A DNA stretch of 64,000 nucleotides from Lysinibacillus sp. OF-1 (lineage in GTDB: Bacteria > Bacillota > Bacilli > Bacillales_A > Planococcaceae), in NCBI RefSeq assembly GCF_028356935.1, contig NZ_CP102798.1:930001-994000 (forward strand). The letters are read 5' to 3'. Made by a program: the position numbers and the translations under genes. Positions within the stretch are counted from its first letter, which is position 1; each line of letters opens with the position of its first letter. The notes under the pieces are model-generated. The model saw nothing but the letters and a program-made list of their open reading frames with translations, had not been told where the DNA came from and searched no databases. Below are positions 1 to 64,000 of this stretch, in pieces.

Positions 1-1
1 C

Positions 2-613
2 AAAAAATTGGTACTTGTAGCTGCTCGTAGACAAGCCCAAAAAGCTGAACAACTAGGAGCAGATGCTGTGATGGTTGTTGGTCAAGAGGGGGGAGGTCAT
101 CTTGGGCGAGATGACGTTGGCACAATGGTGCTAGTTCCTCAAGTGGTTGATAGTGTGAAAATTCCAATCATTGCTTCTGGAGGCATTGGTGATGGGCGTG
201 GTTGGCTAGCTGCACACGCATTGGGAGCTGAAGGTATTGAAATGGGCACACGCTTTATTGCCACAAAAGAATGTGTCGATGCATCAGAGGCTTATAAAGA
301 GGCTCTGCTTGCTAGTACGGAGGCTGATACGACGATTATTAAGCGTTCTATCGGCGCGCCAGCACGAGCTTTACGTAATGAATTTACGACAAAGATTTTA
401 GAAATTGAGGAAAAAACACCAACATATGAGGCTTTAAAAGACTATATCAGTGGTTCAGCCAATAAGCGTTTTATTTACGATGGCAATCAAAATGAAGGCT
501 TTGGCTGGGCTGGTCAAGTGACGGGAATGATTCACGATATCCCAACCGTAGCGGAACTTATTAATCGAATGGTTGCAGAAGCTGAAAGTATCCGGTTAAA
601 ATGGGGGCAATAA
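2..613 (+). CDS. Nitronate monooxygenase / FabK-like FMN oxidoreductase, 3' part
   Basis: This is the C-terminal 203 codons of an FMN-dependent TIM-barrel enzyme of the 2-nitropropane dioxygenase / enoyl-ACP reductase II group. The open frame runs off the left edge, so the true start is outside the window. Visible family features are a GQEGGGHLGR segment, the phosphate-binding stretch IIASGGIGDGRG followed by GAEGIEMGTRF, and a C-terminal helix ending KWGQ. Members oxidise nitronates or reduce enoyl-ACP with a flavin; which reaction applies cannot be decided from this part. The gene is followed 20 bp later by yktA on the same strand and may be cotranscribed with it. The family call is firm, the substrate is open. 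Confidence 0.85.
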   Translation, partial: KKLVLVAARRQAQKAEQLGADAVMVVGQEGGGHLGRDDVGTMVLVPQVVDSVKIPIIASGGIGDGRGWLAAHALGAEGIEMGTRFIATKECVDASEAYKEALLASTEADTTIIKRSIGAPARALRNEFTTKILEIEEKTPTYEALKDYISGSANKRFIYDGNQNEGFGWAGQVTGMIHDIPTVAELINRMVAEAESIRLKWGQ

Positions 614-633
614 CATAAAGGTGGTTTTGTCGA

Positions 634-921
634 ATGGAATATTCTTATCCGTTTTCAACTGATTGGTCCACAGAGGAAATTGTGGATGTCGTTCAATTCT
701 TTGAAGGAATTGAGAAAGCTTATGAAAAGGGCATCAAGCGTGAAGTCATGCTGGCTAAATATCGTCGCTTTAAAGAGATTGTTCCATCTCAAGCAGAGGA
801 AAAAACAATTTTTCGAGAATTCGAAGAGGCAAGTGGCTATATTAGCTATCCTGTCGTCAAACAAACCAAGGAAGCCGAAGATGGGATGCTTATAAAAATT
901 GTCCCTAAAAACGGTCGATAA
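634..921 (+). CDS. yktA: UPF0223 family protein YktA
   Basis: A 95-residue small soluble protein matching the YktA/UPF0223 family of Bacillaceae: an N-terminal [21 protein letters not shown] segment and a central helix [16 protein letters not shown]. Family function is unknown. The ATG at 634 is preceded by AAGGTGG about 8 bp upstream. It lies 20 bp behind the FMN oxidoreductase gene and is closed by a strong hairpin terminator shared with convergent yktB. No signal peptide or membrane segment is seen. Identification rests on sequence style plus the conserved yktA-yktB neighbourhood. Confidence 0.85.
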
Positions 922-958
922 AAAATGGATGTGAGCACAACTCACATCCATTTTTTAA
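920..958. terminator. Bidirectional Rho-independent terminator after yktA
   Basis: A 16-bp perfect stem (920-935 with 941-956), loop CACAA, and A-rich/T-rich flanks. It overlaps the yktA stop codon and lies between convergent yktA and yktB, so it can serve both strands. Confidence 0.9.
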
Positions 959-1032
959 TTTTTTGTGTTAAAAAACGACATTTTGCATAAACTACATCAA
1001 TAAAAATCATCATTAAATGAATCTAAGTAAAA

Positions 1033-1659
1033 CTATTTTCCAACAATGACGTTGTAAAGAGGAAGTAAGCGATTAAATGTTTCCTCTGTTAATTGTTGTA
1101 ACTCGCTAGCTGTTAGCTTTGTCGCTTGCTCTTTTGGAATGTGACGACCAACCAAGAACTCACCTTTTTTGACATCTCGCAGTCGTATAAGTAATGCTTC
1201 AAGCTTGTCTTCTTTTGCCTCTTCGAGAGAAATGGCCTCAGGGGACATATGATCACCTGACACAATAAAATCAGTAGGAAGTTGCTCCAATAAAGATTTA
1301 TGGGCAAGTAAACGCTCAGCCATAACATTTTTTTGTGGTGCTTCATAAATAATAGCTAAGACGATGAATAAATGTGTGTGCCATAGACCAATCTGAAAGT
1401 GAGGCAATGATTTATAACCTCTTTTATAGGGAGCGAAGGCAACCCAACTATCCTTTGGTGGGTTGACAGTTCTTCGAGCATGTTTGGCAACATGAGGGAA
1501 GAATTCTTCACCTAGTTGGCTAGAGAAATAAGCAGAAAAGTCTTCTCCTAGCTGATTGAATTTTGGACGTACAAGGGAAGTTAAAGCATCCATTCTTTGT
1601 TCTAAACCGTCTATTGTAAAAACATTAAAGTCTTTGTTTGTCCACTTTGTTTTTGGCAA
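1033..1659 (-). CDS. yktB: UPF0637 / DUF1054 family protein YktB
   Basis: A 208-residue cytosolic protein of the YktB (DUF1054) family, close to the usual length of about 210. Family-typical features include the opening WTNKDFNVFTIDGLEQRM, the central HARRTVNPPKDSWVAFAP segment, and the C-terminal LPLYNVIVGK. A structure is known for the family but no reaction is established. The start is TTG at 1659 with AAAGGAGT about 11 bp upstream. Orientation is convergent with yktA and divergent from the small gene at 1786. Confidence in the family is high; function is unknown. Confidence 0.85.
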   Translation of the reverse strand: MPKTKWTNKDFNVFTIDGLEQRMDALTSLVRPKFNQLGEDFSAYFSSQLGEEFFPHVAKHARRTVNPPKDSWVAFAPYKRGYKSLPHFQIGLWHTHLFIVLAIIYEAPQKNVMAERLLAHKSLLEQLPTDFIVSGDHMSPEAISLEEAKEDKLEALLIRLRDVKKGEFLVGRHIPKEQATKLTASELQQLTEETFNRLLPLYNVIVGK

Positions 1660-1785
1660 TTTTATTTTACTCCTTTCGTTTTATAAGGTTTATTTTACGC
1701 TGATTTTGGGAAAAAATCTTATAACAAGAACTTTATCGAAATAAAAAAGTTTTTGTAAAAAAAATTAAAAAAGGAAGTGTTTTTT

Positions 1786-1983
1786 ATGAAACCTATCGTA
1801 AAAATTATACGTAAAGTTGACATTGAAAAGCAATATGAACACATTTTACAATTAGAATTAGATTATGAATTAGCATCACTCTTTGAGGCGATGAATGAAA
1901 AAAATGATATTGAAATTGAAAAAAGTAAAAAACGTCTGGCTGAAATACAGATGGAACTTGAAAGCTTGCACGCCTATGCGTAA
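1786..1983 (+). CDS. Small conserved hypothetical protein (ykzI-like position)
   Basis: A 65-residue, highly charged, probably helical protein with the pattern KSKKRLAEIQMELESL near its C-terminus, suggesting a short coiled coil. The ATG at 1786 is preferred over an in-frame GTG at 1777 because AAGGAAG lies 8 bp upstream of the ATG and overlaps the GTG. It sits between yktB and the inositol-phosphatase gene, where B. subtilis has the small gene ykzI nearby; homology to YkzI is a positional guess. A terminator follows. Function unknown. Confidence 0.6.
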   Translation: MKPIVKIIRKVDIEKQYEHILQLELDYELASLFEAMNEKNDIEIEKSKKRLAEIQMELESLHAYA

Positions 1984-2005
1984 TCAAAATTTAATACCTA
2001 TTTAA

Positions 2006-2045
2006 AAAATCACTTGCTGAATATTCCGACAGCAGGTGATTTTTA
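2006..2045 (+). terminator. Rho-independent terminator
   Basis: Stem AAAATCACTTGCTG paired with CAGCAGGTGATTTT (one G-T pair), followed by T-rich sequence. It closes the small gene ending at 1983. Confidence 0.8.
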
Positions 2046-2192
2046 TTGTGACAAAGGGTAAAATAGAAATTATATCAAATTGCAGTCCTCTGTTTTTTTA
2101 TAGTCGAAACAAATGGTTAAGTGATGGAAAAGGTATGAGGAGCATAAAGAGAGCGAGAGAGCCTTTTCTTATATTCGAAGGGTGGGTTTTGA

Positions 2193-2987
2193 GTGCATTT
2201 ACAACAAATTGATGAATTTGCAAAAAGTATCATTTTTGAAGCTGGAAGACGTATTCGAGAGGCTTTTTCGTATAATCTAGTTATTGAGACAAAATCAGGT
2301 GCAAATGATCTCGTTACCAATATTGACCGAGAGACCGAATTATTTTTTATCGAGCAAATTAAAGCTTTTGATCCAACCCATAAAATTTTAGGGGAAGAAG
2401 GAATGGGCGAAAAGGTCGAATCATTAGATGGTGTTGTCTGGATTATTGATCCGATTGATGGCACGATGAACTTCGTCAAACAACATCGTCATTTTATGAT
2501 TTCTATCGGTATTTTTGTAAATGGTGTTGGAAAGTTAGGGTACATATTTGATGTTATGCGAGAGGATTTATTTAATGCCATTGAAGGTCAAGGGGCATGG
2601 TATAATGATTCACCATTGCGTAAACTACAGTCTGTCTCAATGGAGGAGTCGGTCATAGGCATTAATGCACATTGGGTGGCACCCAATCGACATATCCACC
2701 ATGAAAAGGTGATAGAAATGGTTCGCAAAGTGCGTGGTACACGATCCTACGGGTCAGCGGCAATGGAAATTGCATTTGTTGTTAGTGGCAAACTAGATGC
2801 ATATGTCTCCATGCGACTAGCACCATGGGATATTGCAGGCGGAACCATCATTGCTCAGGAGGTTGGGGCAGTTGCAACAAATTTACATGGAGAAGGCTTT
2901 GATTTCCTCCATCAAGATACTTTTATCATCGCCAATCCTTCCATCCATAAAGAATTATTAGAAAAATATATTGTGCCGTACGATTAA
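2193..2987 (+). CDS. Inositol monophosphatase family protein (SuhB/YktC)
   Basis: A 264-residue Mg-dependent, Li-sensitive phosphatase of the inositol monophosphatase superfamily, full length for the family. The metal site is visible as ILGEEG (about residues 66-71), WIIDPIDGTMNF (about 86-97) and the C-terminal WDIAGG. Substrates in the family include inositol-1-phosphate, 3'-phosphoadenosine phosphates and NADP. The B. subtilis counterpart at this locus, YktC, is an inositol-1-phosphatase. The GTG start at 2193 is preceded by GAAGGGTGGG about 7 bp upstream. It is a single-gene unit with its own terminator. Confidence 0.9.
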   Translation: MHLQQIDEFAKSIIFEAGRRIREAFSYNLVIETKSGANDLVTNIDRETELFFIEQIKAFDPTHKILGEEGMGEKVESLDGVVWIIDPIDGTMNFVKQHRHFMISIGIFVNGVGKLGYIFDVMREDLFNAIEGQGAWYNDSPLRKLQSVSMEESVIGINAHWVAPNRHIHHEKVIEMVRKVRGTRSYGSAAMEIAFVVSGKLDAYVSMRLAPWDIAGGTIIAQEVGAVATNLHGEGFDFLHQDTFIIANPSIHKELLEKYIVPYD

Positions 2988-2989
2988 AT

Positions 2990-3025
2990 AAAAAGGAGCC
3001 GTCTAGTAACTAGACAGCTCCTTTT
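2990..3025. terminator. Rho-independent terminator
   Basis: Stem AAAAGGAGC-(C)GTCTAG with CTAGAC-(A)GCTCCTTTT around a TAA loop. It lies just after the phosphatase stop codon and, by symmetry, could also serve the minus-strand gene ending at 3095. Confidence 0.85.
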
Positions 3026-3094
3026 CATGTTGATTGCTTATTTTTTCAGTGGGTTTTCAACCAGCTAAATTAACATCTGCCAAGGCATACTTGA

Positions 3095-3280
3095 TTAAAG
3101 TAAGCCTTGTGTACGTAGTTTACGCTTCATTTTAAAGGCTGTCATGAAAATGACACAAGTTGCCACAATACCTGCTATTGCACCAAATACACTACTAGCC
3201 GCAACAGAATAGCCGATAGAGCACATTGCTAGTACAGCTGCTAATGCATAGATAGCCATTACGATTTTTGCACGATTCAT
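3095..3280 (-). CDS. Small two-TM membrane protein, YlaF-like (DUF5325)
   Basis: A 61-residue protein with two hydrophobic segments (about residues 5-24 and 30-49) and a basic tail KMKRKLRTQGLL, so probably an integral membrane protein with a cytoplasmic C-terminus. AGGAGG stands 8 bp before the ATG. It lies next to typA, as ylaF (DUF5325) does in B. subtilis, and length and topology fit that family; the match is by context and composition. Function is unknown. It is divergent from typA across 138 bp. Confidence 0.65.
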   Translation of the reverse strand: MNRAKIVMAIYALAAVLAMCSIGYSVAASSVFGAIAGIVATCVIFMTAFKMKRKLRTQGLL

Positions 3281-3363
3281 AGCCTAGCCTCCTATATAAA
3301 AAATTTGTAAATCAAATATATTTTTTAGAATGATGGAAATTCTAATAAGGACATTTCTATCCT

Positions 3364-3418
3364 TCTTGTGCTATAATATCACAGTTAAACATTCGAAAAA
3401 AGAATATGGAGTGGAATA
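3364..3418 (+). promoter_or_regulatory. Probable sigma-A promoter and leader of typA
   Basis: An extended -10 element TGCTATAAT (TATAAT at 3372-3377) lies about 40 bp before the typA ATG. No good -35 is visible, which is usual for extended -10 promoters. GGAGTGG at 3407-3413 is the ribosome binding site. Confidence 0.55.
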
Positions 3419-5263
3419 ATGACAAACTTACGTCAAGATCTTCGCAATATCGCAATTATCGCCCACGTTGACCATGGTAAAACTACCTTAGTCGACCAAT
3501 TACTAAAACAATCAGGTACATTCCGTTCAAACGAACGTGTTGAAGAACGTGCAATGGACTCTAATGATATTGAACGCGAACGTGGTATTACGATTTTAGC
3601 TAAAAATACAGCAGTAAACTATGAAGGAACTCGTATCAACATCCTTGATACGCCTGGACACGCTGACTTCGGTGGTGAGGTAGAACGTATTTTAAAAATG
3701 GTAGACGGCGTTTTACTAGTTGTCGATGCGTATGAAGGTTGTATGCCTCAAACACGTTTCGTACTGAAAAAAGCATTAGAACAACGCTTAACACCAATCG
3801 TTGTTGTTAATAAAGTAGACAAAGATTCAGCTCGTCCACTAGAAGTAGTGGATGAAGTGCTTGAATTATTTATCGAGTTAGGTGCAGATGACGATCAATT
3901 AGATTTCCCTGTTGTCTATGCTTCAGGTGTAAATGGTACAGCTTCTTTGGACGCTGATCCATCTAAACAAGAAGAAAATATGAAATGTCTATTCGAAAAA
4001 GTGATCGAGGCTATTCCAGCACCAGTAGATAACTCAGAAGATCCATTACAATTCCAAGTAGCTCTACTTGACTATAATGACTTCGTTGGACGTATCGGAA
4101 TTGGTCGTGTATTCCGTGGAACAATTTCTGTAGGTCAACAAGTTGCACTGATGAAATTAGACGGCACAGTGAAAAACTTCCGTGTAACGAAAATCTTTGG
4201 TTTCTTCGGTTTAAAACGTGAAGAAGTAGAGACAGCAAAAGCTGGTGATTTAATCGCCGTTTCAGGTATGGAAGACATCAACGTTGGTGAAACAGTTTGT
4301 CCTGTTGAACACCAAGAAGCGCTTACACCATTACGTATTGATGAGCCGACTTTACAAATGACATTTTTAGTAAACAATTCGCCATTCGCAGGTCGTGAAG
4401 GGAAATGGGTTACTTCTCGTAAAGTAGAAGAGCGTTTACGTGCTCAATTACAAACGGACGTATCTTTACGTGTTGAAGATACTGATTCTCCAGATGCTTG
4501 GACAGTTTCAGGTCGTGGTGAGCTTCATCTATCAATTCTTATTGAAAATATGCGTCGTGAAGGTTTCGAATTACAAGTATCTAAACCGCAAGTAATCGTG
4601 CGTGAAATCGACGGCGTAAAATGTGAGCCATTCGAACGTGTTCAAATCGATGTACCAGAAGAAAATGTTGGTTCAATTATTGAATCAATTGGTGCACGTA
4701 AAGGTGAAATGCTTGATATGGTGAACAACGGCAGTGGTCAAGTTCGTTTAACGTTCTTAGTACCAGCTCGTGGTTTAATTGGTTATACTACTGAATTCAT
4801 GTCGATGACAAAAGGTTTCGGTATCATCAACCATACGTTTGATTGCTACCAACCATTACTACCAGGTAAAATTGGTGGACGTCACCAAGGTGTACTAGTT
4901 TCAATGGAAACTGGTAAATCAACAACTTATGGGATGATGCAAATTGAAGACCGTGGTACACTGTTCTTGGAGCCAGGTACAGATATTTACGAAGGTATGA
5001 TCGTTGGAGAAAATACTCGTGACGCTGATATCACTGTAAACATCACAAAAATGAAACAAAAAACAAACATCCGTTCAGCAAATAAAGACCAAACGAATGT
5101 TATTAAAAAACCACGTATTTTATCTTTAGAAGAAGCGCTTGAATACCTAGGTGATGACGAGTACTTAGAAATCACACCAGAATCTATTCGTCTGCGTAAA
5201 AAAATTCTTGATAAAAATGAACGTGAGAAAGCAGCGAAAAAATTACGTAACGCAGAACAATAA
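3419..5263 (+). CDS. typA: Ribosome-associated GTPase TypA/BipA
   Basis: A 614-residue translational GTPase of normal length. The G domain shows G1 [10 protein letters not shown] (about 15-24), the switch I region RERGITI, G3 [11 protein letters not shown] and G4 NKVDKD. It is followed by EF-G-like domains and a BipA-type C-terminal domain. TypA binds the ribosome and helps 50S assembly and translation under stress or cold; that role is from the family. ATG at 3419 follows GGAGTGG. In B. subtilis it is ylaG, and its ylaF and ylaH neighbours are present here too. Confidence 0.98.
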
Positions 5264-5293
5264 TTTTCCGCTGACATGAAAGGAAGAGGAGTC

Positions 5294-5692
5294 TTGGATA
5301 TTAAGTCCGCTTTATTGGGTGAACTAAATGTTATTCAAGTTGCTGCACAGACAAGTTCCGATGAAACAACAAGAGTTTATGGAAGAATGGCGGGTATAAC
5401 TAGATTTTTATACGAAAATTTACCAAGCTATGAAATTGCAGGCTATGTTGTATTTCTTCTTGTATTTGCACTTTCTGCCATTGTCTATAAGTTAGGCTTT
5501 GCCAAGAAATTAAAACTATCTCAAAACATTATTATTTATGCGTTCCTATTTTTAGGTTGTATCATGCTAACGTTTTTTGCCCTATTCTTGCCAATGATTG
5601 AGGGTCTGATTGTAGCAGCCTTAATTTTAATCGTATATAAAACAAGATTATGGCGTGAAAAAAGAGAAGAGCAACAAGCTACCAATCAGTAA
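5294..5692 (+). CDS. YlaH-like membrane protein
   Basis: A 132-residue protein with a hydrophilic N-terminal third and three hydrophobic segments (roughly residues 48-70, 76-95 and 98-115), ending in a charged tail KTRLWREKREEQQ. It lies directly downstream of typA, where B. subtilis has ylaH. TTG at 5294 is chosen as start because AGGAAGAGG sits 6 bp upstream; an in-frame ATG at 5276 has no ribosome binding site. Function is unknown. It is probably cotranscribed with typA. Confidence 0.7.
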   Translation: MDIKSALLGELNVIQVAAQTSSDETTRVYGRMAGITRFLYENLPSYEIAGYVVFLLVFALSAIVYKLGFAKKLKLSQNIIIYAFLFLGCIMLTFFALFLPMIEGLIVAALILIVYKTRLWREKREEQQATNQ

Positions 5693-5723
5693 CAAGTATG
5701 TATTTTATAATAAGAATTTTTAT

Positions 5724-5760
5724 ACAGTCTTAGCGATTATTACGCTAAGGCTGTTTTCTT
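5724..5760 (+). terminator. Rho-independent terminator of the typA-ylaH unit
   Basis: Stem ACAGTCTTAGCG with CGCTAAGGCTGT (one G-T pair), loop ATTATTA, then TTTCTTTT. Confidence 0.85.
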
Positions 5761-5930
5761 TTGTATCAATTCTCGAGCTTGCTCGAAAAGTGCCTTCTCA
5801 AAAATATTATTTGATGTACCTGACGCTAAATAATTGCTAAATCAAAATAAATTGGTAGGCACCGAAATCTTCTAATGTGAATAAGTTAATGTCGATAGGC
5901 TTATTTTCATCACATCAAGGAGGAAAGGGA

Positions 5931-6923
5931 ATGCGTGGGCTTACAAAAGGTTTGCTATTAGGTGTCATTGCTTTGTTACTCCTTTCTTTGACAGCATGTA
6001 ATAAAGCAGAGCTAGAAAAAGTCAAAGTAGGAGAAGTAACTCGTTCAATTTTCTATGCGCCACAATATGTAGCACTTGAGAAAGGATTCTTCGAGGAGGA
6101 GGGTCTTTCTGTTGAGCTACAAACGATTGCAGGTGGCGATAAAACTATGACGGCGTTACTGTCAGACGGGATTGATATTGCTTTAGTTGGATCAGAGACA
6201 TCTATTTATGTCACTTTACAAGGTGCTAATGATCCCATTCAAAATTTTGCACAGTTAACACAAACTGACGGTACTTTTTTAGTAGCAAGAGATAAAATGA
6301 ATAATTTTTCGTGGGATCAATTAAAGGGCTCAACATTTTTGGGGCAACGTAAAGGCGGTATGCCTCAAATGGCAGGAGAATTTGTGTTGAAAAAACATGG
6401 CATTGACCCTGTAGATGATTTAACACTTATTCAAAATATTGATTTTGCCAATATTGCTACTGCTTTTGCCTCAGGTACTGGTGACTATGTACAATTATTT
6501 GAACCAACTGCGAGCGTCTTTGAGAAAGAGGGGAAAGGCTATATCGTAGCTTCGTTTGGAACGGAGTCTGGCAATCTTCCTTACACGTCTTTTATGGCAA
6601 AAAGTAGTTATTTAAAGGATGAAGCGAAAACGGTTCAGGCTTTTACAAATGCATTGCAACGAGCACAGGATTTTGTACAAAATGAGAGTTCAGCAGAAGT
6701 AGCAAAAATGATTCAGCCATATTTTGAAAATGTCGATATAGCGATCATTGAAACCGTGATTGAGCGTTACAAAGCGCAGGGCTCTTATGCTACTGACCCA
6801 GTTCTCGATGAAGGAGAGTGGGATAACTTGCAAACAATTATGGAGGAAGCAGGTGAACTTCCTCAACGAGTGGAATATGACAAACTTGTGAATACAACCT
6901 TTGCCAAAAAGGCTGCTGAGTAA
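5931..6923 (+). CDS. ABC transporter substrate-binding lipoprotein (NMT1/SsuA family)
   Basis: A 330-residue extracytoplasmic solute-binding lipoprotein. Residues 1-21 form a lipoprotein signal ending in the lipobox LTAC. The mature part opens with VGEVTRSIFYAPQYVALEKGFFEEEGL, typical of the NMT1/THI5-like, SsuA and ThiY family that bind nitrate, sulfonates or pyrimidine precursors. The ATG at 5931 follows AAGGAGGAAAGGGA; an in-frame ATG at 5877 lacks a ribosome binding site and would bury the signal peptide. It is first in a tight operon with an ATPase and a permease. The ligand cannot be read from the sequence. Confidence 0.9.
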   Translation: MRGLTKGLLLGVIALLLLSLTACNKAELEKVKVGEVTRSIFYAPQYVALEKGFFEEEGLSVELQTIAGGDKTMTALLSDGIDIALVGSETSIYVTLQGANDPIQNFAQLTQTDGTFLVARDKMNNFSWDQLKGSTFLGQRKGGMPQMAGEFVLKKHGIDPVDDLTLIQNIDFANIATAFASGTGDYVQLFEPTASVFEKEGKGYIVASFGTESGNLPYTSFMAKSSYLKDEAKTVQAFTNALQRAQDFVQNESSAEVAKMIQPYFENVDIAIIETVIERYKAQGSYATDPVLDEGEWDNLQTIMEEAGELPQRVEYDKLVNTTFAKKAAE

Positions 6924-6924
6924 T

Positions 6925-7692
6925 ATGGAATTTTTACAGCTGGAGAACATTCACCATAGTTATTTTTCAAACACACAGGCAAAGGAAGTATTACGTGATA
7001 TTAGTCTAGCGATTCGTGAAGGAGAATTTGTATCCTTTATTGGACCGAGTGGCTGTGGGAAAACAACATTATTATCAATTATTGCAGGATTATTTCCTGC
7101 AACTGAAGGCAAGGTCTATATAGATGGTGAAGAGCTATCAGCACATAATCAATCTAGTATTGGCTATATGCTTCAGCAAGATTATTTATTTCCGTGGAAG
7201 ACCATTGAGGAAAATGTAACAATCGGTTTGAAAATTATGGAACGAAGCAATAAAACACATAAAGTGACAGCCAATGCACTGTTGCAGGAAATTGGCTTAC
7301 CACATGTCGGGAATAATTATCCACGAGAATTATCAGGAGGTATGCGACAGCGTGTGGCTCTTGCTCGCACATTAGCCGTAAACCCAAAAATATTATTATT
7401 AGATGAACCATTCTCCGCTTTGGATTATCAGTCGAAATTAAAGCTTGAGGATTTAGTTGTGGAGACCTTAAAAACGTATAAAAAGACGGCTATTCTTGTA
7501 ACACATGATATTGGCGAGGCTATCGCGATGAGTGAGCGTGTCTTTCTATTTTCAGCCAATCCAGGGGCATTGCACAGAGTGTTTGAAATACCTGATGCTC
7601 TTCGTGAGCTGTCACCCTTTGATGTAAGACAGCATCCAGCCTATACAGATGTTTTCCAAACCATTTGGAAGGAGCTGGAGAGTCTTGGATAA
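6925..7692 (+). CDS. ABC transporter ATP-binding protein (SsuB/TauB/ThiZ class)
   Basis: A 255-residue nucleotide-binding subunit. Walker A is GPSGCGKTT (about residues 39-47), the Q-loop is [10 protein letters not shown], the signature is [13 protein letters not shown], Walker B is [12 protein letters not shown], and the H-loop is VTHD. It powers the importer formed with the adjacent solute-binding protein and permease. The start ATG lies one base after the stop of the binding-protein gene, so it is likely translationally coupled; its own ribosome binding site is weak. The 3' end overlaps the permease start by 8 bp. Confidence 0.93.
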
Positions 7693-8479
7693 CACATTAT
7701 TTAAACAATATCAGCAATTACTAAAAAAAGAAAAACGCTTTGTACGGTTATATCAGCTTATCATTCTACTGCTATTCTTTGGTGGGTGGGAGCTTCTTTC
7801 AAGACTAGAGTGGATTGATCGTTTAATATTTAGCTCACCGACACATGTTTGGCATACATTTATTGAAAAAGTAAGTGATGGTACATTAACATTACATGTT
7901 GGTGTGACATTAATGGAGACGGTGATTGGTTTTATTGCTGGTACTTTACTTGGAACATTAATCGCTATAGTATTGTGGTGGTCTCCGCTACTATCAAAGG
8001 TTCTCGACCCTTATTTAGTAATTTTAAATGCGATGCCAAAAGTTGCGCTCGGCCCTATTTTGATCGTTGCGCTCGGACCAGGCTATTTTTCCATTATCGC
8101 CATGGGTGCATTGATTTCCATCATTATTACAACCATTGTTGTGTATACAGCCTTCAAAGGTGTCGATCCAAATTATAGTAAGGTCTTACAAACATTTGGG
8201 GCAACTAGATGGCAAATCTTTCGTGAAGTAATTTTGCCAGCTTCATTTCCTACGATTATTTCAACTTTGAAAGTTAATGTTGGATTATCATGGGTAGGGG
8301 TGATTGTAGGTGAATTTTTAGTAGCTTCAAAAGGGCTTGGTTATTTAATTATTTATGGCTTCCAAGTATTTAATTTTAACCTTGTGCTCATGTCGCTTCT
8401 GATCATTGCGTTTTTTGCGACCATTATGTATCAAGTAGTTGAATTGGTTGAAAAAATAATTATTAAAAATAACGGATAA
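7685..8479 (+). CDS. ABC transporter permease (BPD_transp_1, SsuC/TauC class)
   Basis: A 264-residue integral membrane permease with about six hydrophobic segments. The EAA loop that docks the ATPase is recognisable around [24 protein letters not shown] at 7685 is the likely start: GGAG motifs lie 4 to 10 bp upstream, inside the end of the ATPase gene. An N-terminal stretch [24 protein letters not shown] is typical of the nitrate/sulfonate/taurine permease family. It completes the three-gene importer and is followed by a strong inverted repeat at the edge of an insertion-sequence relic. Confidence 0.9.
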
Positions 8480-8517
8480 AAGAGGTTCTCTATAGTTGAG
8501 GTACTTCTCAGACTGTT

Positions 8518-8558
8518 GACAAAAGGAATCGAGTGTGAACTTCTCGATTCCTTTTGTC
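8518..8558. terminator. Long hairpin at the left end of the IS relic
   Basis: A perfect 16-bp stem, GACAAAAGGAATCGAG with CTCGATTCCTTTTGTC, and a 9-nt loop, followed by ATTTTTG. It can terminate the ABC operon from the left, and in the IS context may block read-through into the element. Confidence 0.75.
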
Positions 8559-8579
8559 ATTTTTGATACCTTTTTTTCC

Positions 8580-9010
8580 ATTCGCAAAGACATGCTTCAA
8601 GGTTCCTCTGCGCTTTGCATAGATTTGTTTAATATTATAAGGATGTTGTAAATATTCAACTTCCGCTACCACGATTCCCCGATAGGACGTTGAATGAGTT
8701 TCTGATGATTATTACTTTTTGTTCATTGTAATAAGGCTTAGGCGAGGGCACTTAATACAAATCAAAGGATTTGGTTTATTTGGGTAATATTCCACATTGA
8801 ATGTGGTTTCTTTCATAGTTTGGGCATGGAGCCAATGCAAAAGATAAATAGAATAAATGTAAGAAAACATACTTGGACGTCCATAAGCTGAAGGGAGTTT
8901 TTCTACTAAGTTAAACGACAATCGATAGCAGCCTCTAGTATTCATACTAAGTAAACTTTGGGTATTAATGGATCAATCGCTAATTGTTCACGTTTATTGG
9001 TTTGTTTCAT
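8580..9010 (-). pseudogene. IS1182-family transposase, broken fragments
   Basis: The N-terminal fragment starts at 9010 (MKQTNKREQLAIDPLIPKVY, then a stop). The reading frame shifts to give LEAAID and then LVEKLPSAYGRPSMFSY, which matches the conserved N-terminal region of IS1182 transposases (LVE-L-S-YGRPSIDP-V). A separate segment near 8587-8680 reads YNIKQIYAKRRGTLKHVFAN, matching the conserved C-terminal KR-TIERVFAD block. The catalytic middle is missing, and there are in-frame stops and frameshifts. It is clearly non-functional. The assignment is from remembered family motifs. Confidence 0.75.
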
Positions 9011-9071
9011 GGATTATCACCACAAAGGTTTACTTTTCATCAATACATGTAGATGGAGTACTTTATGTAAA

Positions 9072-9133
9072 AGTTGATTGGAACGAATGGCAGTGACTCC
9101 GCCCACGAAAAGCGTCCGCCTGTAGTGGAAAGT
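9072..9133. repeat. GC-richer intergenic repeat typical of Bacillaceae
   Basis: The stretch beginning AAGTTGATTGGAACGAATGG and continuing through CTCCGCCCACGAAAAGCGTCCGCCTG resembles a short, partly palindromic intergenic repeat common in Bacillaceae genomes. Its base composition differs sharply from the AT-rich surroundings. Only one copy is in this window, so its repeat status rests on memory of other genomes. Confidence 0.45.
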
Positions 9134-9150
9134 AAAAGAAAAAAGACTGA

Positions 9151-9188
9151 AGGCAAACTCTCGATTTTTTTGAGTTTGTCTTCAGTCT
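9151..9188. terminator. Long hairpin at the right end of the IS relic
   Basis: Stem AAGACTGAAGGCAAACTC with GAGTTTGTCTTCAGTCT (one mismatch), loop TCGATTTTTTT. It mirrors the hairpin at the other end of the relic. Confidence 0.6.
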
Positions 9189-9236
9189 GAGAGGTGTCTT
9201 TATAGTTGAGGCACTTCTTTTTAATCTGTCATTTAG

Positions 9237-9440
9237 TTAAAATTCTTTATCCATTTGAGGTGAAGTACGATAAAAACGGAAATTGCCCGTTTCTATTCGT
9301 GCAAACGTATTTTCTTTAATACGATCATGACAAATTGTACACATATACGTATGAATTGGACGATTACGTAACTTCTTTGCTAAAGGCAGATTATCATCTA
9401 AATTATCAATCGTATCGCAAATAACGCATTTTACGCGCAT
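9237..9440 (-). CDS. YlaI-like zinc-ribbon protein (DUF2197)
   Basis: A 67-residue protein with two CxxC pairs, CVICD near residue 5 and CTICHDRI near residue 34, a likely zinc ribbon. It matches the DUF2197/YlaI family in length and in the HTYMCTICHDRI motif, and lies in the yla region as in B. subtilis. AGGAGGG stands 6 bp before the ATG and overlaps the stop of the upstream gene, so the two form a tight operon. The function of the family is unknown. Confidence 0.8.
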   Translation of the reverse strand: MRVKCVICDTIDNLDDNLPLAKKLRNRPIHTYMCTICHDRIKENTFARIETGNFRFYRTSPQMDKEF

Positions 9441-9451
9441 TGCATTCCCTC

Positions 9452-9952
9452 CTATTCAGCGCGAATGGCTGATATGTTTTTAATAGGATTGTCAATATTT
9501 GAACCATCTTTTAATAATACATGGATTGGGCCATCTTCTAAAAGAGGCTTGCCGTCTTGGCTATATTTTAATATTAGTGTTGAAGCTTCTTCAATTGTGA
9601 ATGGGAATTCTTGTCCATCTTTGCATTCTAAAACGATTTTTGTCGCTTCAGGTTTAATTTCAGCATTCTTCAAGAAATGACTTAATTGGATACCAAAAGT
9701 ACCTGTTTCCATTCCTTTACGGTCAAATTTACGCTCTGATTTTAATGTAGGTGGGAATGTGGCCCCCTCCATAATTTCACGAGACCAGTGAGCACCAACC
9801 TCACGCATATATTTGATGTCAGAATCTTCCTCAATGTTTTGTGTCGTAAAGTAAGTGTTTAAATCTAATTTACGATCGTCGAATATCCATACAGTGGGAT
9901 CTAATGTTAGTTGGTATGAGACGGCACCTGTAATAGGAATTATTGTTTCCAT
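9452..9952 (-). CDS. Conserved Bacillaceae protein of unknown function (YlaL-like position)
   Basis: A 166-residue soluble protein opening METIIPITGAVSYQLTLDPT and continuing VWIFDDRKLDL; near the end is GPIHVLLKDGSN. It resembles a family found beside ylaN/ylaI in bacilli, sometimes labelled peptidyl-prolyl isomerase in annotations; no isomerase motif is visible and I do not assert that activity. ATG at 9952 is chosen because AAGGAGGA lies 8 bp upstream; an in-frame ATG at 9985 has none. It is first gene of a two-gene minus-strand operon with the ylaI-like gene. Confidence 0.7.
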   Translation of the reverse strand: METIIPITGAVSYQLTLDPTVWIFDDRKLDLNTYFTTQNIEEDSDIKYMREVGAHWSREIMEGATFPPTLKSERKFDRKGMETGTFGIQLSHFLKNAEIKPEATKIVLECKDGQEFPFTIEEASTLILKYSQDGKPLLEDGPIHVLLKDGSNIDNPIKNISAIRAE

Positions 9953-10134
9953 AATAGAAATCCTCCTTAAATCTTGTATATCCATGACATAGTATAACGC
10001 TAATGCCTAGAGATAATAAAGAAATATAAACCGAATTCTCTATTTTCCAATGAAGACACTTGCATTTTTAACGACTAGAAGATAAACTTTATTAAGATAG
10101 AATCGAAGAAATATCAGATAATGGGGGCGTCCTC

Positions 10135-10416
10135 ATGGATACGAAATCACAAACTTCTTTTCAAGAGAAGGCTTTGGAGCTATTAGTTGCTGATGCAGAC
10201 AAGATTGCTCGCCTTATTCGAGTACAAATGGATCATTTAACAATGCCACAATGCCCTTTATATGAGGAAGTATTAGATACACAAATGTTCGGCCTATCAC
10301 GTGAAATCGATTTTGCTGTGAAGCTTGGACTGATTGAACGTGATAAAGGCAAAGAAATTCTCGATTCACTCGAGAAGGAACTGTCTGTGTTGCACGACGC
10401 GTATACAGACAAATAA
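10135..10416 (+). CDS. ylaN: YlaN family protein (UPF0358)
   Basis: A 93-residue helical protein matching Yla[21 protein letters not shown] near the N-terminus, [28 protein letters not shown] in the middle. YlaN is essential in iron-poor conditions in B. subtilis and binds Fe(II) and the regulator Fur; that is family knowledge. The start is ATG at 10135 behind GGGGGCGTCCTC, a weak site. It lies directly upstream of ftsW as in B. subtilis, but a terminator separates the two. Confidence 0.92.
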
Positions 10417-10417
10417 A

Positions 10418-10458
10418 AAGAAAAACTCAAACGCTTCTTTGCGCTTTGAGTTTTTTTA
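10418..10458 (+). terminator. Rho-independent terminator of ylaN
   Basis: Stem AAACTCAAA-CGC with GCGCTTTGAGTTT (one bulge), followed by a T run, between ylaN and ftsW. Confidence 0.85.
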
Positions 10459-10476
10459 CTAGAACGAGGTTTTCTA

Positions 10477-11658
10477 ATGAGACAATACTTAAAAAGATAT
10501 GCACAAAATTTTGATTACCCCTTATTTTTTACGGTCCTATTATTAAGTTTATTTGGGTTAATAATGATTTACAGTTCAAGTATGATGGTAGCGATTGCGC
10601 AAAAAGAGCAAGCACCTGATTTTTTTTATCAAAAACAAGTTACCAATTTATTGGTGGCATTTATTGGTTTTATAGTGGCAGCCTTTTTCCCCTACAAGCA
10701 TTATGCGAATAAGAACATTATGTTATTACTAACGATCGTACTAGCGGTGTTATTCACATGGTTAAAATTGTTTGGTCACGGGGCAGATCAAGTAGGCTCT
10801 CAGAGTTGGATTGCTATTCCAGGATTAGGGAATTTTCAACCTTCGGAATATGCGAAACTATTTATTATTTTATATTTTGCAGCTGCTTTTTATAGAAAAG
10901 CGCAAAAACATACGTTTGAAAAGCTACAACCAACTGAAATTTTTTATCCCATTTTCCTATGGATTTTAGTGGTTGCTGGGGTAGCTTTCGAAACAGACTT
11001 AGGAGCAGTTATTATTCTGTGTGGAATAGCTGTATCTGTAGTAGCTTCAAGTGGCATTCCCTTTAAAACATTTTGGAAGTTCTTTGGTGTATTAGTAGCC
11101 TTCGGTGCAGCAATCCTTGGTATCCTTTTGCTATTCAAGGGGGAACTACTAACTGATAACCGTAAAGGACGGATTCTATCTTATTTAAATCCGTTTGAAT
11201 ATGAGAGTGGTAGTGGTCACCAAGTGGTGAATAGTTATTATGCCATTGGCGGAGGTGGCTTAGAAGGACGTGGTCTTGGTCAATCGATTCAAAAATTAGG
11301 GTACTTACCTGAACCACAAACAGATTTTATAATGGCGATTATAATGGAGGAATTGGGAATATGGGGAGTTTTAATTGTCTTAGGTGGTTTAGGATTTATT
11401 GTATATAAAGGTTTTTCCATTGCATTACGAACAAAAGATCCGTTGGCACGCATGATTGCAGCTGGTATTGCGAGTTGGATAGGCTGGCAATCGTTTATTA
11501 ATCTTGGGGGGATAACCGGGTTAATCCCGTTAACCGGTGTAACGTTACCTTTTATAAGCTATGGCGGTACATCTATAATCATTCTATCTTTAGCGATGGG
11601 AATATTAATCAATGTTTCTATGTTTGAAAAGGTAGAGAGGAAAAAAACACAATCATAA
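10477..11658 (+). CDS. ftsW: Peptidoglycan glycosyltransferase FtsW (SEDS family)
   Basis: A 393-residue SEDS-family polytopic membrane protein with about ten TM helices. Signature segments are QSWIAIPGLGNFQPSEYAKL, the periplasmic-loop motif GRGLGQSIQKLGYLPEPQTDFI and the C-terminal GVTLPFISYGGTS. FtsW polymerises lipid II at the septum with a class B PBP. Its location between ylaN and pyc matches the vegetative ftsW (ylaO) of B. subtilis. The second SEDS gene at 52443 is therefore the spoVE counterpart. Confidence 0.95.
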   Translation: MRQYLKRYAQNFDYPLFFTVLLLSLFGLIMIYSSSMMVAIAQKEQAPDFFYQKQVTNLLVAFIGFIVAAFFPYKHYANKNIMLLLTIVLAVLFTWLKLFGHGADQVGSQSWIAIPGLGNFQPSEYAKLFIILYFAAAFYRKAQKHTFEKLQPTEIFYPIFLWILVVAGVAFETDLGAVIILCGIAVSVVASSGIPFKTFWKFFGVLVAFGAAILGILLLFKGELLTDNRKGRILSYLNPFEYESGSGHQVVNSYYAIGGGGLEGRGLGQSIQKLGYLPEPQTDFIMAIIMEELGIWGVLIVLGGLGFIVYKGFSIALRTKDPLARMIAAGIASWIGWQSFINLGGITGLIPLTGVTLPFISYGGTSIIILSLAMGILINVSMFEKVERKKTQS

Positions 11659-11670
11659 AGGGGGATATCT

Positions 11671-14600
11671 ATGGAATCAATCAACAAAATTCTCGTAGCC
11701 AATCGAGGAGAAATTGCAATTCGTATTTTCCGTGCCTGTACGGAGCTGAATATCCAAACCGTTGCCATCTATTCAAGGGAAGATAGTGGTGCCTTTCATC
11801 GCTTTAAAGCAGATGAAGCTTATTTAGTGGGAGCTGGCAAGAAACCAATTGATGCCTATTTAGATATTGAGGGTATTATTGCCATCGCAAAAGATGCAGA
11901 TGTTGATGCGATTCATCCAGGGTATGGTTTTTTATCAGAAAACGTGGAATTTGCACGTCGCTGTGAAGAAGAGGGGATTGTCTTTATTGGACCAACTTCT
12001 CAGCATTTAGATATGTTTGGGGATAAGGTCAAAGCACGTTCGCAAGCTATTGCGGCTGAGATTCCTGTTATTCCTGGTACAGATGGTCCTGTAGCCGATC
12101 TAGCAGAGGTAGAGGCATTTGCTAACGATTATGGCTTTCCAGTTATGATTAAAGCGGCACTTGGCGGTGGTGGGCGTGGGATGCGTCTTGTGCATACACC
12201 AGCGGAGCTTGCTTCTTCTTATGAAAGGGCAAAATCAGAGGCAAAGGCTGCTTTTGGATCTGATGAGGTGTATGTTGAAAAGGCCATCATCAAACCAAAA
12301 CATATTGAAGTACAAATTATTGGCGATCAGCAGGGCAATATTGTGCATTTATATGAACGTGATTGCTCGATTCAACGTCGTCATCAAAAAGTGGTTGAGA
12401 TTGCGCCATCCCATTCGATTTCACAAGAGTTAAGAAATCGTATTTGTGATGCTGCGGTGAAATTAATGAAGAATGTCTCGTACATAAATGCAGGGACAGT
12501 GGAATTTTTAGTTGCAGGAGAAGATTTTTATTTCATCGAGGTGAACCCTCGCATTCAAGTAGAACATACGATTACAGAAATGATTACAGGTGTCGATATT
12601 GTCCATGCCCAAATTAAGGTGGCAGCAGGCTATGGTCTACACAGTGAAGAAATTCATATGCCGAAGCAAGAGGATATGCCAATGATTGGCTATGCTATTC
12701 AGGCTCGTGTGACAACGGAAGACCCTGCTAATGACTTTATGCCGGATACAGGAAAATTAATGGTTTACCGTTCAAGTGGCGGTTTCGGTGTGCGTTTAGA
12801 TGCAGGGAATGGATTCCAAGGTGCTGTCGTTACACCATACTATGATTCTTTACTAGTGAAAATCTCAACATCAGGCATGAACTTTAAAGAAGCTGCTGCG
12901 AAAATGGATCGTAATTTAAAAGAATTCCGTATTCGTGGTGTTAAAACGAATATCCCGTTTTTAAATAATGTCGTCACACATGAAAAATTTTTATCAGGTG
13001 CTTTTGATACAAGCTTTATTGATACAACACCAGAGTTATTTGAATTCCCTGTTCGAAAGGACCGAGGAACTAAGCTGCTAAGCTATATTGGGAATGTTAC
13101 ATTAAACGGCTTCCCTGGAGTAGAGAAAAAATCTAAGCCCATTTTTGTGCGACCGAACATACCTAAAATCGATCCACTTATTGTGCCACCAGCAGGTACA
13201 AAGCAAATTTTAGACACACAAGGGGCAGATGGCTTAGTACAATGGATTTTAGCACAGGATGATGTACTGCTAACAGATACAACATTCCGTGATGCTCATC
13301 AATCCCTGCTCGCTACACGTGTTCGATCACAGGATATGTATCAAATTGCTGATGCAACAGCTCGTATGATGCATCAACTATTCTCGCTGGAAATGTGGGG
13401 TGGGGCAACATTTGATGTAGCCTATCGTTTCTTGAAAGAAGACCCGTGGGAGCGTTTAGCCAAACTACGTGAGCAAGTGCCAAATGTGTTATTCCAAATG
13501 TTATTGCGTGGAGCCAATGCTGTTGGTTATACGAACTATCCTGACAATTTAATCCGTGAATTTATCGCCGAATCGGCAGCATCAGGCATTGATGTCTTCC
13601 GCATTTTTGATAGCTTGAACTGGATTAAAGGCATGGAAGTAGCTATTGATGCAGCGCGTCAATCTGGAAAAATTGCGGAAGCGGCGGTTTGCTACACAGG
13701 AGATATTCTGGACGACAGTCGTGCCAAATATTCGGTGCAATATTATAAAGATATGGCGAAAGAGCTTGAAGCAGCAGGTGCCCATATTTTAGCGATTAAA
13801 GATATGGCTGGTTTATTGAAGCCAGAAGCAGCTTATCGTTTAATTTCCGAGTTAAAAGAGACGACAAGTCTGCCAATCCACTTGCATACACATGACACAA
13901 GTGGTAACGGGATTTATTTATATGCGAAAGCCATTGAAGCAGGAGTAGATATCATTGATACAGCTCTTGGCTCTATGGCTGGCTTAACATCTCAGCCAAG
14001 TGCAAACTCTTTGTACTATGCGATGAAGGGCGGTAAACGCGAGGTACGTGCGGATATAGATGCTTTAGAGAAATTATCGTACTACTGGGAAGATGTACGT
14101 AAATACTATAAAGATTTTGAAAGTGGTATGATCAGCCCACATTCTGAAATTTATGTGCATGAGATGCCTGGTGGACAATATAGTAACTTACAGCAGCAAG
14201 CAAAAGCAGTGGGTCTTGGCGATCGTTGGGAAGAAGTAAAACATATGTATTCCCGTGTAAATCTACTATTTGGTGATATTGTTAAAGTAACACCATCTTC
14301 CAAAGTGGTAGGCGACATGGCACTTTTCATGGTGCAAAATGATTTAGATGAAAACACAGTGCTAACTCGAGGGCAAACGATTGATTTCCCAGATTCTGTT
14401 ATTGAATTCTTCCAAGGCTATCTTGGACAGCCACATGGCGGATTCCCAGAGGCACTACAGCAGGTTGTGCTCAAAGACCGCCAAGCAATTACAGTTCGTC
14501 CAGGAGAGTTATTAGAGCCTATTCAGTTTGAACAATTAGAGACTGTACTGGAGGATAAGTTAAATCGTCCTGTTACGAAAAAGGATGTATTAGCCTATGC

Positions 14601-15105
14601 ACTCTATCCAAAAGTCTTTGAAGAGTATGCGAAAACGGAAGAATCCTTTGGCAATATTTCGGTTCTAGACACACCTACATTCCTATATGGCTTAAAGCTA
14701 GGGGAAATTATTGAAGTCGAAATCGAAAAAGGAAAAACGTTAATTATTAAACTTGTTTCCATTGGTGAACCTCAGCACAATGGGACGCGTGTTCTGTACT
14801 TCGAGTTAAACGGACAATCTCGTGAATTGGTTATTCAAGATATGACCGTAGAGGTAGATGGTAATCTAGCTTTAAAAGCAGATCCAAGCAATCCAAATCA
14901 AATTGGTGCTACAATGCCAGGTACTGTGTTAAAAGTCGTTGTTTCCAAAGGTAGTCCAGTTAAACGCGGTGACCACCTATTAATCACAGAAGCAATGAAA
15001 ATGGAAACAACCGTTCAAGCACCGAAAGACGGCGTTGTGAAAGAGGTTTATGCAAGTGCAGGGGATGCCATTTCAACAGGGGATTTATTGATTGAAATTG
15101 AATAA
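11671..15105 (+). CDS. pyc: Pyruvate carboxylase
   Basis: A 1144-residue single-chain biotin enzyme of standard length. Residues 1-450 are the biotin carboxylase domain with ATP-grasp loop GGGGRGMR (near 168-175) and EVNPRIQVEHT. Residues about 530-1000 form the carboxyltransferase TIM barrel (LLTDTTFRDAHQSL, MEMWGGATFDVA-like segment). The C-terminal biotinyl domain carries EAMKMETTVQAP with the biotinylated Lys near 1110. It makes oxaloacetate from pyruvate, bicarbonate and ATP. ATG follows AAAGGGGGATATCT. It sits 12 bp behind ftsW and ends in a strong terminator. Confidence 0.98.
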   Translation: MESINKILVANRGEIAIRIFRACTELNIQTVAIYSREDSGAFHRFKADEAYLVGAGKKPIDAYLDIEGIIAIAKDADVDAIHPGYGFLSENVEFARRCEEEGIVFIGPTSQHLDMFGDKVKARSQAIAAEIPVIPGTDGPVADLAEVEAFANDYGFPVMIKAALGGGGRGMRLVHTPAELASSYERAKSEAKAAFGSDEVYVEKAIIKPKHIEVQIIGDQQGNIVHLYERDCSIQRRHQKVVEIAPSHSISQELRNRICDAAVKLMKNVSYINAGTVEFLVAGEDFYFIEVNPRIQVEHTITEMITGVDIVHAQIKVAAGYGLHSEEIHMPKQEDMPMIGYAIQARVTTEDPANDFMPDTGKLMVYRSSGGFGVRLDAGNGFQGAVVTPYYDSLLVKISTSGMNFKEAAAKMDRNLKEFRIRGVKTNIPFLNNVVTHEKFLSGAFDTSFIDTTPELFEFPVRKDRGTKLLSYIGNVTLNGFPGVEKKSKPIFVRPNIPKIDPLIVPPAGTKQILDTQGADGLVQWILAQDDVLLTDTTFRDAHQSLLATRVRSQDMYQIADATARMMHQLFSLEMWGGATFDVAYRFLKEDPWERLAKLREQVPNVLFQMLLRGANAVGYTNYPDNLIREFIAESAASGIDVFRIFDSLNWIKGMEVAIDAARQSGKIAEAAVCYTGDILDDSRAKYSVQYYKDMAKELEAAGAHILAIKDMAGLLKPEAAYRLISELKETTSLPIHLHTHDTSGNGIYLYAKAIEAGVDIIDTALGSMAGLTSQPSANSLYYAMKGGKREVRADIDALEKLSYYWEDVRKYYKDFESGMISPHSEIYVHEMPGGQYSNLQQQAKAVGLGDRWEEVKHMYSRVNLLFGDIVKVTPSSKVVGDMALFMVQNDLDENTVLTRGQTIDFPDSVIEFFQGYLGQPHGGFPEALQQVVLKDRQAITVRPGELLEPIQFEQLETVLEDKLNRPVTKKDVLAYALYPKVFEEYAKTEESFGNISVLDTPTFLYGLKLGEIIEVEIEKGKTLIIKLVSIGEPQHNGTRVLYFELNGQSRELVIQDMTVEVDGNLALKADPSNPNQIGATMPGTVLKVVVSKGSPVKRGDHLLITEAMKMETTVQAPKDGVVKEVYASAGDAISTGDLLIEIE

Positions 15106-15111
15106 ATAATC

Positions 15112-15161
15112 ATGAAAAAGGTTATGAGATGCTATTTGAGCATCTACATAACCTTTTTCAT
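15112..15161. terminator. Rho-independent terminator of pyc
   Basis: A long stem pairs ATGAAAAAGGTTATG-(A)-GATGC with GCATC-(TA)-CATAACCTTTTTCAT around loop TATTTGA. Confidence 0.9.
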
Positions 15162-15224
15162 TGTATTTAAATATTAAATCCTTTAAAATTTGATTAAGTA
15201 ATCAAAAAAATAATTAATTAATCA
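15161..15224 (+). promoter_or_regulatory. Promoter and operator of the TetR-type regulator
   Basis: A sigma-A-like promoter TTGTAT (15161-15166), 17-bp spacer, TAAAAT (15184-15189). Immediately downstream, over the expected transcription start, is a perfect palindrome TTTGATTA-AG-TAATCAAA (15189-15206), followed by a related half-site repeat TAATTAATTAATCA (15211-15224). The arrangement fits autorepression by the TetR protein encoded next. Binding is inferred. Confidence 0.65.
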
Positions 15225-15236
15225 GAAGGAGGATCT

Positions 15237-15857
15237 ATGGATAGCCATAAAAACACGTTTATTCAGGAAGCTAGAAAGCAACAAATTATTGCAGCAACTA
15301 TAACGACGCTAGATGATATTGGTTATATCAAGGCAAGTTTAGCACAAATTGCTAAACGGGCTACTATCAGTACAGCATTAATTTCATACCATTTTGCAGA
15401 TCGTCAAGATTTGATCGACCAAAGCCTGCAAGCGTTACTTGAACAATCCGCAACATTTATTTTGACAAAAACATATGCTGCCGATGATCCAGCTACACAA
15501 TTGGCAAATTTCATAGAGGCAAGTATTGCTTATCAAGCGACACATCCGAAGGAGAATGCGGCATTATTAGAAATTATATTCAATGCTCGTACAGCTGAGG
15601 ATGTTCCTTATTATAAAATTTCGGATGATGGTGAAGATCCTTTATTGAAGGCTTTATGTAAAATATTAGAGGATGGTAAAGAACAGGGGACATTTACTGT
15701 TGACTCTGTCCAGGTGATGGCAAAAGTGATTCAAGGTGCTATTGGTGAATATATGCTAATAGGGGGACCGATTTCGGTTGAGGCAGAGGAATATAGTCAA
15801 GAAGTAATTAAGATTATGTGGACAGCAATGAAAGTAGAGGGACATAAAAATGCTTAA
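15237..15857 (+). CDS. TetR/AcrR family transcriptional regulator
   Basis: A 206-residue regulator. The N-terminal helix-turn-helix is clear: RKQQIIAATITTLDDIGY, then ASLAQIAKRATISTALISYHF (about residues 30-50), the usual TetR_N pattern. The C-terminal ligand domain is of unknown specificity. ATG at 15237 follows AGAAGGAGGATCT. It overlaps the small membrane protein gene by 8 bp, so the two are cotranscribed and possibly cotranslated. The palindrome over its own promoter suggests autoregulation. Its other targets are not visible here. Confidence 0.92.
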   Translation: MDSHKNTFIQEARKQQIIAATITTLDDIGYIKASLAQIAKRATISTALISYHFADRQDLIDQSLQALLEQSATFILTKTYAADDPATQLANFIEASIAYQATHPKENAALLEIIFNARTAEDVPYYKISDDGEDPLLKALCKILEDGKEQGTFTVDSVQVMAKVIQGAIGEYMLIGGPISVEAEEYSQEVIKIMWTAMKVEGHKNA

Positions 15858-16038
15858 AGCACTATTTAATTGGATGTTTGTCATTGGTTTAATTCTATTA
15901 GGAGGTCGTCTTGTAACGGTTATTTGTCGATATTTCGATATTCCTTTTACAACATTTTTTAAAGACTATGCGCTAGTATCTATGATTATTTTAATTGTAG
16001 GAATTATAGGAACGGAGACCTTGAAGAAACAAAAATAA
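15850..16038 (+). CDS. Small two-TM membrane protein coupled to the TetR gene
   Basis: A 62-residue hydrophobic protein with two likely TM helices (about residues 5-25 and 38-55) and a charged linker around RYFDIPFTTFFKDYA. The ATG lies inside the end of the TetR gene, giving an 8-bp overlap. I do not recognise a family. By context it could be a partner or target of the TetR regulator, for example part of a stress or efflux response; that is inference. A terminator follows. Confidence 0.6.
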   Translation: MLKALFNWMFVIGLILLGGRLVTVICRYFDIPFTTFFKDYALVSMIILIVGIIGTETLKKQK

Positions 16039-16047
16039 GAATCATAG

Positions 16048-16087
16048 AAAAAAGATTCGTCACATAATAGGTGGCGAATCTTTTTTG
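16048..16087. terminator. Bidirectional Rho-independent terminator
   Basis: Stem AAAAAAGATTCGTCAC with GTGGCGAATCTTTTTT (one G-T pair), loop ATAATAG, between the convergent tetR unit and ctaA. Confidence 0.85.
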
Positions 16088-16092
16088 ATAGC

Positions 16093-17016
16093 CTATTTCT
16101 TTTTTTCATTATAATTACTACGAGCAACTAACATGATCATGTAGCATAATAGACCGAATAAAAGGGAAATGAATAATGAATGCAGTAAAGCGACTGTTAA
16201 ATTCAGTCTAGTGAGGACTACTAACATACCAGCAACCACTTGTAAAACTACTATAGTAAAGGCAATAACCCATCCATAGTAAATAACACGTTGATTTTTA
16301 TATTCTTTCACAGCGTGCCAAGTTATGTATGCAATCCAAATGAAAATAATAAGAACAGCTAGTCGATGTCCCATTTGCACCCACTCGTACATGTTATTCG
16401 GTAGTGCGAAAGGTGTTTCATTATAGCAAAATGGCCAGTCAGGACAAATTAAGCTCGAATCTGTATGACGAACCAACGCCCCTGTATAAACAACTAAATA
16501 AGAATAAATTGTGACAGCAATTGTATGCCAACGTAACTTTTTACCAATAAATACGTTATCGGCATCAAATTTTCGATCGACCTCAAATACAATCATAGAA
16601 AGAAGAAGAACCGCAGCAAAGGAAATAAGAGAAATTCCAAAATGAAGTGCAAGGATGAAATCACCTTGTCCCCATAATACTTGAGCTGCTCCAATAAGAG
16701 CTTGCGCGATTAAGAAAAACATCGCTAAGAAACCTAATAGCTTTACTTCACGAATATGTCCGAGTTTACGCCATGTCCAAATGGTTAACACAAGAATTGA
16801 AATAGATACGACTCCAGTTACAAGACGATGTGAAAATTCAATCAGGACTTCTGGTGTAATCTCCTTTGGAATAAGAGATCCATTACAATCAGGCCAGTTT
16901 CGACCACAGCCTAAGCCACTATCTGTTTTGGTAACGAGAGCCCCACCTAGTAATATAAGGAGCATCCCTACTGTAGCGGCAACAGCAAACCACTTTAAAT
17001 ACCTGTTGTGTTGCAT
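16093..17016 (-). CDS. ctaA: Heme A synthase CtaA
   Basis: A 307-residue, eight-TM heme O hydroxylase that makes heme A for cytochrome oxidase. Family marks are GGALVTKTDSGLGCGRNWPDC near the N-terminus with the first Cys pair, EFSHRLVTG (heme-ligand His), a second TGALVRHTDSSLICPDWPFC loop with its Cys pair, and MGHRLAVL. ATG at 17016 is preferred because AGGTGA stands 7 to 8 bp upstream; a GTG at 17028 is itself part of that ribosome binding site. It is divergent from ctaB, as in B. subtilis. Confidence 0.95.
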   Translation of the reverse strand: MQHNRYLKWFAVAATVGMLLILLGGALVTKTDSGLGCGRNWPDCNGSLIPKEITPEVLIEFSHRLVTGVVSISILVLTIWTWRKLGHIREVKLLGFLAMFFLIAQALIGAAQVLWGQGDFILALHFGISLISFAAVLLLSMIVFEVDRKFDADNVFIGKKLRWHTIAVTIYSYLVVYTGALVRHTDSSLICPDWPFCYNETPFALPNNMYEWVQMGHRLAVLIIFIWIAYITWHAVKEYKNQRVIYYGWVIAFTIVVLQVVAGMLVVLTRLNLTVALLHSLFISLLFGLLCYMIMLVARSNYNEKKK

Positions 17017-17042
17017 AAAATGAGTCACCTACTTTATCTATC

Positions 17043-17104
17043 AACATTACAAGAGCGTAATGTTTCTGCTACTAGATAATATCGAAAATACGTATAAAAA
17101 ACAA
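17043..17104 (-). promoter_or_regulatory. ctaA promoter with leader inverted repeat
   Basis: On the minus strand TTGTTT (17099-17104), 17-bp spacer, TATTAT (17076-17081). In the 5' leader lies a perfect 8-bp inverted repeat AACATTAC-N6-GTAATGTT (17043-17064), positioned as an operator or an RNA hairpin just before the ribosome binding site. Confidence 0.55.
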
Positions 17105-17227
17105 CTTGTAAAGAGAAGGGAGTAATAGATGTCGAATCCATTTCACAAATTGTTCATAATTTCGTGCTTTAACCTTCACAATTCATTTTAGAAAATGTTT
17201 TACTATAGATATGTTGTTTTTATTTAT

Positions 17228-17286
17228 ATTTCTAGACAAAACTAATTTTTACAACTTCATCTAAATTTCACTTAATGTCTAGAAAT
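17228..17286. repeat. Inverted repeat in the ctaA-ctaB intergenic region
   Basis: ATTTCTAGACA (17228-17238) is exactly repeated in inverse orientation at 17276-17286, 37 bp apart. The arms bracket the region upstream of ctaB. The 336-bp ctaA-ctaB gap otherwise holds only the ctaA promoter and leader described separately and the ctaB ribosome binding site. No ORF is seen. Confidence 0.5.
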
Positions 17287-17352
17287 CAATCGCAAATTTC
17301 GCTATAGTTATTGTTAGCGGAATATGCTTACAAAAATGAAAGGAGAGGTATT

Positions 17353-18270
17353 ATGTCAAACGGTCGTACACTGGCGGCTACTAGAAATACTGGCCCAGAA
17401 ACAACATCTGTTGTAAAAGATTTCTTAGCACTAATAAAAATTGGCATCGTTAACTCGAATCTTGTCACAACGTTTACAGGGATGTGGCTGGCTTTTCAGT
17501 TTACTAGTAGACATTTCTTGCAAGAGCTTGATGTTATATTCTACACCATGCTGGGTGCGGCATTAATCATTGGTGGCTCAGGTGCAATGAATAACTTCAT
17601 TGATCAGGATATTGATCCTATCATGAAAAGAACAAAAGCAAGACCGACAGTGACTGGCAGATTCAAGCCGAATTTTGTATTGACCATTGCCCTCTCATTT
17701 TTAATTGTAGGTGAAATTTTGTTATTTGCGGCATCGTTTGCAGCCGGCATGTGGGGACTAGCAGGAATATTTGCTTATGTCGTTCTGTATTCAATGTGGT
17801 CAAAGAGGAAGCATGTTAGTAACACGGTTGTAGGAAGTATTTCAGGGGCTATACCTCCAGTTATTGGATTTGCAGCGGTTGAACCTGCTTTAGGTCTAGG
17901 AGCACTTGCCTTATTTCTTATTATGTTTGCATGGCAGCCACCACATTTCTATGCGCTTGCTATGAAACGTACGGAGGAATATCGTGCAGCTAAAATACCA
18001 ATGCTACCTGTAGTAAAGGGATTTAAACGTACAAAGTACTCAATGTTATTCTGGATTCTTTTATTATTACCGTTACCTTTCCTTTTACCAGAGCTTGGAA
18101 TTGGCTTTTTAACTCTTGCCACTGCATTGAATTTGGGTTGGTTAATACTAGCTCTGAAAGGCTTTACAACAAAAGATGATATGAAGTGGGCAAATAAAAT
18201 GTTTATTTATTCGTTGAATCATATGACCATACTATTTGTAGCCATCATAATATTTGCGCTGTTTAGCTAA
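17353..18270 (+). CDS. ctaB: Protoheme IX farnesyltransferase (heme O synthase) CtaB
   Basis: A 305-residue UbiA-family polytopic membrane prenyltransferase, the same length as the B. subtilis enzyme. The prenyl-diphosphate binding motif is NNFIDQDIDPIMKRTKARP (about residues 83-101), with a second polar loop YALAMKRTEEYRAAKIPMLP. It attaches a farnesyl chain to heme B to give heme O, the substrate of CtaA. ATG at 17353 follows AAAGGAGAGG; an upstream in-frame TTG at 17311 has no comparable site. It begins the cta operon. Confidence 0.96.
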   Translation: MSNGRTLAATRNTGPETTSVVKDFLALIKIGIVNSNLVTTFTGMWLAFQFTSRHFLQELDVIFYTMLGAALIIGGSGAMNNFIDQDIDPIMKRTKARPTVTGRFKPNFVLTIALSFLIVGEILLFAASFAAGMWGLAGIFAYVVLYSMWSKRKHVSNTVVGSISGAIPPVIGFAAVEPALGLGALALFLIMFAWQPPHFYALAMKRTEEYRAAKIPMLPVVKGFKRTKYSMLFWILLLLPLPFLLPELGIGFLTLATALNLGWLILALKGFTTKDDMKWANKMFIYSLNHMTILFVAIIIFALFS

Positions 18271-18276
18271 AGTTAG

Positions 18277-18302
18277 GAATTCTTTCTTTTTTTTAAGAAT
18301 TC
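18277..18302 (+). promoter_or_regulatory. Inverted repeat between ctaB and ctaC
   Basis: A perfect 8-bp inverted repeat GAATTCTT-N10-AAGAATTC with a T-rich loop. It could be a weak terminator or attenuating hairpin that sets relative levels of ctaB and ctaCDEF. Function is inferred only. Confidence 0.4.
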
Positions 18303-18369
18303 ATATAGACAGAACTAATGTCCTAGGAACACATGAAAATACAACAAAGAAAGAGGGGTTTAATTAAGC

Positions 18370-19458
18370 ATGATGAAAGGGCTTAAAAAATGGCGTCTTT
18401 TTTCACTTCTAGCAGTGATGATGGTTTTCCTTTCAGGTTGTGGTGAAGATTATCTTTCTACACTAAAACCATCTGGAGAAGTAGGTAAACAACAATTAAA
18501 TTTATTACTGTTAACTACTATAATTATGACGCTAGTAGTAGTAATCGTATCCGTTATTTATTTACTTGCATTCCTAAAATACCGTCGTTCACGCGTTGGT
18601 GAAAATGTTATCCCTAAGCAAGTAGAGGGTAGTCACACATTAGAAGTGATTTGGACAGTTATACCGATTATTTTATTATTAATTATCGCTGTACCAGTTG
18701 TTACAACTACTTATAAATTTGCAGATGTTGCTGCAATGGATGAGGTAGATGAAGAAGGGAATAAAACTGCCCTAACGATCAATGTAACAGCAAAATTATA
18801 CTGGTGGGAATTCGAATACCCTAACCAAGGTATCGTAACGGCTCAAGAGCTAGTAGTACCAACAGGTGAAAAGGTTTACTTTAATTTAAAAGCTGCCGAT
18901 GTTAAGCACTCATTCTGGATTCCTGCTGTAGGCGGTAAAATGGATACAAACGTAGAAAACTTAAACAAATTCTACTTAGTATTTGATAAAGAATCTAAAG
19001 ATCTTAAAGATGGCGTATTTTATGGAAAATGTGCTGAATTATGTGGACCTTCACATGCATTAATGGACTTTAAAGTAAAAGCATTAAGCCCAGATGCATT
19101 TGACGCATGGGTTGATGCAATGAAAGCAACAGAAGGACAAATTGCTGACAAAGCTTCAACAGATCTTGGTGAAGCAACTTTTGCTAACAGCTGCTTAGGC
19201 TGTCACGCTATCTCAGGTTCAGGAGCAGGCGGTACACCAGGTCCAAACTTAACTACGTTTGGTGACCGTAACCGTGTTGCTGGTTTCTTAGAACACAATG
19301 AAGAAAACTTAAAAGCTTGGATTAAAAACCCAGAAGAATTTAAACCAGGTAACTTAATGATGAACGCTGAAGGCACTGCGCCTATTTACGGTGATTTATC
19401 TGATGAAGAAATTGAAGCTCTTGCAACTTATATCATGAGCTTATCAGTTGAAAAATAA
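18370..19458 (+). CDS. ctaC: Cytochrome c oxidase subunit II with fused cytochrome c (caa3 type)
   Basis: A 362-residue lipoprotein subunit. The signal ends in the lipobox FLSGC. Two TM helices (about 42-65 and 88-110) precede the CuA domain, with the binding loop YGKCAELCGPSHALM (about 220-234). A C-terminal cytochrome c domain begins near residue 260 with the heme site CLGCH (about 275-279) and a likely Met ligand in NLMMNAEG. It therefore accepts electrons through its own heme c, CuA, then heme a. ATG lies after a GAGGGGT site at a rather long distance of about 12 bp. Confidence 0.97.
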   Translation: MMKGLKKWRLFSLLAVMMVFLSGCGEDYLSTLKPSGEVGKQQLNLLLLTTIIMTLVVVIVSVIYLLAFLKYRRSRVGENVIPKQVEGSHTLEVIWTVIPIILLLIIAVPVVTTTYKFADVAAMDEVDEEGNKTALTINVTAKLYWWEFEYPNQGIVTAQELVVPTGEKVYFNLKAADVKHSFWIPAVGGKMDTNVENLNKFYLVFDKESKDLKDGVFYGKCAELCGPSHALMDFKVKALSPDAFDAWVDAMKATEGQIADKASTDLGEATFANSCLGCHAISGSGAGGTPGPNLTTFGDRNRVAGFLEHNEENLKAWIKNPEEFKPGNLMMNAEGTAPIYGDLSDEEIEALATYIMSLSVEK

Positions 19459-19498
19459 ATTTCGTTCTATGTAACAAATTTTGAGGGAGGTAAAAGTT

Positions 19499-21382
19499 GT
19501 GAGCTCATACACACAGAAAAAGGGCTTTGGAGCAACTGTCTGGGATTACATTACTACTGTTGACCATAAAAAGTTAGCAGTCATGTATTTATTAGCCGGC
19601 ACATTGTTCTTCGCTATCGCTGGTTTTGAAGCGTTATTAATGCGTATTCAGTTAATGAAACCAAATAACGATTTCGTGTCAGCTGGTTTTTTCAATGAAT
19701 TATTAACAATGCACGGAACAACAATGTTATTCCTAGCTGCTACTCCATTACTATTCGCATTTATGAACATGCTTGTACCATTACAAATTGGTGCGCGTGA
19801 CGTTGCATTCCCGTTCCTTAACTCTTTAGGGTTCTGGTTATTCTTCCTAGGTGCTGTATTCCTTCACCTGTCATTCTTTATGGGTGGCGCTCCTGATGCG
19901 GGCTGGACTTCTTATGCATCATTATCTTTATATTCTCCAGGACATGGTATTGACTTCTATGTTCTTGGTTTACAAATTTCAGGGGCAGGTACATTAATTT
20001 CAGGTCTTAACTTCATCGTTACGATCATTACAATGCGTGCTCCTGGTATGACATTCATGCGTATGCCATTATTCACATGGACAGCTCTTGTATCAAGTGC
20101 ATTAATTTTATTCGCATTCCCTCCATTAACAATTGGTTTATTAATGATGTTATTCGACCGTATGTTCGGTGGTAACTTCTTTGACCATACAATGGGTGGT
20201 AACACAGTAATTTGGGAGCACTTATTCTGGATCTTCGGACACCCAGAGGTTTATATCTTAGTATTACCGGCGTTCGGTTTATTCTCTGAGATTATTCCAG
20301 CGTTCTCTCGTAAACGTTTATTCGGATACTCTTCAATGGTATTCGCAACAATTTTAATTGGTTTCCTAGGGTTCATGGTTTGGGCTCACCATATGTTTAC
20401 AGTTGGTCTTGGGCCAACAGCAAACGCAATCTTCGCTGTTGCAACAATGGCAATCGCGGTTCCAACAGGTATGAAAGTATTCAACTGGATCTTAACTATT
20501 TGGGGCGGATCTATTAAAGTTACAACACCAATGCTTTATGCACTTGGTTTCATCCCGTCATTCGTTGCGGGTGGTGTTACAGGGGTAATGCAAGCATCTG
20601 CACCTCTTGACTATCAATTACACGATTCTTACTTTATCGTTGCTCACTTCCACTACGTAATCGTTGGTGGTATCGTTACAGCATTATTTGGTTCAGCGCA
20701 CTTCTACTGGCCAATTTTCTTCAACCGTATGTTAAACGAAACGCTTGGTAAAATTACTTTCTGGGTATTCTTTATTGGATTCCATTTAACGTTCTTCGTT
20801 CAACACTTCTTAGGTTTAATGGGTATGCCACGTCGTGTATTCACTTACATGGAAGGTCAAGGTTGGGATCAGTTCAACTATATCTCTACAATCGGTGCAT
20901 TAATGATGGGTGTAGGGGTTATCTTAATGGTAATCAACTGTTTAATGTCTATTAAAGGCAAGCCAGCAGGTCGCGACCCATGGGGCGATGGACGTACTTT
21001 AGAATGGTCAATTCCACAACCAATTCCATTCTACAACTTCCGTCAAACGCCACTTGTACGTGGTTTAGATCCATGGTGGATTGAAAAACAAGAAGGTAAT
21101 AAAGAAGTGACATTTGCTGAGCCAATCGGTGATATTCATATGCCAAATAACTCAGCGATTCCATTCGTTATTTCATTAGGTATGTTTATTGCAGCATTCG
21201 GTGCACTTTACAATCCAGATGCAGATAAACCATGGTCTATCTATGTATTAATCATTGGTTTAGCTATTACATTTGGGGCGATGATTGTTCGTTCAGTTAA
21301 AGACGATCATGGTTTCCACTTACACAAAGAAGAAATTCTTGAAATTGAAGAACATCTTTACGGCAAAGGAGGAAATAAATAA
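19499..21382 (+). CDS. ctaD: Cytochrome c oxidase subunit I
   Basis: A 627-residue heme-copper oxidase core subunit. Heme a, heme a3 and CuB ligands are visible: LTMHGTTM, HPEVY (CuB His with the cross-linked Tyr), VWAHHMFTVG and HFHYVIVGG. About fourteen TM helices are expected. GTG at 19499 is chosen because GGGAGGT lies 8 bp upstream; a TTG at 19481 falls before the ribosome binding site. It pumps protons while reducing oxygen at the membrane. The stop overlaps the ctaE start by one base. Confidence 0.97.
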   Translation: MSSYTQKKGFGATVWDYITTVDHKKLAVMYLLAGTLFFAIAGFEALLMRIQLMKPNNDFVSAGFFNELLTMHGTTMLFLAATPLLFAFMNMLVPLQIGARDVAFPFLNSLGFWLFFLGAVFLHLSFFMGGAPDAGWTSYASLSLYSPGHGIDFYVLGLQISGAGTLISGLNFIVTIITMRAPGMTFMRMPLFTWTALVSSALILFAFPPLTIGLLMMLFDRMFGGNFFDHTMGGNTVIWEHLFWIFGHPEVYILVLPAFGLFSEIIPAFSRKRLFGYSSMVFATILIGFLGFMVWAHHMFTVGLGPTANAIFAVATMAIAVPTGMKVFNWILTIWGGSIKVTTPMLYALGFIPSFVAGGVTGVMQASAPLDYQLHDSYFIVAHFHYVIVGGIVTALFGSAHFYWPIFFNRMLNETLGKITFWVFFIGFHLTFFVQHFLGLMGMPRRVFTYMEGQGWDQFNYISTIGALMMGVGVILMVINCLMSIKGKPAGRDPWGDGRTLEWSIPQPIPFYNFRQTPLVRGLDPWWIEKQEGNKEVTFAEPIGDIHMPNNSAIPFVISLGMFIAAFGALYNPDADKPWSIYVLIIGLAITFGAMIVRSVKDDHGFHLHKEEILEIEEHLYGKGGNK

Positions 21383-22008
21383 TGGATTTCAATACTAAAT
21401 TTACTCCTCATACTTGGCCAGATCATCCTGAACAAGCTACGATGGAAGGTAAAAATAAAGTCGTTGGTTTCTGGATTTTCCTTGCCTGTGAAGTTGTACT
21501 TTTCGCAAGTTTATTCGCTACTTATTTAGCGCTTAAGAACAAAGGGCCAGCTGGCATGGAGTTCACAACTCAAGGTTTATTTGAATTACCATTAGCATTT
21601 GCTATGACGATGTTATTATTAACATCATCACTAACTTCTGTTTATGCAATTTACCATATGCGTAACTTTAACTTTAAAGGGATGCAAACTTGGTTAGCCA
21701 TTACTTTAGCTTTAGGTCTTGGATTCTTAGCACTTGAAATCTATGAATTCCAACACTATGTGCACCTTGGTTTTACATTTAACCAATCTGCATTCGCAAC
21801 TGCGTTCTATTCTTTAGTTGGTACACACGGTTTCCACGTAACTTTAGGACTTGTATGGATTGCAACTTTAATGATCCGTAATGCGAAACGTGGTTTAAAC
21901 TTGTACAATGCACCTAAATTTTTCGTAGCTGCTTTATATTGGCACTTTATTGACGTTGTTTGGGTATTTATCTTTACAGTAGTTTACTTGATGGGAGTGA
22001 TCGGATAA
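21382..22008 (+). CDS. ctaE: Cytochrome c oxidase subunit III
   Basis: A 208-residue five-TM subunit III of the caa3 oxidase. Typical features are WIFLACEVVLFASLFATYLAL, LVGTHGFHVTLGLVWI and the C-terminal YWHFIDVVWVFIFTVVYL. The start ATG shares one base with the ctaD stop (TAATG), and the same overlap follows with ctaF, so translation is coupled through the three genes. Subunit III stabilises the catalytic core. Confidence 0.96.
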   Translation: MDFNTKFTPHTWPDHPEQATMEGKNKVVGFWIFLACEVVLFASLFATYLALKNKGPAGMEFTTQGLFELPLAFAMTMLLLTSSLTSVYAIYHMRNFNFKGMQTWLAITLALGLGFLALEIYEFQHYVHLGFTFNQSAFATAFYSLVGTHGFHVTLGLVWIATLMIRNAKRGLNLYNAPKFFVAALYWHFIDVVWVFIFTVVYLMGVIG

Positions 22009-22352
22009 TGTCTTCACACGATACACCTATAGTTGCTAAGTCACAGGCACAGTATGAGTATGATCGTCATCATAATGCCGTTCATATGCGTAAACAAGTA
22101 ATCAACTTTGCGATCATGATTTTCTTTACGTTTATCGCATTCGCAGTAGTTGCAGCTGATTTTTCTAAATACTTAATCATGCCATTCGTATTATTATTGG
22201 CTGGTGTTCAAGTTGTACTTCAGCTTTATTCTTTCATGCACTTAGAGGACAAAAAAACACACTTTGGTGGTGTTATTGGCTTCTTCATGTGGATGGGGAT
22301 GTTAATCGCATTTACATTCTTCTTAGCATTTTTAACAATCATTTGGTGGTAA
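22008..22352 (+). CDS. ctaF: Cytochrome c oxidase subunit IV
   Basis: A 114-residue small subunit with three TM helices, of the bacterial CtaF/COX4 (CyoD-like) family. It opens with a hydrophilic stretch and carries LQLYSFMHLEDK in the middle, which is typical. ATG at 22008 overlaps the ctaE stop by one base. It is the last gene of ctaBCDEF and is followed by a strong terminator. Confidence 0.93.
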   Translation: MSSHDTPIVAKSQAQYEYDRHHNAVHMRKQVINFAIMIFFTFIAFAVVAADFSKYLIMPFVLLLAGVQVVLQLYSFMHLEDKKTHFGGVIGFFMWMGMLIAFTFFLAFLTIIWW

Positions 22353-22357
22353 TCACC

Positions 22358-22398
22358 AAAAGAGCACGTTCGTTAATTGTACGAACGTGCTTTTTCTT
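22358..22398 (+). terminator. Rho-independent terminator of the cta operon
   Basis: Stem AGCACGTTCGT with ACGAACGTGCT, loop TAATTGT, with flanking A and T runs, between ctaF and ctaG. Confidence 0.9.
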
Positions 22399-22471
22399 AT
22401 GTTTTAAAGTTGTGAAGGTTTCAAAAAGAGACAAACACTGTTAAACTTAACATTTGTTCACCTTTCGTTCA

Positions 22472-22500
22472 TTGCAGTATAGCTGTAAGCGTTTTATAAT
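22472..22500 (+). promoter_or_regulatory. ctaG promoter overlapped by a cre-like site
   Basis: TTGCAG (22472-22477), 17-bp spacer, TATAAT (22495-22500). TGTAAGCGTTTTAT (22484-22497) fits the CcpA catabolite-response consensus in its first ten or so positions but not its last two, and runs into the -10 element. This suggests glucose repression of ctaG; inference only. Confidence 0.55.
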
Positions 22501-22533
22501 AGGAGTACTGAAGTTTAAAGGAGTGCGTTCTAT

Positions 22534-23457
22534 ATGCCACTTAGTATATTTGGTTTCCAAGCATTGTGGAGTCCCTATTTAATAGGAGTTCTTGTTTTTA
22601 TAACGATTATCTATTTTTTAGTCACAGTAAAGTGGCGTAATGATTTTAAAGTAAGTGAACCTCTGAAAAAGGGAGAAGCCATTTATTTCGTGTTAGCCAT
22701 GATTACTATTTATATCATTAAAGGTTCTCCAGTTGATTTAATGGCTCACATTATGTTTACCATGCATATGGTTCAAATGGCGATCTTATTATTGCTTGTT
22801 CCGATTTTCTTAATTAAAGGAATCCCTTGGTGGGTTTGGAAAGTTGCGATTGAAGCACCGGTTGTTAGAACGTTGTTTAAAGTACTGACATTACCAGTTG
22901 TTGCAGTCTTTGTGTTTATTGGTCTATTTTCCTTCTATCATTTGCCTTCAGTATTAGATTACATTAAATTAAATGAAACATTACATGGTACCTATACATT
23001 TGTATTATTTCTTTCAGCTATTTTTATGTACTGGCCTTTAATTCAAAATATGCCTAATAGTGCTAAAATGAAGCCTTTGCATAAATTAGCCTATATTATT
23101 GCAAATGCTGTGTTAATTACACCTGCTTGTGGATTAATCATTTTTGCTCCTAATGCAATGTATGAGACATATACAAATGGTGATGCCTGGTTAAAAGCAA
23201 TGGAGCTGTGTGTACCAGCCTCTACATTATCAGGCTTATCATTATCAGGACCAGAGCTGTTTACAGACATGAAACCTGTTGCAGACCAGCAATTAGGTGG
23301 CGTATTAATGAAAATCTTACAAGAGCTTATTTTTGGTGTATTAATTGGGACAATCTTTACGAGATGGTATCGTTCTGAACAAAAAGATCCAGATAAAATT
23401 ACGGCTGATGCATTAGCTGCACACCAAAAAAAATGGGAAAGTCAACAGCAACATTAA
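22534..23457 (+). CDS. ctaG: Cytochrome c oxidase assembly factor CtaG
   Basis: A 307-residue polytopic membrane protein of the caa3-type CtaG family (not related to mitochondrial Cox11-type CtaG). About seven TM helices are seen, with conserved AHIMFTMHMVQM and TPACGLIIFAPNAMYETY segments, and a hydrophilic tail. It is needed for assembly of active caa3 oxidase, probably at the CuA or CuB centre. ATG follows AAAGGAGTG. It has its own promoter and continues into the DUF420 gene 40 bp downstream. Confidence 0.95.
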   Translation: MPLSIFGFQALWSPYLIGVLVFITIIYFLVTVKWRNDFKVSEPLKKGEAIYFVLAMITIYIIKGSPVDLMAHIMFTMHMVQMAILLLLVPIFLIKGIPWWVWKVAIEAPVVRTLFKVLTLPVVAVFVFIGLFSFYHLPSVLDYIKLNETLHGTYTFVLFLSAIFMYWPLIQNMPNSAKMKPLHKLAYIIANAVLITPACGLIIFAPNAMYETYTNGDAWLKAMELCVPASTLSGLSLSGPELFTDMKPVADQQLGGVLMKILQELIFGVLIGTIFTRWYRSEQKDPDKITADALAAHQKKWESQQQH

Positions 23458-23497
23458 TTGTAATATAGAAATTTACTTTGTATAAGGGGTTTTGACA

Positions 23498-23959
23498 ATG
23501 GAATTGCAAATTTTGCCTACTATTAGTACATCGTTTATCGTCATTAGTGCTGTACTAGTAGCGATAGGATGGGGCTTAATTATAAAAAGAAATGTAGAGG
23601 GGCATAAGAAAGTAATGCTTGCTGCAGGTGTTGCGGCACTTATATTCTTTATTATCTATGCATCCCGTACAATCTTTATTGGAAATACGGCTTTTGGCGG
23701 TGGAGAACATTTAAAACCATATTATACGTTCTTTTTGATTTTCCATATTATTTTGGCGACATCTGGAGCCGTGTTTGGTATCGTTAGCATTATTTCGGGT
23801 TTGAAAACAAATATTAAGTTACACAGACGTATTGGACCAATCACAAGTATTATTTGGTTCTTTGTTGCCATCACTGGTGTACTTGTTTATTTATTGCTAT
23901 ATATTTTATTTGAACCAGGTGAAACAACATCCGTTATTAAAGCCATTTTAGGGTTTTAA
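23498..23959 (+). CDS. DUF420 family membrane protein (YozB-like)
   Basis: A 153-residue protein with four TM segments and conserved His residues (GHKKVMLAAG, YYTFFLIFHIILA, KLHRRIGPIT), typical of DUF420, a family usually found beside cytochrome oxidase genes. A role in oxidase assembly or electron transfer is suspected from context only. ATG at 23498 follows AAGGGGT by about 9 bp; a TTG at 23492 is less well spaced. It is cotranscribed with ctaG and ends at a bidirectional terminator. Confidence 0.8.
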   Translation: MELQILPTISTSFIVISAVLVAIGWGLIIKRNVEGHKKVMLAAGVAALIFFIIYASRTIFIGNTAFGGGEHLKPYYTFFLIFHIILATSGAVFGIVSIISGLKTNIKLHRRIGPITSIIWFFVAITGVLVYLLLYILFEPGETTSVIKAILGF

Positions 23960-24003
23960 AAAAAATCTCCCTCTTTATTATTGTAAAGGTGGGAGATTTT
24001 TTG
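23959..24003. terminator. Bidirectional terminator
   Basis: AAAAAATCTCCC pairs with GGGAGATTTTTT around an AT-rich loop that itself can pair partly. It lies between the convergent DUF420 and AI-2E permease genes. Confidence 0.8.
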
Positions 24004-25036
24004 TAGTTGGTTGAAATATAGAAAGTATCACTACAACAAGTAAAGGGCCTATTAATATCCCAAGAAAACCAAATATTTTAAAGCCGATAAACATGGCAAT
24101 GAAGGTATTTAAGGAGGAAAGGCCAATTTTATCACCAATAATTTTTGGTTCAATCATTCTGCGGACTAGAAATTGCCCCACATTTAGTAACGTTAGAACG
24201 ACAGCATATATATAGTCGCCTGCAAATACTTGATAAATGGCCCATGGGACTAAAAGGATAAATGAATCGAGAAAAGGGATAAAATCTAATACAACGAGTG
24301 ATAAAGCTAACAGTATGGGAAATGGCGTTTTTAAATAATAAAATGCTGCGAAGGATATCGCAAAGATACTAGCACCAACAAGCAATTGTGCTTTTAAAAA
24401 GCCGAATAAGGCTAGTTTAACGCGCTGCCCAATAAAAATGATTTTTTGATGATAGTGAAAAGGAAAGGGCATTAATAATTTCCGATTAATGGCTGGCAAA
24501 TCTAAGAGCAACATATACAAGACAATCCAATAAACAAAAACATCAAATAAAAGGGAGGGGATATATGTTAGTAAAGTAGACAATACATTCACATTTGTTA
24601 AGGATATGGCGAATTTTTCTATAGAGGCTAAAGCATTTTCAATCATGAATTGAATTTGTAAAACGAGTTCTACAGGTAAATGATAGGTGTAGTTACTGAG
24701 CTTGGATTGCATTTGAATCCATAAGGCCGATAGTTGATTAAGGTACTCAGGAATATCGATGATAAAAGAAGAAAATTGTTTCCAGCTTATATAGAGTATA
24801 AGTGTACATAATAATAAAGAGATACTGAGAAAAAATAAAAAAAAGATGAAAACAACTATTTTACGTTTTTTTCGAAACCGTTTGCACATTCGAACAATAA
24901 TCGGTTCTAAAAGTAACGCGGTTAAGTAGGCAAGGAGGATTGGTAACGATATAGAAATGAACCAGAGAAGCAGAAGCCCAATCGCTATGACGATTATGGG
25001 ATGCCGAAAAAAAGGACGATTAAAAAAAGATAACAT
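23978..25036 (-). CDS. AI-2E family permease with a forespore-type promoter
   Basis: A 352-residue polytopic membrane protein of the AI-2E/UPF0118 family: an N-terminal TM pair, a long soluble central region (about 95-150), then clustered TM helices with the family segments VVLDFIPFLDSFI and RRMIEPKIIGDKIGLS. Members move autoinducer-2, ions or unknown solutes; YtvI, a sporulation membrane protein, belongs here. ATG at 25036 is preferred because AGGTGAG lies 5 bp upstream; a GTG at 25045 is part of that site. A sigma-G-like promoter stands 26 bp ahead, suggesting forespore expression. The substrate is unknown. Confidence 0.85.
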   Translation of the reverse strand: MLSFFNRPFFRHPIIVIAIGLLLLWFISISLPILLAYLTALLLEPIIVRMCKRFRKKRKIVVFIFFLFFLSISLLLCTLILYISWKQFSSFIIDIPEYLNQLSALWIQMQSKLSNYTYHLPVELVLQIQFMIENALASIEKFAISLTNVNVLSTLLTYIPSLLFDVFVYWIVLYMLLLDLPAINRKLLMPFPFHYHQKIIFIGQRVKLALFGFLKAQLLVGASIFAISFAAFYYLKTPFPILLALSLVVLDFIPFLDSFILLVPWAIYQVFAGDYIYAVVLTLLNVGQFLVRRMIEPKIIGDKIGLSSLNTFIAMFIGFKIFGFLGILIGPLLVVVILSIFQPTTKNLPPLQ

Positions 25037-25069
25037 TTTTCTCACCTACATCCATGTAATAGATATAGG

Positions 25070-25099
25070 TAGTATGAGGAGAAAAAATTTTTTTACTCA
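25070..25099 (-). promoter_or_regulatory. Sigma-G-like promoter of the AI-2E family permease
   Basis: On the minus strand TGAGTA (25094-25099), 17-bp spacer, CATACTA (25070-25076). The -10 equals the sigma-G consensus, and the -35 differs from TGAATA at one base. Expected start is about 25 nt before the ATG. Confidence 0.6.
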
Positions 25100-25104
25100 A
25101 AATA

Positions 25105-25132
25105 AAAAAAGACTGGACCACCAGTCTTTTCA
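25105..25132. terminator. Hairpin between the AI-2E permease and yugN-like genes
   Basis: AAAAAAAGACTGG paired with CCAGTCTTTTC around an ACCA loop. On the minus strand it closes the yugN-like transcript before the downstream sigma-G-like promoter. Confidence 0.7.
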
Positions 25133-25183
25133 TAAAATGAAGCTACTTACGCTATACTTGCTGTCACTTTAGTTTAATAAAGA

Positions 25184-25585
25184 TTAGCGTGCGTTAACAG
25201 GTTCGAAGTTATTTTTATTTGTTGGCTCAATTGAGAATTGATCTAATTCTAATTTAACCTTTTTTAAGATTTCTTCACATTTTGTTACAAGATGTGCTGG
25301 GTAAACTTCATCATCCCCATATTCAACACCATGTGGGTAATAGTATTTACCTAGGGCTGGTTTCATTAACGTAAGGATGGCATCGTGTGCACCTACATCA
25401 CCAGAAATGGCATATGCGAATACGCGTAGGTAATAGCGACCTTCACGAGTATCGAAACGTTTATCGAATGTCATACGTTCGTAATCCCAACCGCCATCAC
25501 ATTCTAAACCATGCTTTTTCATAATGCTGACAATTAGTTCTTGATCAGCTGTTAAATTTTCAAGGTTAGTATTTTCAAAATACAT
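25184..25585 (-). CDS. YugN-like family protein
   Basis: A 133-residue soluble protein resembling the YugN family: an N-terminal helix region, GGWDYERMTFDKRFDTREGRYYLR, then GDVGAHDAIL and YYYPHGVEYGDDEVYP. Function unknown. ATG at 25585 follows AAAGGAGGA by 6 bp; an in-frame ATG at 25669 is rejected for lack of a site. A sigma-A-like promoter lies about 50 bp upstream. It is divergent from ylbC. Confidence 0.8.
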   Translation of the reverse strand: MYFENTNLENLTADQELIVSIMKKHGLECDGGWDYERMTFDKRFDTREGRYYLRVFAYAISGDVGAHDAILTLMKPALGKYYYPHGVEYGDDEVYPAHLVTKCEEILKKVKLELDQFSIEPTNKNNFEPVNAR

Positions 25586-25631
25586 GTATAGTCCTCCTTT
25601 AGGTTCTCGTACAAAGTATACGCTCATTTTT

Positions 25632-25660
25632 ATAATAGAGCATATTCGACATTGTTGCAA
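25632..25660 (-). promoter_or_regulatory. Sigma-A-like promoter of the yugN-like gene
   Basis: On the minus strand TTGCAA (25655-25660), exact 17-bp spacer, TATTAT (25632-25637). Confidence 0.6.
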
Positions 25661-25668
25661 TGACAACA

Positions 25669-25698
25669 TTGTGTCAACCCAATTACAATTGATATAAT
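25669..25698 (+). promoter_or_regulatory. Sigma-A-like promoter of ylbC
   Basis: TTGTGT (25669-25674), 18-bp spacer, TATAAT (25693-25698), about 35 bp before the ATG. Confidence 0.55.
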
Positions 25699-25732
25699 AA
25701 CTTACAATAATGGTGATGAAAAGGAGTCCTGT

Positions 25733-26920
25733 ATGAAAGCTTTATTCCGCATTTTAATGGTTTGTGGCGCAATTGCATTAATTGGCTTTATGTTTTTCAA
25801 TACCCCGCAGGAAAATGAGCCGTTAGAAGGACCAAATACCAATTCTAATATAATCCCTCAAACACAACTAAAGCAACAGTCTGCTGTAGGAGCAATGACA
25901 CGACCTCAAACAGGCATATCAACTTTGGTAGGAAAAGGCATTCAAACCGTTTTAGAGCAATATGGGGAACCAACGAGAAAAGAACCGTCTTCATTTGGCT
26001 ATCAATGGTGGGTCTACAATAAAGATGTTGCTACGTTTTTTATGATTGGTGTTGAAAATAATATTGTAACGCAAGTTTACATAGCTGGACAAGAAATCGA
26101 TGCATTTCCTTTTAAAGTTGGACAAAAACGCGATGAAATATACCGTATGACGATTATTGATTATGAGGTAGCGGCCACTGTGGGAGAAAATATTTTCATT
26201 TTCTCGATGAGTGAAGAAGATATGCAAACAAGGTTGCTTGTCAAATTTGATGGCCTTTATGCACAGCTTTATATAGATAGGGAGACAAGTGAGCTACAGG
26301 GAATACGTTATACAGACAGTGAAACACTTGTCCTTCATCAACCATATGAAATGAGTTATCAAGGTGAACTAGTGAGACGTACGCCACCGTCTTCATTTTT
26401 GCAGCAAGAAATCGATGTAGCTAGCGCCAAACAGCTTGATGATCTCTTAAATGTTACGAGGGTACATCATGAATTACCACCTTTAGCAATGGATGAATCA
26501 TTAGAAGAAGCTGCAAAAATGCATAGTGAAGATATGAAGGTGCAAAATTTCTTATCACATGAGTCTCCAACTAATGGAGATTTAAAAAAGAGATTACAGG
26601 CACATGACATCGACTATAGTGCAGCGAATGAAAATCTTGCCACTGCTTATTTTGATGCGATAGAAGCTATGCATGGTTGGACAAATTCGCCTGAACATAG
26701 GAAGGTGTTATTGGATGATCGATATACACGCGTTGGTTCCGGTGCTTTCGTAGATTATTATACGCAAATCTATATAGAGCCTACTGCACAGACGATGGAT
26801 AGTGAAGAGCAAGATAGAAAAAAACAAGATATTGAAGAACAGGATAACGAAGAACAGAGAAATAAAGAACCAGATAGTGAGGACCCTGTAGAGAATACAG
26901 AGCAATCCTCCTCATCCTAA
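25733..26920 (+). CDS. ylbC: CAP-domain secreted/anchored protein YlbC
   Basis: A 395-residue protein with an N-terminal hydrophobic signal or anchor (about residues 5-22). Next is a CAP-associated domain (about 60-200), then a CAP/SCP domain (about 230-350) showing SHESPTNGDLKKRL, NENLATAY and HGWTNSPEHRKVLL. The family match is to B. subtilis YlbC (about 346 residues). A tail of roughly 40 residues (EEQDRKKQDIEEQDNEEQ and on) is acidic and repetitive, and may explain the extra length. CAP proteins of bacilli are often sporulation-linked, but the role of YlbC is not established. ATG follows AAGGAG. Confidence 0.85.
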   Translation: MKALFRILMVCGAIALIGFMFFNTPQENEPLEGPNTNSNIIPQTQLKQQSAVGAMTRPQTGISTLVGKGIQTVLEQYGEPTRKEPSSFGYQWWVYNKDVATFFMIGVENNIVTQVYIAGQEIDAFPFKVGQKRDEIYRMTIIDYEVAATVGENIFIFSMSEEDMQTRLLVKFDGLYAQLYIDRETSELQGIRYTDSETLVLHQPYEMSYQGELVRRTPPSSFLQQEIDVASAKQLDDLLNVTRVHHELPPLAMDESLEEAAKMHSEDMKVQNFLSHESPTNGDLKKRLQAHDIDYSAANENLATAYFDAIEAMHGWTNSPEHRKVLLDDRYTRVGSGAFVDYYTQIYIEPTAQTMDSEEQDRKKQDIEEQDNEEQRNKEPDSEDPVENTEQSSSS

Positions 26921-26939
26921 CAACAGAATATCAGTTTGA

Positions 26940-26977
26940 AGACAAGCTCGAATAGCCGAGCTTGTCTTTATTTTTTT
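26940..26977 (+). terminator. Rho-independent terminator of ylbC
   Basis: Perfect 11-bp stem AGACAAGCTCG / CGAGCTTGTCT, loop AATAGC, then a T-rich run. Confidence 0.9.
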
Positions 26978-27017
26978 ATAAGGTAGTACTTTCACTGTGG
27001 GCTTCTACATTTTTCGT

Positions 27018-27046
27018 CACACCGTTACAAACGCCGTCATATGATA
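27018..27046 (+). promoter_or_regulatory. Mother-cell-type (sigma-K/sigma-E-like) promoter of the MurE-like gene
   Basis: CACA (27018-27021), 16-bp spacer, CATATGATA (27038-27046). This matches the sigma-K consensus (mACm, 16-17 bp, CATAnnnTA) at every specified position. Read as sigma-E, the -10 agrees at 6 of 8 positions. It lies 24 bp before the TTG start. No sigma-A-like -35/-10 pair was seen in the 93 bp after the ylbC terminator. Confidence 0.6.
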
Positions 27047-27070
27047 GAGAACGGAAAGGGGGAATGAGGC

Positions 27071-28543
27071 TTGCAACTAGCTGAGTTATTAAAAGATTGG
27101 CCATGTAGTGTGACAGGAGGATCCATTCGAACAGAAATTACAGGCGTAGAAGATTATGCACAGGCCGTACAACCCGGCGACATTTTTATTGTACGAAAGG
27201 GCAAAAAAACATCAGGAAGTCGTTTTGTTAAAGAAGCGTTGGCACGGGGGGCTGCTGCCATTGTTTCGGAAGAAAGTATTTCTTTGCCGATTATGGATAA
27301 AGAAATTCCTTTTGTGTGGGTTCCGAATACAGCATTATTTTTATCGTATGCGAGTGCGAAGCTTGCTGCTTTTCCAGCAGAGGCTTTAACGGTTATTGCC
27401 ATTACCGGTACAAATGGAAAGACCACGGTGAGCCATTTTGTTAGTCAGCTTCTAAATGCCTTACATAAAAAAGCAGCAGTTATTGGAACGGTTGGCTTTT
27501 TCATCAATGGCGAGAAACAACAAACGGCTTACGAGCAACTAACAACATTGCAGGCCAAAGAATTGCATCCGATATTAAAGCAATGTGTACGAAAAGGGGT
27601 TACACATGTTGTGCTAGAAGCTTCTTCAATGGGCTTACAGCAGCATAGACTCGACCATTGCGATATTGACTGTGGTGTATTTTTAAATCTATCAGAAGAC
27701 CATTTAGAAGATCATGGTGGTTTAGAAGCATATAAACGTGCAAAAAAAAGATTAGCCGATTTATCCAAAAAGTTAGTATTAAATGGAGATGATAACTTTT
27801 GTCGTTCTGTAGGGATTTATGATAAGAAAAAATCCTGTTCATTTGGCTTTGATAATCACAATGATCTACATATTCAAATTGTCAGTGAAACAGTTGGAAA
27901 AACCGTACTTTGCTTACAAACAACAGCGAGTGAGCATATTGTGGAAATTCCTTTTGTCGGAAAATATCATGTACAAAATACTATTGCTGCCTTAATGGCT
28001 ATATGGCGCCTAGGTGTCCCGATGGAAGATCTAGTTGGTCATATGTGGTCCTTAAAACTACCAGAAGGACGACTTGAGAAGATTGATAATCCTTTGGGTA
28101 TAGAGGTTTATGTAGATTATGCGCATACAGCAGAAGCCTTACAAGCCGTTTTACAAACCTTTAATCGTTCCAAAACAATTTACCTTGTTTTTAGTTGTGG
28201 TGGAAATCGTGATAAGGCGAAGCGCTTCGCCATGGGAGCGGTAGCAAGTAAATACGCGGACGTTATTTATTTAACAACAGATAATCCACGAGATGAAGAT
28301 CCAATCGTGATAAATGAAAGCATTATTGCAGGCTTTACAGAGCAACAATATTATGAAATTTACTTAGATCGGAAGCTTGCTATCCATCAAGCGTTAGCAA
28401 AGGCGAAAAAGGGCGATATTGTCCTTGTGGCCGGAAAAGGGCATGAACAAACACAGCAAATTAAAAATCAAAAATTGCCTTTTTCCGATCAACAATGCAT
28501 CAAAGATTATTTTGCCAGTCTCATTACAGACGACGCTGAATAA
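27071..28543 (+). CDS. MurE-type UDP-MurNAc-tripeptide synthetase, displaced from the dcw cluster
   Basis: A 490-residue Mur ligase of normal MurE length. The N-terminal MurE domain contains VQPGDIFIVRKGKKTSGSRF. The ATP loop is TGTNGKTT (about 112-119), the carbamylated Lys lies in EAYKRAKKRL, and the C-terminal domain carries TTDNPRDEDP (DNPR about 404-407), the motif typical of meso-diaminopimelate-adding enzymes. It departs from common MurE at SSMGL (usually SSHAL) and EDHLEDHG (usually QDHLDYHG). The TTG start has AAAGGGGGAA 7 bp upstream. It stands alone between ylbC and a thioesterase, behind a sigma-K/E-like promoter, so a sporulation role is inferred. Confidence 0.88.
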   Translation: MQLAELLKDWPCSVTGGSIRTEITGVEDYAQAVQPGDIFIVRKGKKTSGSRFVKEALARGAAAIVSEESISLPIMDKEIPFVWVPNTALFLSYASAKLAAFPAEALTVIAITGTNGKTTVSHFVSQLLNALHKKAAVIGTVGFFINGEKQQTAYEQLTTLQAKELHPILKQCVRKGVTHVVLEASSMGLQQHRLDHCDIDCGVFLNLSEDHLEDHGGLEAYKRAKKRLADLSKKLVLNGDDNFCRSVGIYDKKKSCSFGFDNHNDLHIQIVSETVGKTVLCLQTTASEHIVEIPFVGKYHVQNTIAALMAIWRLGVPMEDLVGHMWSLKLPEGRLEKIDNPLGIEVYVDYAHTAEALQAVLQTFNRSKTIYLVFSCGGNRDKAKRFAMGAVASKYADVIYLTTDNPRDEDPIVINESIIAGFTEQQYYEIYLDRKLAIHQALAKAKKGDIVLVAGKGHEQTQQIKNQKLPFSDQQCIKDYFASLITDDAE

Positions 28544-29021
28544 TAAAGAAAGATCCTGTAGCAATAGCCAGCTTGCGACCTGTCTCATCTTCGATATCAC
28601 ATTCCATGACGAGTGTTTGACGTCCTTTATGAACAAAACGACCGCGCGCAATCAATTCTTTATTCGTTGTTGTGGCAATATACGATAGATTCATATTCGT
28701 TGTAACCACATTATATCCCTCTGGTACAGAGCGTGAAGCAAGTCCGCCCATAGCTGCATCGGCAATTGTTGCAATAATGCCACCATGAGGCACCTTAATT
28801 GTATTATGAATAACTGGTGTAATAGGGATACGAACCTCACTAATTTCAGGCTCAAATTTACCTGCCATATGTAGGGCAGCATTAAGATAACGACGATGAA
28901 TGCCTTGCTGCTTCTCTCTTAGCCCATTTAAAAGATGTAATAAAACTTCTTCATCTTCCTCAGTACTTTCTTGTAAAATTTCAGCTAGTAATTGTTCTAT
29001 CTGTCCTTTAGATGTTGTCAT
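28524..29021 (-). CDS. PaaI-family hotdog thioesterase
   Basis: A 165-residue acyl-CoA thioesterase-like protein with an N-terminal helical extension of about 50 residues and a hotdog domain. The conserved segment is KVPHGGIIATIADAAMGGLA (about 86-105), followed by NLSYIATT and GRFVHKGRQTLVMECDI, as in PaaI/YiiD-type thioesterases. The substrate is unknown. ATG at 29021 is chosen with AGAGG about 10 bp upstream; an in-frame ATG at 29042 lies before that site. Its 3' end overlaps the MurE-like gene by 20 bp, tail to tail. Confidence 0.85.
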   Translation of the reverse strand: MTTSKGQIEQLLAEILQESTEEDEEVLLHLLNGLREKQQGIHRRYLNAALHMAGKFEPEISEVRIPITPVIHNTIKVPHGGIIATIADAAMGGLASRSVPEGYNVVTTNMNLSYIATTTNKELIARGRFVHKGRQTLVMECDIEDETGRKLAIATGSFFIIQRRL

Positions 29022-29111
29022 TAATTGGCAAACCTCTTTCATTAAAAGTATCAATAATGTAAAATTACCATAAAATCTGTTATGATGGGAAAGAGATTGG
29101 GGGAATTAAAA

Positions 29112-29558
29112 ATGATGATGACCTCTGACTGGGTACTCATTTTGGATGAGACCGAAGCGCTTTGTGAGATGATTCTTTCCTCAGAACCTGCGATTGCGCT
29201 ACAGCAAGCGTATGATGCAGTCTATAGTGATGCACAAATTGTAGAAGCTATTTACGCATTTAATCGCATGAAAGAGCAGTACGAAGATGTACAACGTTTC
29301 GGAAAATATCATCCAGACTACCATACAATCATGAAGTCAATTCGCCAACAGAAAAGGGCACTTGACTTGAATGAAAAAGTTTCAGCTTTAAAAATTGCTG
29401 AAAACGATTTTCAGGATTTACTCGATGAGATTAGCCTATTAATAGGTAAAACAGTCTCTGAAGCTGTAAAAGTTCCTGTTAGTAACCCATTCTTTGCATC
29501 TGGTTCATCTTGCGGAGGAGGATGTGGCTCGGGCGGCTCATGCTCTTGCTCAGCATAA
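29112..29558 (+). CDS. ylbF: YlbF (RicF), Y-complex subunit
   Basis: A 148-residue helical protein matching YlbF/RicF in length. The core contains YDAVYSDAQIVEAIYAFN and KYHPDYHTIMKSIRQQKRALDLNE. In B. subtilis it joins YmcA and YaaT to promote RNase Y-dependent mRNA processing, competence and sporulation, and the complex carries iron-sulfur clusters. The last 17 residues form a Cys/Gly/Ser tail, SSCGGGCGSGGSCSCSA, with four Cys that could serve as cluster ligands. ATG at 29112 follows GGGGGAA by about 7 bp. Confidence 0.92.
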   Translation: MMMTSDWVLILDETEALCEMILSSEPAIALQQAYDAVYSDAQIVEAIYAFNRMKEQYEDVQRFGKYHPDYHTIMKSIRQQKRALDLNEKVSALKIAENDFQDLLDEISLLIGKTVSEAVKVPVSNPFFASGSSCGGGCGSGGSCSCSA

Positions 29559-29587
29559 AATACGATGTGTATGTTACACATCTCTTC

Positions 29588-29640
29588 TAGACTGTAGACA
29601 ACTCCAAGTATTCACAGGAGGTTGTTTACAGTCTTTTTTC
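29588..29640 (+). terminator. Rho-independent terminator of ylbF
   Basis: AGACTGTAGACAAC pairs with GTTGTTTACAGTCT (one mismatch), with an inner CTCC/GGAGG pairing, followed by TTTTTT. Confidence 0.85.
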
Positions 29641-29726
29641 AATTGATAGGAGGAAACATACTTGAATGGCTGTCATCCCTGGTGACAGGATAGGAAAAAA
29701 GTTGTTTAGGCTGCTAAAAAGGTTCT

Positions 29727-30022
29727 AAATCAAGTAGCTTTATTGGATGGCCTTACAAATATCCTTTTATATTATAGTCTAGTTGGATCCGTGGTATGCA
29801 AGGTCAAAAGGATTGGATACTCGATTTGAGGATTATTAAGATTTAGAGGCTTTCCTCAGATTTAAGACAGGGAGTTGGCCCATTTTTAAGGAGCTATCGT
29901 GGGAACCATGACGAGTTAGTAACGGTTTCTGGGGAAGAAAACGAATACAGTAATTCTTCAATATATTATTGCTCATGAAATCCATCAGATTAGACAAGCC
30001 CATATCTGCTCATTATATAGGT
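29727..30022 (+). pseudogene. DinB-family protein, decayed
   Basis: Pieces of a DinB/YizA-type four-helix metal-dependent protein can be read in shifting frames. First comes SSWIRGMQGQKD. Next is RFEDY-stop-DLEAFLRF, then NHDELVTVSGEENEYSN, and finally LQYIIAHEIHQIRQAHICSL, whose HEIH matches the conserved metal-binding C-terminal motif. At least three frameshifts and several stops separate them. An AGGAGG at 29649-29654 followed by TTG at 29662 may be the old start. It fills the 521-bp gap between ylbF and the phosphodiesterase gene. Confidence 0.7.
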
Positions 30023-30035
30023 AGAACATTCAAAT

Positions 30036-30071
30036 GAAGGGAAGGCACGTAACTAGTGTCCTTCCCCTTTA
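30036..30071. terminator. Terminator of the glycerophosphodiesterase gene
   Basis: AAGGGAAGGCAC pairs with GTGTCCTTCCCCTT (small mismatch), loop GTAACTA. On the minus strand it follows the gene ending at 30080. Confidence 0.75.
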
Positions 30072-30079
30072 TGTTCGTA

Positions 30080-30994
30080 TCATGATAACGACTCTTGTTC
30101 CTGTAATAATTCAGCAGCTATATCAGGGCGATCTGTAATGATCCCCTTGGCGCCATTATGGATTAATTTTTTCATCGTGTCGATATCATTGATTGTCCAA
30201 TAGTGGACAGGTATGTTGAGATGATTCAAAAATTGAATAAATTTAGGTGAATCTAATGCGATAACGCCTGATTTAGGTGGGATTTGGAAAACATCAACTT
30301 TCGGATGATATAAGTGCCCAAATTGACTTGAGAAGGAGGCAAATGCTTTTCTCACATCTGATTCACCGGCACCAAGTGCTACTTGATTTTGGGCATATAA
30401 ATTAAAACGATCGATTTGCTCACCATAGAAGCTTGTCACAACGACACGCTGTTCAGCGCCTAGCTCTTCGATTAAGCGCCAAAGTTTAGAAGGCATCAAA
30501 CTTCCCTCATAAGTATCTGGAGCATCTTTAATATCAATATTGATGAGCATATTTGGATAAGTTTCAAGTAGCTCTCGTAATGTCACTACATTAATTTTTT
30601 CCTCTCGATATGGAAAAGCGCCATCCAAATCTTCAAATTGATAGCCGTGATTTAAGGCATTGATTTCTGCTAAGGTCATATCGGCAATGAGACCATAGCC
30701 ATCCGTTGTACGATCAACTGTATCATCATGGAAAACAATGATTTCCTCGTCTTTTGTTAAACGGATATCAATTTCAAAGCCATCGACTCCTAACTGTGCT
30801 GCTTTTTCAAATGCGATCATTGTATGCTCAGGTGCTAAAAGAGCCCCGCCACGATGCGCCAGAATGATGGGGCGATCAAATTGCAATGCTTGTTTGCCTT
30901 CACGTTGCTGTGGTTTAGAAATAGCTTTACTACCTGCCCAAGCCGCTGCACTTGCCGCAGCAATAGCAAGGGCAATTTTTGTTTTCTTACCCAT
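30080..30994 (-). CDS. Glycerophosphodiester phosphodiesterase with N-terminal membrane segment
   Basis: A 304-residue GDPD-family TIM barrel. A hydrophobic N-terminus (about residues 6-22, Ala-rich) suggests export or membrane anchoring. Catalytic marks are ILAHRGG (about 44-50), GFEIDIRLTKDEE, VFHDDTVDRTTDG and the late YWTINDIDTMKKLIHNGAKGIITDRPD. It hydrolyses glycerophosphodiesters to glycerol-3-phosphate and alcohol, using phospholipid or teichoic-acid breakdown products. ATG at 30994 follows AAGGAGGA by 5 bp. It is a single-gene minus-strand unit. Confidence 0.92.
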   Translation of the reverse strand: MGKKTKIALAIAAASAAAWAGSKAISKPQQREGKQALQFDRPIILAHRGGALLAPEHTMIAFEKAAQLGVDGFEIDIRLTKDEEIIVFHDDTVDRTTDGYGLIADMTLAEINALNHGYQFEDLDGAFPYREEKINVVTLRELLETYPNMLINIDIKDAPDTYEGSLMPSKLWRLIEELGAEQRVVVTSFYGEQIDRFNLYAQNQVALGAGESDVRKAFASFSSQFGHLYHPKVDVFQIPPKSGVIALDSPKFIQFLNHLNIPVHYWTINDIDTMKKLIHNGAKGIITDRPDIAAELLQEQESLS

Positions 30995-31321
30995 ATTCGT
31001 CCTCCTTAACAATTATCTTCATATAAAAAGTAATGGTGAATTCATTGTCAGTATTGATAATTAAAGTACCTACTAAAACTAATAGCTAGTAGAAGTGAAT
31101 GATGCTTTTTTCATGCTGATATATGCAAAAGCAAAAAAATACGGAGCTATTACGCGGAGGCGTAAATGTTCCATGAAAACAACTAATTCATATCTCTACG
31201 ATGTTTCTCGCAGTATGCTTTTCCATTATAACGGAAAATTGAGCTTTCTGTCAGCTAAACTCTGTTGCTATCATTTTCCGGTCTATGGTATTCTTTTATG
31301 TAAGAAATGAGGGAATCCAAT
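30995..31321. other. Intergenic region between the phosphodiesterase gene and ylbG
   Basis: This 327-bp divergent spacer has no convincing gene. It holds the AAGGAGGA of the minus-strand gene at its left end and, for ylbG, a possible promoter TTGCTA (31265-31270), 18 bp, TATTCT (31289-31294), then GAGGGA as ribosome binding site. A 71-codon open frame at 31095-31310 shows no family pattern. Confidence 0.5.
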
Positions 31322-31594
31322 ATGAACGAACGACAAGGGCTAATCGTTTACGTCCATCAATTAAAACATGCTAAATCTCTTCGGAAATATGGTCATGTTC
31401 TTTATATTTCAAGAAGGCAAAAATACGTAGTGCTTTACTGTAATCGTGAGGACATTGATATGATGACAACAAAACTACAACGCCTTCCATTTGTGAAAGA
31501 CGTTGTGGAGTCTTATCGTCCATTTGTGAAAACTGAATATGAAAATGCAAAACCAGATAAAGCAAAGGAATATGACTACAAAGTAGGTCTATAA
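31322..31594 (+). CDS. ylbG: UPF0298 family protein YlbG
   Basis: A 90-residue protein, the same length as B. subtilis YlbG, with [21 protein letters not shown] near the start and [15 protein letters not shown] further on. The function of this UPF0298 family is unknown. ATG at 31322 follows GAGGGA by 6 bp; a TTG-like extension to 31307 is not supported. It lies in the conserved ylbF-ylbG-rsmD-coaD order, here with two extra genes before rsmD. Confidence 0.88.
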
Positions 31595-31596
31595 TC

Positions 31597-31986
31597 TTAC
31601 GTCAATGCAGGTATATAGTTATTTAGTCTTAATATACCGATTAAGTATTGATAAAATAGTTTTGATTCCGAAAATATAGATGAGTGCTTTATTTCTACAA
31701 CAACTGCTTTCCGATCGAGTTGTTCTATTTGTGCTTCAAACATTTTTTGTCGCATTGTAGGTTGTTCTTCATTATATGGGATGCCTTCTCGGCAAATATA
31801 GATAGGCATGAACTTACTTTCACCAACTGGTTTGAGAGCTACAGCTAATGAGATCACCTTTTTATCTTCTTTTGTAGATGTTAGTATAAAGGCTTGATGA
31901 AAGCGTTCCTGATTTGTTTTGATAATTTCGAGTAACTCGTAAACATCACCATAGCCTTCTCCTAATTCTATAAATTGTTGTGGCAT
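31597..31986 (-). CDS. Conserved Bacillaceae hypothetical protein
   Basis: A 129-residue soluble protein beginning MPQQFIELGEGYGDVYELLEI and ending YQYLIGILRLNNYIPALT. I recall similar proteins beside ylbG and rsmD in many bacilli, some misnamed as methylthioribose kinase; no kinase motif is present. The charged central part includes FMPIYICREGIPYNEE. The ATG is preceded by AAAGGATG at a long spacing. It ends 2 bp after ylbG and is divergent from the gene at 32043. Confidence 0.7.
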   Translation of the reverse strand: MPQQFIELGEGYGDVYELLEIIKTNQERFHQAFILTSTKEDKKVISLAVALKPVGESKFMPIYICREGIPYNEEQPTMRQKMFEAQIEQLDRKAVVVEIKHSSIFSESKLFYQYLIGILRLNNYIPALT

Positions 31987-31991
31987 AATAA

Positions 31992-32020
31992 TTGCACATC
32001 CTTTCCAATACTCATAGTAT
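31992..32020 (+). promoter_or_regulatory. Sigma-A-like promoter before the exported protein gene
   Basis: TTGCAC (31992-31997), 17-bp spacer, TAGTAT (32015-32020), in the 56-bp divergent spacer. The -10 is only a fair match. Confidence 0.4.
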
Positions 32021-32042
32021 CATGCTGCGGGAGGTCAAGCAC

Positions 32043-33464
32043 ATGAAATTTGCATTAAGCTTTTTTTCTATTTTAGCACTAATTATTACAGGAACGATAT
32101 TTTTCCAGTATCATGCTTATTCATCTGATTTAGAAACAGGCATAGGGGATTTTCATTACTCTCAAGAAATAGAGATTGTCTATCGTGAAAATAGCTTAGA
32201 TATTCGCCAGCATTTTAAAAATTTACCAAATCAAAAGGTGAAAATTAAATGGCCAGAAAAAGCGACAAATCCTAGTTGTTTTATCGAGAGCGAAAATAGC
32301 TGTGATCGTTTATCAGATGAGGTCTCTTATTTTGCCAAAGGGGAAACGAAATCACAATCTGTGTCATACATAATTCCAATTGAGGGCGGCTTAAAAAATA
32401 AGATGCTCCTTCAAAATGTTTTTGCTACACTAATAAATGGTGAAGCATCGTATTCAATTGTTCATATTTCTACAGATAGTAAAGTGAATGGACAGTGGAT
32501 TACAGGTTTACCTTTAGTAGGGCAACAACAACTGTCTCTTGTGAATTACACAATGTTTAAAGGAAACGGTACCGTTCAAGATCTTTATTGGCAAGCAGGT
32601 AAACTTAAAGTACAAGAGCAAACACCGATTTTATCTATCTATGCACAGCAGTCAATTCCTAATGATTTCCTAAAATCATTAGAAAGCTTGCAGTTTTTGA
32701 ATGATGAGCATATTGCTATTATTCAAGAAAAAAGTCCGGTAACAGCTCATGATGAAAGATTGTTATTTTTACCAACACTTACTGCACAAGCCGTTGAGCA
32801 GGAAGTGATTTTATCACAAATCAAATCACAATTTAAATTTGTAGATTCTCCAGAATGGTTGCCTGAAGTTGTGGCATCCTATTTAGTAAACGATTCAATT
32901 GGTGGAGACAAAACAAAGAAAATGGTTAAGACATTAAATGACTATATGACAGATAGTCAACAGCAAGCTTGGCAGGAAAAGCTGAAAAACCTTGGGGAAG
33001 AACCGCTTTCGCCTGATACATTGGACAAGTATTTATCACAAGCGTTAGATGCGAAAACATCTTATTTTACATTAAACGCAGCTCAGAAAGATGGAACATA
33101 TCCGCTCTTATTTGAGGATGCTCGTGATGTGTATGTGGATGATGTATTAAAAGAAGACGTTCATGTTATTCTATATGAGGGTCAAGTGTTGTATACGGCA
33201 GATACGTTATTGCCTTATCTTGGCTATTCGGCTGAGGAAGGGAAGAATGGCTATTACGTAAATAGCGAGCATCGCACATTCCGATTCCCGAAAGAGCCTG
33301 GTTTCTATGTATTTAATCAGCGGAGATATGCAACAATTTCAGAGCCAATTATTAAAATTGCTGATCATTATTATGTGGAAGAAGCTTGGTTGCAACGTTT
33401 ATTCCTAGTTGAACTACAAAAGAAGGACGAGCGAATTCAAGTATTAACACAAGAACAACAATAA
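32043..33464 (+). CDS. Exported protein of unknown function, possible C-terminal copper-amine-oxidase-N-like domain
   Basis: A 473-residue protein with an N-terminal hydrophobic segment (residues 3-22) and no further clear TM helix, so probably exported and membrane-anchored. Residues 35-150 look beta-rich and include CFIESENSC, a possible disulfide. The C-terminal 100 residues (VILYEGQVLYTADTLLPYLGY and on) resemble the copper amine oxidase N-terminal-like domain found in many bacillus surface proteins; this is a weak resemblance. ATG at 32043 follows GGGAGGT by 7 bp. Its position between ylbG and rsmD is an insertion relative to B. subtilis. Function unknown. Confidence 0.65.
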   Translation: MKFALSFFSILALIITGTIFFQYHAYSSDLETGIGDFHYSQEIEIVYRENSLDIRQHFKNLPNQKVKIKWPEKATNPSCFIESENSCDRLSDEVSYFAKGETKSQSVSYIIPIEGGLKNKMLLQNVFATLINGEASYSIVHISTDSKVNGQWITGLPLVGQQQLSLVNYTMFKGNGTVQDLYWQAGKLKVQEQTPILSIYAQQSIPNDFLKSLESLQFLNDEHIAIIQEKSPVTAHDERLLFLPTLTAQAVEQEVILSQIKSQFKFVDSPEWLPEVVASYLVNDSIGGDKTKKMVKTLNDYMTDSQQQAWQEKLKNLGEEPLSPDTLDKYLSQALDAKTSYFTLNAAQKDGTYPLLFEDARDVYVDDVLKEDVHVILYEGQVLYTADTLLPYLGYSAEEGKNGYYVNSEHRTFRFPKEPGFYVFNQRRYATISEPIIKIADHYYVEEAWLQRLFLVELQKKDERIQVLTQEQQ

Positions 33465-33466
33465 CT

Positions 33467-33502
33467 TTTGCAGCGGAGGGTCATCCTTTCGCTGCAAAAA
33501 TA
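33467..33502 (+). terminator. Hairpin, possible terminator
   Basis: TTTTGCAGCGGAGG pairs with CCTTTCGCTGCAAAA (small internal loop). No long T run follows, so termination is uncertain. Confidence 0.5.
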
Positions 33503-33536
33503 CTTTATATGGATGAAAGTACGGTGATATGCTGTT

Positions 33537-34596
<1,060 letters not shown>

Positions 34597-34602
34597 TTAT
34601 GC

Positions 34603-34637
34603 AGAGGATGTCAAAGCAAAGTGACATCCTCTTTTTG
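34603..34637. terminator. Rho-independent terminator of rsmD-coaD
   Basis: Perfect 11-bp stem AGAGGATGTCA / TGACATCCTCT, loop AAGCAAAG, then TTTTT. It also faces the convergent ylbJ gene. Confidence 0.9.
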
Positions 34638-34653
34638 GTACATAGAGCGATCA

Positions 34654-35553
34654 TTATTTCAGAAAAAATAGAGCATAAATAGTCGGAACAATGATTATGC
34701 TAAGGAGGCGGAATTTGATATAGGGTCTGACAGAAAGTTTTGCTGATTTTGCGATAACGAAGATTTGTAAGTGAATACTAATACTTTGCATCGTTAATAA
34801 AATGACAACTAGTAAGGTGATATGTGGAAGATCTGGGAAGGCTGTAACGGTCATTTTAAGACCATTCGTCACCTCAAGAATAGCTGCAAGAGAAAGTTCA
34901 ATCGTATAGGGAAGTTTAGGGATTAGTTGATCTAGCCCCTGTTGGACAATGGTCTGAATGGTTGTGAAAAAGATGATGGTTGTACCAACTAACAGAATTG
35001 TTGGAGCTGTTTCTTTAATACTTTCTGAAAATGGTGCACTATACAGTGGTGTGTTGTGTACGGAAATAGTGGGTGGGTCAGTTTTGCGAAATAAGTAGTA
35101 GCCAATTACTAAGCAACAAATATTAAACGTATGTAGTAAACATAAAAACAACCATCCAAACGTATTACTGTGTAGTAAATCAAGACTTACAAAACCTAAA
35201 ACGAACAGTGGACTTGGTGCATGACAAACAGCTAGTAGAAAATTTGCCTCTTTGGGGTGTAATTGACCACTATTTTTTAAATAAACAATGGTTGTTGCCC
35301 CTGTTGGATAGCCTCCAAGTGCGCTAATAATGTAGGCTTGTACGTATAATGAGGCCCTTTTCGTTTTAGTACGCATAGGGGCAGTTAAACGCAGAAGCCA
35401 TTGTGTTAATACTAGATACGGCAATAAATACGGAAAAAGTGCTTCCATGAAAAGGTTAACGCCTAAATCAGTACCACTATGAGCGGTTTGTGGGAATAAC
35501 AAGAGTAAGAGAATTAGAATTACGCAGAGCACTATTTGAATTGTAGCAAACAT
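34654..35553 (-). CDS. ylbJ: Sporulation membrane protein YlbJ (SpoVV)
   Basis: A 299-residue polytopic protein with nucleoside-transporter Gate-domain features, including GGYPTGATTIVYLKN and the CHAPSPLFVLGF segment. In B. subtilis this sigma-E gene, renamed spoVV, is needed for dipicolinic acid transport to the forespore; that role is from the family. ATG at 35553 fits a sigma-E-like promoter just upstream, whereas longer in-frame starts (to 35649) would lie ahead of that promoter. It is shorter than the B. subtilis protein (about 400 residues). It is divergent from ylbL. Confidence 0.82.
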   Translation of the reverse strand: MFATIQIVLCVILILLLLLFPQTAHSGTDLGVNLFMEALFPYLLPYLVLTQWLLRLTAPMRTKTKRASLYVQAYIISALGGYPTGATTIVYLKNSGQLHPKEANFLLAVCHAPSPLFVLGFVSLDLLHSNTFGWLFLCLLHTFNICCLVIGYYLFRKTDPPTISVHNTPLYSAPFSESIKETAPTILLVGTTIIFFTTIQTIVQQGLDQLIPKLPYTIELSLAAILEVTNGLKMTVTAFPDLPHITLLVVILLTMQSISIHLQIFVIAKSAKLSVRPYIKFRLLSIIIVPTIYALFFLK

Positions 35554-35605
35554 GTTATCAACTCGTTTCAACTTTTTGTCATTCACATAGGCAAATGCTA
35601 AAATC

Positions 35606-35633
35606 AATATATGTGAGAAAGGCAAAAACATGA
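35606..35633 (-). promoter_or_regulatory. Sigma-E-like promoter of ylbJ
   Basis: On the minus strand TCATGTT (35627-35633), 13-bp spacer, CATATATT (35606-35613). The -35 matches kmATATT at 6 of 7 positions and the -10 matches CATACAmT at 6 of 8. It gives a 5' leader of about 45 nt. Confidence 0.6.
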
Positions 35634-35671
35634 ACGTATGGTTTTGCAAGCGTCCTAGGAGGTGTTTTCAA

Positions 35672-36718
35672 GTGAAGAAAAAAATTGGTATTTATGCAGT
35701 GTTAATAGTCGTGATTTGTTTTATGATGTTATACCGACTAGACGCGTATATTATGAAACCTGGAAGTGCATATGATGTCAGTAAATTCGTGACGGTAGAT
35801 AGCAAAGAGGCTGATAGTGTGGGGTCTTTAAGCTTAATGACTGTCGCGATGCAGCAAGCCACCCCATTTTCGTATTTGTGGGCTAAAGTTCAAAAATATC
35901 AAAAGCTAATGGATATTGAACAAGTACGCAATCCTTTAGAGGATGATGAGGAATATAATATTCGACAGTTAAAATTAATGTCTGATTCCCAATTTAATGC
36001 GAAATATGTAGCTTTCCAAAGAGCAGGATTAGAGACTAAAGTTCATTTTAACGGTGTATTTATATTAAATGTGTTAGATGGAGGAGCGTCTGATGGCATT
36101 TTAAAAGCTGGGGATGAAATTATCGAGGTTGACGGTCAAAAAATAACTAGTCAGCAAATGCTTGTTGACCTTTTAAAACCTAAACAGCTTGGAGATAAGG
36201 TAACAATACAATTTATACGTAATGAAGAGCAAAAACAGGAGACGATTACCTTACAGGAGATTCCGAATACACAGGAACATAGAGCAGGGTTAGGTATTTC
36301 TTATACGGAAAGTAAATCGATTGAAACAATGCCAAAAGTGACGATGAAAACAGAGGATATTGGAGGGCCCTCTGCTGGCTTGATGTTTACACTTGAAATA
36401 TTGGACCAGCTTCTTGATGAAGATTTAACAAAGGGTTATGCTATTGCTGGTACGGGTGAAATGTTAGTAGATGGATCGGTTGGTAGAATTGGCGGGATTG
36501 ATTATAAGGTCATTGCCGCTGATCGGGACGACATGGAAATCTTCTTCGCGCCCGATGATGAAATTTCTCAAGAAATGAAAGCGAAATACCCAGAGCTAGA
36601 ATCTAACTATTCGACGGCTGTTAAAACGGCCAAAGAGATCAAAACTAAAATGAAAATCGTTCCGGTGAAAACGGTTGACGATGCCATTAGCTATTTAAAG
36701 CAACTACAGCCGAAATAA
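35672..36718 (+). CDS. ylbL: PDZ-Lon membrane protease YlbL (SepM family)
   Basis: A 348-residue protein with one N-terminal TM anchor (about 5-22), a PDZ domain (about 125-215, GAS-DGILKAGDEIIEVDG) and a C-terminal Lon-type protease domain. The Ser-Lys dyad is visible as GGPSAGLMF and GRIGGIDYKVIAA. The active site should face outward. Streptococcal SepM trims a competence pheromone; B. subtilis YlbL acts in removal of a cell-division inhibitor. GTG at 35672 follows AGGAGGTG by 6 bp. Confidence 0.93.
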   Translation: MKKKIGIYAVLIVVICFMMLYRLDAYIMKPGSAYDVSKFVTVDSKEADSVGSLSLMTVAMQQATPFSYLWAKVQKYQKLMDIEQVRNPLEDDEEYNIRQLKLMSDSQFNAKYVAFQRAGLETKVHFNGVFILNVLDGGASDGILKAGDEIIEVDGQKITSQQMLVDLLKPKQLGDKVTIQFIRNEEQKQETITLQEIPNTQEHRAGLGISYTESKSIETMPKVTMKTEDIGGPSAGLMFTLEILDQLLDEDLTKGYAIAGTGEMLVDGSVGRIGGIDYKVIAADRDDMEIFFAPDDEISQEMKAKYPELESNYSTAVKTAKEIKTKMKIVPVKTVDDAISYLKQLQPK

Positions 36719-36726
36719 TAGAGCGA

Positions 36727-36764
36727 AAAAGGGATGCTAGAATTTTACTAGCATCCCTTTTGAT
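36727..36764. terminator. Bidirectional terminator between ylbL and tmcAL
   Basis: AAAAGGGATGCTAG pairs with CTAGCATCCCTTTT perfectly, loop AATTTTA. Confidence 0.9.
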
Positions 36765-36769
36765 AGCCA

Positions 36770-37981
36770 TTAACAACGGATAGGGGGTGTTTGATAATCT
36801 TTGGGAAGAGTCCAATCCTTTGTGCCTTGTTCGATACTTAAATTGTATAGCTCTGCTGCATGTATATCTATTGCTAACATTGCATCATTGGTAGCTGCCA
36901 CTCGGCTAATTAAAGGTAATTGGATATCCTTTTTTTGCTTACCTAAATAAGCTTGCCCCACCGAGCTCATACCTAATAGCCGAATATAAGAGGGTGCTTC
37001 GAAACTTTGAAGCTGCTCTTTTGTAAACCCCGTGTATATATGTGTTATCATGCGTTGAAGGCGGGTCCATGTATAACGTTTAGATTTAATTTTTTCCATA
37101 AAGCTATTGAAGGAGGAGCTAGTTTTGGCTGCTTTCACAATAGCATTTTCAATTCCCTCTGTTACTTCTGCATAACGAGTCAGTTCTGAAGGCGTGTGTC
37201 TGATGATGGTAAACTGTAATAACGGCCAAAATGCTTCCCAGCTTGCAAATTGACTATACTGTTTATGCCAGTCTGTTAAATAACTATAAGTAGTCTCAGG
37301 AACAACATTTTGCACACTCTGTAAAGAATTTGTAGACGCAAGTGCTTTACGTATACCAGTGGCACTTGCAATCGATGTGTCTTCCTTTAATGCATCATGG
37401 TATCCTGCAGCTACGCGAGAAATAGTTAGTGGTTTGATGTGACTGTTAAGTGATTTCGCTGCTTCAAGATAATGAAAGCCTAGTATATTATTTGGCTGTG
37501 CGAGATCAATGTATGGAGCAGGGAACTTCTGAGAAAGCTGTTCATAGGCATAATGTAGGCTTTTCGGATAGCTTGCACCTGTTTTAAGGCTGTTTTTAAT
37601 AAGCATGTCATATTCTGCACGGTTGTGGTCTATCAACTCATATGTGTTTAAAAAGGGTTGAATCGAGCCTTCTTCACTTCCGAAGGCAAATGAGTCACAG
37701 CCAACGGCGCTTAATAAGGAAATGGCACCTTTTGCGAAATCTGTGGCTGGTGCTGTACTATAGACGTAGGGCAGCTCAATAACAATATCTACACCACCAG
37801 CAAGCGCCATTTTAGTACGTGTCCATTTATCTACCATGGCTGGCTCTCCACGTTGTAAAAATGTGCCGCTCATAACAGCGATAACAAGTTCCGCCTGTGC
37901 TACTTTTTTAGCCTGTTTTAAATGATAAGCATGTCCGTTGTGAAAAGGATTATATTCAACGACAATTCCAACTGCTTGCAT
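36770..37981 (-). CDS. tmcAL: tRNA(Met) cytidine acetate ligase TmcAL (YlbM)
   Basis: A 403-residue enzyme that acetylates the wobble C34 of elongator tRNA(Met) using acetate and ATP. The nucleotidyltransferase HxGH motif is VVEYNPFHNGHAYHL at residues 6-20, followed by VMSGTFLQRGEPAMVDKWTR and later the ISRVAAGYHD segment. ATG at 37981 follows AAGGGGGA by 5 bp; a further in-frame start at 38008 is upstream of that site. It is convergent with ylbL and divergent from yceD. Confidence 0.95.
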   Translation of the reverse strand: MQAVGIVVEYNPFHNGHAYHLKQAKKVAQAELVIAVMSGTFLQRGEPAMVDKWTRTKMALAGGVDIVIELPYVYSTAPATDFAKGAISLLSAVGCDSFAFGSEEGSIQPFLNTYELIDHNRAEYDMLIKNSLKTGASYPKSLHYAYEQLSQKFPAPYIDLAQPNNILGFHYLEAAKSLNSHIKPLTISRVAAGYHDALKEDTSIASATGIRKALASTNSLQSVQNVVPETTYSYLTDWHKQYSQFASWEAFWPLLQFTIIRHTPSELTRYAEVTEGIENAIVKAAKTSSSFNSFMEKIKSKRYTWTRLQRMITHIYTGFTKEQLQSFEAPSYIRLLGMSSVGQAYLGKQKKDIQLPLISRVAATNDAMLAIDIHAAELYNLSIEQGTKDWTLPKDYQTPPIRC

Positions 37982-38089
37982 GCTTTTCCCCCTTATAATT
38001 TGTGTCATTATTTGAAACTGTTAGGAGCAAATACACTTCTCATAGTATTTAATTATAAGTGGGTTTTTAAGTGGTGACAAGAAATTATC

Positions 38090-38118
38090 TTGACATCTAT
38101 TTTTACACATTATATAAT
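38090..38118 (+). promoter_or_regulatory. Consensus sigma-A promoter of yceD-rpmF
   Basis: TTGACA (38090-38095), exact 17-bp spacer, TATAAT (38113-38118). This perfect consensus fits strong expression of the ribosomal protein L32 gene downstream. Confidence 0.85.
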
Positions 38119-38148
38119 CAACATTGTTGTCTCGAGGTGATTAAACGA

Positions 38149-38682
38149 ATGAAATGGTCAATTCATCAATTATCTAAATACCGCCAAAACGGGATGCCAA
38201 TCGATGCCTTTGTCCAGCTGGACGAAGTGATGGAGCGAAACCAGGATATTCGAGCAATTTCGCCCGTTCATGTAAAAGGGCTATGTACTTTTGGTGCATC
38301 GCAAATGACATGTCAGTTAACTGTGACAGCAACGTTAACACTGCCATGTGCTCGCACGTGGGAGGATGTTGAGTTTCCAATTGAAGTCGAAACAGTTGAA
38401 ATTTTTAGCTGGATTGATGAAGATAAACGAGGAGACGATGACGGAGACATTCACTATATAGAAGGTGAAGTCATCGACATGAAACCAATTCTCGAGGAAT
38501 TAGTATTGCTTGAGGTACCAATGCAAGTGTTCAAGGAAGATTCTGAAGGACAAGTGCAGGGCGGTAAAAACTGGTCTTATGCAACAGATGAAGACGTAAA
38601 GCTACACAAAAAAGCTGACGAACAAAAAGTGGATCCAAGACTAGCTTCTTTAGCTAAGTATTTTGATCAAACAGACGAATAG
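38149..38682 (+). CDS. yceD: YceD/DUF177 family protein (YlbN)
   Basis: A 177-residue acidic cytosolic protein of the DUF177 family, nearly always upstream of rpmF. It opens MKWSIHQLSKYRQNGMPIDA. The conserved pair Cys-Gln-Leu (TCQLTVTATLTLPCART) is near residue 70, and DPRLASLAKYFDQ closes the protein. The family is linked to 23S rRNA or 50S biogenesis in plants and bacteria. ATG follows GAGGTGA by 8 bp; codons upstream to 38071 overlap the promoter and are rejected. Confidence 0.92.
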   Translation: MKWSIHQLSKYRQNGMPIDAFVQLDEVMERNQDIRAISPVHVKGLCTFGASQMTCQLTVTATLTLPCARTWEDVEFPIEVETVEIFSWIDEDKRGDDDGDIHYIEGEVIDMKPILEELVLLEVPMQVFKEDSEGQVQGGKNWSYATDEDVKLHKKADEQKVDPRLASLAKYFDQTDE

Positions 38683-38706
38683 ACGATCTGTAAGGAGGTG
38701 CCATCA

Positions 38707-38880
38707 ATGGCTGTACCATTTAGAAGAACTTCTAAAACTGCAAAAAGAAAGCGTCGTACGCATTTCAAATTATCTGTACCTGGTATGGTAGCTTGCCCTA
38801 ACTGTGGTGAGGCAAAATTATCACACCGTGTTTGCAAAGCTTGCGGACAATACAAAGGTAAAGAAGTAGTAAGCAAATAA
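38707..38880 (+). CDS. rpmF: 50S ribosomal protein L32
   Basis: A 57-residue basic protein. The N-terminal [18 protein letters not shown] is followed by the zinc-binding four-Cys form CPNC and CKAC, so this is the C+ (zinc-dependent) version of L32. A strong AAGGAGGTG lies 6 bp before the ATG. It follows yceD by 24 bp and ends the operon at a clear terminator. Confidence 0.98.
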
Positions 38881-38898
38881 TACAGTGTTTGCTCACTT

Positions 38899-38942
38899 AA
38901 AAGGCTAGTAGAGAGACCATGGCTCTTTACTAGCCTTTTTGT
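38899..38942 (+). terminator. Rho-independent terminator of yceD-rpmF
   Basis: AAAAGGCTAGTAGAGAG pairs with CTCTTTACTAGCCTTTT around ACCATGG (one mismatch), then T residues. Confidence 0.9.
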
Positions 38943-39043
38943 TAGCTTAAAAAGACGGAATATTTCGTTGATTATAAAGTTCTTTACAATAGTAAAATAA
39001 TTGTGTGATACAATTTATTCACAGGAATAAAGGGGGTAACAGT

Positions 39044-39811
39044 ATGTCTTACACAATTGATAATCATGATGGCGTTATGACATTTACCATTAACCGTGAA
39101 GAGAAGCGGAATGCTGTCAATGATGAGGTTATGAATGGTCTTCAAGAAGTCATTACATATATTCGTCAGCATGAAGATGTGCGTTTTTTGGTAGTGACAG
39201 GTGCAGGCGATAAATCATTTTGCTCAGGAGGGGATTTATCTGAGTTTCATTCACTGGAAACAGAGGATGAGGCATTTGGTATGTTAAGTAAGATGGGGAA
39301 AATATTATACGATCTTGCTACGTTACCTGTGCCCACTATAGCGCTTATAAATGGTACTGCTGTTGGCGGCGGCTGTGAAATTGCAACAGCTTGTGATTTC
39401 CGTTTAGTGGCAAGTCACGCGAAATGTGGCTTTATTCAAGGTACATTAGCCATTACAAGTGGATGGGGTGGCGGTACATATTTATTTGAACGAGGTTTAC
39501 GCCATGATCGCGCGATGAAGATGCTAGTAGATGCAAAGCCGTATCCTGCACAACTACTATATGAAATTGGATGGGCGATGCGTGTATTTGAAGGCTCAAA
39601 AGAAGAGGCTTTAAATGATTTTATTGAACATATGCGAAAAATTCATCCTGCTGTTCATAAAGCCTATAAGGAAATTGAACTTCGGAAGTGGCGTGAACGC
39701 AATATGTATGAGCGTGTGATGGAGGAAGTTCGTACTTGCGCGAAGCTGTGGGAAAGTGAAGCGCATCACCAAGCAGTTAATAATTTCTTGACCAAGAAGA
39801 ATAATAAGTAA
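39044..39811 (+). CDS. Enoyl-CoA hydratase/isomerase family protein
   Basis: A 255-residue crotonase-fold protein. CoA-binding and oxyanion-hole segments are visible: REEKRNAVNDEVM, FCSGGDLSEFHS (about 65-76) and NGTAVGGGCEIATACDFRL (about 104-122). The canonical first catalytic Glu region reads ITSGWGGGTYLFERGLRH, not the usual PDxGG, so it may act as hydratase, isomerase or another crotonase-type enzyme. ATG at 39044 follows AAGGGGG. It is a single gene, with an extended -10 (TGATACAAT near 39006-39014) ahead and a terminator behind. Confidence 0.88.
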   Translation: MSYTIDNHDGVMTFTINREEKRNAVNDEVMNGLQEVITYIRQHEDVRFLVVTGAGDKSFCSGGDLSEFHSLETEDEAFGMLSKMGKILYDLATLPVPTIALINGTAVGGGCEIATACDFRLVASHAKCGFIQGTLAITSGWGGGTYLFERGLRHDRAMKMLVDAKPYPAQLLYEIGWAMRVFEGSKEEALNDFIEHMRKIHPAVHKAYKEIELRKWRERNMYERVMEEVRTCAKLWESEAHHQAVNNFLTKKNNK

Positions 39812-39817
39812 TGTATA

Positions 39818-39858
39818 AAGGCAGTGATGAGAGGGAAACATCATCACTGTCTTTTTTC
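39818..39858 (+). terminator. Rho-independent terminator
   Basis: AAGGCAGTGATGA pairs with TCATCACTGTCTT (one mismatch), then a T run. It follows the enoyl-CoA hydratase gene. Confidence 0.85.
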
Positions 39859-39867
39859 ATGCAATGA

Positions 39868-39896
39868 TTCTATTTTGCCCACTTGTGCATATAGTA
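39868..39896 (+). promoter_or_regulatory. Possible mother-cell promoter of the gerR-like gene
   Basis: CATATAGTA (39888-39896) fits CATAnnnTA and agrees with the sigma-E -10 at 6 of 8 positions. The -35 region (ATTCTATT around 39867-39874) is only a fair match. B. subtilis ylbO/gerR at this locus is a sigma-E gene. Confidence 0.4.
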
Positions 39897-39921
39897 GTAA
39901 AAAATGCGAGGGTGATAGATT

Positions 39922-40299
39922 ATGGAATTGAAAAAAAGAAAAGATCAATGGACAAAGGAAGACGATGAAAGACTAGCAGAAATTGTGTTGCATAATGTGC
40001 AAAATGGCAAAACACAGCTAGAAGCCTTTGAAATGGCGGCTGTAGAATTGGGTCGTACAAAGCAAGCTTGTGGCTTCCGCTGGAATAAAACATTGCGTGG
40101 TCAATATAGTCAGTCACTATTAGCTGTTCGAAATCAGCCCCAACAATCTATGCGAAGTCACTTGAAATTGGCATTGACAAGTTTTGACGAATTAACGGAG
40201 GCTTATCAAACGCTTGAGATGAAGCATCGTGAATTGCAAAATGAGCATGATAAGTTAGTGAAATGGCTACAACAGGGCTACTCATTGATGAAAGATTAA
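39922..40299 (+). CDS. gerR: RsfA/GerR family sporulation transcription factor (YlbO-like)
   Basis: A 125-residue protein with an N-terminal Myb/SANT-like DNA-binding domain, KDQWTKEDDERLAEIVL (about 7-23) and RTKQACGFRWNKTLR (about 45-59). A C-terminal coiled coil follows, LEMKHRELQNEHDKLVKWL. It belongs to the RsfA prespore-regulator family. The position after rpmF matches B. subtilis ylbO, now gerR, a mother-cell regulator; assignment to GerR and not RsfA rests on synteny. ATG follows GAGGGTGA. Confidence 0.8.
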   Translation: MELKKRKDQWTKEDDERLAEIVLHNVQNGKTQLEAFEMAAVELGRTKQACGFRWNKTLRGQYSQSLLAVRNQPQQSMRSHLKLALTSFDELTEAYQTLEMKHRELQNEHDKLVKWLQQGYSLMKD

Positions 40300-40401
40300 A
40301 GTTCTAAGTATGATGACTACATTATTTTTCTTTCCTGGCGATAAAACCCTTTCAGTGTATCGTCAACAATCGGTCTATCCTGTATAATAAAAGAACCTGC
40401 A

Positions 40402-40440
40402 TAGAAGGTGCCTTAGAAGTAATCTGAGGCACCTTATTCT
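40402..40440 (+). terminator. Hairpin between the gerR-like and panE-type genes
   Basis: AAGGTGCCTTA pairs with TGAGGCACCTTA across loop GAAGTAATC (one mismatch), followed by TTCTTAT. It may be a terminator. The TGTATAAT at 40381-40388 just before it could be a promoter, which would make the hairpin part of a leader. Confidence 0.5.
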
Positions 40441-40511
40441 TATAGTTTTATTTTGGTTTAGCAATTGTTTTTTTGTGCCGAAAACATTCAAACGAAGGAG
40501 GGGTGGAGAAG

Positions 40512-41414
40512 ATGGACGTAGCGGTAATTGGTGCAGGAGCGGTAGGTCAACTAACAGCGAGCTTTTTAGCGGAATCGGGTATGTCAGTAACGTTGGTTGC
40601 AAGGAGGCAGGAACAGGTCAATGAGCTAAATACAAAGCAGTTAACACGTATCAATGTTGATGGTACCAAAACTGTGCAAAATGTTGTTTCTACTACAGAT
40701 TTGGCCACTCTACCACCACAAGATTTACTTGTGATTGCTGTTAAATATGGTCATTTGCAAAAGCTCTACAAACAATTTGCTGCATTATCGAGTGATATGC
40801 CATTGCTTTTTATGCAAAACGGCTTAGCGCATTTCGAGGAGGCACTCACCTTGCCACAAAAAAATATTGCCTTTTGTTCAATTTCTTTTGGTGCTCAAAT
40901 GATGGGGCAAGCAACAGTTCAACATAGAGGAGTGGGACACTGTAAACTTGCGGTAGAAAGAGGGGATCAACGGATCTTTCAAAAGCTATTACAATTACAA
41001 AATTCTTTGTTTCCTGTTGAGCTGGTTCGTAATGCTGAGCAAATGCTTTTTGAAAAAGCAGTGCTAAATAGCTTAATTAATCCATTATCAGCTGTATTGC
41101 AAGTGAAGAACGGTGAGTTGGTAACGAATCAACAGGCGTTTTTACTTATGGAAACTATTTATAAAGAGCTTACAGAAGCTTTTCAAGCTATTGAACAGAC
41201 TATACCTTTTACTGATGTGGTAGACTTATGTAGGAAAACGGCCAAGAATACATCATCTATGCTTACAGATCGTCTACAGGGTCGAAAAAGTGAAATTGAA
41301 ACAATTGTTGGTGTCATTCTAAACAAAGCTTTAGCTAACGGTCATAATTTACCTACTTTGCGTACTTTATATCACCAAGTACTTGCAATAGAGGAGAGCG
41401 GTGAACGAAGTTGA
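40512..41414 (+). CDS. panE: 2-dehydropantoate 2-reductase (PanE/ApbA family)
   Basis: A 300-residue NADPH-dependent ketopantoate reductase family protein acting in pantothenate synthesis. The Rossmann motif VIGAGAVGQLTASFLAESG opens the protein. VAVKYGHL and MQNGLAHFE follow in the middle, and the C-terminal domain has EKAVLNSLINPLSAVL (catalytic Lys). Start ATG at 40512 follows AAGGAGGGG. The B. subtilis counterpart at this place is ylbQ, one of two panE-like genes, so it may be a paralogue. It overlaps the next gene by 4 bp. Confidence 0.88.
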   Translation: MDVAVIGAGAVGQLTASFLAESGMSVTLVARRQEQVNELNTKQLTRINVDGTKTVQNVVSTTDLATLPPQDLLVIAVKYGHLQKLYKQFAALSSDMPLLFMQNGLAHFEEALTLPQKNIAFCSISFGAQMMGQATVQHRGVGHCKLAVERGDQRIFQKLLQLQNSLFPVELVRNAEQMLFEKAVLNSLINPLSAVLQVKNGELVTNQQAFLLMETIYKELTEAFQAIEQTIPFTDVVDLCRKTAKNTSSMLTDRLQGRKSEIETIVGVILNKALANGHNLPTLRTLYHQVLAIEESGERS

Positions 41415-41806
41415 AAGACTTTTTACATATACTGATTAGTATCATCATTTTTTGTCCAATTGTTCTTTTTGTCATTGTTTATCTTGTTGGCAGAAAGGTT
41501 AAAATTCGCGGCACACATGCTTTTGGAGCAGCATCTGATGTGACGACATTGTGCTTGTTTTTTTCTGTTCCATTAGCTATTGGGGTGCTGTGGCGCGTGA
41601 ATGTAGGAGCACTTTTAGTCATGCTTGCGATAATGATGGCTATGATTTTTACATATATTGATTGGAGAACTAAAAAGGAAATAGAAGTAAAGCCGTTACT
41701 AAAGAAAATTTGGCGTTTTTTATTTTTAATACTTAGTACAGCCTATGTAGTGATCTGGATAGTGGGGGTTATTCAATCCATTGTAGAATATTTACAGGTT
41801 GTCTAA
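41411..41806 (+). CDS. DUF3397 family membrane protein
   Basis: A 131-residue protein with four predicted TM helices (about 4-26, 43-61, 66-85 and 100-122) and the polar motif RGTHAFGAASDVTT between helices 1 and 2. It resembles DUF3397, found between panE and bshC in other bacilli. TTG at 41411 shares TTGA with the panE stop, implying coupling. Function unknown. Confidence 0.75.
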   Translation: MKDFLHILISIIIFCPIVLFVIVYLVGRKVKIRGTHAFGAASDVTTLCLFFSVPLAIGVLWRVNVGALLVMLAIMMAMIFTYIDWRTKKEIEVKPLLKKIWRFLFLILSTAYVVIWIVGVIQSIVEYLQVV

Positions 41807-42077
41807 GCATTTTCTTTTCATGTTGAAGCTATAAGCGTTAAAATAATAGCATCAAAATTAGTTATAAAAAAATCATTCTTTATGAATGGGAATATTGATT
41901 AAATTCATAGATCTTAGTGCTATAAGCATAGTTTAGTCATCTTGTGCTGTTGCTAGCTTATGTAATGATGAAAGATGGGCTAAAAACATTTAAGACATCA
42001 TGTGCATAGTATGAATGGAATTAATTTCTCATTATGGAGTAAGAAAATGATTTAGTGAGTAGAGGAGTTTATGTTAA

Positions 42078-43694
42078 ATGAAACTGGAGTCTATCCAAGT
42101 ACCTATAAAAAATCATGTGCTAGCAGATTACTGGTCGCCAAATACCGCCATTCATCAATTTTTTGAGTATGAGTATAATGATCAAGCTTTTGAGGAAAGA
42201 GCGAAGCATTTAGCACAACATGCTCGAGACCAAAAAGAATTAACAGCCATCATTCGTCAATTTATGGAGCCGCTTGGGCTTTCTAACAAGGCGAATGAAC
42301 ATTTAGAACAACTAGAGCAAGGAGCTATGGTGGTAGTCGGTGGACAACAAGCAGGTATCTTAACTGGCCCTCTTTACTCCGTTCATAAAGCTATTTCAGT
42401 GATAGCATTAGCGAAAGAGCAAAGTGCTAAGCTTCAACAGCCTGTCATTCCTGTTTTTTGGATAGCTGGAGAGGATCACGACTTAGAAGAGATTAATCAC
42501 ACTTATACAGTACATGGAGAATTACTAAAAAAGCGTGCGTATAGTGAGCGCTCTAGACGTAAAACGATGGCTTCTGCAACAGTTCTAAATAAAGAGTTGA
42601 TGACGCAATTGATTAATACAATTGTTCGGGATATTGGTGAGACAGAGTATACGGAAGCGTTGATGAAGCAACTAGTAGACGCGCTGAACGAAAGTGAAAC
42701 ATTTACAGACTTCTTTGCCTGTTTGATGAATCAACTATTCAAAGAGGAAGGCCTGCTGTTAATTGATGCAGCCAACTTCCAATTCCGTCAATTTGAAAGC
42801 AAATATTTTGCGCAAATCATCCACTACAATGAAGAAATTGCTAGAATAGTAACGGAACAGGAAGAGGAACTGGAGCGTGCTGGCTATGGTAAGCCTATTT
42901 TGGCGACATATGAAGCGGCCAATTTATTTTATGTAGAGGATGGAGAACGTCATCTTTTAGAAAGAAAAAATGAGCTATTTGTTAATTTAGCGGCAAATCT
43001 CAAATTTACACAGGATGAGCTGTTGGCAATTGCTGACAAGCATCCTGAACGTTTAAGTAATAATGTAGTGACTCGTCCGTTAATGCAGGAGATGACACTG
43101 CCTGTGTTGGCATTTGTTGGTGGCCCAGGTGAATTGGCTTATTGGGCAACACTGAAAAATGCATTTTCAGCATTAGATTTACAAATGCCGATTTTTGCGC
43201 CTCGTCTTCATATCACAATTGTTACACGTCACGCAGAGCAATTATTACGTGAGCATCAACTAACTGTGACGGATGTATGGGAAGGCAAAGCATTGCAGTT
43301 AAAAGAACGTTTTATTGCAGACGTGCAGGACAGTGAAGCAAAACGACAAATTCAAGCTATGCAGCAGATAGTAACAGAAAAATATGAGGAGCTAGCTTCC
43401 TATTTAGAAAAACAGCATTTGCATTTAGAAAAGATCCTTGTGAAAAACCAAGAAAATCATGAGAAGCAATTTGATTATCTACAGCAAAAAATTGAACAAA
43501 CTGTACTAAGCAAGCATGAAGCGACGATTCGTAAATTTATGACGCTGCAACATGAATTGTATCCAAATGATGGTTTCCAAGAGAGAACCTATAATCCATA
43601 CCAATATATCAATGAGTTTGGACCTATGCTAATTACCGAAATGCTGAAACAAAATTACAGCATTGGTAAGCACCACTATTTACTCTATTTATAA
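42078..43694 (+). CDS. bshC: Bacillithiol biosynthesis protein BshC (putative cysteine ligase)
   Basis: A 538-residue protein of the BshC (formerly YllA) family, full length. Marks are VVVGGQQAGILTGPLYSVHKA (near 89-109), VFWIAGEDHDLEEINH, and a long C-terminal coiled coil (about 380-490). It acts in the last step of bacillithiol synthesis, adding Cys to GlcN-malate; the exact chemistry is unproven. The 271 bp upstream (41807-42077) contain no gene and no clear terminator. Confidence 0.96.
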   Translation: MKLESIQVPIKNHVLADYWSPNTAIHQFFEYEYNDQAFEERAKHLAQHARDQKELTAIIRQFMEPLGLSNKANEHLEQLEQGAMVVVGGQQAGILTGPLYSVHKAISVIALAKEQSAKLQQPVIPVFWIAGEDHDLEEINHTYTVHGELLKKRAYSERSRRKTMASATVLNKELMTQLINTIVRDIGETEYTEALMKQLVDALNESETFTDFFACLMNQLFKEEGLLLIDAANFQFRQFESKYFAQIIHYNEEIARIVTEQEEELERAGYGKPILATYEAANLFYVEDGERHLLERKNELFVNLAANLKFTQDELLAIADKHPERLSNNVVTRPLMQEMTLPVLAFVGGPGELAYWATLKNAFSALDLQMPIFAPRLHITIVTRHAEQLLREHQLTVTDVWEGKALQLKERFIADVQDSEAKRQIQAMQQIVTEKYEELASYLEKQHLHLEKILVKNQENHEKQFDYLQQKIEQTVLSKHEATIRKFMTLQHELYPNDGFQERTYNPYQYINEFGPMLITEMLKQNYSIGKHHYLLYL

Positions 43695-43778
43695 ATAATG
43701 AAATAAGTTCTTTTTACCTAATTATTTGTTTACCTCCATATGGATTTGGTGAATAATGTCGAGAAAAATAGTATATAA

Positions 43779-43813
43779 AGAGCTATCCTACTAAGGGTAG
43801 CTCTTTTCTTATG
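43779..43813 (+). terminator. Rho-independent terminator of bshC
   Basis: AAAGAGCTATCC pairs with GGGTAGCTCTTT (one G-T pair), loop TACTAA, then TCTT. Confidence 0.85.
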
Positions 43814-43893
43814 TCCTTTAGCATATATCAAAAAAAATCCTAAAGGCCAAATTGCATATTAAGTGATAAAATGTCAAGTTTTTTTTAAAAAAA

Positions 43894-43918
43894 GTGGAGG
43901 AAAGTGGGGGGATGTGGT
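43894..43918 (+). promoter_or_regulatory. MraZ box: three 10-bp-phased GTGG repeats
   Basis: GTGGA (43894), GTGGG (43904) and GTGGT (43914) recur exactly every 10 bp, the pattern of MraZ operators, which are direct repeats on one DNA face. The site lies 30 bp before the mraZ start, so the dcw operon is probably autorepressed by MraZ. Confidence 0.75.
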
Positions 43919-43947
43919 ACATTATTTAATAAAGTGGGGTGAGTAGT

Positions 43948-44379
43948 ATGTTCATGGGAGAATATCAACACTCCGTTGATGCAAAAGGGCGAATAATCGT
44001 ACCGGCAAAATTTCGTGAAGCTTTAGGCGAAACGTTTGTTGTCACAAGAGGTCTCGATAACTGTCTATTTGGCTATCCTATGAATGAATGGCGAAAACTC
44101 GAAGAAAAATTAAAAGGTTTACCAATGACCAAAAAAGATACCCGAGCATTTGCAAGGTTTTTCTTTTCTGGAGCAACAGAGGTAGAAATAGACAAGCAAG
44201 GGCGTATCAATATCCCAACTACTCTCATGCAACATGCACATCTTGTAAAAGAGTGTGTGGTGTTAGGGGTTTCAAATCGAATTGAGATTTGGGCAAAAGA
44301 TGCTTGGGAAGCTTACTTTAGTGAGTCTGAACAATCTTTTAATGAAATTGCAGAAAATATGATTGGCTTTGATTTTTAA
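43948..44379 (+). CDS. mraZ: Transcriptional regulator MraZ
   Basis: A 143-residue protein with two AbrB-like MraZ domains, each with the DxKGR signature: [19 protein letters not shown] at residues 4-22 and [14 protein letters not shown] near 85-98. MraZ is the dcw-operon repressor and binds phased GTGG/TGGG repeats, present just upstream. ATG at 43948 follows GTGGGGTGAG. It is the first gene of the division and cell-wall cluster. Confidence 0.96.
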
Positions 44380-44440
44380 CTTTTATAGGTATTACAACGC
44401 GATAGTTGTATGAGGTTAAGGCCTGAAAGGAGCGTGTGGT

Positions 44441-45391
44441 ATGTTCGATCATACAACCGTGTTATTAAAAGAAACTGTTGATGGGTTGAACATCGATCCT
44501 GATGGTGTATATGTGGACTGTACGCTAGGTGGTGCAGGTCACAGTGAATATTTAGTACAACAATTATCAGATAAAGGTCGTTTGATTTGCTTTGACCAAG
44601 ATACGACGGCCATTGAAAATGCGAAAATTCGATTAGCGCCCTATATTGAGCGTGTTACATTTATTCATTCGAATTTCCGTTATTTAAAAGAGGAACTAGT
44701 AGCTCATGGTTTCGAGCAGGTTGATGGCATTTTGTATGACTTAGGCGTATCTTCTCCACAATTAGATACACCTGAACGAGGCTTTAGCTATCACCATGAT
44801 GCACCACTTGATATGCGTATGGATCAAACAGCAACGCTGACAGCATTTGATGTTGTCAATCATTGGGCATATGAAGATCTCGTTCGGATATTTTTCCGTT
44901 ATGGGGAAGAAAAGTTTTCAAAGCAAGTGGCTCGTAAAATCGAAGAAGCTCGTAAAGTAGCTCCAATTGAAACAACTGGTCACCTTGTAGAATTAATTAA
45001 AGAGGGTATTCCAGCAGCGGCACGCCGAAAAGGTGGACATCCAGCAAAGCGCATTTTCCAAGCAATACGAATTGCTGTCAATGATGAGCTAGGCGCAGCA
45101 GAGGATTCATTAGTCGATGCGATTGATATGATTAACGTAGGGGGGCGCATTAGTGTCATTACGTTCCATTCATTGGAGGACCGCCTATGTAAGACAATCT
45201 TTAAGGAAGCGTCATCATTACCGGAATTACCACCAAACTTACCTGTAATTCCTGATGACATGAAGCCAACTTTAAAGCTGATTACACGAAAGCCAATTAT
45301 TCCTTCTGATGAAGAATTGGCAGTCAATAATCGTGCACGTTCAGCGAAGCTTAGAGTGGTGGAGAAAATTAACGACAAAGGGCGTGAGTAA
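44441..45391 (+). CDS. rsmH: 16S rRNA (cytosine(1402)-N4)-methyltransferase RsmH
   Basis: A 316-residue SAM methyltransferase (MraW). It has [13 protein letters not shown] at the start, the SAM loop [14 protein letters not shown] (about 26-39), [13 protein letters not shown], and the C-terminal [21 protein letters not shown] block. ATG at 44441 follows AAAGGAGCGTG. The stop is directly followed by the ftsL ATG. It modifies C1402 in the ribosomal P site. Confidence 0.97.
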
Positions 45392-45763
45392 ATGGCAGCA
45401 GTTCGTGTAAGGCAACAGCACCAACATCAACAAGTGCAACAACCGATAACACCACCTAGTCCACAACCCACTATCATACGTCGTAAAAAACCGAACCAGA
45501 AGTTTGAAAAGACAATGCTACTTGCTTTAGTTGGCATTATTATAGTTTTAGGAGTAATAGTGTTAAATAAACAAGCAGCTATTCAAACAACAAGTATAGA
45601 CATTCAAAACATTGAATCAGAAGCAGAAGAGATTGCGAAACAGAATGTTGACTTGACGGTTCGTGTGAGTGAACTTTCTACATACGAAAACATATGGAAA
45701 AAAGCGAAAGAACTCGGTTTAACTCAAAATGAGAAAAATGTAAAGGTAGTGCCGGGAGAATGA
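45392..45763 (+). CDS. ftsL: Cell division protein FtsL
   Basis: A 123-residue bitopic division protein. It has a basic cytoplasmic N-terminus rich in Gln and Pro, one TM helix (about 48-66), and an extracytoplasmic leucine-zipper-like coiled coil (about 68-105). It is low in sequence conservation but fixed in place between rsmH and pbpB. It forms a septal complex with DivIB and DivIC. ATGA overlap with pbpB implies translational coupling. Confidence 0.9.
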   Translation: MAAVRVRQQHQHQQVQQPITPPSPQPTIIRRKKPNQKFEKTMLLALVGIIIVLGVIVLNKQAAIQTTSIDIQNIESEAEEIAKQNVDLTVRVSELSTYENIWKKAKELGLTQNEKNVKVVPGE

Positions 45764-47982
45764 AAAAAAAGAGATTTCGATTCCAATGGGGAGCCTTTCT
45801 ATTATTAATTTTTTATGGAGGGCTCTTTTTTCTATTATTTACAAGAATGGTGACGATTCAGGCGACAGGGGAAGTAGAAGGACAAGAGCTTGCAGCGAGA
45901 GCCGCAGCGAAGTATGGTAAAGAAAGTGTACTTACAGCAAATCGTGGGAAGATTTATGATCAAAATGGGCAAGTAATTGCGGAAGATACATTAAGTTACC
46001 GCATAATTGCCATTGTAAGCGAAAAGGCTACGACAGATCCTAAGAAACCAAGACATGTAGTAGATTCTGAAAAAACGGCCGAGGTTTTGGCTAAGTATAT
46101 TCCAGCAATGAAGGACAATGAAGAAGAGATTGTTAAAAAACTGAACAATCGATATAGAAGTGATGGCGAGCCTTTATACCAAGTTGAGTTTGGCAGCGCT
46201 GGACGAGGCATTAGTCACGAAGTCATGAGTAAAATAAAGGATGAAAAATTACCAGGAATCCTATTTGTCAGTGACTTAAAACGTTATTATCCAAATGGTG
46301 TATTTGCCTCCCATTTAATAGGCTATGCACTGAAAAAGGATAATGAAGATGGAACAGTTACAACAAAGGGAGAAATGGGCCTAGAGTATACGTACGATAA
46401 AGAGCTAACAGGCGTCAATGGCAAGATTAAATATGAGACGGATGCATTCCATTACTTACTCCCAAATAGCGAGAAAATGGTGACACCTGCCAAAAACGGG
46501 AATGACATTTATTTAACGCTCGATAAAACAATCCAAAGCTTTTTAGAGGAAGCAATGACAAAGGTTGAACAGGAATATAATCCTGAATCTATGACAGCGG
46601 TCGTAGCAGATCCGAAAACAGGGAAAATTTTAGCGATGTCTCAGCGTCCTACGTTCAACCCTGAAACACGTGAAAGTCAAAATATGAAGTGGTTGAATGA
46701 GGTGATTGAGGAGACAATCGAGCCTGGATCAACGATGAAAACATTCACGCTTGCTTCAGCTATTGATACAGGAAAATGGACACCGAATGAATGGTTTATG
46801 TCAGGATCATATACAGTATTTGACCGTACGATTCGAGATCACAATAGATATGGTTGGGGACCGATTACTTATTTAGAAGGGTTCCAACGATCTGCCAATA
46901 CGGGTATGGCCCATTTATTAACGAAGATTGGTGATGATGTCTTTATTGAATATCTGGACCGCTTTGGTTTTGGTCATAAAACAGGTATTGATTTACCGAA
47001 TGAAGCGGCAGGTACTATTTTATCGAAGTATCCTATTCAACGAGTGACAACAACTTACGGCCAAGGTTCTACAGTAACGCCTATTCAGTTAATCCAAGCG
47101 ATGACAGCAATTGCGAATGATGGAAAAATGATGCAGCCGTATGTTATTGATCGTATTGTCGACTCATCAACTGGAAAAGTTATTCAAAAGCACGAGCCCG
47201 TGGAAAAAGGACAACCAATTAAAGCTGATACAGCGAAACAAGTACGAGAAATCCTTGCTTCAACGTTAACCTCAGAAAAAGGTACGGCGAAGGATTTTAT
47301 ACTGGAGGATTATGAGGTTGCTGGGAAAACGGGTACTGCCCAAATTCCAAAAGCTAGTGGTGGATATCTTTCAAACCAATACCTCTATTCATTCTTAGGC
47401 TTGGCTCCTGTAGACGATCCACAGTTAATTGTCTATGTCTCAGTGAAAAAACCTAAGTTGAGCAACGAGCTTGGATCTGTACCAGTGTCAAAAGTATTTA
47501 ACCCAGTTATGTTAAATAGCTTAAAGCATCTTAACATCAATCCAGATGATGTACAGCATGTCAATAAAGTTAGTATACAAGATTATACAGGTCAAAGTGC
47601 TGAAGCCGTGGAGGTAGAATTAGCGAATGATGGTTTACAGCCAATCATTGTTGGCGCTGGTGGTAAAATTATTGAACAATATCCAACGAACACTCAAAAA
47701 CTTGTAAAAGGTAGTTTTATATTTTTAAAGACAGATGGCGAAATAACATTGCCAGACTTTACGAATTGGTCATTACGCAATTTACTTGTTTTTAAATCCA
47801 TGACAGGGCTAGAGATGGAAATTTTCGGTGAAGGCTTTGTAGCGAGTCAAAGTGTATCCGCAGGAACTATCATCACTGATAGTTCACCGATTGTTGTCAA
47901 GCTCAAAACACCTGCAGAAAGCTTTGTGCAAGATGTTGAAGCCCCCGCTGAGGGTGAAGTTGAAGAAATAGAGGATGAATAA
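45760..47982 (+). CDS. pbpB: Penicillin-binding protein 2B, septal transpeptidase
   Basis: A 740-residue class B PBP. An N-terminal TM (about 8-30) is followed by a PBP dimerisation domain and a transpeptidase domain with EPGSTMKTF (SxxK), RSANTGMA (SxN) and AGKTGTAQ (KTG). Two PASTA-like repeats lie after residue 600. A Glu-rich tail ends the protein. It is the essential septal transpeptidase that pairs with FtsW. ATG overlaps the ftsL stop. Confidence 0.96.
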   Translation: MKKKRFRFQWGAFLLLIFYGGLFFLLFTRMVTIQATGEVEGQELAARAAAKYGKESVLTANRGKIYDQNGQVIAEDTLSYRIIAIVSEKATTDPKKPRHVVDSEKTAEVLAKYIPAMKDNEEEIVKKLNNRYRSDGEPLYQVEFGSAGRGISHEVMSKIKDEKLPGILFVSDLKRYYPNGVFASHLIGYALKKDNEDGTVTTKGEMGLEYTYDKELTGVNGKIKYETDAFHYLLPNSEKMVTPAKNGNDIYLTLDKTIQSFLEEAMTKVEQEYNPESMTAVVADPKTGKILAMSQRPTFNPETRESQNMKWLNEVIEETIEPGSTMKTFTLASAIDTGKWTPNEWFMSGSYTVFDRTIRDHNRYGWGPITYLEGFQRSANTGMAHLLTKIGDDVFIEYLDRFGFGHKTGIDLPNEAAGTILSKYPIQRVTTTYGQGSTVTPIQLIQAMTAIANDGKMMQPYVIDRIVDSSTGKVIQKHEPVEKGQPIKADTAKQVREILASTLTSEKGTAKDFILEDYEVAGKTGTAQIPKASGGYLSNQYLYSFLGLAPVDDPQLIVYVSVKKPKLSNELGSVPVSKVFNPVMLNSLKHLNINPDDVQHVNKVSIQDYTGQSAEAVEVELANDGLQPIIVGAGGKIIEQYPTNTQKLVKGSFIFLKTDGEITLPDFTNWSLRNLLVFKSMTGLEMEIFGEGFVASQSVSAGTIITDSSPIVVKLKTPAESFVQDVEAPAEGEVEEIEDE

Positions 47983-47986
47983 TACT

Positions 47987-48015
47987 GAATAGAAGTCCAC
48001 TTTATTTCATACGTT
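47987..48015 (+). promoter_or_regulatory. Sigma-E-like promoter of spoVD
   Basis: GAATAGA (47987-47993), 14-bp spacer, CATACGTT (48008-48015), about 25 bp before the spoVD ATG. It matches the mother-cell sigma-E pattern (kmATATT, 13-15 bp, CATACAmT) at 5 of 7 and 6 of 8 positions. B. subtilis spoVD also has a sigma-E promoter here. Confidence 0.6.
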
Positions 48016-48039
48016 GTAAAAAACAAGGTGTGATGTCGA

Positions 48040-49956
48040 ATGAAGTGGATTTCTATCCATTCTAAAAAGCGTTTACGTATTTTATATGTGTTGTTTATGT
48101 GTGTGGCTGTGGCAATTATTGTAAGACTGCTCTTTTTGCAAGTATTAGATCAAAAAGAACTGACAACGAAGGCAGAGGAGAATTGGGACCGAGAAATCCC
48201 ATTTGCAAATGAACGTGGGCATATTACAGATCGAGATGGTGAAAGCATCGTAACCAATAAGCTAGCTCCAACCTTGTATTTCATGCCTTCACAAAGTAAG
48301 GATATTGAAGGGGCTGCAGAAAAAATTGCGCAAGTTCTGGAAGTAGACAAAGAGAAGCTACTAGAGAAAATGCAGAAAAAAGCCTATTTAGTGAAGTTAG
48401 CGCCGGAAGGGAAAAATATACCCTATGAAAAAGCGGTGGAATTACAAGGTATGCAAATTGAAGGATTATACAGTGGTGTGGACTATTCTAGGGATTATCC
48501 TTACGGCACACTCTTATCTCGATTTTTAGGCTTTACTGGCTATGATGCTCAAGGCTTAGCTGGGATTGAATATGAATATGATAAATTATTGCAGGCTAAT
48601 TCTTCTGCGATTCGCCTCTTTACAGATGCAAAAGGTAATAATTTACCAAATGTTTCGAGTGCATGGAAAGCGGGAGAGGATGGTGCAACGATTGAGTTAA
48701 CCATCGATGTCGATGTCCAGCAGGTTGTTGAGCGTGAATTGTCACAAGCTATGAAGCGCTATGAAGCTGACCAAGCATTGGCTATTGCTATGAATCCAAA
48801 TAATGGTGAAATTTTGGCATTAGCCTCCTATCCGACTTTCCATCCAGCTGAATATCAATTAGTAGAGCCTGCGATTTATAATCGAAATTTACCTGTATGG
48901 ATGACATACGAGCCTGGTTCAACTTTTAAAATTATTACCTTGAGTGCAGCCTTGGAAGAAAATTTAGTGGATTTAGAACATGATACTTTTTATGACCCAG
49001 GCTATACAATGGTTGCTGGTGCAAGGCTTCGCTGTTGGAAGCGTGAGGGGCATGGGCATGAAACATTTTTAGAGGTAGTTGAAAACTCCTGTAACCCAGG
49101 TTTTATAGAATTAGGACAGCGGTTAGGTAATGAGCGGTTGTTGCAATATATTAAAGATTTTGGTTTTGGTCAAAAGACAGGATCTAATATTGCTGGTGAA
49201 GCTTCAGGGATTTTATTTTCTAAGGAAGCCTTTGGACCTGTTGAGCAGGCCACCACTTCATTTGGGCAAGGGGTAGCCGTGACACCTATTCAACAAGTGC
49301 AGGCAGTAGCTGCTGCAATCAATGGAGGCAAGCTCTATACGCCATATGTTGTGAAAAAGGTATTTAATCCGAATACAGGGGAAGTTATACAAGAGACGGA
49401 GCCAGTTGTTAAAAATCAGGTGATTCGTGAGGAGACATCTGCCAAAGTACGAGGCGCATTAGAATCGGTAGTGGCGAATGGTTCAGGTCGACAAGCCTTT
49501 CGTGATGGCTTACGAATTGGCGGTAAAACAGGAACCGCACAAAAGGTTGAAAATGGTCGTTATAAAAGTGGAGAATATATCGTATCATTTATAGGCTTTG
49601 CGCCTGCAGACAATCCGCAAATTGTCGTCTATGTAGCTGTTGACAATCCGAAAAAGACAACACAGTTTGGCGGTGTTGTAGCAGCACCGATTGTTGGGCA
49701 AATTATTGAGGATGTTGCACCTTTTGTAGGTATTGAAAAATCGAAGGAACAGCTTGAAAAGGATTATCGTTATGGTGATCCAATTACTGTGAAGGTACCG
49801 AATTTTATTGGTCAAACAAAAGATGATATTGCCAAGCAATTTTATCCATTCCGCATAGAATGGCATGGGGAAGGGACCAAAATTGGTAACCAATTACCTG
49901 AAGTGGATAGTGTTATCAAACAAGATGGTACCATTCATTTATATTTGGAGAACTAA
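48040..49956 (+). CDS. spoVD: Sporulation penicillin-binding protein SpoVD
   Basis: A 638-residue class B PBP paralogous to PBP2B. It has one TM (about 12-32), transpeptidase motifs EPGSTFKI, ENSCNPGF and GGKTGTAQ, and a single C-terminal PASTA domain (VPNFIGQTKDDIAKQF). It makes spore cortex peptidoglycan with the SEDS partner SpoVE, encoded three genes later. ATG follows AAGGTGTGATG, and a sigma-E-like promoter precedes it. The PBP2B/SpoVD split is by order and PASTA count. Confidence 0.95.
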   Translation: MKWISIHSKKRLRILYVLFMCVAVAIIVRLLFLQVLDQKELTTKAEENWDREIPFANERGHITDRDGESIVTNKLAPTLYFMPSQSKDIEGAAEKIAQVLEVDKEKLLEKMQKKAYLVKLAPEGKNIPYEKAVELQGMQIEGLYSGVDYSRDYPYGTLLSRFLGFTGYDAQGLAGIEYEYDKLLQANSSAIRLFTDAKGNNLPNVSSAWKAGEDGATIELTIDVDVQQVVERELSQAMKRYEADQALAIAMNPNNGEILALASYPTFHPAEYQLVEPAIYNRNLPVWMTYEPGSTFKIITLSAALEENLVDLEHDTFYDPGYTMVAGARLRCWKREGHGHETFLEVVENSCNPGFIELGQRLGNERLLQYIKDFGFGQKTGSNIAGEASGILFSKEAFGPVEQATTSFGQGVAVTPIQQVQAVAAAINGGKLYTPYVVKKVFNPNTGEVIQETEPVVKNQVIREETSAKVRGALESVVANGSGRQAFRDGLRIGGKTGTAQKVENGRYKSGEYIVSFIGFAPADNPQIVVYVAVDNPKKTTQFGGVVAAPIVGQIIEDVAPFVGIEKSKEQLEKDYRYGDPITVKVPNFIGQTKDDIAKQFYPFRIEWHGEGTKIGNQLPEVDSVIKQDGTIHLYLEN

Positions 49957-50019
49957 AATAACTTTACCTTTAAAAAATGGGAAAGAACCACTATTATTAT
50001 GAAGGGTAGTAATAAATAA

Positions 50020-50085
50020 ATGAAAGTTTATGCTTTTTTCTTAAAGAAGAAAGTGAAACAAGATTTAAAGGAGATTTTTCAATGA
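50020..50085 (+). CDS. Candidate 21-codon leader ORF coupled to mraY
   Basis: A very short, basic ORF ([20 protein letters not shown] and one more residue) whose TGA overlaps the mraY ATG (ATGA). GAAGGG lies about 13 bp before its ATG. It sits where murE is found in B. subtilis. It could be a coupling leader peptide or chance; there is no family evidence. Confidence 0.3.
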
Positions 50086-51053
50086 AACTCGCAACAACAC
50101 TTACCATTTTAGCTCTTGCTTTTATAGTAACAGTTATCCTGGCACCAATTAGTATTCCACTTCTTCGTCGTCTAAAGTTTGGGCAAAGTATTCGTGAAGA
50201 GGGACCAAAATCACATATGAAAAAAGCTGGTACACCAACAATGGGAGGAATCATTTTTTTAATATCTATCGTCCTTACAACTGTTGGTGTAGGTAGCTTT
50301 TTAGATTTATTAACGACACAAACCGTAGTACTTTTATTAGTATTAGCAGGGTTTGGTTTAATAGGTTTATTGGATGATGGTTTAAAAGTTGTATTTAAAA
50401 GAAATTTAGGTTTAACTTCTCTTCAGAAGTTGATTGGTCAAATTGTTATTGCTATTCTTGCTTATTTCCTGCTGTATGTAGGATCATTTGATACAACGCT
50501 CGCTATTCCGTTTACTGAGTGGACAATAGATCTTGGGGTATTCTATGTAGCCTTTTTAATTTTCTGGCTAGTAGGCTTCTCCAATGCCGTAAATTTGACG
50601 GATGGTTTAGACGGGCTAGTGGCAGGCACTGCTTCAATTGCCTTTGCAGCATTTGGCGTTATTGCGCTCTTCCAAAATCAAGCGGATATTGCACTATTTA
50701 CATTTGCTGTAACAGGTGCTTTATTAGGATTTTTATTATTTAATGCCAATCCTGCCAAGGTATTTATGGGAGATACGGGTTCGTTAGCATTAGGTGGGGC
50801 ATTAGCGATGGTATCTGTGCTAGTAAAGGAAGAATTCTTGCTTTTGCTAGTTGGTTTAGTGTTTGTTATCGAAACATTATCCGTTATTTTACAGGTAGGT
50901 AGCTTTAAGCTTCGCAAAAAGCGTATTTTTAAAATGAGTCCTATCCACCATCACTTTGAATTATCAGGTTGGTCAGAATGGAAAGTCGTGCTTGTCTTCT
51001 GGTCAACTGCTCTAGCAGTAGCATTGATTGCAGTCTTATCGGAGGCGTTCTAA
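50082..51053 (+). CDS. mraY: Phospho-N-acetylmuramoyl-pentapeptide transferase MraY
   Basis: A 323-residue ten-TM enzyme making lipid I from UDP-MurNAc-pentapeptide and undecaprenyl phosphate. Conserved parts are [23 protein letters not shown] (about 36-58), GLLDDGLKV, the catalytic [15 protein letters not shown], and [13 protein letters not shown] near the end. ATG follows AAAGGAG. It is separated from spoVD by 125 bp with no murE between. The stop overlaps the murD start by one base. Confidence 0.97.
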
Positions 51054-52402
51054 TGAAAAACTATACAGATTTACAACATAAAAAAGTACTTGTGTTAGGT
51101 CTAGCAAAGAGTGGTGTAGCCGCTGCTGAAATTTTACATGAGCTTGGCGCCTTTGTAACCGTCAATGATTCCAAACCATTTGATGAAAGTCCAGATGCAC
51201 AAGGTTTATTACAAAAGGGGATTACAGTGATTTGTGGTCGTCATCCTGAAGATTTACTAGATGAAGGCTTTGAATTAGTAGTCAAAAATCCTGGGATACC
51301 ATATAGCAATCGAATTGTGGCTGATGCCCTTCGTCGTGAAATACCTGTCTGGACAGAGATTGAGCTTGCTTATTTAATTAGCGATGCGCCATTTATTGGT
51401 ATAACAGGATCAAATGGCAAAACCACAACGACAACTTTAATTTTTGATATGTTAAATAGTGGGAGTAAAAATCCTCTAATTGCGGGGAATATTGGGACAG
51501 TAGCCTGTGGTGTCGCAAAAGAAGCTAATAAAGATGACATCATTGTAACTGAATTGTCTTCATTCCAATTGATGGGAATAAAAACGTTTAAGCCAAAAAT
51601 CGCTATTTTAACAAATCTTTATGATGCACATCTTGATTATCATGGGACATTTGACAATTATGCTGGAGCAAAGTTTGGTGTGACACGTAATCAAGATGAT
51701 AGTGATTATTTTATTTATAATGCGGATCAACCGATTGTTGTTGGATATGCAGCACAATCGAATGCTCAAAAAGTTCCATTCAGTTCAAAGGGACGTACTA
51801 CAAGCGGCATTAGTGCAGATGAGACAACGATTTATTGGCAAGGTGAGCCATATATGGAGCGTGCTCATATCGCCCTGCCTGGCAAGCATAATTTAGAAAA
51901 CATCCTAGCAGCCGTTGCAGCTTGTATTTTAGTTGGCTGTGACAAGGCGAAGATGGAAGAGGTGTTAGCGACTTTTGGTGGCGTTCGTCACCGTACACAA
52001 TTCGTTCGCGAATGGAATGGTCGAAAGATTTACAATGATTCTAAGGCAACCAACTGCTTAGCAACAAAGAGTGCTTTAGATGCTTTCCAAGCACCTATTA
52101 TTTTACTCGCAGGTGGCTTAGATCGTGGACATTCTTTTGAAGAACTTCGCCCTTGTATGCAGCATGTAAAAGGTGTTGTTGCATTTGGAGAAACAGGCTT
52201 ACGCTTTGTAGAATTTGCAAAGTCGTGTGGTGTCCAACAGACAGTCATTGCCCAAAATGTAGAAGACGCTGTACACTATGCAGCACCGATGTCGGCAGAG
52301 GGAGATATTATCTTACTATCTCCAGCATGTGCAAGCTGGGATCAATATGACAGCTTTGAAATACGCGGAGATGTTTTTATTGATGCTGTAATGAAGCTGT
52401 AA
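51053..52402 (+). CDS. murD: UDP-N-acetylmuramoylalanine-D-glutamate ligase MurD
   Basis: A 449-residue cytosolic Mur ligase that adds D-Glu. The N-terminal Rossmann region is VLVLGLAKSGVAAAEIL, the ATP loop is ITGSNGKTTTTTL (about 117-129), then NLYDAHLDYHGTFDNY and the C-terminal NDSKATNCLATKSAL and LLAGGLDRG. ATG at 51053 overlaps the mraY stop (TAATG). The ribosome binding site is the GGAGG inside mraY. Confidence 0.97.
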   Translation: MKNYTDLQHKKVLVLGLAKSGVAAAEILHELGAFVTVNDSKPFDESPDAQGLLQKGITVICGRHPEDLLDEGFELVVKNPGIPYSNRIVADALRREIPVWTEIELAYLISDAPFIGITGSNGKTTTTTLIFDMLNSGSKNPLIAGNIGTVACGVAKEANKDDIIVTELSSFQLMGIKTFKPKIAILTNLYDAHLDYHGTFDNYAGAKFGVTRNQDDSDYFIYNADQPIVVGYAAQSNAQKVPFSSKGRTTSGISADETTIYWQGEPYMERAHIALPGKHNLENILAAVAACILVGCDKAKMEEVLATFGGVRHRTQFVREWNGRKIYNDSKATNCLATKSALDAFQAPIILLAGGLDRGHSFEELRPCMQHVKGVVAFGETGLRFVEFAKSCGVQQTVIAQNVEDAVHYAAPMSAEGDIILLSPACASWDQYDSFEIRGDVFIDAVMKL

Positions 52403-52442
52403 TGAGCCTGTAACTATTTTAGAATATACTTGACTTGGAAGG

Positions 52443-53522
52443 ATGGCATTACTGAGAGGTAAAGAAAGTTACTTATTGCTCGTCACAACTTTGATGCTAT
52501 CAATAATCGGCATTGTTTTCGTCTATTCTGCAGGTACCTACTGGAGTGCCGTTCATTATAGTGGAAAAATGCCGTTTTATATGAAGCAAAGCATATACTT
52601 TGTGGTAGCCATTATCGTATTTTTAATCACGATTCGATTAAATATTTTGAGAGAGCAGTCCTTTTGGAAAATGGCCTATATATTTTCGTTAATTTTACTT
52701 GTTCTCGTACTAATTCCAGGTATTGGGCTTGTGAGAAATGGCTCGCAAAGCTGGATTGGTTTAGGTCCATTAACAATTCAGCCAGCAGAGCTAACGAAAA
52801 TTACAGTCATTGTGTACTTGAGTCATATATTAGCGCAACATAAAACAGGAAAACCGATTGTTAATTGGCGCCATGGGGCGATTCTTCTACTACCCGTTGC
52901 CCTTATTATGTTGCAGCCTGATTTCGGCTCAGTATTTATTCTTGTTGTCTCTGTGTTTTTATTATTTTTTGTCGCTGGCTATCCTCTAAAACTGTACGCC
53001 ATGATTATGCTAGTTGGTGTTGCTGGATTGGTAGGGCTCATTGCGACAGCACCCTATCGTCTAAAGCGTATAGAAGCATTTCTTGATCCATGGGCAGATC
53101 CCCTAGTAAGTGGATTCCAAGCAGTGCAATCCTTAATGGCAATTGGTCCAGCAGGGATATTCGGTCATGGTTTTGGTCAAAGTCGTCAAAAATTCCTTTA
53201 TTTACCTGAACCGCAAAATGATTTTATTTACGCGATTATTTTAGAAGAAGTCGGATTAATTGGTGGCCTTGTCATTTTAGCGCTCTTTGTTCTGACAATT
53301 TATGCAGGCTATAAATTTGCTGTACAGGCTAAAAATCGAACATCCTATTATGCGATTATCGGGCTTGTTACGATGTTGATGGTGCAAGCATTTCTAAATA
53401 TAGCTGTCGTAATAGGTTTAGTGCCAGTAACGGGTGTTACATTGCCCTTTATTAGCTACGGAGGTACATCTTTAGTAACAATGTGGTTAATAATAGGTAT
53501 TATTTATCAATTAGCGAAATAA
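52443..53522 (+). CDS. spoVE: SEDS-family lipid II polymerase SpoVE
   Basis: A 359-residue polytopic SEDS glycosyltransferase, paralogue of the ftsW product at 10477. It has NGSQSWIGLGPLTIQPAELTK, HGFGQSRQKFLYLPEPQNDFI and GVTLPFISYGGTSLV. The position (after murD) and a nearby spoVD fit SpoVE, the cortex polymerase partner of SpoVD. Its N-terminus aligns with B. subtilis SpoVE from the ATG at 52443, although the GGAAGG site is directly adjacent to that ATG. murG and murB, which follow spoVE in B. subtilis, are absent. Confidence 0.9.
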   Translation: MALLRGKESYLLLVTTLMLSIIGIVFVYSAGTYWSAVHYSGKMPFYMKQSIYFVVAIIVFLITIRLNILREQSFWKMAYIFSLILLVLVLIPGIGLVRNGSQSWIGLGPLTIQPAELTKITVIVYLSHILAQHKTGKPIVNWRHGAILLLPVALIMLQPDFGSVFILVVSVFLLFFVAGYPLKLYAMIMLVGVAGLVGLIATAPYRLKRIEAFLDPWADPLVSGFQAVQSLMAIGPAGIFGHGFGQSRQKFLYLPEPQNDFIYAIILEEVGLIGGLVILALFVLTIYAGYKFAVQAKNRTSYYAIIGLVTMLMVQAFLNIAVVIGLVPVTGVTLPFISYGGTSLVTMWLIIGIIYQLAK

Positions 53523-53542
53523 ATATAAAGGAGGAGTACTTT

Positions 53543-54373
53543 TTGGAGAAAGTAATCGATATAGAAGATCGCATACCTACGCTTAAAAAGCGACGAAAAA
53601 AGCGTACTAACCGGAAATTTATAGTGCTAATATTACTTTTCTTTATTGTGTTAGCAGTACTCCTTTATTTTCAATCTCCATATAGCAATATCAAGAAAAT
53701 CACAGTTCATGGTGCTAAGCTAGCGAATGACGAATATTATTTGGAGACAAGTACCCTTGTTCCAGGTAAATCAATGTGGGGTTTCAAAGTGGAAGATGTT
53801 GAGCAGATTTTATTAAAGGATAAATGGGTAAAAGAAGCACATGTTAAACGTAACTGGCTACAAGGCGTTACAATTGAAATAAAAGAATGGAAAAAGGTTG
53901 CGTACTTAGCTGGAGACGGCACCTACTATCCTTTGCTAGAAAACGGCAAACGCTTTGAACAAACTGGTAATGATACACCAATTGATGCACCTGTTTTTAT
54001 CGGGATAACCGGTGAAAAAACCATTAATAAGCTTGTTGAGCAGCTAGCGCAATTAAAGCCGGAAGTTTTGGCTTTAATTTCTCAAGTTAACACGAATAGT
54101 AATGATGCGAATCCAAATGCGGTCAAGCTTTATATGAATGATGGCTATGAAGTACGTGCTGTGATTCAGACGCTGGCGGAAAAGTTAGATTACTACCCCT
54201 CGATCGTTGCGCAAATTGCCAACTTAGAAAAAGGTGTGATCGATTTAGAGGTCGGTTCATACTATCGTCCTTTTAATGAGGAGTACAACAAGATAAGTAT
54301 TGACTTGGAAGCAAGTGCAGATGGGGAAATGGTTAACCAGGAAGTGACGGAAGATGAACAACAAGAAGAATAG
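53543..54373 (+). CDS. divIB: Cell division protein DivIB/FtsQ
   Basis: A 276-residue bitopic division protein. It has a basic cytoplasmic N-terminus (LKKRRKKRTNRK), one TM (about 31-50), a POTRA/FtsQ domain (SNIKKITVHGAKLANDEYYLE, WVKEAHVKRNWLQGVTIEI) and an acidic tail. It forms a complex with FtsL and DivIC and stabilises the septum. TTG at 53543 follows AAAGGAGGAG by 7 bp; the in-frame stretch back to 53483 lies inside spoVE. It overlaps ylxW by 20 bp. Confidence 0.93.
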   Translation: MEKVIDIEDRIPTLKKRRKKRTNRKFIVLILLFFIVLAVLLYFQSPYSNIKKITVHGAKLANDEYYLETSTLVPGKSMWGFKVEDVEQILLKDKWVKEAHVKRNWLQGVTIEIKEWKKVAYLAGDGTYYPLLENGKRFEQTGNDTPIDAPVFIGITGEKTINKLVEQLAQLKPEVLALISQVNTNSNDANPNAVKLYMNDGYEVRAVIQTLAEKLDYYPSIVAQIANLEKGVIDLEVGSYYRPFNEEYNKISIDLEASADGEMVNQEVTEDEQQEE

Positions 54374-55079
54374 CAAAGGGAGTTTTTTTTCTAGAAAACA
54401 ATTTGAATTACTAATTGTTTGTGTAACAACAGGATTTATCATAGGCTATTCATACAACCAAGCAAAAGACAATCGGGAAGCAGGCACTATTAATTCAGAG
54501 CTTTTTGAGCAAGAGGACTCTTATCGTGAGGAGTTAATCACTCAACAAGAACGCAATAAAGAGCTTACAGAAGAGCTAAATAATTTACAAGAACAGATTC
54601 GAAAGTATGAAAAATCATTTGCTTCAAATGAAAAGGATTATAAGAAGCTTGTTGAACAAGCAGAGGATTTACGTTTATTACTTGGTGAACTAAAAAGTGA
54701 GGGAAAAGGCATACGTGTAACTCTTCAAGATGGAGACTATGATCCGAAATCTTTGAATCCAAATGATTATATCGTTCATGAAAGCCATGTTTTTAAATTG
54801 TTGAACGAACTGAAAATTTCAGGTGCTCAAGCCATTGCTATCAATGGACAACGTGTTATGGCTAATTCCTATATTCGCTGTAATGGACCAGTGATAACAA
54901 TTGATGGGACACAGCACCCAGCGCCATTTGTGATAGAAGCAGTAGGTGATTCAGAAACTTTAATGGCTTCTTTAAATTTAAATGGTGGTGTGGTGGATCA
55001 GCTATTAAATGACAATATTATCGTGTCATTGGAAGAAAATCAAAAGCTGACAATGCCAAAAGTAAAAGTAGAGAGTTAA
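54354..55079 (+). CDS. ylxW: DUF881 family protein YlxW
   Basis: A 241-residue protein with one N-terminal TM (about 17-35), a coiled coil (about 50-105, EELNNLQEQIRKYEKSF) and a C-terminal DUF881 domain (RVTLQDGDYDP, AIAINGQRV, CNGPVITIDGT). Function is unknown; the family is tied to division clusters. ATG lies inside the end of divIB. It is first of two DUF881 genes in a row. Confidence 0.9.
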   Translation: MNNKKNSKGSFFSRKQFELLIVCVTTGFIIGYSYNQAKDNREAGTINSELFEQEDSYREELITQQERNKELTEELNNLQEQIRKYEKSFASNEKDYKKLVEQAEDLRLLLGELKSEGKGIRVTLQDGDYDPKSLNPNDYIVHESHVFKLLNELKISGAQAIAINGQRVMANSYIRCNGPVITIDGTQHPAPFVIEAVGDSETLMASLNLNGGVVDQLLNDNIIVSLEENQKLTMPKVKVES

Positions 55080-55200
55080 GGACAAGCTTTATTGATCCTA
55101 CTTAAAGTCTAACTTAGCCTCCAGATAAATAGACGATTGTAGTATTTACAATTCAAATATGAATTCTGCGGGGCATGCGATACGTCTAGGAGGGGCTATT

Positions 55201-55920
55201 TTGAAAAGAAATATGTACACCCGAATAACGATCGTGCTATTTATTATCGGTTTGATGATAGCGGTACAATACAATACCATACAAAAACCAGCTGAGCGAG
55301 ATACACGAGATATTTGGGCAATAAGAGAGGAATTAGCACAAGAAAAACAAAGACATTCCGCATTACTGGCAGAAATTCGCTCACTTCATGAAGTAGTGGA
55401 TCGCTATGAGCAATCTGAGAAAGTAAATCAGCAAGCAGCTTTAAATGAAACATTAAATCGTTTAAAGCTACAGGCAGGATTAACAGAAGTTATGGGGGCA
55501 GGCGTCATACTACATGTTGAACCTGCACCAGAATTAATTGAAATGGGGTATGAAATTAAAGAAATTTCACCCGATTTATTAACTCAGTTATTAAATACGC
55601 TTTTTAAAAATGATGCTACGAGTGTTTCCATTGATGGCAACCGTGTTGTACAAACAACAGCCATTCGGGATATAAATGGTAAGACAACAGTGAATAGTAT
55701 ACCATTGTCTTCCCCTACTTTCGAGATTCATGTTGGGACAAGCAATTATAAAGCAGCACAAAAATTGTATAATTCACTACAAGCCTCAACATTTGTAGAC
55801 TCATTTTATTTAGATAATTTTAATTTAGTGATTGAAGAGCCAACTGAGCAGTTACAAATTCCAGCATTTGATCAGCCATTGACAAATGATTATTTAGCAG
55901 AGGTAAAAAAAGGAGATTAA
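55201..55920 (+). CDS. ylxX: DUF881 family protein YlxX
   Basis: A 239-residue protein, a second DUF881 member: one TM (about 6-22), a coiled coil (REELAQEKQRHSALLAEI) and the DUF881 domain with VHVEPAP-type and VSIDGNRVVQTTAI segments. TTG at 55201 is chosen because AGGAGGGG lies about 5 bp upstream; an ATG at 55159 would add 14 residues but has no site. Gap from ylxW is 121 bp. Function unknown. Confidence 0.88.
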   Translation: MKRNMYTRITIVLFIIGLMIAVQYNTIQKPAERDTRDIWAIREELAQEKQRHSALLAEIRSLHEVVDRYEQSEKVNQQAALNETLNRLKLQAGLTEVMGAGVILHVEPAPELIEMGYEIKEISPDLLTQLLNTLFKNDATSVSIDGNRVVQTTAIRDINGKTTVNSIPLSSPTFEIHVGTSNYKAAQKLYNSLQASTFVDSFYLDNFNLVIEEPTEQLQIPAFDQPLTNDYLAEVKKGD

Positions 55921-55923
55921 TAT

Positions 55924-56295
55924 ATGTGGCTACCATTTTTAGGTTTGCTATTTGGACTTGCCCTTGGCTTGTTAACAAATATACAAATCCCCTCTATGTA
56001 TGAAAATTATCTGTCAATAGCTGTTTTAGCAGCTTTAGATACATTATTTGGTGGTATTCGCGCGCAATTACAGCAAGTTTACGACGATAAAGTATTTGTA
56101 TCAGGATTCTTTTTTAATATAGTTCTAGCAGCGGGTTTAGCCTTTATAGGCGTGAACTTAGGGATTGATTTGTATTTAGCAGCCATTTTCGCTTTTGGAG
56201 TACGTTTGTTCCAAAATATAGCAATAATTAGGCGTATATTACTAACCCGCTTAGATGAAAAACGTCACAAGAGAAAAAGAACTTCCATAGAATGA
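55924..56295 (+). CDS. sbp: Small basic protein Sbp (DUF1290)
   Basis: A 123-residue membrane protein with three TM helices and a strongly basic C-terminus (LDEKRHKRKRTSIE). It opens MWLPFLGLLFGLALGLLTN and carries YLSIAVLAALDTLFGGIRAQL, typical of the Sbp family just upstream of ftsA. Function unknown. ATG follows GGAG by about 8 bp, 3 bp after the ylxX stop, so it is coupled. Confidence 0.92.
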   Translation: MWLPFLGLLFGLALGLLTNIQIPSMYENYLSIAVLAALDTLFGGIRAQLQQVYDDKVFVSGFFFNIVLAAGLAFIGVNLGIDLYLAAIFAFGVRLFQNIAIIRRILLTRLDEKRHKRKRTSIE

Positions 56296-56321
56296 GAGAA
56301 AAATTGACCAAAATACTCGAT

Positions 56322-56350
56322 TTGCTTAGACATTATGCCAAATTTACAAT
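56322..56350 (+). promoter_or_regulatory. Sigma-A-like promoter of ftsAZ
   Basis: TTGCTT (56322-56327), exact 17-bp spacer, TACAAT (56345-56350), 40 bp before the ftsA start. B. subtilis also has separate promoters ahead of ftsA. Confidence 0.6.
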
Positions 56351-56390
56351 AGAATGAAAATAAGAGCATTTTTCAAGGAGGTGCAGCGAA

Positions 56391-57674
56391 TTGAATCAGC
56401 AAGATTTATACATTTCACTTGATATTGGGTCCTCCTCTATCAAGGTATTAATAGGTGAAATGAGTGACGGGCAATTACATGTAATTGGCGTCGGAAATGT
56501 AAAATCGAATGGCGTTCGAAAAGGTGCAATTGTTGATATTGATGCAACAGTACAATCTATTCGAAAAGCAGTAGAACAAGCCGAACGAATGACAGGTTAT
56601 CAAATTCATGAAGTCGTTTTAGGCGTTCCAGCTAACCAGACGATGTTACAGCTAGTTAAAGGTGTTGTCGCTGTGAATAGTGAAAATAGAGAAATTACAG
56701 ATGATGATTTAGACAGAGTGGTAGAATCTGCACAAGTCATGTCGATACCTCCTGAACGTGAATTAGTTAACATCATTCCAAGACAGTTTATTGTAGACAA
56801 CCTTGATGAAATTAAAGATCCTCGTGGTATGATTGGCATCCGCCTTGAGATGGATGCAACAATGATAACGACTTCCAAAACGCTTCTACACAACGTTCTT
56901 CGCTGTGTAGAACGAGCTGGTTTAAGTATACGAGAAATATATTTGCAGCCATTAGCATCAGGCTACTTTGCATTAACTGAAGATGAAAAAAACCAAGGGA
57001 CTGCCTTTATAGACTTAGGAGGCGGATCTACAACAATCACGGTATTTGAAGAGGGTTTGTTAACGCATACGGGTGTCATACCAGTTGGTGGTGATCATAT
57101 AACGAAAGATATTTCAATCGTTTTAAAAACACCAACAGAACAAGCAGAGCAGATCAAACACCAATTTGGACATGCCTTTTATGACGATGCATCTGATGAC
57201 GAAGTCTTTGAAGTGCCTGTTGTAGGTACAGATTCAACTGATCAGTACAGTCAGCGTTATATTTCAGAAATTATTGGCGCTAGATTAGAAGAATTATTGG
57301 AGTTAGTGATTGATGAGTTGGCGCGTTTAGGTGTTCGAGATTTACCAGGTGGCGTTGTTTTAACCGGTGGCGTTGCAAAGCTTGAAGGAATAGCCCAATT
57401 GGCACGTCAAATTCTACAAACGCGTGTAAGAATCTATACACCCGATTATATTGGCGTTAGAGAGCCTTCATTTGCGACGGCAGTTGGACTTATTCGTTAC
57501 GCCTATTTAGAAGATGATTTTTACGGTAAGAGTACGAATACGCAACCTGTTGAATATGCAGCTGTAGGGGCTCAACCAGCTATAAATAAAAAGCAAGAGT
57601 ATTCTACACCTTCAGAACCAAAAGAAAGCGTAATCGGGAAAGCAAAAAAATTATTTGATAAGTTTTTTGATTAA
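56391..57674 (+). CDS. ftsA: Cell division protein FtsA
   Basis: A 427-residue actin-like ATPase that tethers FtsZ to the membrane. It has the phosphate loop YISLDIGSSSIKVLIGE (about 6-22), AFIDLGGGSTTITVFEEG in the middle, LTGGVAKLEGI, and a C-terminal amphipathic helix VIGKAKKLFDKFFD for membrane binding. TTG at 56391 follows AAGGAGGTG by 7 bp. It is 53 bp ahead of ftsZ. Confidence 0.97.
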   Translation: MNQQDLYISLDIGSSSIKVLIGEMSDGQLHVIGVGNVKSNGVRKGAIVDIDATVQSIRKAVEQAERMTGYQIHEVVLGVPANQTMLQLVKGVVAVNSENREITDDDLDRVVESAQVMSIPPERELVNIIPRQFIVDNLDEIKDPRGMIGIRLEMDATMITTSKTLLHNVLRCVERAGLSIREIYLQPLASGYFALTEDEKNQGTAFIDLGGGSTTITVFEEGLLTHTGVIPVGGDHITKDISIVLKTPTEQAEQIKHQFGHAFYDDASDDEVFEVPVVGTDSTDQYSQRYISEIIGARLEELLELVIDELARLGVRDLPGGVVLTGGVAKLEGIAQLARQILQTRVRIYTPDYIGVREPSFATAVGLIRYAYLEDDFYGKSTNTQPVEYAAVGAQPAINKKQEYSTPSEPKESVIGKAKKLFDKFFD

Positions 57675-57727
57675 CTAGAATGCGTAATGAATGATACAGA
57701 GTCGAGTTACCGTGGGAGGAAAAAGAG

Positions 57728-58885
57728 ATGTTAGAATTTGATACAAGTGTTGATGAACTTGCAGTAATAAAGGTCATAGGTGTTGGTGGCGGCGGTAACA
57801 ACGCGGTCAATCGAATGATAGAACATGGTGTACAAGGCGTTGACTTTATCGCAGTGAACACAGATGCACAGGCATTAAACTTATCCAAAGCGGAAATAAA
57901 GCTACAAATTGGTGCTAAATTAACGCGTGGACTAGGTGCAGGTGCAAATCCTGAAGTAGGAAAAAAAGCTGCTGAAGAGAGCAGAGAACAGCTAGAAGAA
58001 GTTCTTCGTGGGGCAGATATGGTATTTGTGACAGCCGGTATGGGTGGCGGAACAGGTACTGGTGCAGCCCCAGTTATTGCACAAATTGCACGTGAATTGG
58101 GAGCCCTTACAGTAGGGGTTGTCACACGCCCATTTACGTTTGAAGGACGTAAGCGCCAAACACAAGCAATCGGTGGAATTGGTGGCATGAAGGAATCAGT
58201 AGATACACTGATTGTGATTCCGAACGATAAGCTTTTACAAATTGTTGATAAATCAACACCAATGTTAGAAGCCTTCAGAGAAGCTGATAATGTTTTACGT
58301 CAGGGTGTACAAGGTATTTCGGACTTAATTGCAACACCTGGTCTTATTAACTTAGACTTTGCTGACGTGAAAACAATTATGTCTAACAAAGGTTCAGCAT
58401 TAATGGGCATTGGTATCGCAACAGGCGAAAATAGAGCTTCTGAAGCTGCGAAGAAAGCAATTTCAAGTCCATTGCTTGAATCGTCAATTGATGGTGCTAA
58501 AGGTGTCCTTATGAACATTACAGGTGGTTCAAATCTAAGTTTATTTGAAGTACAAGAAGCGGCAGATATCGTAGCTTCTGCGTCAGATGAAGAAGTAAAT
58601 ATGATTTTTGGTTCTGTTATTAATGAAAATCTTAAAGATGAAATCATTGTTACAGTTATTGCGACTGGCTTCACTGAAGAAGCACTACAGCAACAACGTA
58701 ATACAGCAAAACCGTCACTCAACATAAACAGACAATCTGCTCCACAACAACAGGCGCCGATTCGTGAACAACGACAAGAAACGCATGTTCAACAAGAGCA
58801 GCCACGTCAAAATCAGCAACATTATGCACAGGATGACATGCTTGAAGTACCTGCATTTTTACGTAACCGCAAAAATCGCGGATAA
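57728..58885 (+). CDS. ftsZ: Cell division protein FtsZ
   Basis: A 385-residue tubulin homologue that forms the Z ring. It has [17 protein letters not shown] (about 14-30), the tubulin signature [11 protein letters not shown] (about 104-114), the T7 synergy loop region [10 protein letters not shown], a Gln-rich linker (about 320-370) and the C-terminal peptide [13 protein letters not shown], which binds FtsA and SepF. ATG follows GGGAGG. A terminator ends the cluster. Confidence 0.99.
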
Positions 58886-58910
58886 AACAAGCATAAATCT
58901 TCTAGAAAGC

Positions 58911-58946
58911 TCGTATTCTACTTAGGTAGGGTACGAGCTTTTTATA
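58911..58946 (+). terminator. Rho-independent terminator of ftsAZ
   Basis: AAAGCTCGTA pairs with TACGAGCTTT across a 16-nt loop, followed by TTATA. Confidence 0.8.
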
Positions 58947-58987
58947 TTGCATAACATGTTGTTCAAATGTGTAAGGAAACCATGTAT

Positions 58988-59058
58988 TTTGTCAAAACAT
59001 TTTCAGGAAATGATGCGATTGTTTGACAATATTTGTGGGAATAACGTGCTAACTTTGT
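58988..59058 (+). promoter_or_regulatory. Spo0A-type promoter of spoIIGA-sigE
   Basis: TTTGTCAAA (58988-58996) differs from the Spo0A box TTTGTCGAA at one position. A perfect -35 TTGACA (59023-59028) overlaps a weaker reverse box. No -10 is seen at 17 bp; a TAACTT at 59050-59055 gives a 21-bp spacer, close to the long spacer of B. subtilis spoIIG. Confidence 0.55.
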
Positions 59059-59076
59059 AAGTAGGAGGCGGCTGTT

Positions 59077-59910
59077 ATGTATGGAGAATGGCTGGTGCTC
59101 ATTAATACGCTTTTTAATCTAGCAATACTCACGTTTACGGCAAGAGTAACAGGGGTCTTGGTGAAGAATTCAAGATTATTAATGAGTTCAATTTGTAGTA
59201 GTTTTGTAGCTGTCATTGGCGGTCAAATGCTGTGGACGACGATTCTTAGTTTTATATTGCTAATTGGTATAGCATTTCACTTCAAGATTCGAAGTTTTCA
59301 GAAGCAAGGTCCTATTGTATTAACAGCAACAATCGTTATTGGCGGTTTATTAACAGCTCTACAACCTTTTTTGAAAAATCTTTCTGTTACCCATTTTATT
59401 ATGATTTGCTTTTTACTTGCAGTTTTAAATCTTATTGCATTCTACAAGCAATGGGGTTTTGTAAAGCTAGAACGCTTAAGTGGTCAATTTGTTTTTGATA
59501 CAACTTTAAAAATTTTTGGGGCAACCATACCACTTTCTGCTTTTGTGGATACAGGTAATCAAGCTATTGAGCCATTATCAGGAAAGCCGGTTCATTTTGT
59601 TTCCTATACAGCTTTACGGCCACATTTACCTTCAGCGTTCCGTCAATCATTAATAGAATGGCAAGAAACAGATCCGTACAATGTATCCATGTTTTCAGAA
59701 GATTATCAGCGTTATATACGATTTATTCATGTTAATACGGTACAGCAGCAAACCGTAGTGCTTGGTTTTCGTTTTGATGAGTGGCATATAAAGGGGGAGC
59801 CCTCACAAGTGAAAACGAATGAATATATCGTTTTAACCAAGAAAGCTAAAAATTTTCCACATAGCACAGCAGCAATTTTACATTTTTCAGCGCTTTCAAA
59901 TAACTCATAG
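59077..59910 (+). CDS. spoIIGA: Sporulation sigma-E factor processing peptidase SpoIIGA
   Basis: A 277-residue membrane aspartic protease. Five hydrophobic segments (first 130 residues) are followed by a soluble protease domain with the active-site motif [18 protein letters not shown] (about 166-183). It cleaves pro-sigma-E in the mother cell after a forespore signal (SpoIIR). ATG follows GGAGGCGG. It lies 13 bp before sigE, its substrate gene. Confidence 0.95.
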
Positions 59911-59923
59911 AGGGGGAGAACTA

Positions 59924-60631
59924 TTGCTTCTTAGGCTACTTGCTAGCTTGAAAAAATTATGGAGTAAGTTTCGGAGTCGTGAAACGTACTATATAGGGGG
60001 AAATGATTCATTGCCAGTGCCATTAAGTCGAGAAGAAGAAGTTACAGTCATTGCATCCTTTATGAACGGTGATTTACGTGCTAGAGACACACTAATTGAA
60101 CGTAATTTACGTCTTGTTGTATATATTGCAAGACGTTTTGATAACACAGGCACGCCAATAGAAGATTTAATCAGCATAGGCTCGATTGGTTTAATTAAGG
60201 CGATTGAAACGTTCAATACTGATAAAAATATTAAGCTTGCAACATATGCATCACGTTGCATTGAAAACGAAATTTTAATGCATTTACGAAAAACAAGTCG
60301 TATGAAGGGTGAAGTTTCACTAGATGAACCACTAAATTCTGATGCAGATGGAAATGAATTATTACTGTCAGATATTTTAGGAACAGAAGAGCATATTATT
60401 CTTGATAATGTTGAGAAGAAAATTGAACGTCAGCATATGTTCCATGCGATTAATTTATTAGGTGCGCGAGAGCGGTATATTATGGAATGTCGTTTTGGTC
60501 TCAATGGAAAAGTTGAAATGACTCAAAAAGAAGTGGCAGATCATTTAGGCATATCGCAATCATATATTTCCCGATTAGAAAAGAAAATTATTCAAGATTT
60601 ACGTGAAAATTTAAATCAACCAATTTCGTAG
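59924..60631 (+). CDS. sigE: RNA polymerase sporulation sigma factor sigma-E precursor
   Basis: A 235-residue sigma-70 family factor. The N-terminal pro-sequence (about residues 1-27, basic, [19 protein letters not shown]) is removed by SpoIIGA. Region 2 includes [17 protein letters not shown] and [17 protein letters not shown], and region 4 ends [24 protein letters not shown]. It directs early mother-cell transcription. TTG at 59924 follows GGGGGAG by about 6 bp. Confidence 0.97.
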
Positions 60632-60672
60632 AAAGGGAAATTTAACCTGCCTAAAATTGGTCGCAGCTTTTG

Positions 60673-60702
60673 TGCATATTCTTGTTTCTCTCGGACAAAC
60701 TG
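60673..60702 (+). promoter_or_regulatory. Forespore (sigma-F/G-like) promoter of sigG
   Basis: TGCATA (60673-60678), 17-bp spacer, CAAACTG (60696-60702), preceded by GG at 60693-60694 as in sigma-F promoters. The -35 matches 5 of 6 and the -10 matches 5 of 7 positions. It is about 45 bp before the ATG. Confidence 0.55.
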
Positions 60703-60745
60703 ATGTCACGGTTTAGTCAGAGAATAACATCCGGAGGAATCGAAT

Positions 60746-61519
60746 ATGCGAACAAAAGTAGATCTTTGCGGCTTAGATACATCGACTTTGCCAATTTTAA
60801 AGCACGAGGAAATGAAGGAACTCTTCATCCGTTTACAAGCTGGAGAAACTGAGATTAGAGAAGAGCTTGTCATGTGCAATTTAAGGTTAGTGCTTAGTAT
60901 TGTCGGTAGATTTGCCTATCGGGGTGAACAGGCAGATGATTTATTTCAAGTGGGCTGTATTGGGCTCATGAAAGCCATTGATCATTTTGATTTAAAGCAT
61001 AATGTACGATTTTCGACATATGCTGTACCAATGATTATTGGTGAAATTCGTCGCCATCTGCGTGATCATCATGCATTGCGTGTATCGCGCTCTCTAAGAG
61101 ATATAGCTTATAAGGCAATGCAGGCAAAAGAGCAATGGATAACCGATAATTTGCGTGAACCAACGATTGAAGAAATTGCTGAGATGATTGACATGAAAAA
61201 AGAAGATGTTTTATTCGCTTTAGATGCCATTCAAGATCCAGTTTCATTACAGGAGCCCATTTATTCAGACGGTGGAGACGCTGTTTATATGATGGACCAA
61301 TTACGTGATGATGATGTATCAGAGGATCAATGGGTTGCCTACGTGTCAGTAAAGGAAAGCTTGCAAAAGCTAGATGAACGTCAGCAAATGATCGTTGCAA
61401 AACGTTTCTATTATGGTGAAACGCAAACGGAAATCGCGAAGGAATTGGGGATTTCCCAAGCACAAATTTCACGTCTTGAAAAAAATGCTATTGAAACAAT
61501 GCAAAAAGATTACAAATAA
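60746..61519 (+). CDS. sigG: RNA polymerase sporulation sigma factor sigma-G
   Basis: A 257-residue sigma factor. The start MRTKVDLCGLDTSTLPIL is characteristic, then NLRLVLSIVGRFAYRGEQADDLFQVG (region 2), RVSRSLRDIAYKA (region 3) and TEIAKELGISQAQISRLEKNAI (region 4). It directs late forespore transcription. ATG follows GGAGGAATC. It is 114 bp after sigE, with its own forespore-type promoter. Confidence 0.97.
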   Translation: MRTKVDLCGLDTSTLPILKHEEMKELFIRLQAGETEIREELVMCNLRLVLSIVGRFAYRGEQADDLFQVGCIGLMKAIDHFDLKHNVRFSTYAVPMIIGEIRRHLRDHHALRVSRSLRDIAYKAMQAKEQWITDNLREPTIEEIAEMIDMKKEDVLFALDAIQDPVSLQEPIYSDGGDAVYMMDQLRDDDVSEDQWVAYVSVKESLQKLDERQQMIVAKRFYYGETQTEIAKELGISQAQISRLEKNAIETMQKDYK

Positions 61520-61557
61520 AAAAATGCGCATCGGATTATTCGGTGCGCATTTTATCT
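61520..61557 (+). terminator. Rho-independent terminator of sigG
   Basis: AAAATGCGCA-(T)CCG-like stem with CGG(T)GCGCATTTT around ATTATT, just after the sigG stop. Confidence 0.8.
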
Positions 61558-61653
61558 TCATTCAATGAACAAGTGATACATAAATATAAAGTAACAGCTA
61601 AGTTTGATGATAGAAATGAATGTACAAAAATAAAGAATAGAGGAGGTATGTCA

Positions 61654-61890
61654 TTGCGTTTTTCATTATTACAGCAAAAAGAAGTGATTGAAGCAGGAAA
61701 TGGGCGATTTATAGGTTTTGTAATAGATGCTGAAGTCTCAAAAGAAACGGGCTATGTGACAGCATTTTTGATTGCAGAGCCTCGTAAATATCTTGGTTTT
61801 TTTAAAGGGGAAGAGTCTGTAAGAAAAGTGTATATGAAAGATGTGCTTGTCGTTGGCAAGGATGTTATTTTAGTTAAAGCACTTTCCTAA
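61654..61890 (+). CDS. YlmC/YmxH family PRC-barrel protein
   Basis: A 78-residue protein with the PRC-barrel pattern LQQKEVIEAGNGRFIGFVID followed by TGYVTAFLIAEPRKYLGFF. It belongs to the YlmC/YmxH family, linked to sporulation in bacilli but of unknown function. TTG at 61654 fits AGGAGG with 7-bp spacing; an ATG at 61648 is only 1 bp from that site. It lies after sigG as ylmC does in B. subtilis; ylmD is missing after it. Confidence 0.82.
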   Translation: MRFSLLQQKEVIEAGNGRFIGFVIDAEVSKETGYVTAFLIAEPRKYLGFFKGEESVRKVYMKDVLVVGKDVILVKALS

Positions 61891-62008
61891 GGCATATGTT
61901 AATAAAATTGTGGTGAATGTAAACTGACATAGGTCAGGCTATTCATTGATAAATCAAGCATTGCTTGTTACAATAAAAGAAACTATTGTTGTAAAGTTGG
62001 GAAAAACA

Positions 62009-62713
62009 GTGACAAAAATCTTAACAAATTTAAACAAACTACATGATTTAATAACAGCAGCAGAAAAAAAAGGCAATCGTCAGGGTGATAAAGTCCAAAT
62101 AATTGCCGTAACGAAAGAAGTTTCTGTTGAAAGAACACAAGAAGCAATTGATGCAGGACTCTCTCATTTAGGAGAAAATAGACCTGAAGGCCTGCAACGT
62201 AAAATTGCAGAGATTCACGCTGAAGTACATTGGCATTATATCGGGTCACTTCAAACACGTAAAGTAAAACAAGTCATTAACAGCATTGATTATTTACACT
62301 CCTTAGATCGTTTGAGTCTAGCAGAAGAAATTGAAAAAAGAGCAGATCGGCCAGTTAAATGTTTTGTACAAGTAAATGTTTCGGGTGAAGAATCAAAACA
62401 TGGCTTAAGTATCGAAGAAGTTTTGCCTTTTGTAGAAGCGTTAAAGAGTTTTACAAAGATTCAAGTTGTAGGTTTAATGACCATGGCACCAAATACAGAA
62501 GACGAAGCAATCATTCGCTCTGTTTTCAAGCAATTAAAACAATGTCAACAGCAAATAGCCGAGCAAGGATTCGCACATGCACCTTGTACCGAGTTATCAA
62601 TGGGCATGTCTAATGACTTTGAAATTGCGGTAGAGGAAGGGGCTACTTTTGTTCGAGTCGGAACGGCTCTTGTTGGAAATGAAAGAGGGGAACAGGATGA
62701 GCATGAAAAATAA
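62009..62713 (+). CDS. ylmE: YggS family pyridoxal-phosphate homeostasis protein (YlmE)
   Basis: A 234-residue single-domain PLP-binding TIM barrel. The PLP Lys is in [20 protein letters not shown] (Lys about 35). [26 protein letters not shown], and the C-terminal [19 protein letters not shown] follow. It controls PLP and amino-acid balance, with no known catalysis. The start is not marked by a good ribosome binding site; GTG at 62009 is chosen by length comparison, with a TTG at 61997 possible. It overlaps sepF by 17 bp. Confidence 0.9.
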
Positions 62714-63194
62714 AATTAAAAACTTCTTTTACCTTGAAGAAGAACTAGAAGAAGAAATCACGCAAGCTCCTATTCAGCAGCAACAGCCCATACAACAACA
62801 GCAACCGATTCATTCCGTAAAGCCTAAAAAAACGATTAAAGAGCGTAGGGCGCCTATTCAAGAAATTATGCCGCAAAGTTCAGCAACGCCTAACAACATT
62901 GTAAGCTTGCAGGCAGCTATGAGCTCTAAGGGAGCAAAAGTTGTTTTAATTGAGCCTAGAGTTTATGCAGAAGCACAAGATATCGCGGAGCATTTAAAAA
63001 ATAAGCGTGCTGCAATCGTCAATTTACAACGTATTGAACGAGAGCAAGGTAAACGCATTATTGATTTTTTAAGTGGTACAGTCTATGCACTTGCCGGGGA
63101 TATCCAACGTATCGGTAAAGATATCTTCCTTTGTACGCCAGATAATGTAGAAGTGACTGGTGAAATTACAAACTTTATTTTAGACGATAATTAA
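62697..63194 (+). CDS. sepF: Cell division protein SepF
   Basis: A 165-residue protein. An N-terminal amphipathic helix, [20 protein letters not shown], binds the membrane. A Gln/Pro-rich linker (about 25-50) leads to the C-terminal SepF domain ([40 protein letters not shown]), which polymerises and binds FtsZ. ATG at 62697 follows GAGGGGA by 5 bp and sits inside the end of ylmE. Confidence 0.96.
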
Positions 63195-63214
63195 TAGCGA
63201 GGATTGTAGTTTAT

Positions 63215-63496
63215 ATGACTTTTTTTATAATACTTGGTTATGTATCATTAGCATTTAGAATCTATTCATTTATGCTAATTGGCTATATTTTAATGTCTTG
63301 GGTGCCTGCCGCTCAAAATTCAGCCATTGGACGTATGCTTGAAAAAGTGTGTGAGCCGTATTTAGGGATTTTCAGAAAGTTCATTCCACCACTTGGAATG
63401 ATTGATATTTCACCAATTGTGGCTATCTTCATGTTGAATTTTATTGAACGAGGGCTTGTTATAGTCATCCAGAAAATATTTCTTATGTTCGTTTAG
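63215..63496 (+). CDS. ylmG: YggT family membrane protein YlmG
   Basis: A 93-residue two-TM protein of the YggT family: [36 protein letters not shown] lies between the helices, with the [14 protein letters not shown] motif typical of the family. It is implicated in division or nucleoid placement in plastids and bacteria. ATG is 20 bp after sepF. A terminator follows. Confidence 0.92.
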
Positions 63497-63499
63497 CAG

Positions 63500-63533
63500 T
63501 AAATCCTCACTCTTAGGTGGGGATTTTTTATTT
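63500..63533 (+). terminator. Rho-independent terminator after ylmG
   Basis: AAATCCTCAC pairs with GTGGGGATTT (one mismatch), loop TCTTAG, then TTTTA. Confidence 0.75.
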
Positions 63534-63769
63534 AGCAATGTTTTTGTACGGAAAGAGCAACGGTGGTTCAAAAAAATAGAGGGTGATAAAGGTTTGTTTA
63601 ACGGCTGTTCAAATATCCTTGTATAATGAGACTGCCCCAGTGGAAAAAAGAGCTTTTCAAGTAAATGTAAAAAAATTATACTCAATGATGCAAAGACGTC
63701 ATAACTTGGAAATACTATGTTCATCCAGCCCACCAAGCATATAGAACTAGTGAAAGAGGAGACAACGAG

Positions 63770-64000
63770 ATGGAACACTTAATTCAGCATTTTCGAAAAG
63801 ATGAACAACCGTTTATTGAACAAGTAATAAGTTGGCAGCGTGAGGTAGAGGATCGCTATGCACCTAAGCTAACAGATTTTCTTGATCCCAGACAGCGTTT
63901 TATCGTGACATCTATTATCGGACAGGACGACACATTGAAAACGGCATGTGCAGGGTTATTTGACGGGGCAGAGAGACAGCGTATGCTTATTTATCCTGCT
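63770..64000 (+). CDS. ylmH: S4-domain RNA-binding protein YlmH, 5' part
   Basis: The first 77 codons of YlmH, cut by the right edge. The N-terminal domain (MEHLIQHFRKDEQPFIEQV, then KLTDFLDPRQRFIVTSIIG) is typical; the S4 RNA-binding domain lies outside the window. In B. subtilis it binds stalled ribosomes and is a quality-control factor. ATG at 63770 follows AGAGGAG. The 273 bp between ylmG and ylmH carry a terminator and a TATAAT at 63622-63627. Confidence 0.92.
   Translation, partial: MEHLIQHFRKDEQPFIEQVISWQREVEDRYAPKLTDFLDPRQRFIVTSIIGQDDTLKTACAGLFDGAERQRMLIYPA

Follow-up and report, generated by a model that had tools for sequence, protein, structure and literature searches.

The window analysed here, a stretch of 64,000 nucleotides from Lysinibacillus sp. 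OF-1, carries at 27071-28543 on the forward strand a gene that very probably encodes a second cell-wall ligase, used at the spore stage only and putting diaminopimelate (DAP), not lysine, into the cortex. We observe two MurE types in the genome, each with its own motif, together with a conserved promoter, fixed synteny, and presence and loss in step with sporulation genes; a stage-specific, mother-cell meso-DAP ligase for cortex precursors is the best reading, and one in which we place high confidence. The gene is also a strong candidate for an activity described in Bacillus sphaericus around 1970: Tipper and Pratt (in 1970) and Linnett and Tipper (in 1974) reportedly found a DAP-adding enzyme induced at sporulation in that organism, the cortex of which contains DAP. 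Host group, expected activity and expected timing are the same in both cases, and L. sphaericus 2362 carries the window gene; the difference is that the older work was biochemical, whereas the present finding is a gene, known from sequence alone. No gene assignment for the B. sphaericus activity was found in the open-licence literature searched, and MurE has no occurrence in the main text of Galperin et al. 2012 (PMC3533761). The original prediction had named the gene as a candidate for this cortex-specific enzyme should the host be a Lysinibacillus, and that candidacy is supported by a second murE of the Lys type, a sporulation-linked distribution and a mother-cell-type -10 element.

The open reading frame begins with TTG, 8 nt downstream of a likely ribosome-binding site, AAAGGGGG (27055-27062, forward strand), and encodes a complete MurE of 490 aa that is 100% identical to a protein of L. 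fusiformis Juneja 1. Membership is given both by family model and by three-domain architecture: the protein scores 436 bits against TIGR01085 (cut-off 257) and 443 bits against the DAP-ligase model NF001126 (cut-off 373), and all three Mur ligase Pfam domains (PF01225, PF08245 and PF02875) are above cut-off. DNPR occupies residues 404-407, providing the Asn and Arg at motif positions 2 and 4 that characterise meso-DAP-adding MurE (EC 6.3.2.13). A complete Mur ligase with this motif had been predicted, and reading frame, models and domains confirm it. Predicted departures from common MurE at SSMGL and EDHLEDHG are likewise real, the former being common to the whole clade: EASS followed by M, L, I or Q occurs in 31/31 rows of the window type, and SSH in 23 DAP-type rows from other families and 29 rows of the vegetative type described below. 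Searched against Rfam, the 64-kb window gave no match at or above a family's gathering score.

The surroundings of the gene are conserved. Upstream lies a ylbC-like CAP-domain gene (25733-26920, forward strand) and downstream a ylbF-like gene (29082-29558, forward strand), both conserved neighbours, with a convergent PaaI-like thioesterase gene (28524-29054, reverse strand) present here and at some other loci; these names are presumed assignments. Of 29 loci compared, 27 have the window-type MurE between the ylbC-like and ylbF-like genes; the remainder, L172 and L173, are different MurE-like genes that genus g4 carries at another site. As predicted, the gene lies outside the dcw cluster, which is in the same window, from mraZ to murD at 43939-52402, and has no murE between spoVD and mraY. 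We take the order to be mraZ (43939), mraW, ftsL, pbpB, spoVD, mraY (50082) and murD, with ftsZ, a sigE-like and a sigG-like gene farther on. The 125-base spoVD-mraY junction (49957-50081, forward strand), the site of murE in some other Bacilli, is without it here, and a scan of the 1,500 bases upstream of mraY within its locus for a MurE C-terminal motif (GKGHE or SKGRE) was negative in all 23 family genomes tested, the same scan detecting a MurE motif in three of five genomes outside the family. One genome of family f37 (G358; loci L236 and L249) has both types, the DNPR enzyme still before mraY and the DDPR enzyme elsewhere, which is a possible intermediate arrangement.

The host genome contains ten matches to Mur_ligase_M, two of which are MurE over 1e-60. 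The second of these (G000:C1:832245-833723, ~123 kb from the window gene) is 32% identical to the window protein and has the motif DDPR, as do 29/29 rows of this vegetative type over the family. Among solved structures it matches the S. aureus L-lysine ligase best (484 bits, against 309 for the next); the T. maritima LD-lysine ligase also has DDPR. Of 35 distinct family loci, 30 have prfC next to this gene (by rows, 31 of 37, with two genomes represented twice), and prfC also adjoins MurE in 4/4 loci that we guess to be staphylococcus-like (f9 and f41), the three of these that were read having DNPA. The combination taken to indicate an L-Lys-adding enzyme, a DNPA or DDPR motif together with S. 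aureus kinship, thus fits the host's other MurE and not the window protein, and the DDPR enzyme beside prfC is taken as the vegetative lysine enzyme. The genome accordingly holds two MurE enzymes rather than one, and the Lys-type murE that the original prediction said to look for was found, by kinship and by motif. The accompanying assertion that Lys-adding MurE lacks the Arg fails, as the host's vegetative enzyme is DDPR; since the Arg is kept, the discriminating difference is Asn in the window type versus Asp in the vegetative type. In L. sphaericus 2362 the window type (at 94%) is accompanied by a DDPR type (as G040, matched by identical coordinates). Both host enzymes pass NF001126, the vegetative one with 523 bits, so that automatic annotation can give them the same name, a point on which users of such annotation should be warned.

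Upstream of the window gene lies a sigma-K-like (mother-cell) promoter, CACA-N16-CATATGATA (27018-27046, forward strand), in which CACA at 27018-27021 is separated by a 16-base spacer from CATATGATA at 27038-27046, and which fits the sigma-K consensus. The pattern [AC]AC[AC]-N16-CATANNNTA has one match on both strands of the window versus 1.0 expected; the match is therefore not significant by itself and was rejected as evidence on its own. Its weight comes instead from conservation within Lysinibacillus and from enrichment of CATANNNTA before orthologues across the family. CATATG[AC]TA stands at the same place in 19/19 Lysinibacillus rows (18 genomes, L018 and L041 being one; 16 of 19 identified Lysinibacillus loci were used), within a conserved block beyond which the upstream DNA diverges. 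Of 28 window-type genes sampled across the family, 25 have CATANNNTA in the 140 bases upstream, where shuffled sequences predict 1.48; L101, L102 and L106 lack it. The rows are related rather than independent, and their script-set start codons are doubtful in four (L164, L168, L176 and L177). The corresponding count for vegetative-type genes is 0/22 (0.99 expected), and the background rate among other genes of the same loci is 49/497, or 9.9%. Such a conserved -10 is the property looked for in a member of the mother-cell regulon. The full sigma-K consensus, including the -35, is present in 3 of the 28 rows, all Lysinibacillus, the other genera sharing the -10 only, so that sigma-E may be the factor in those genera. 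The predicted match to sigma-K hence holds within Lysinibacillus, where the conserved block fits it, but does not extend beyond, where only the -10 is common.

The distribution of the gene follows that of sporulation. Among 253 family genomes from 19 genera, SpoIVA was found in 189; the window type is present in 185 of these and in 0 of the 64 SpoIVA-negative genomes, as expected of a sporulation gene, present in spore formers and absent from close non-formers. It can also serve as a marker separating the two within the family. Best E-values against a 25-protein window-type profile fall into two separate groups, at or below 1.6e-164 in the 185 genomes and from 7.2e-120 to 1.3e-106 in all 64 SpoIVA-negative ones; this search scored six candidates per genome, and the 64 were also scanned with the MurE family model, every candidate being scored (60 + 4). 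A first count of 177/189 SpoIVA-positive genomes, at E < 1e-89 and again with six candidates scored per genome, was too low, and the apparent lack of the window type in eight g17 genomes was rejected, as their genes were found by the family model and are window-type, in agreement with the profile. Extra MurE-like genes in the non-sporing genus g12 (45/46 genomes) were considered as counter-examples and discarded: the nine sampled (L184-L192) have DHPG, DDLN or NNPG, and the four placed in the tree all fall outside the window clade. SpoIIIAE, sought in 58 of the 253 genomes, was found in 24/24 window-type carriers, 0/30 SpoIVA-negative genomes and one of the four SpoIVA-positive genomes without the window type, all four of which belong to genus g4. 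That one (G015) has a divergent gene at the ylbC-ylbF site, a 439-codon frame with 32% identity that has DNPR but GKGNE. A tree built from MraY alone, with 23 genomes of the family, counts four losses of sporulation, three of them on supported branches; each goes together with loss of the gene, but four events are too few for a sign test to become significant (p 0.25). A clear DDPR type (E <= 2.7e-176) is present in 229/253 genomes and was missing from all 19 g13 genomes, the four g4 genomes and G240; 165 of the 185 window-type carriers have both types, the others being those of g13 and G240.

These data bear on the possibility that the window gene, as a spare MurE or one used under certain conditions, supplies DAP (or Lys) to the vegetative wall too, with the sporulation promoter just adding to its expression. 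The promoter evidence amounts to one site per gene, which leaves room for growth-phase promoters, and in genus g13 (19 genomes, 4 of them scanned with the family model) no DDPR MurE was found and the alternative MurE-like gene is very divergent, so that the window type could serve both stages there. Nevertheless, the type is kept in none of the 64 SpoIVA-negative genomes, and both g13 rows are among the 25 of 28 with the mother-cell-type -10; we consider this explanation improbable. The divergent MurE-like protein of g13 and g4 (L160-L163, L154, L155, L158 and L159) may be the vegetative MurE of these genera; the six rows L154, L155, L158, L160, L162 and L163 read ATNGKT, show KDVV where DNPR would stand, and lack KGHE.

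Turning to specificity, an alignment of 25 window-type proteins shows no variation at D404, N405 or R407; these three residues also occur in 31/31 rows, five of which differ at Pro406, and every window-type row combines an intact nucleotide site with the DAP-type Asn and Arg. In alignments with solved structures the DNPR of the window protein faces that of two DAP enzymes, from E. coli and M. tuberculosis; according to PMC3829189 the E. coli motif is at 413-416, and its Asn and Arg are hydrogen-bonding residues in the DAP carboxyl site. With these two enzymes (1e8c and 2wtz) the window protein has in common the domains, P-loop, DNPR and GKGHE, but the window type differs from them in forming a separate clade, in having EASS[MLIQ] rather than SSH, in its location outside dcw and in its mother-cell-type promoter. 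The Lys-adding MurE of S. aureus (4c12/4c13), of the same family and kin to the host's other MurE, has DNPA (PMC3829189) in contrast to the DNPR of the window protein. DNPR is not a sufficient determinant of DAP use, because the S. aureus A409R variant gained no DAP activity (PMC3829189). Nor do the scores of the window protein against solved structures discriminate substrate, at 247 bits for the M. tuberculosis DAP enzyme (2wtz), 242 for the T. maritima LD-lysine enzyme, 229 for the E. coli DAP enzyme and 226 for the S. aureus Lys enzyme. A MurE tree including both host types had been proposed as a check, and in a tree of 52 rows they form separate clades: all window-type rows fall into one clade (99/98), the DAP-type enzymes from other families into a second (99/92), and the vegetative type into a third together with DNPA enzymes and the f15 DDPR enzymes (99/96). 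A long stem sets the window type off from the dcw DAP-type clade as well as from the Lys-type one, and the tree alone is therefore no proof of DAP specificity. DAP enzymes of other families and the vegetative type differ at 26 alignment columns; of these, the window type is DAP-like in 13, vegetative-like in 4 and neither in 9, a comparison from which kinship was not removed.

A further indication comes from a divergent gene of ~243 aa between ylbC and MurE in seven genera (g2, g11, g13, g14, g17, g19 and, through G015, g4), at 17 of 29 loci (for example L169, L107 and L176). It encodes an amino-acid kinase (PF00696), the best NCBIfam match of which is the aspartate kinase model NF006068, at positions 3-245 of 405; it scores 228 against a cut-off of 474 because only the first part of the model is covered. 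The missing second half is where ACT domains are expected. Aspartokinases have KFGGTS, as against K[FY]GG[VIW]AM in the partner, and aspartokinase activity is therefore uncertain. The partner has its own CATANNNTA, the mother-cell-type -10, in 14/21 loci, and no copy above 35% identity was found in 12 genomes of genera without it beside MurE. Since aspartokinase is the first step towards DAP, partner and MurE may be read as a module of supply and use. MurE and this neighbour have decayed jointly in two of the three g4 genomes lacking SpoIIIAE: in G012 and G014 only C-terminal remnants of the two genes are left at the ylbC-ylbF site (L315, ~3442-3852; L316, ~3131-3891).

The same observations weigh on a second alternative, a sporulation-specific MurE that adds lysine (or either amino acid) as a dosage copy for a burst of precursor synthesis. 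According to PMC3829189, a MurE may be only loosely specific, with the pools of amino acids determining what it adds. The window protein also matches the T. maritima LD-lysine enzyme no worse than it matches DAP enzymes. Against this stand the invariance of Asn405 and Arg407, where the Lys-type clade has Asp or lacks Arg, the excess of DAP-like over vegetative-like discriminating columns (13 versus 4), the divergent neighbour related to the first DAP-pathway step in seven genera and the presence of DAP in the B. sphaericus cortex, and we judge a lysine-adding copy very unlikely. That the protein is a MurE-like ligase with another job, such as peptide recycling or poly-amino-acid synthesis, and merely happens to be expressed at sporulation is scarcely credible, as, although motifs such as DHPG and DDLN mark further MurE-like paralogues in the family, the window type lies outside the DHPG and DDLN clades, scores above curated MurE cut-offs and, in every row, keeps an intact nucleotide site along with the Asn and Arg of the DAP type.

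For the preferred reading, a DAP ligase of the mother cell, we infer amino-acid specificity, timing and cortex use, and the following sequence of events is envisaged. In vegetative cells the lysine-type MurE (DDPR, beside prfC) would make L-Lys wall precursors; at sporulation a mother-cell sigma factor, sigma-K or sigma-E, would transcribe the window gene, the product of which would add meso-DAP to UDP-MurNAc-L-Ala-D-Glu; and later enzymes assumed to be shared (MurF, MraY and MurG) would convert this product to DAP lipid II for the cortex. A search for MraY gave one match. In B. subtilis, cortex and vegetative wall are made from the same precursors (PMC10659427), and sigma-K control of precursor accumulation is the subject, by its title in the reference list of that article, of Vasudevan et al. 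2007, which would likewise be mother-cell control of cortex precursor synthesis. Unlike this single precursor set, a separate MurE in Lysinibacillus would change the chemistry of the precursor. If this is correct, a gene would be assigned to a developmental enzyme described only as an activity, and the question of ~1970, why the cortex must contain DAP when the other wall uses lysine, would be open to genetic test.

On a wider scale, wall chemistry is likely to be switched by gene pairing throughout the family: lysine-walled spore formers would preserve DAP in the cortex by means of a separate mother-cell MurE, which many genera pair divergently with an aspartokinase catalytic domain that lacks the ACT half and could supply DAP free of lysine feedback, both genes being lost with sporulation. 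Other members of the Mur ligase family were seen in passing. MurE-like paralogues with the DHPG motif occur in the non-sporing g12, in g5 and elsewhere (L184-L186, L256 and L181-L183), and one locus (L010:7262-13924) has three clustered Mur-ligase-like genes of 730, 488 and 471 aa, the first with an N-terminal half that we read as YheC/YheD-like.
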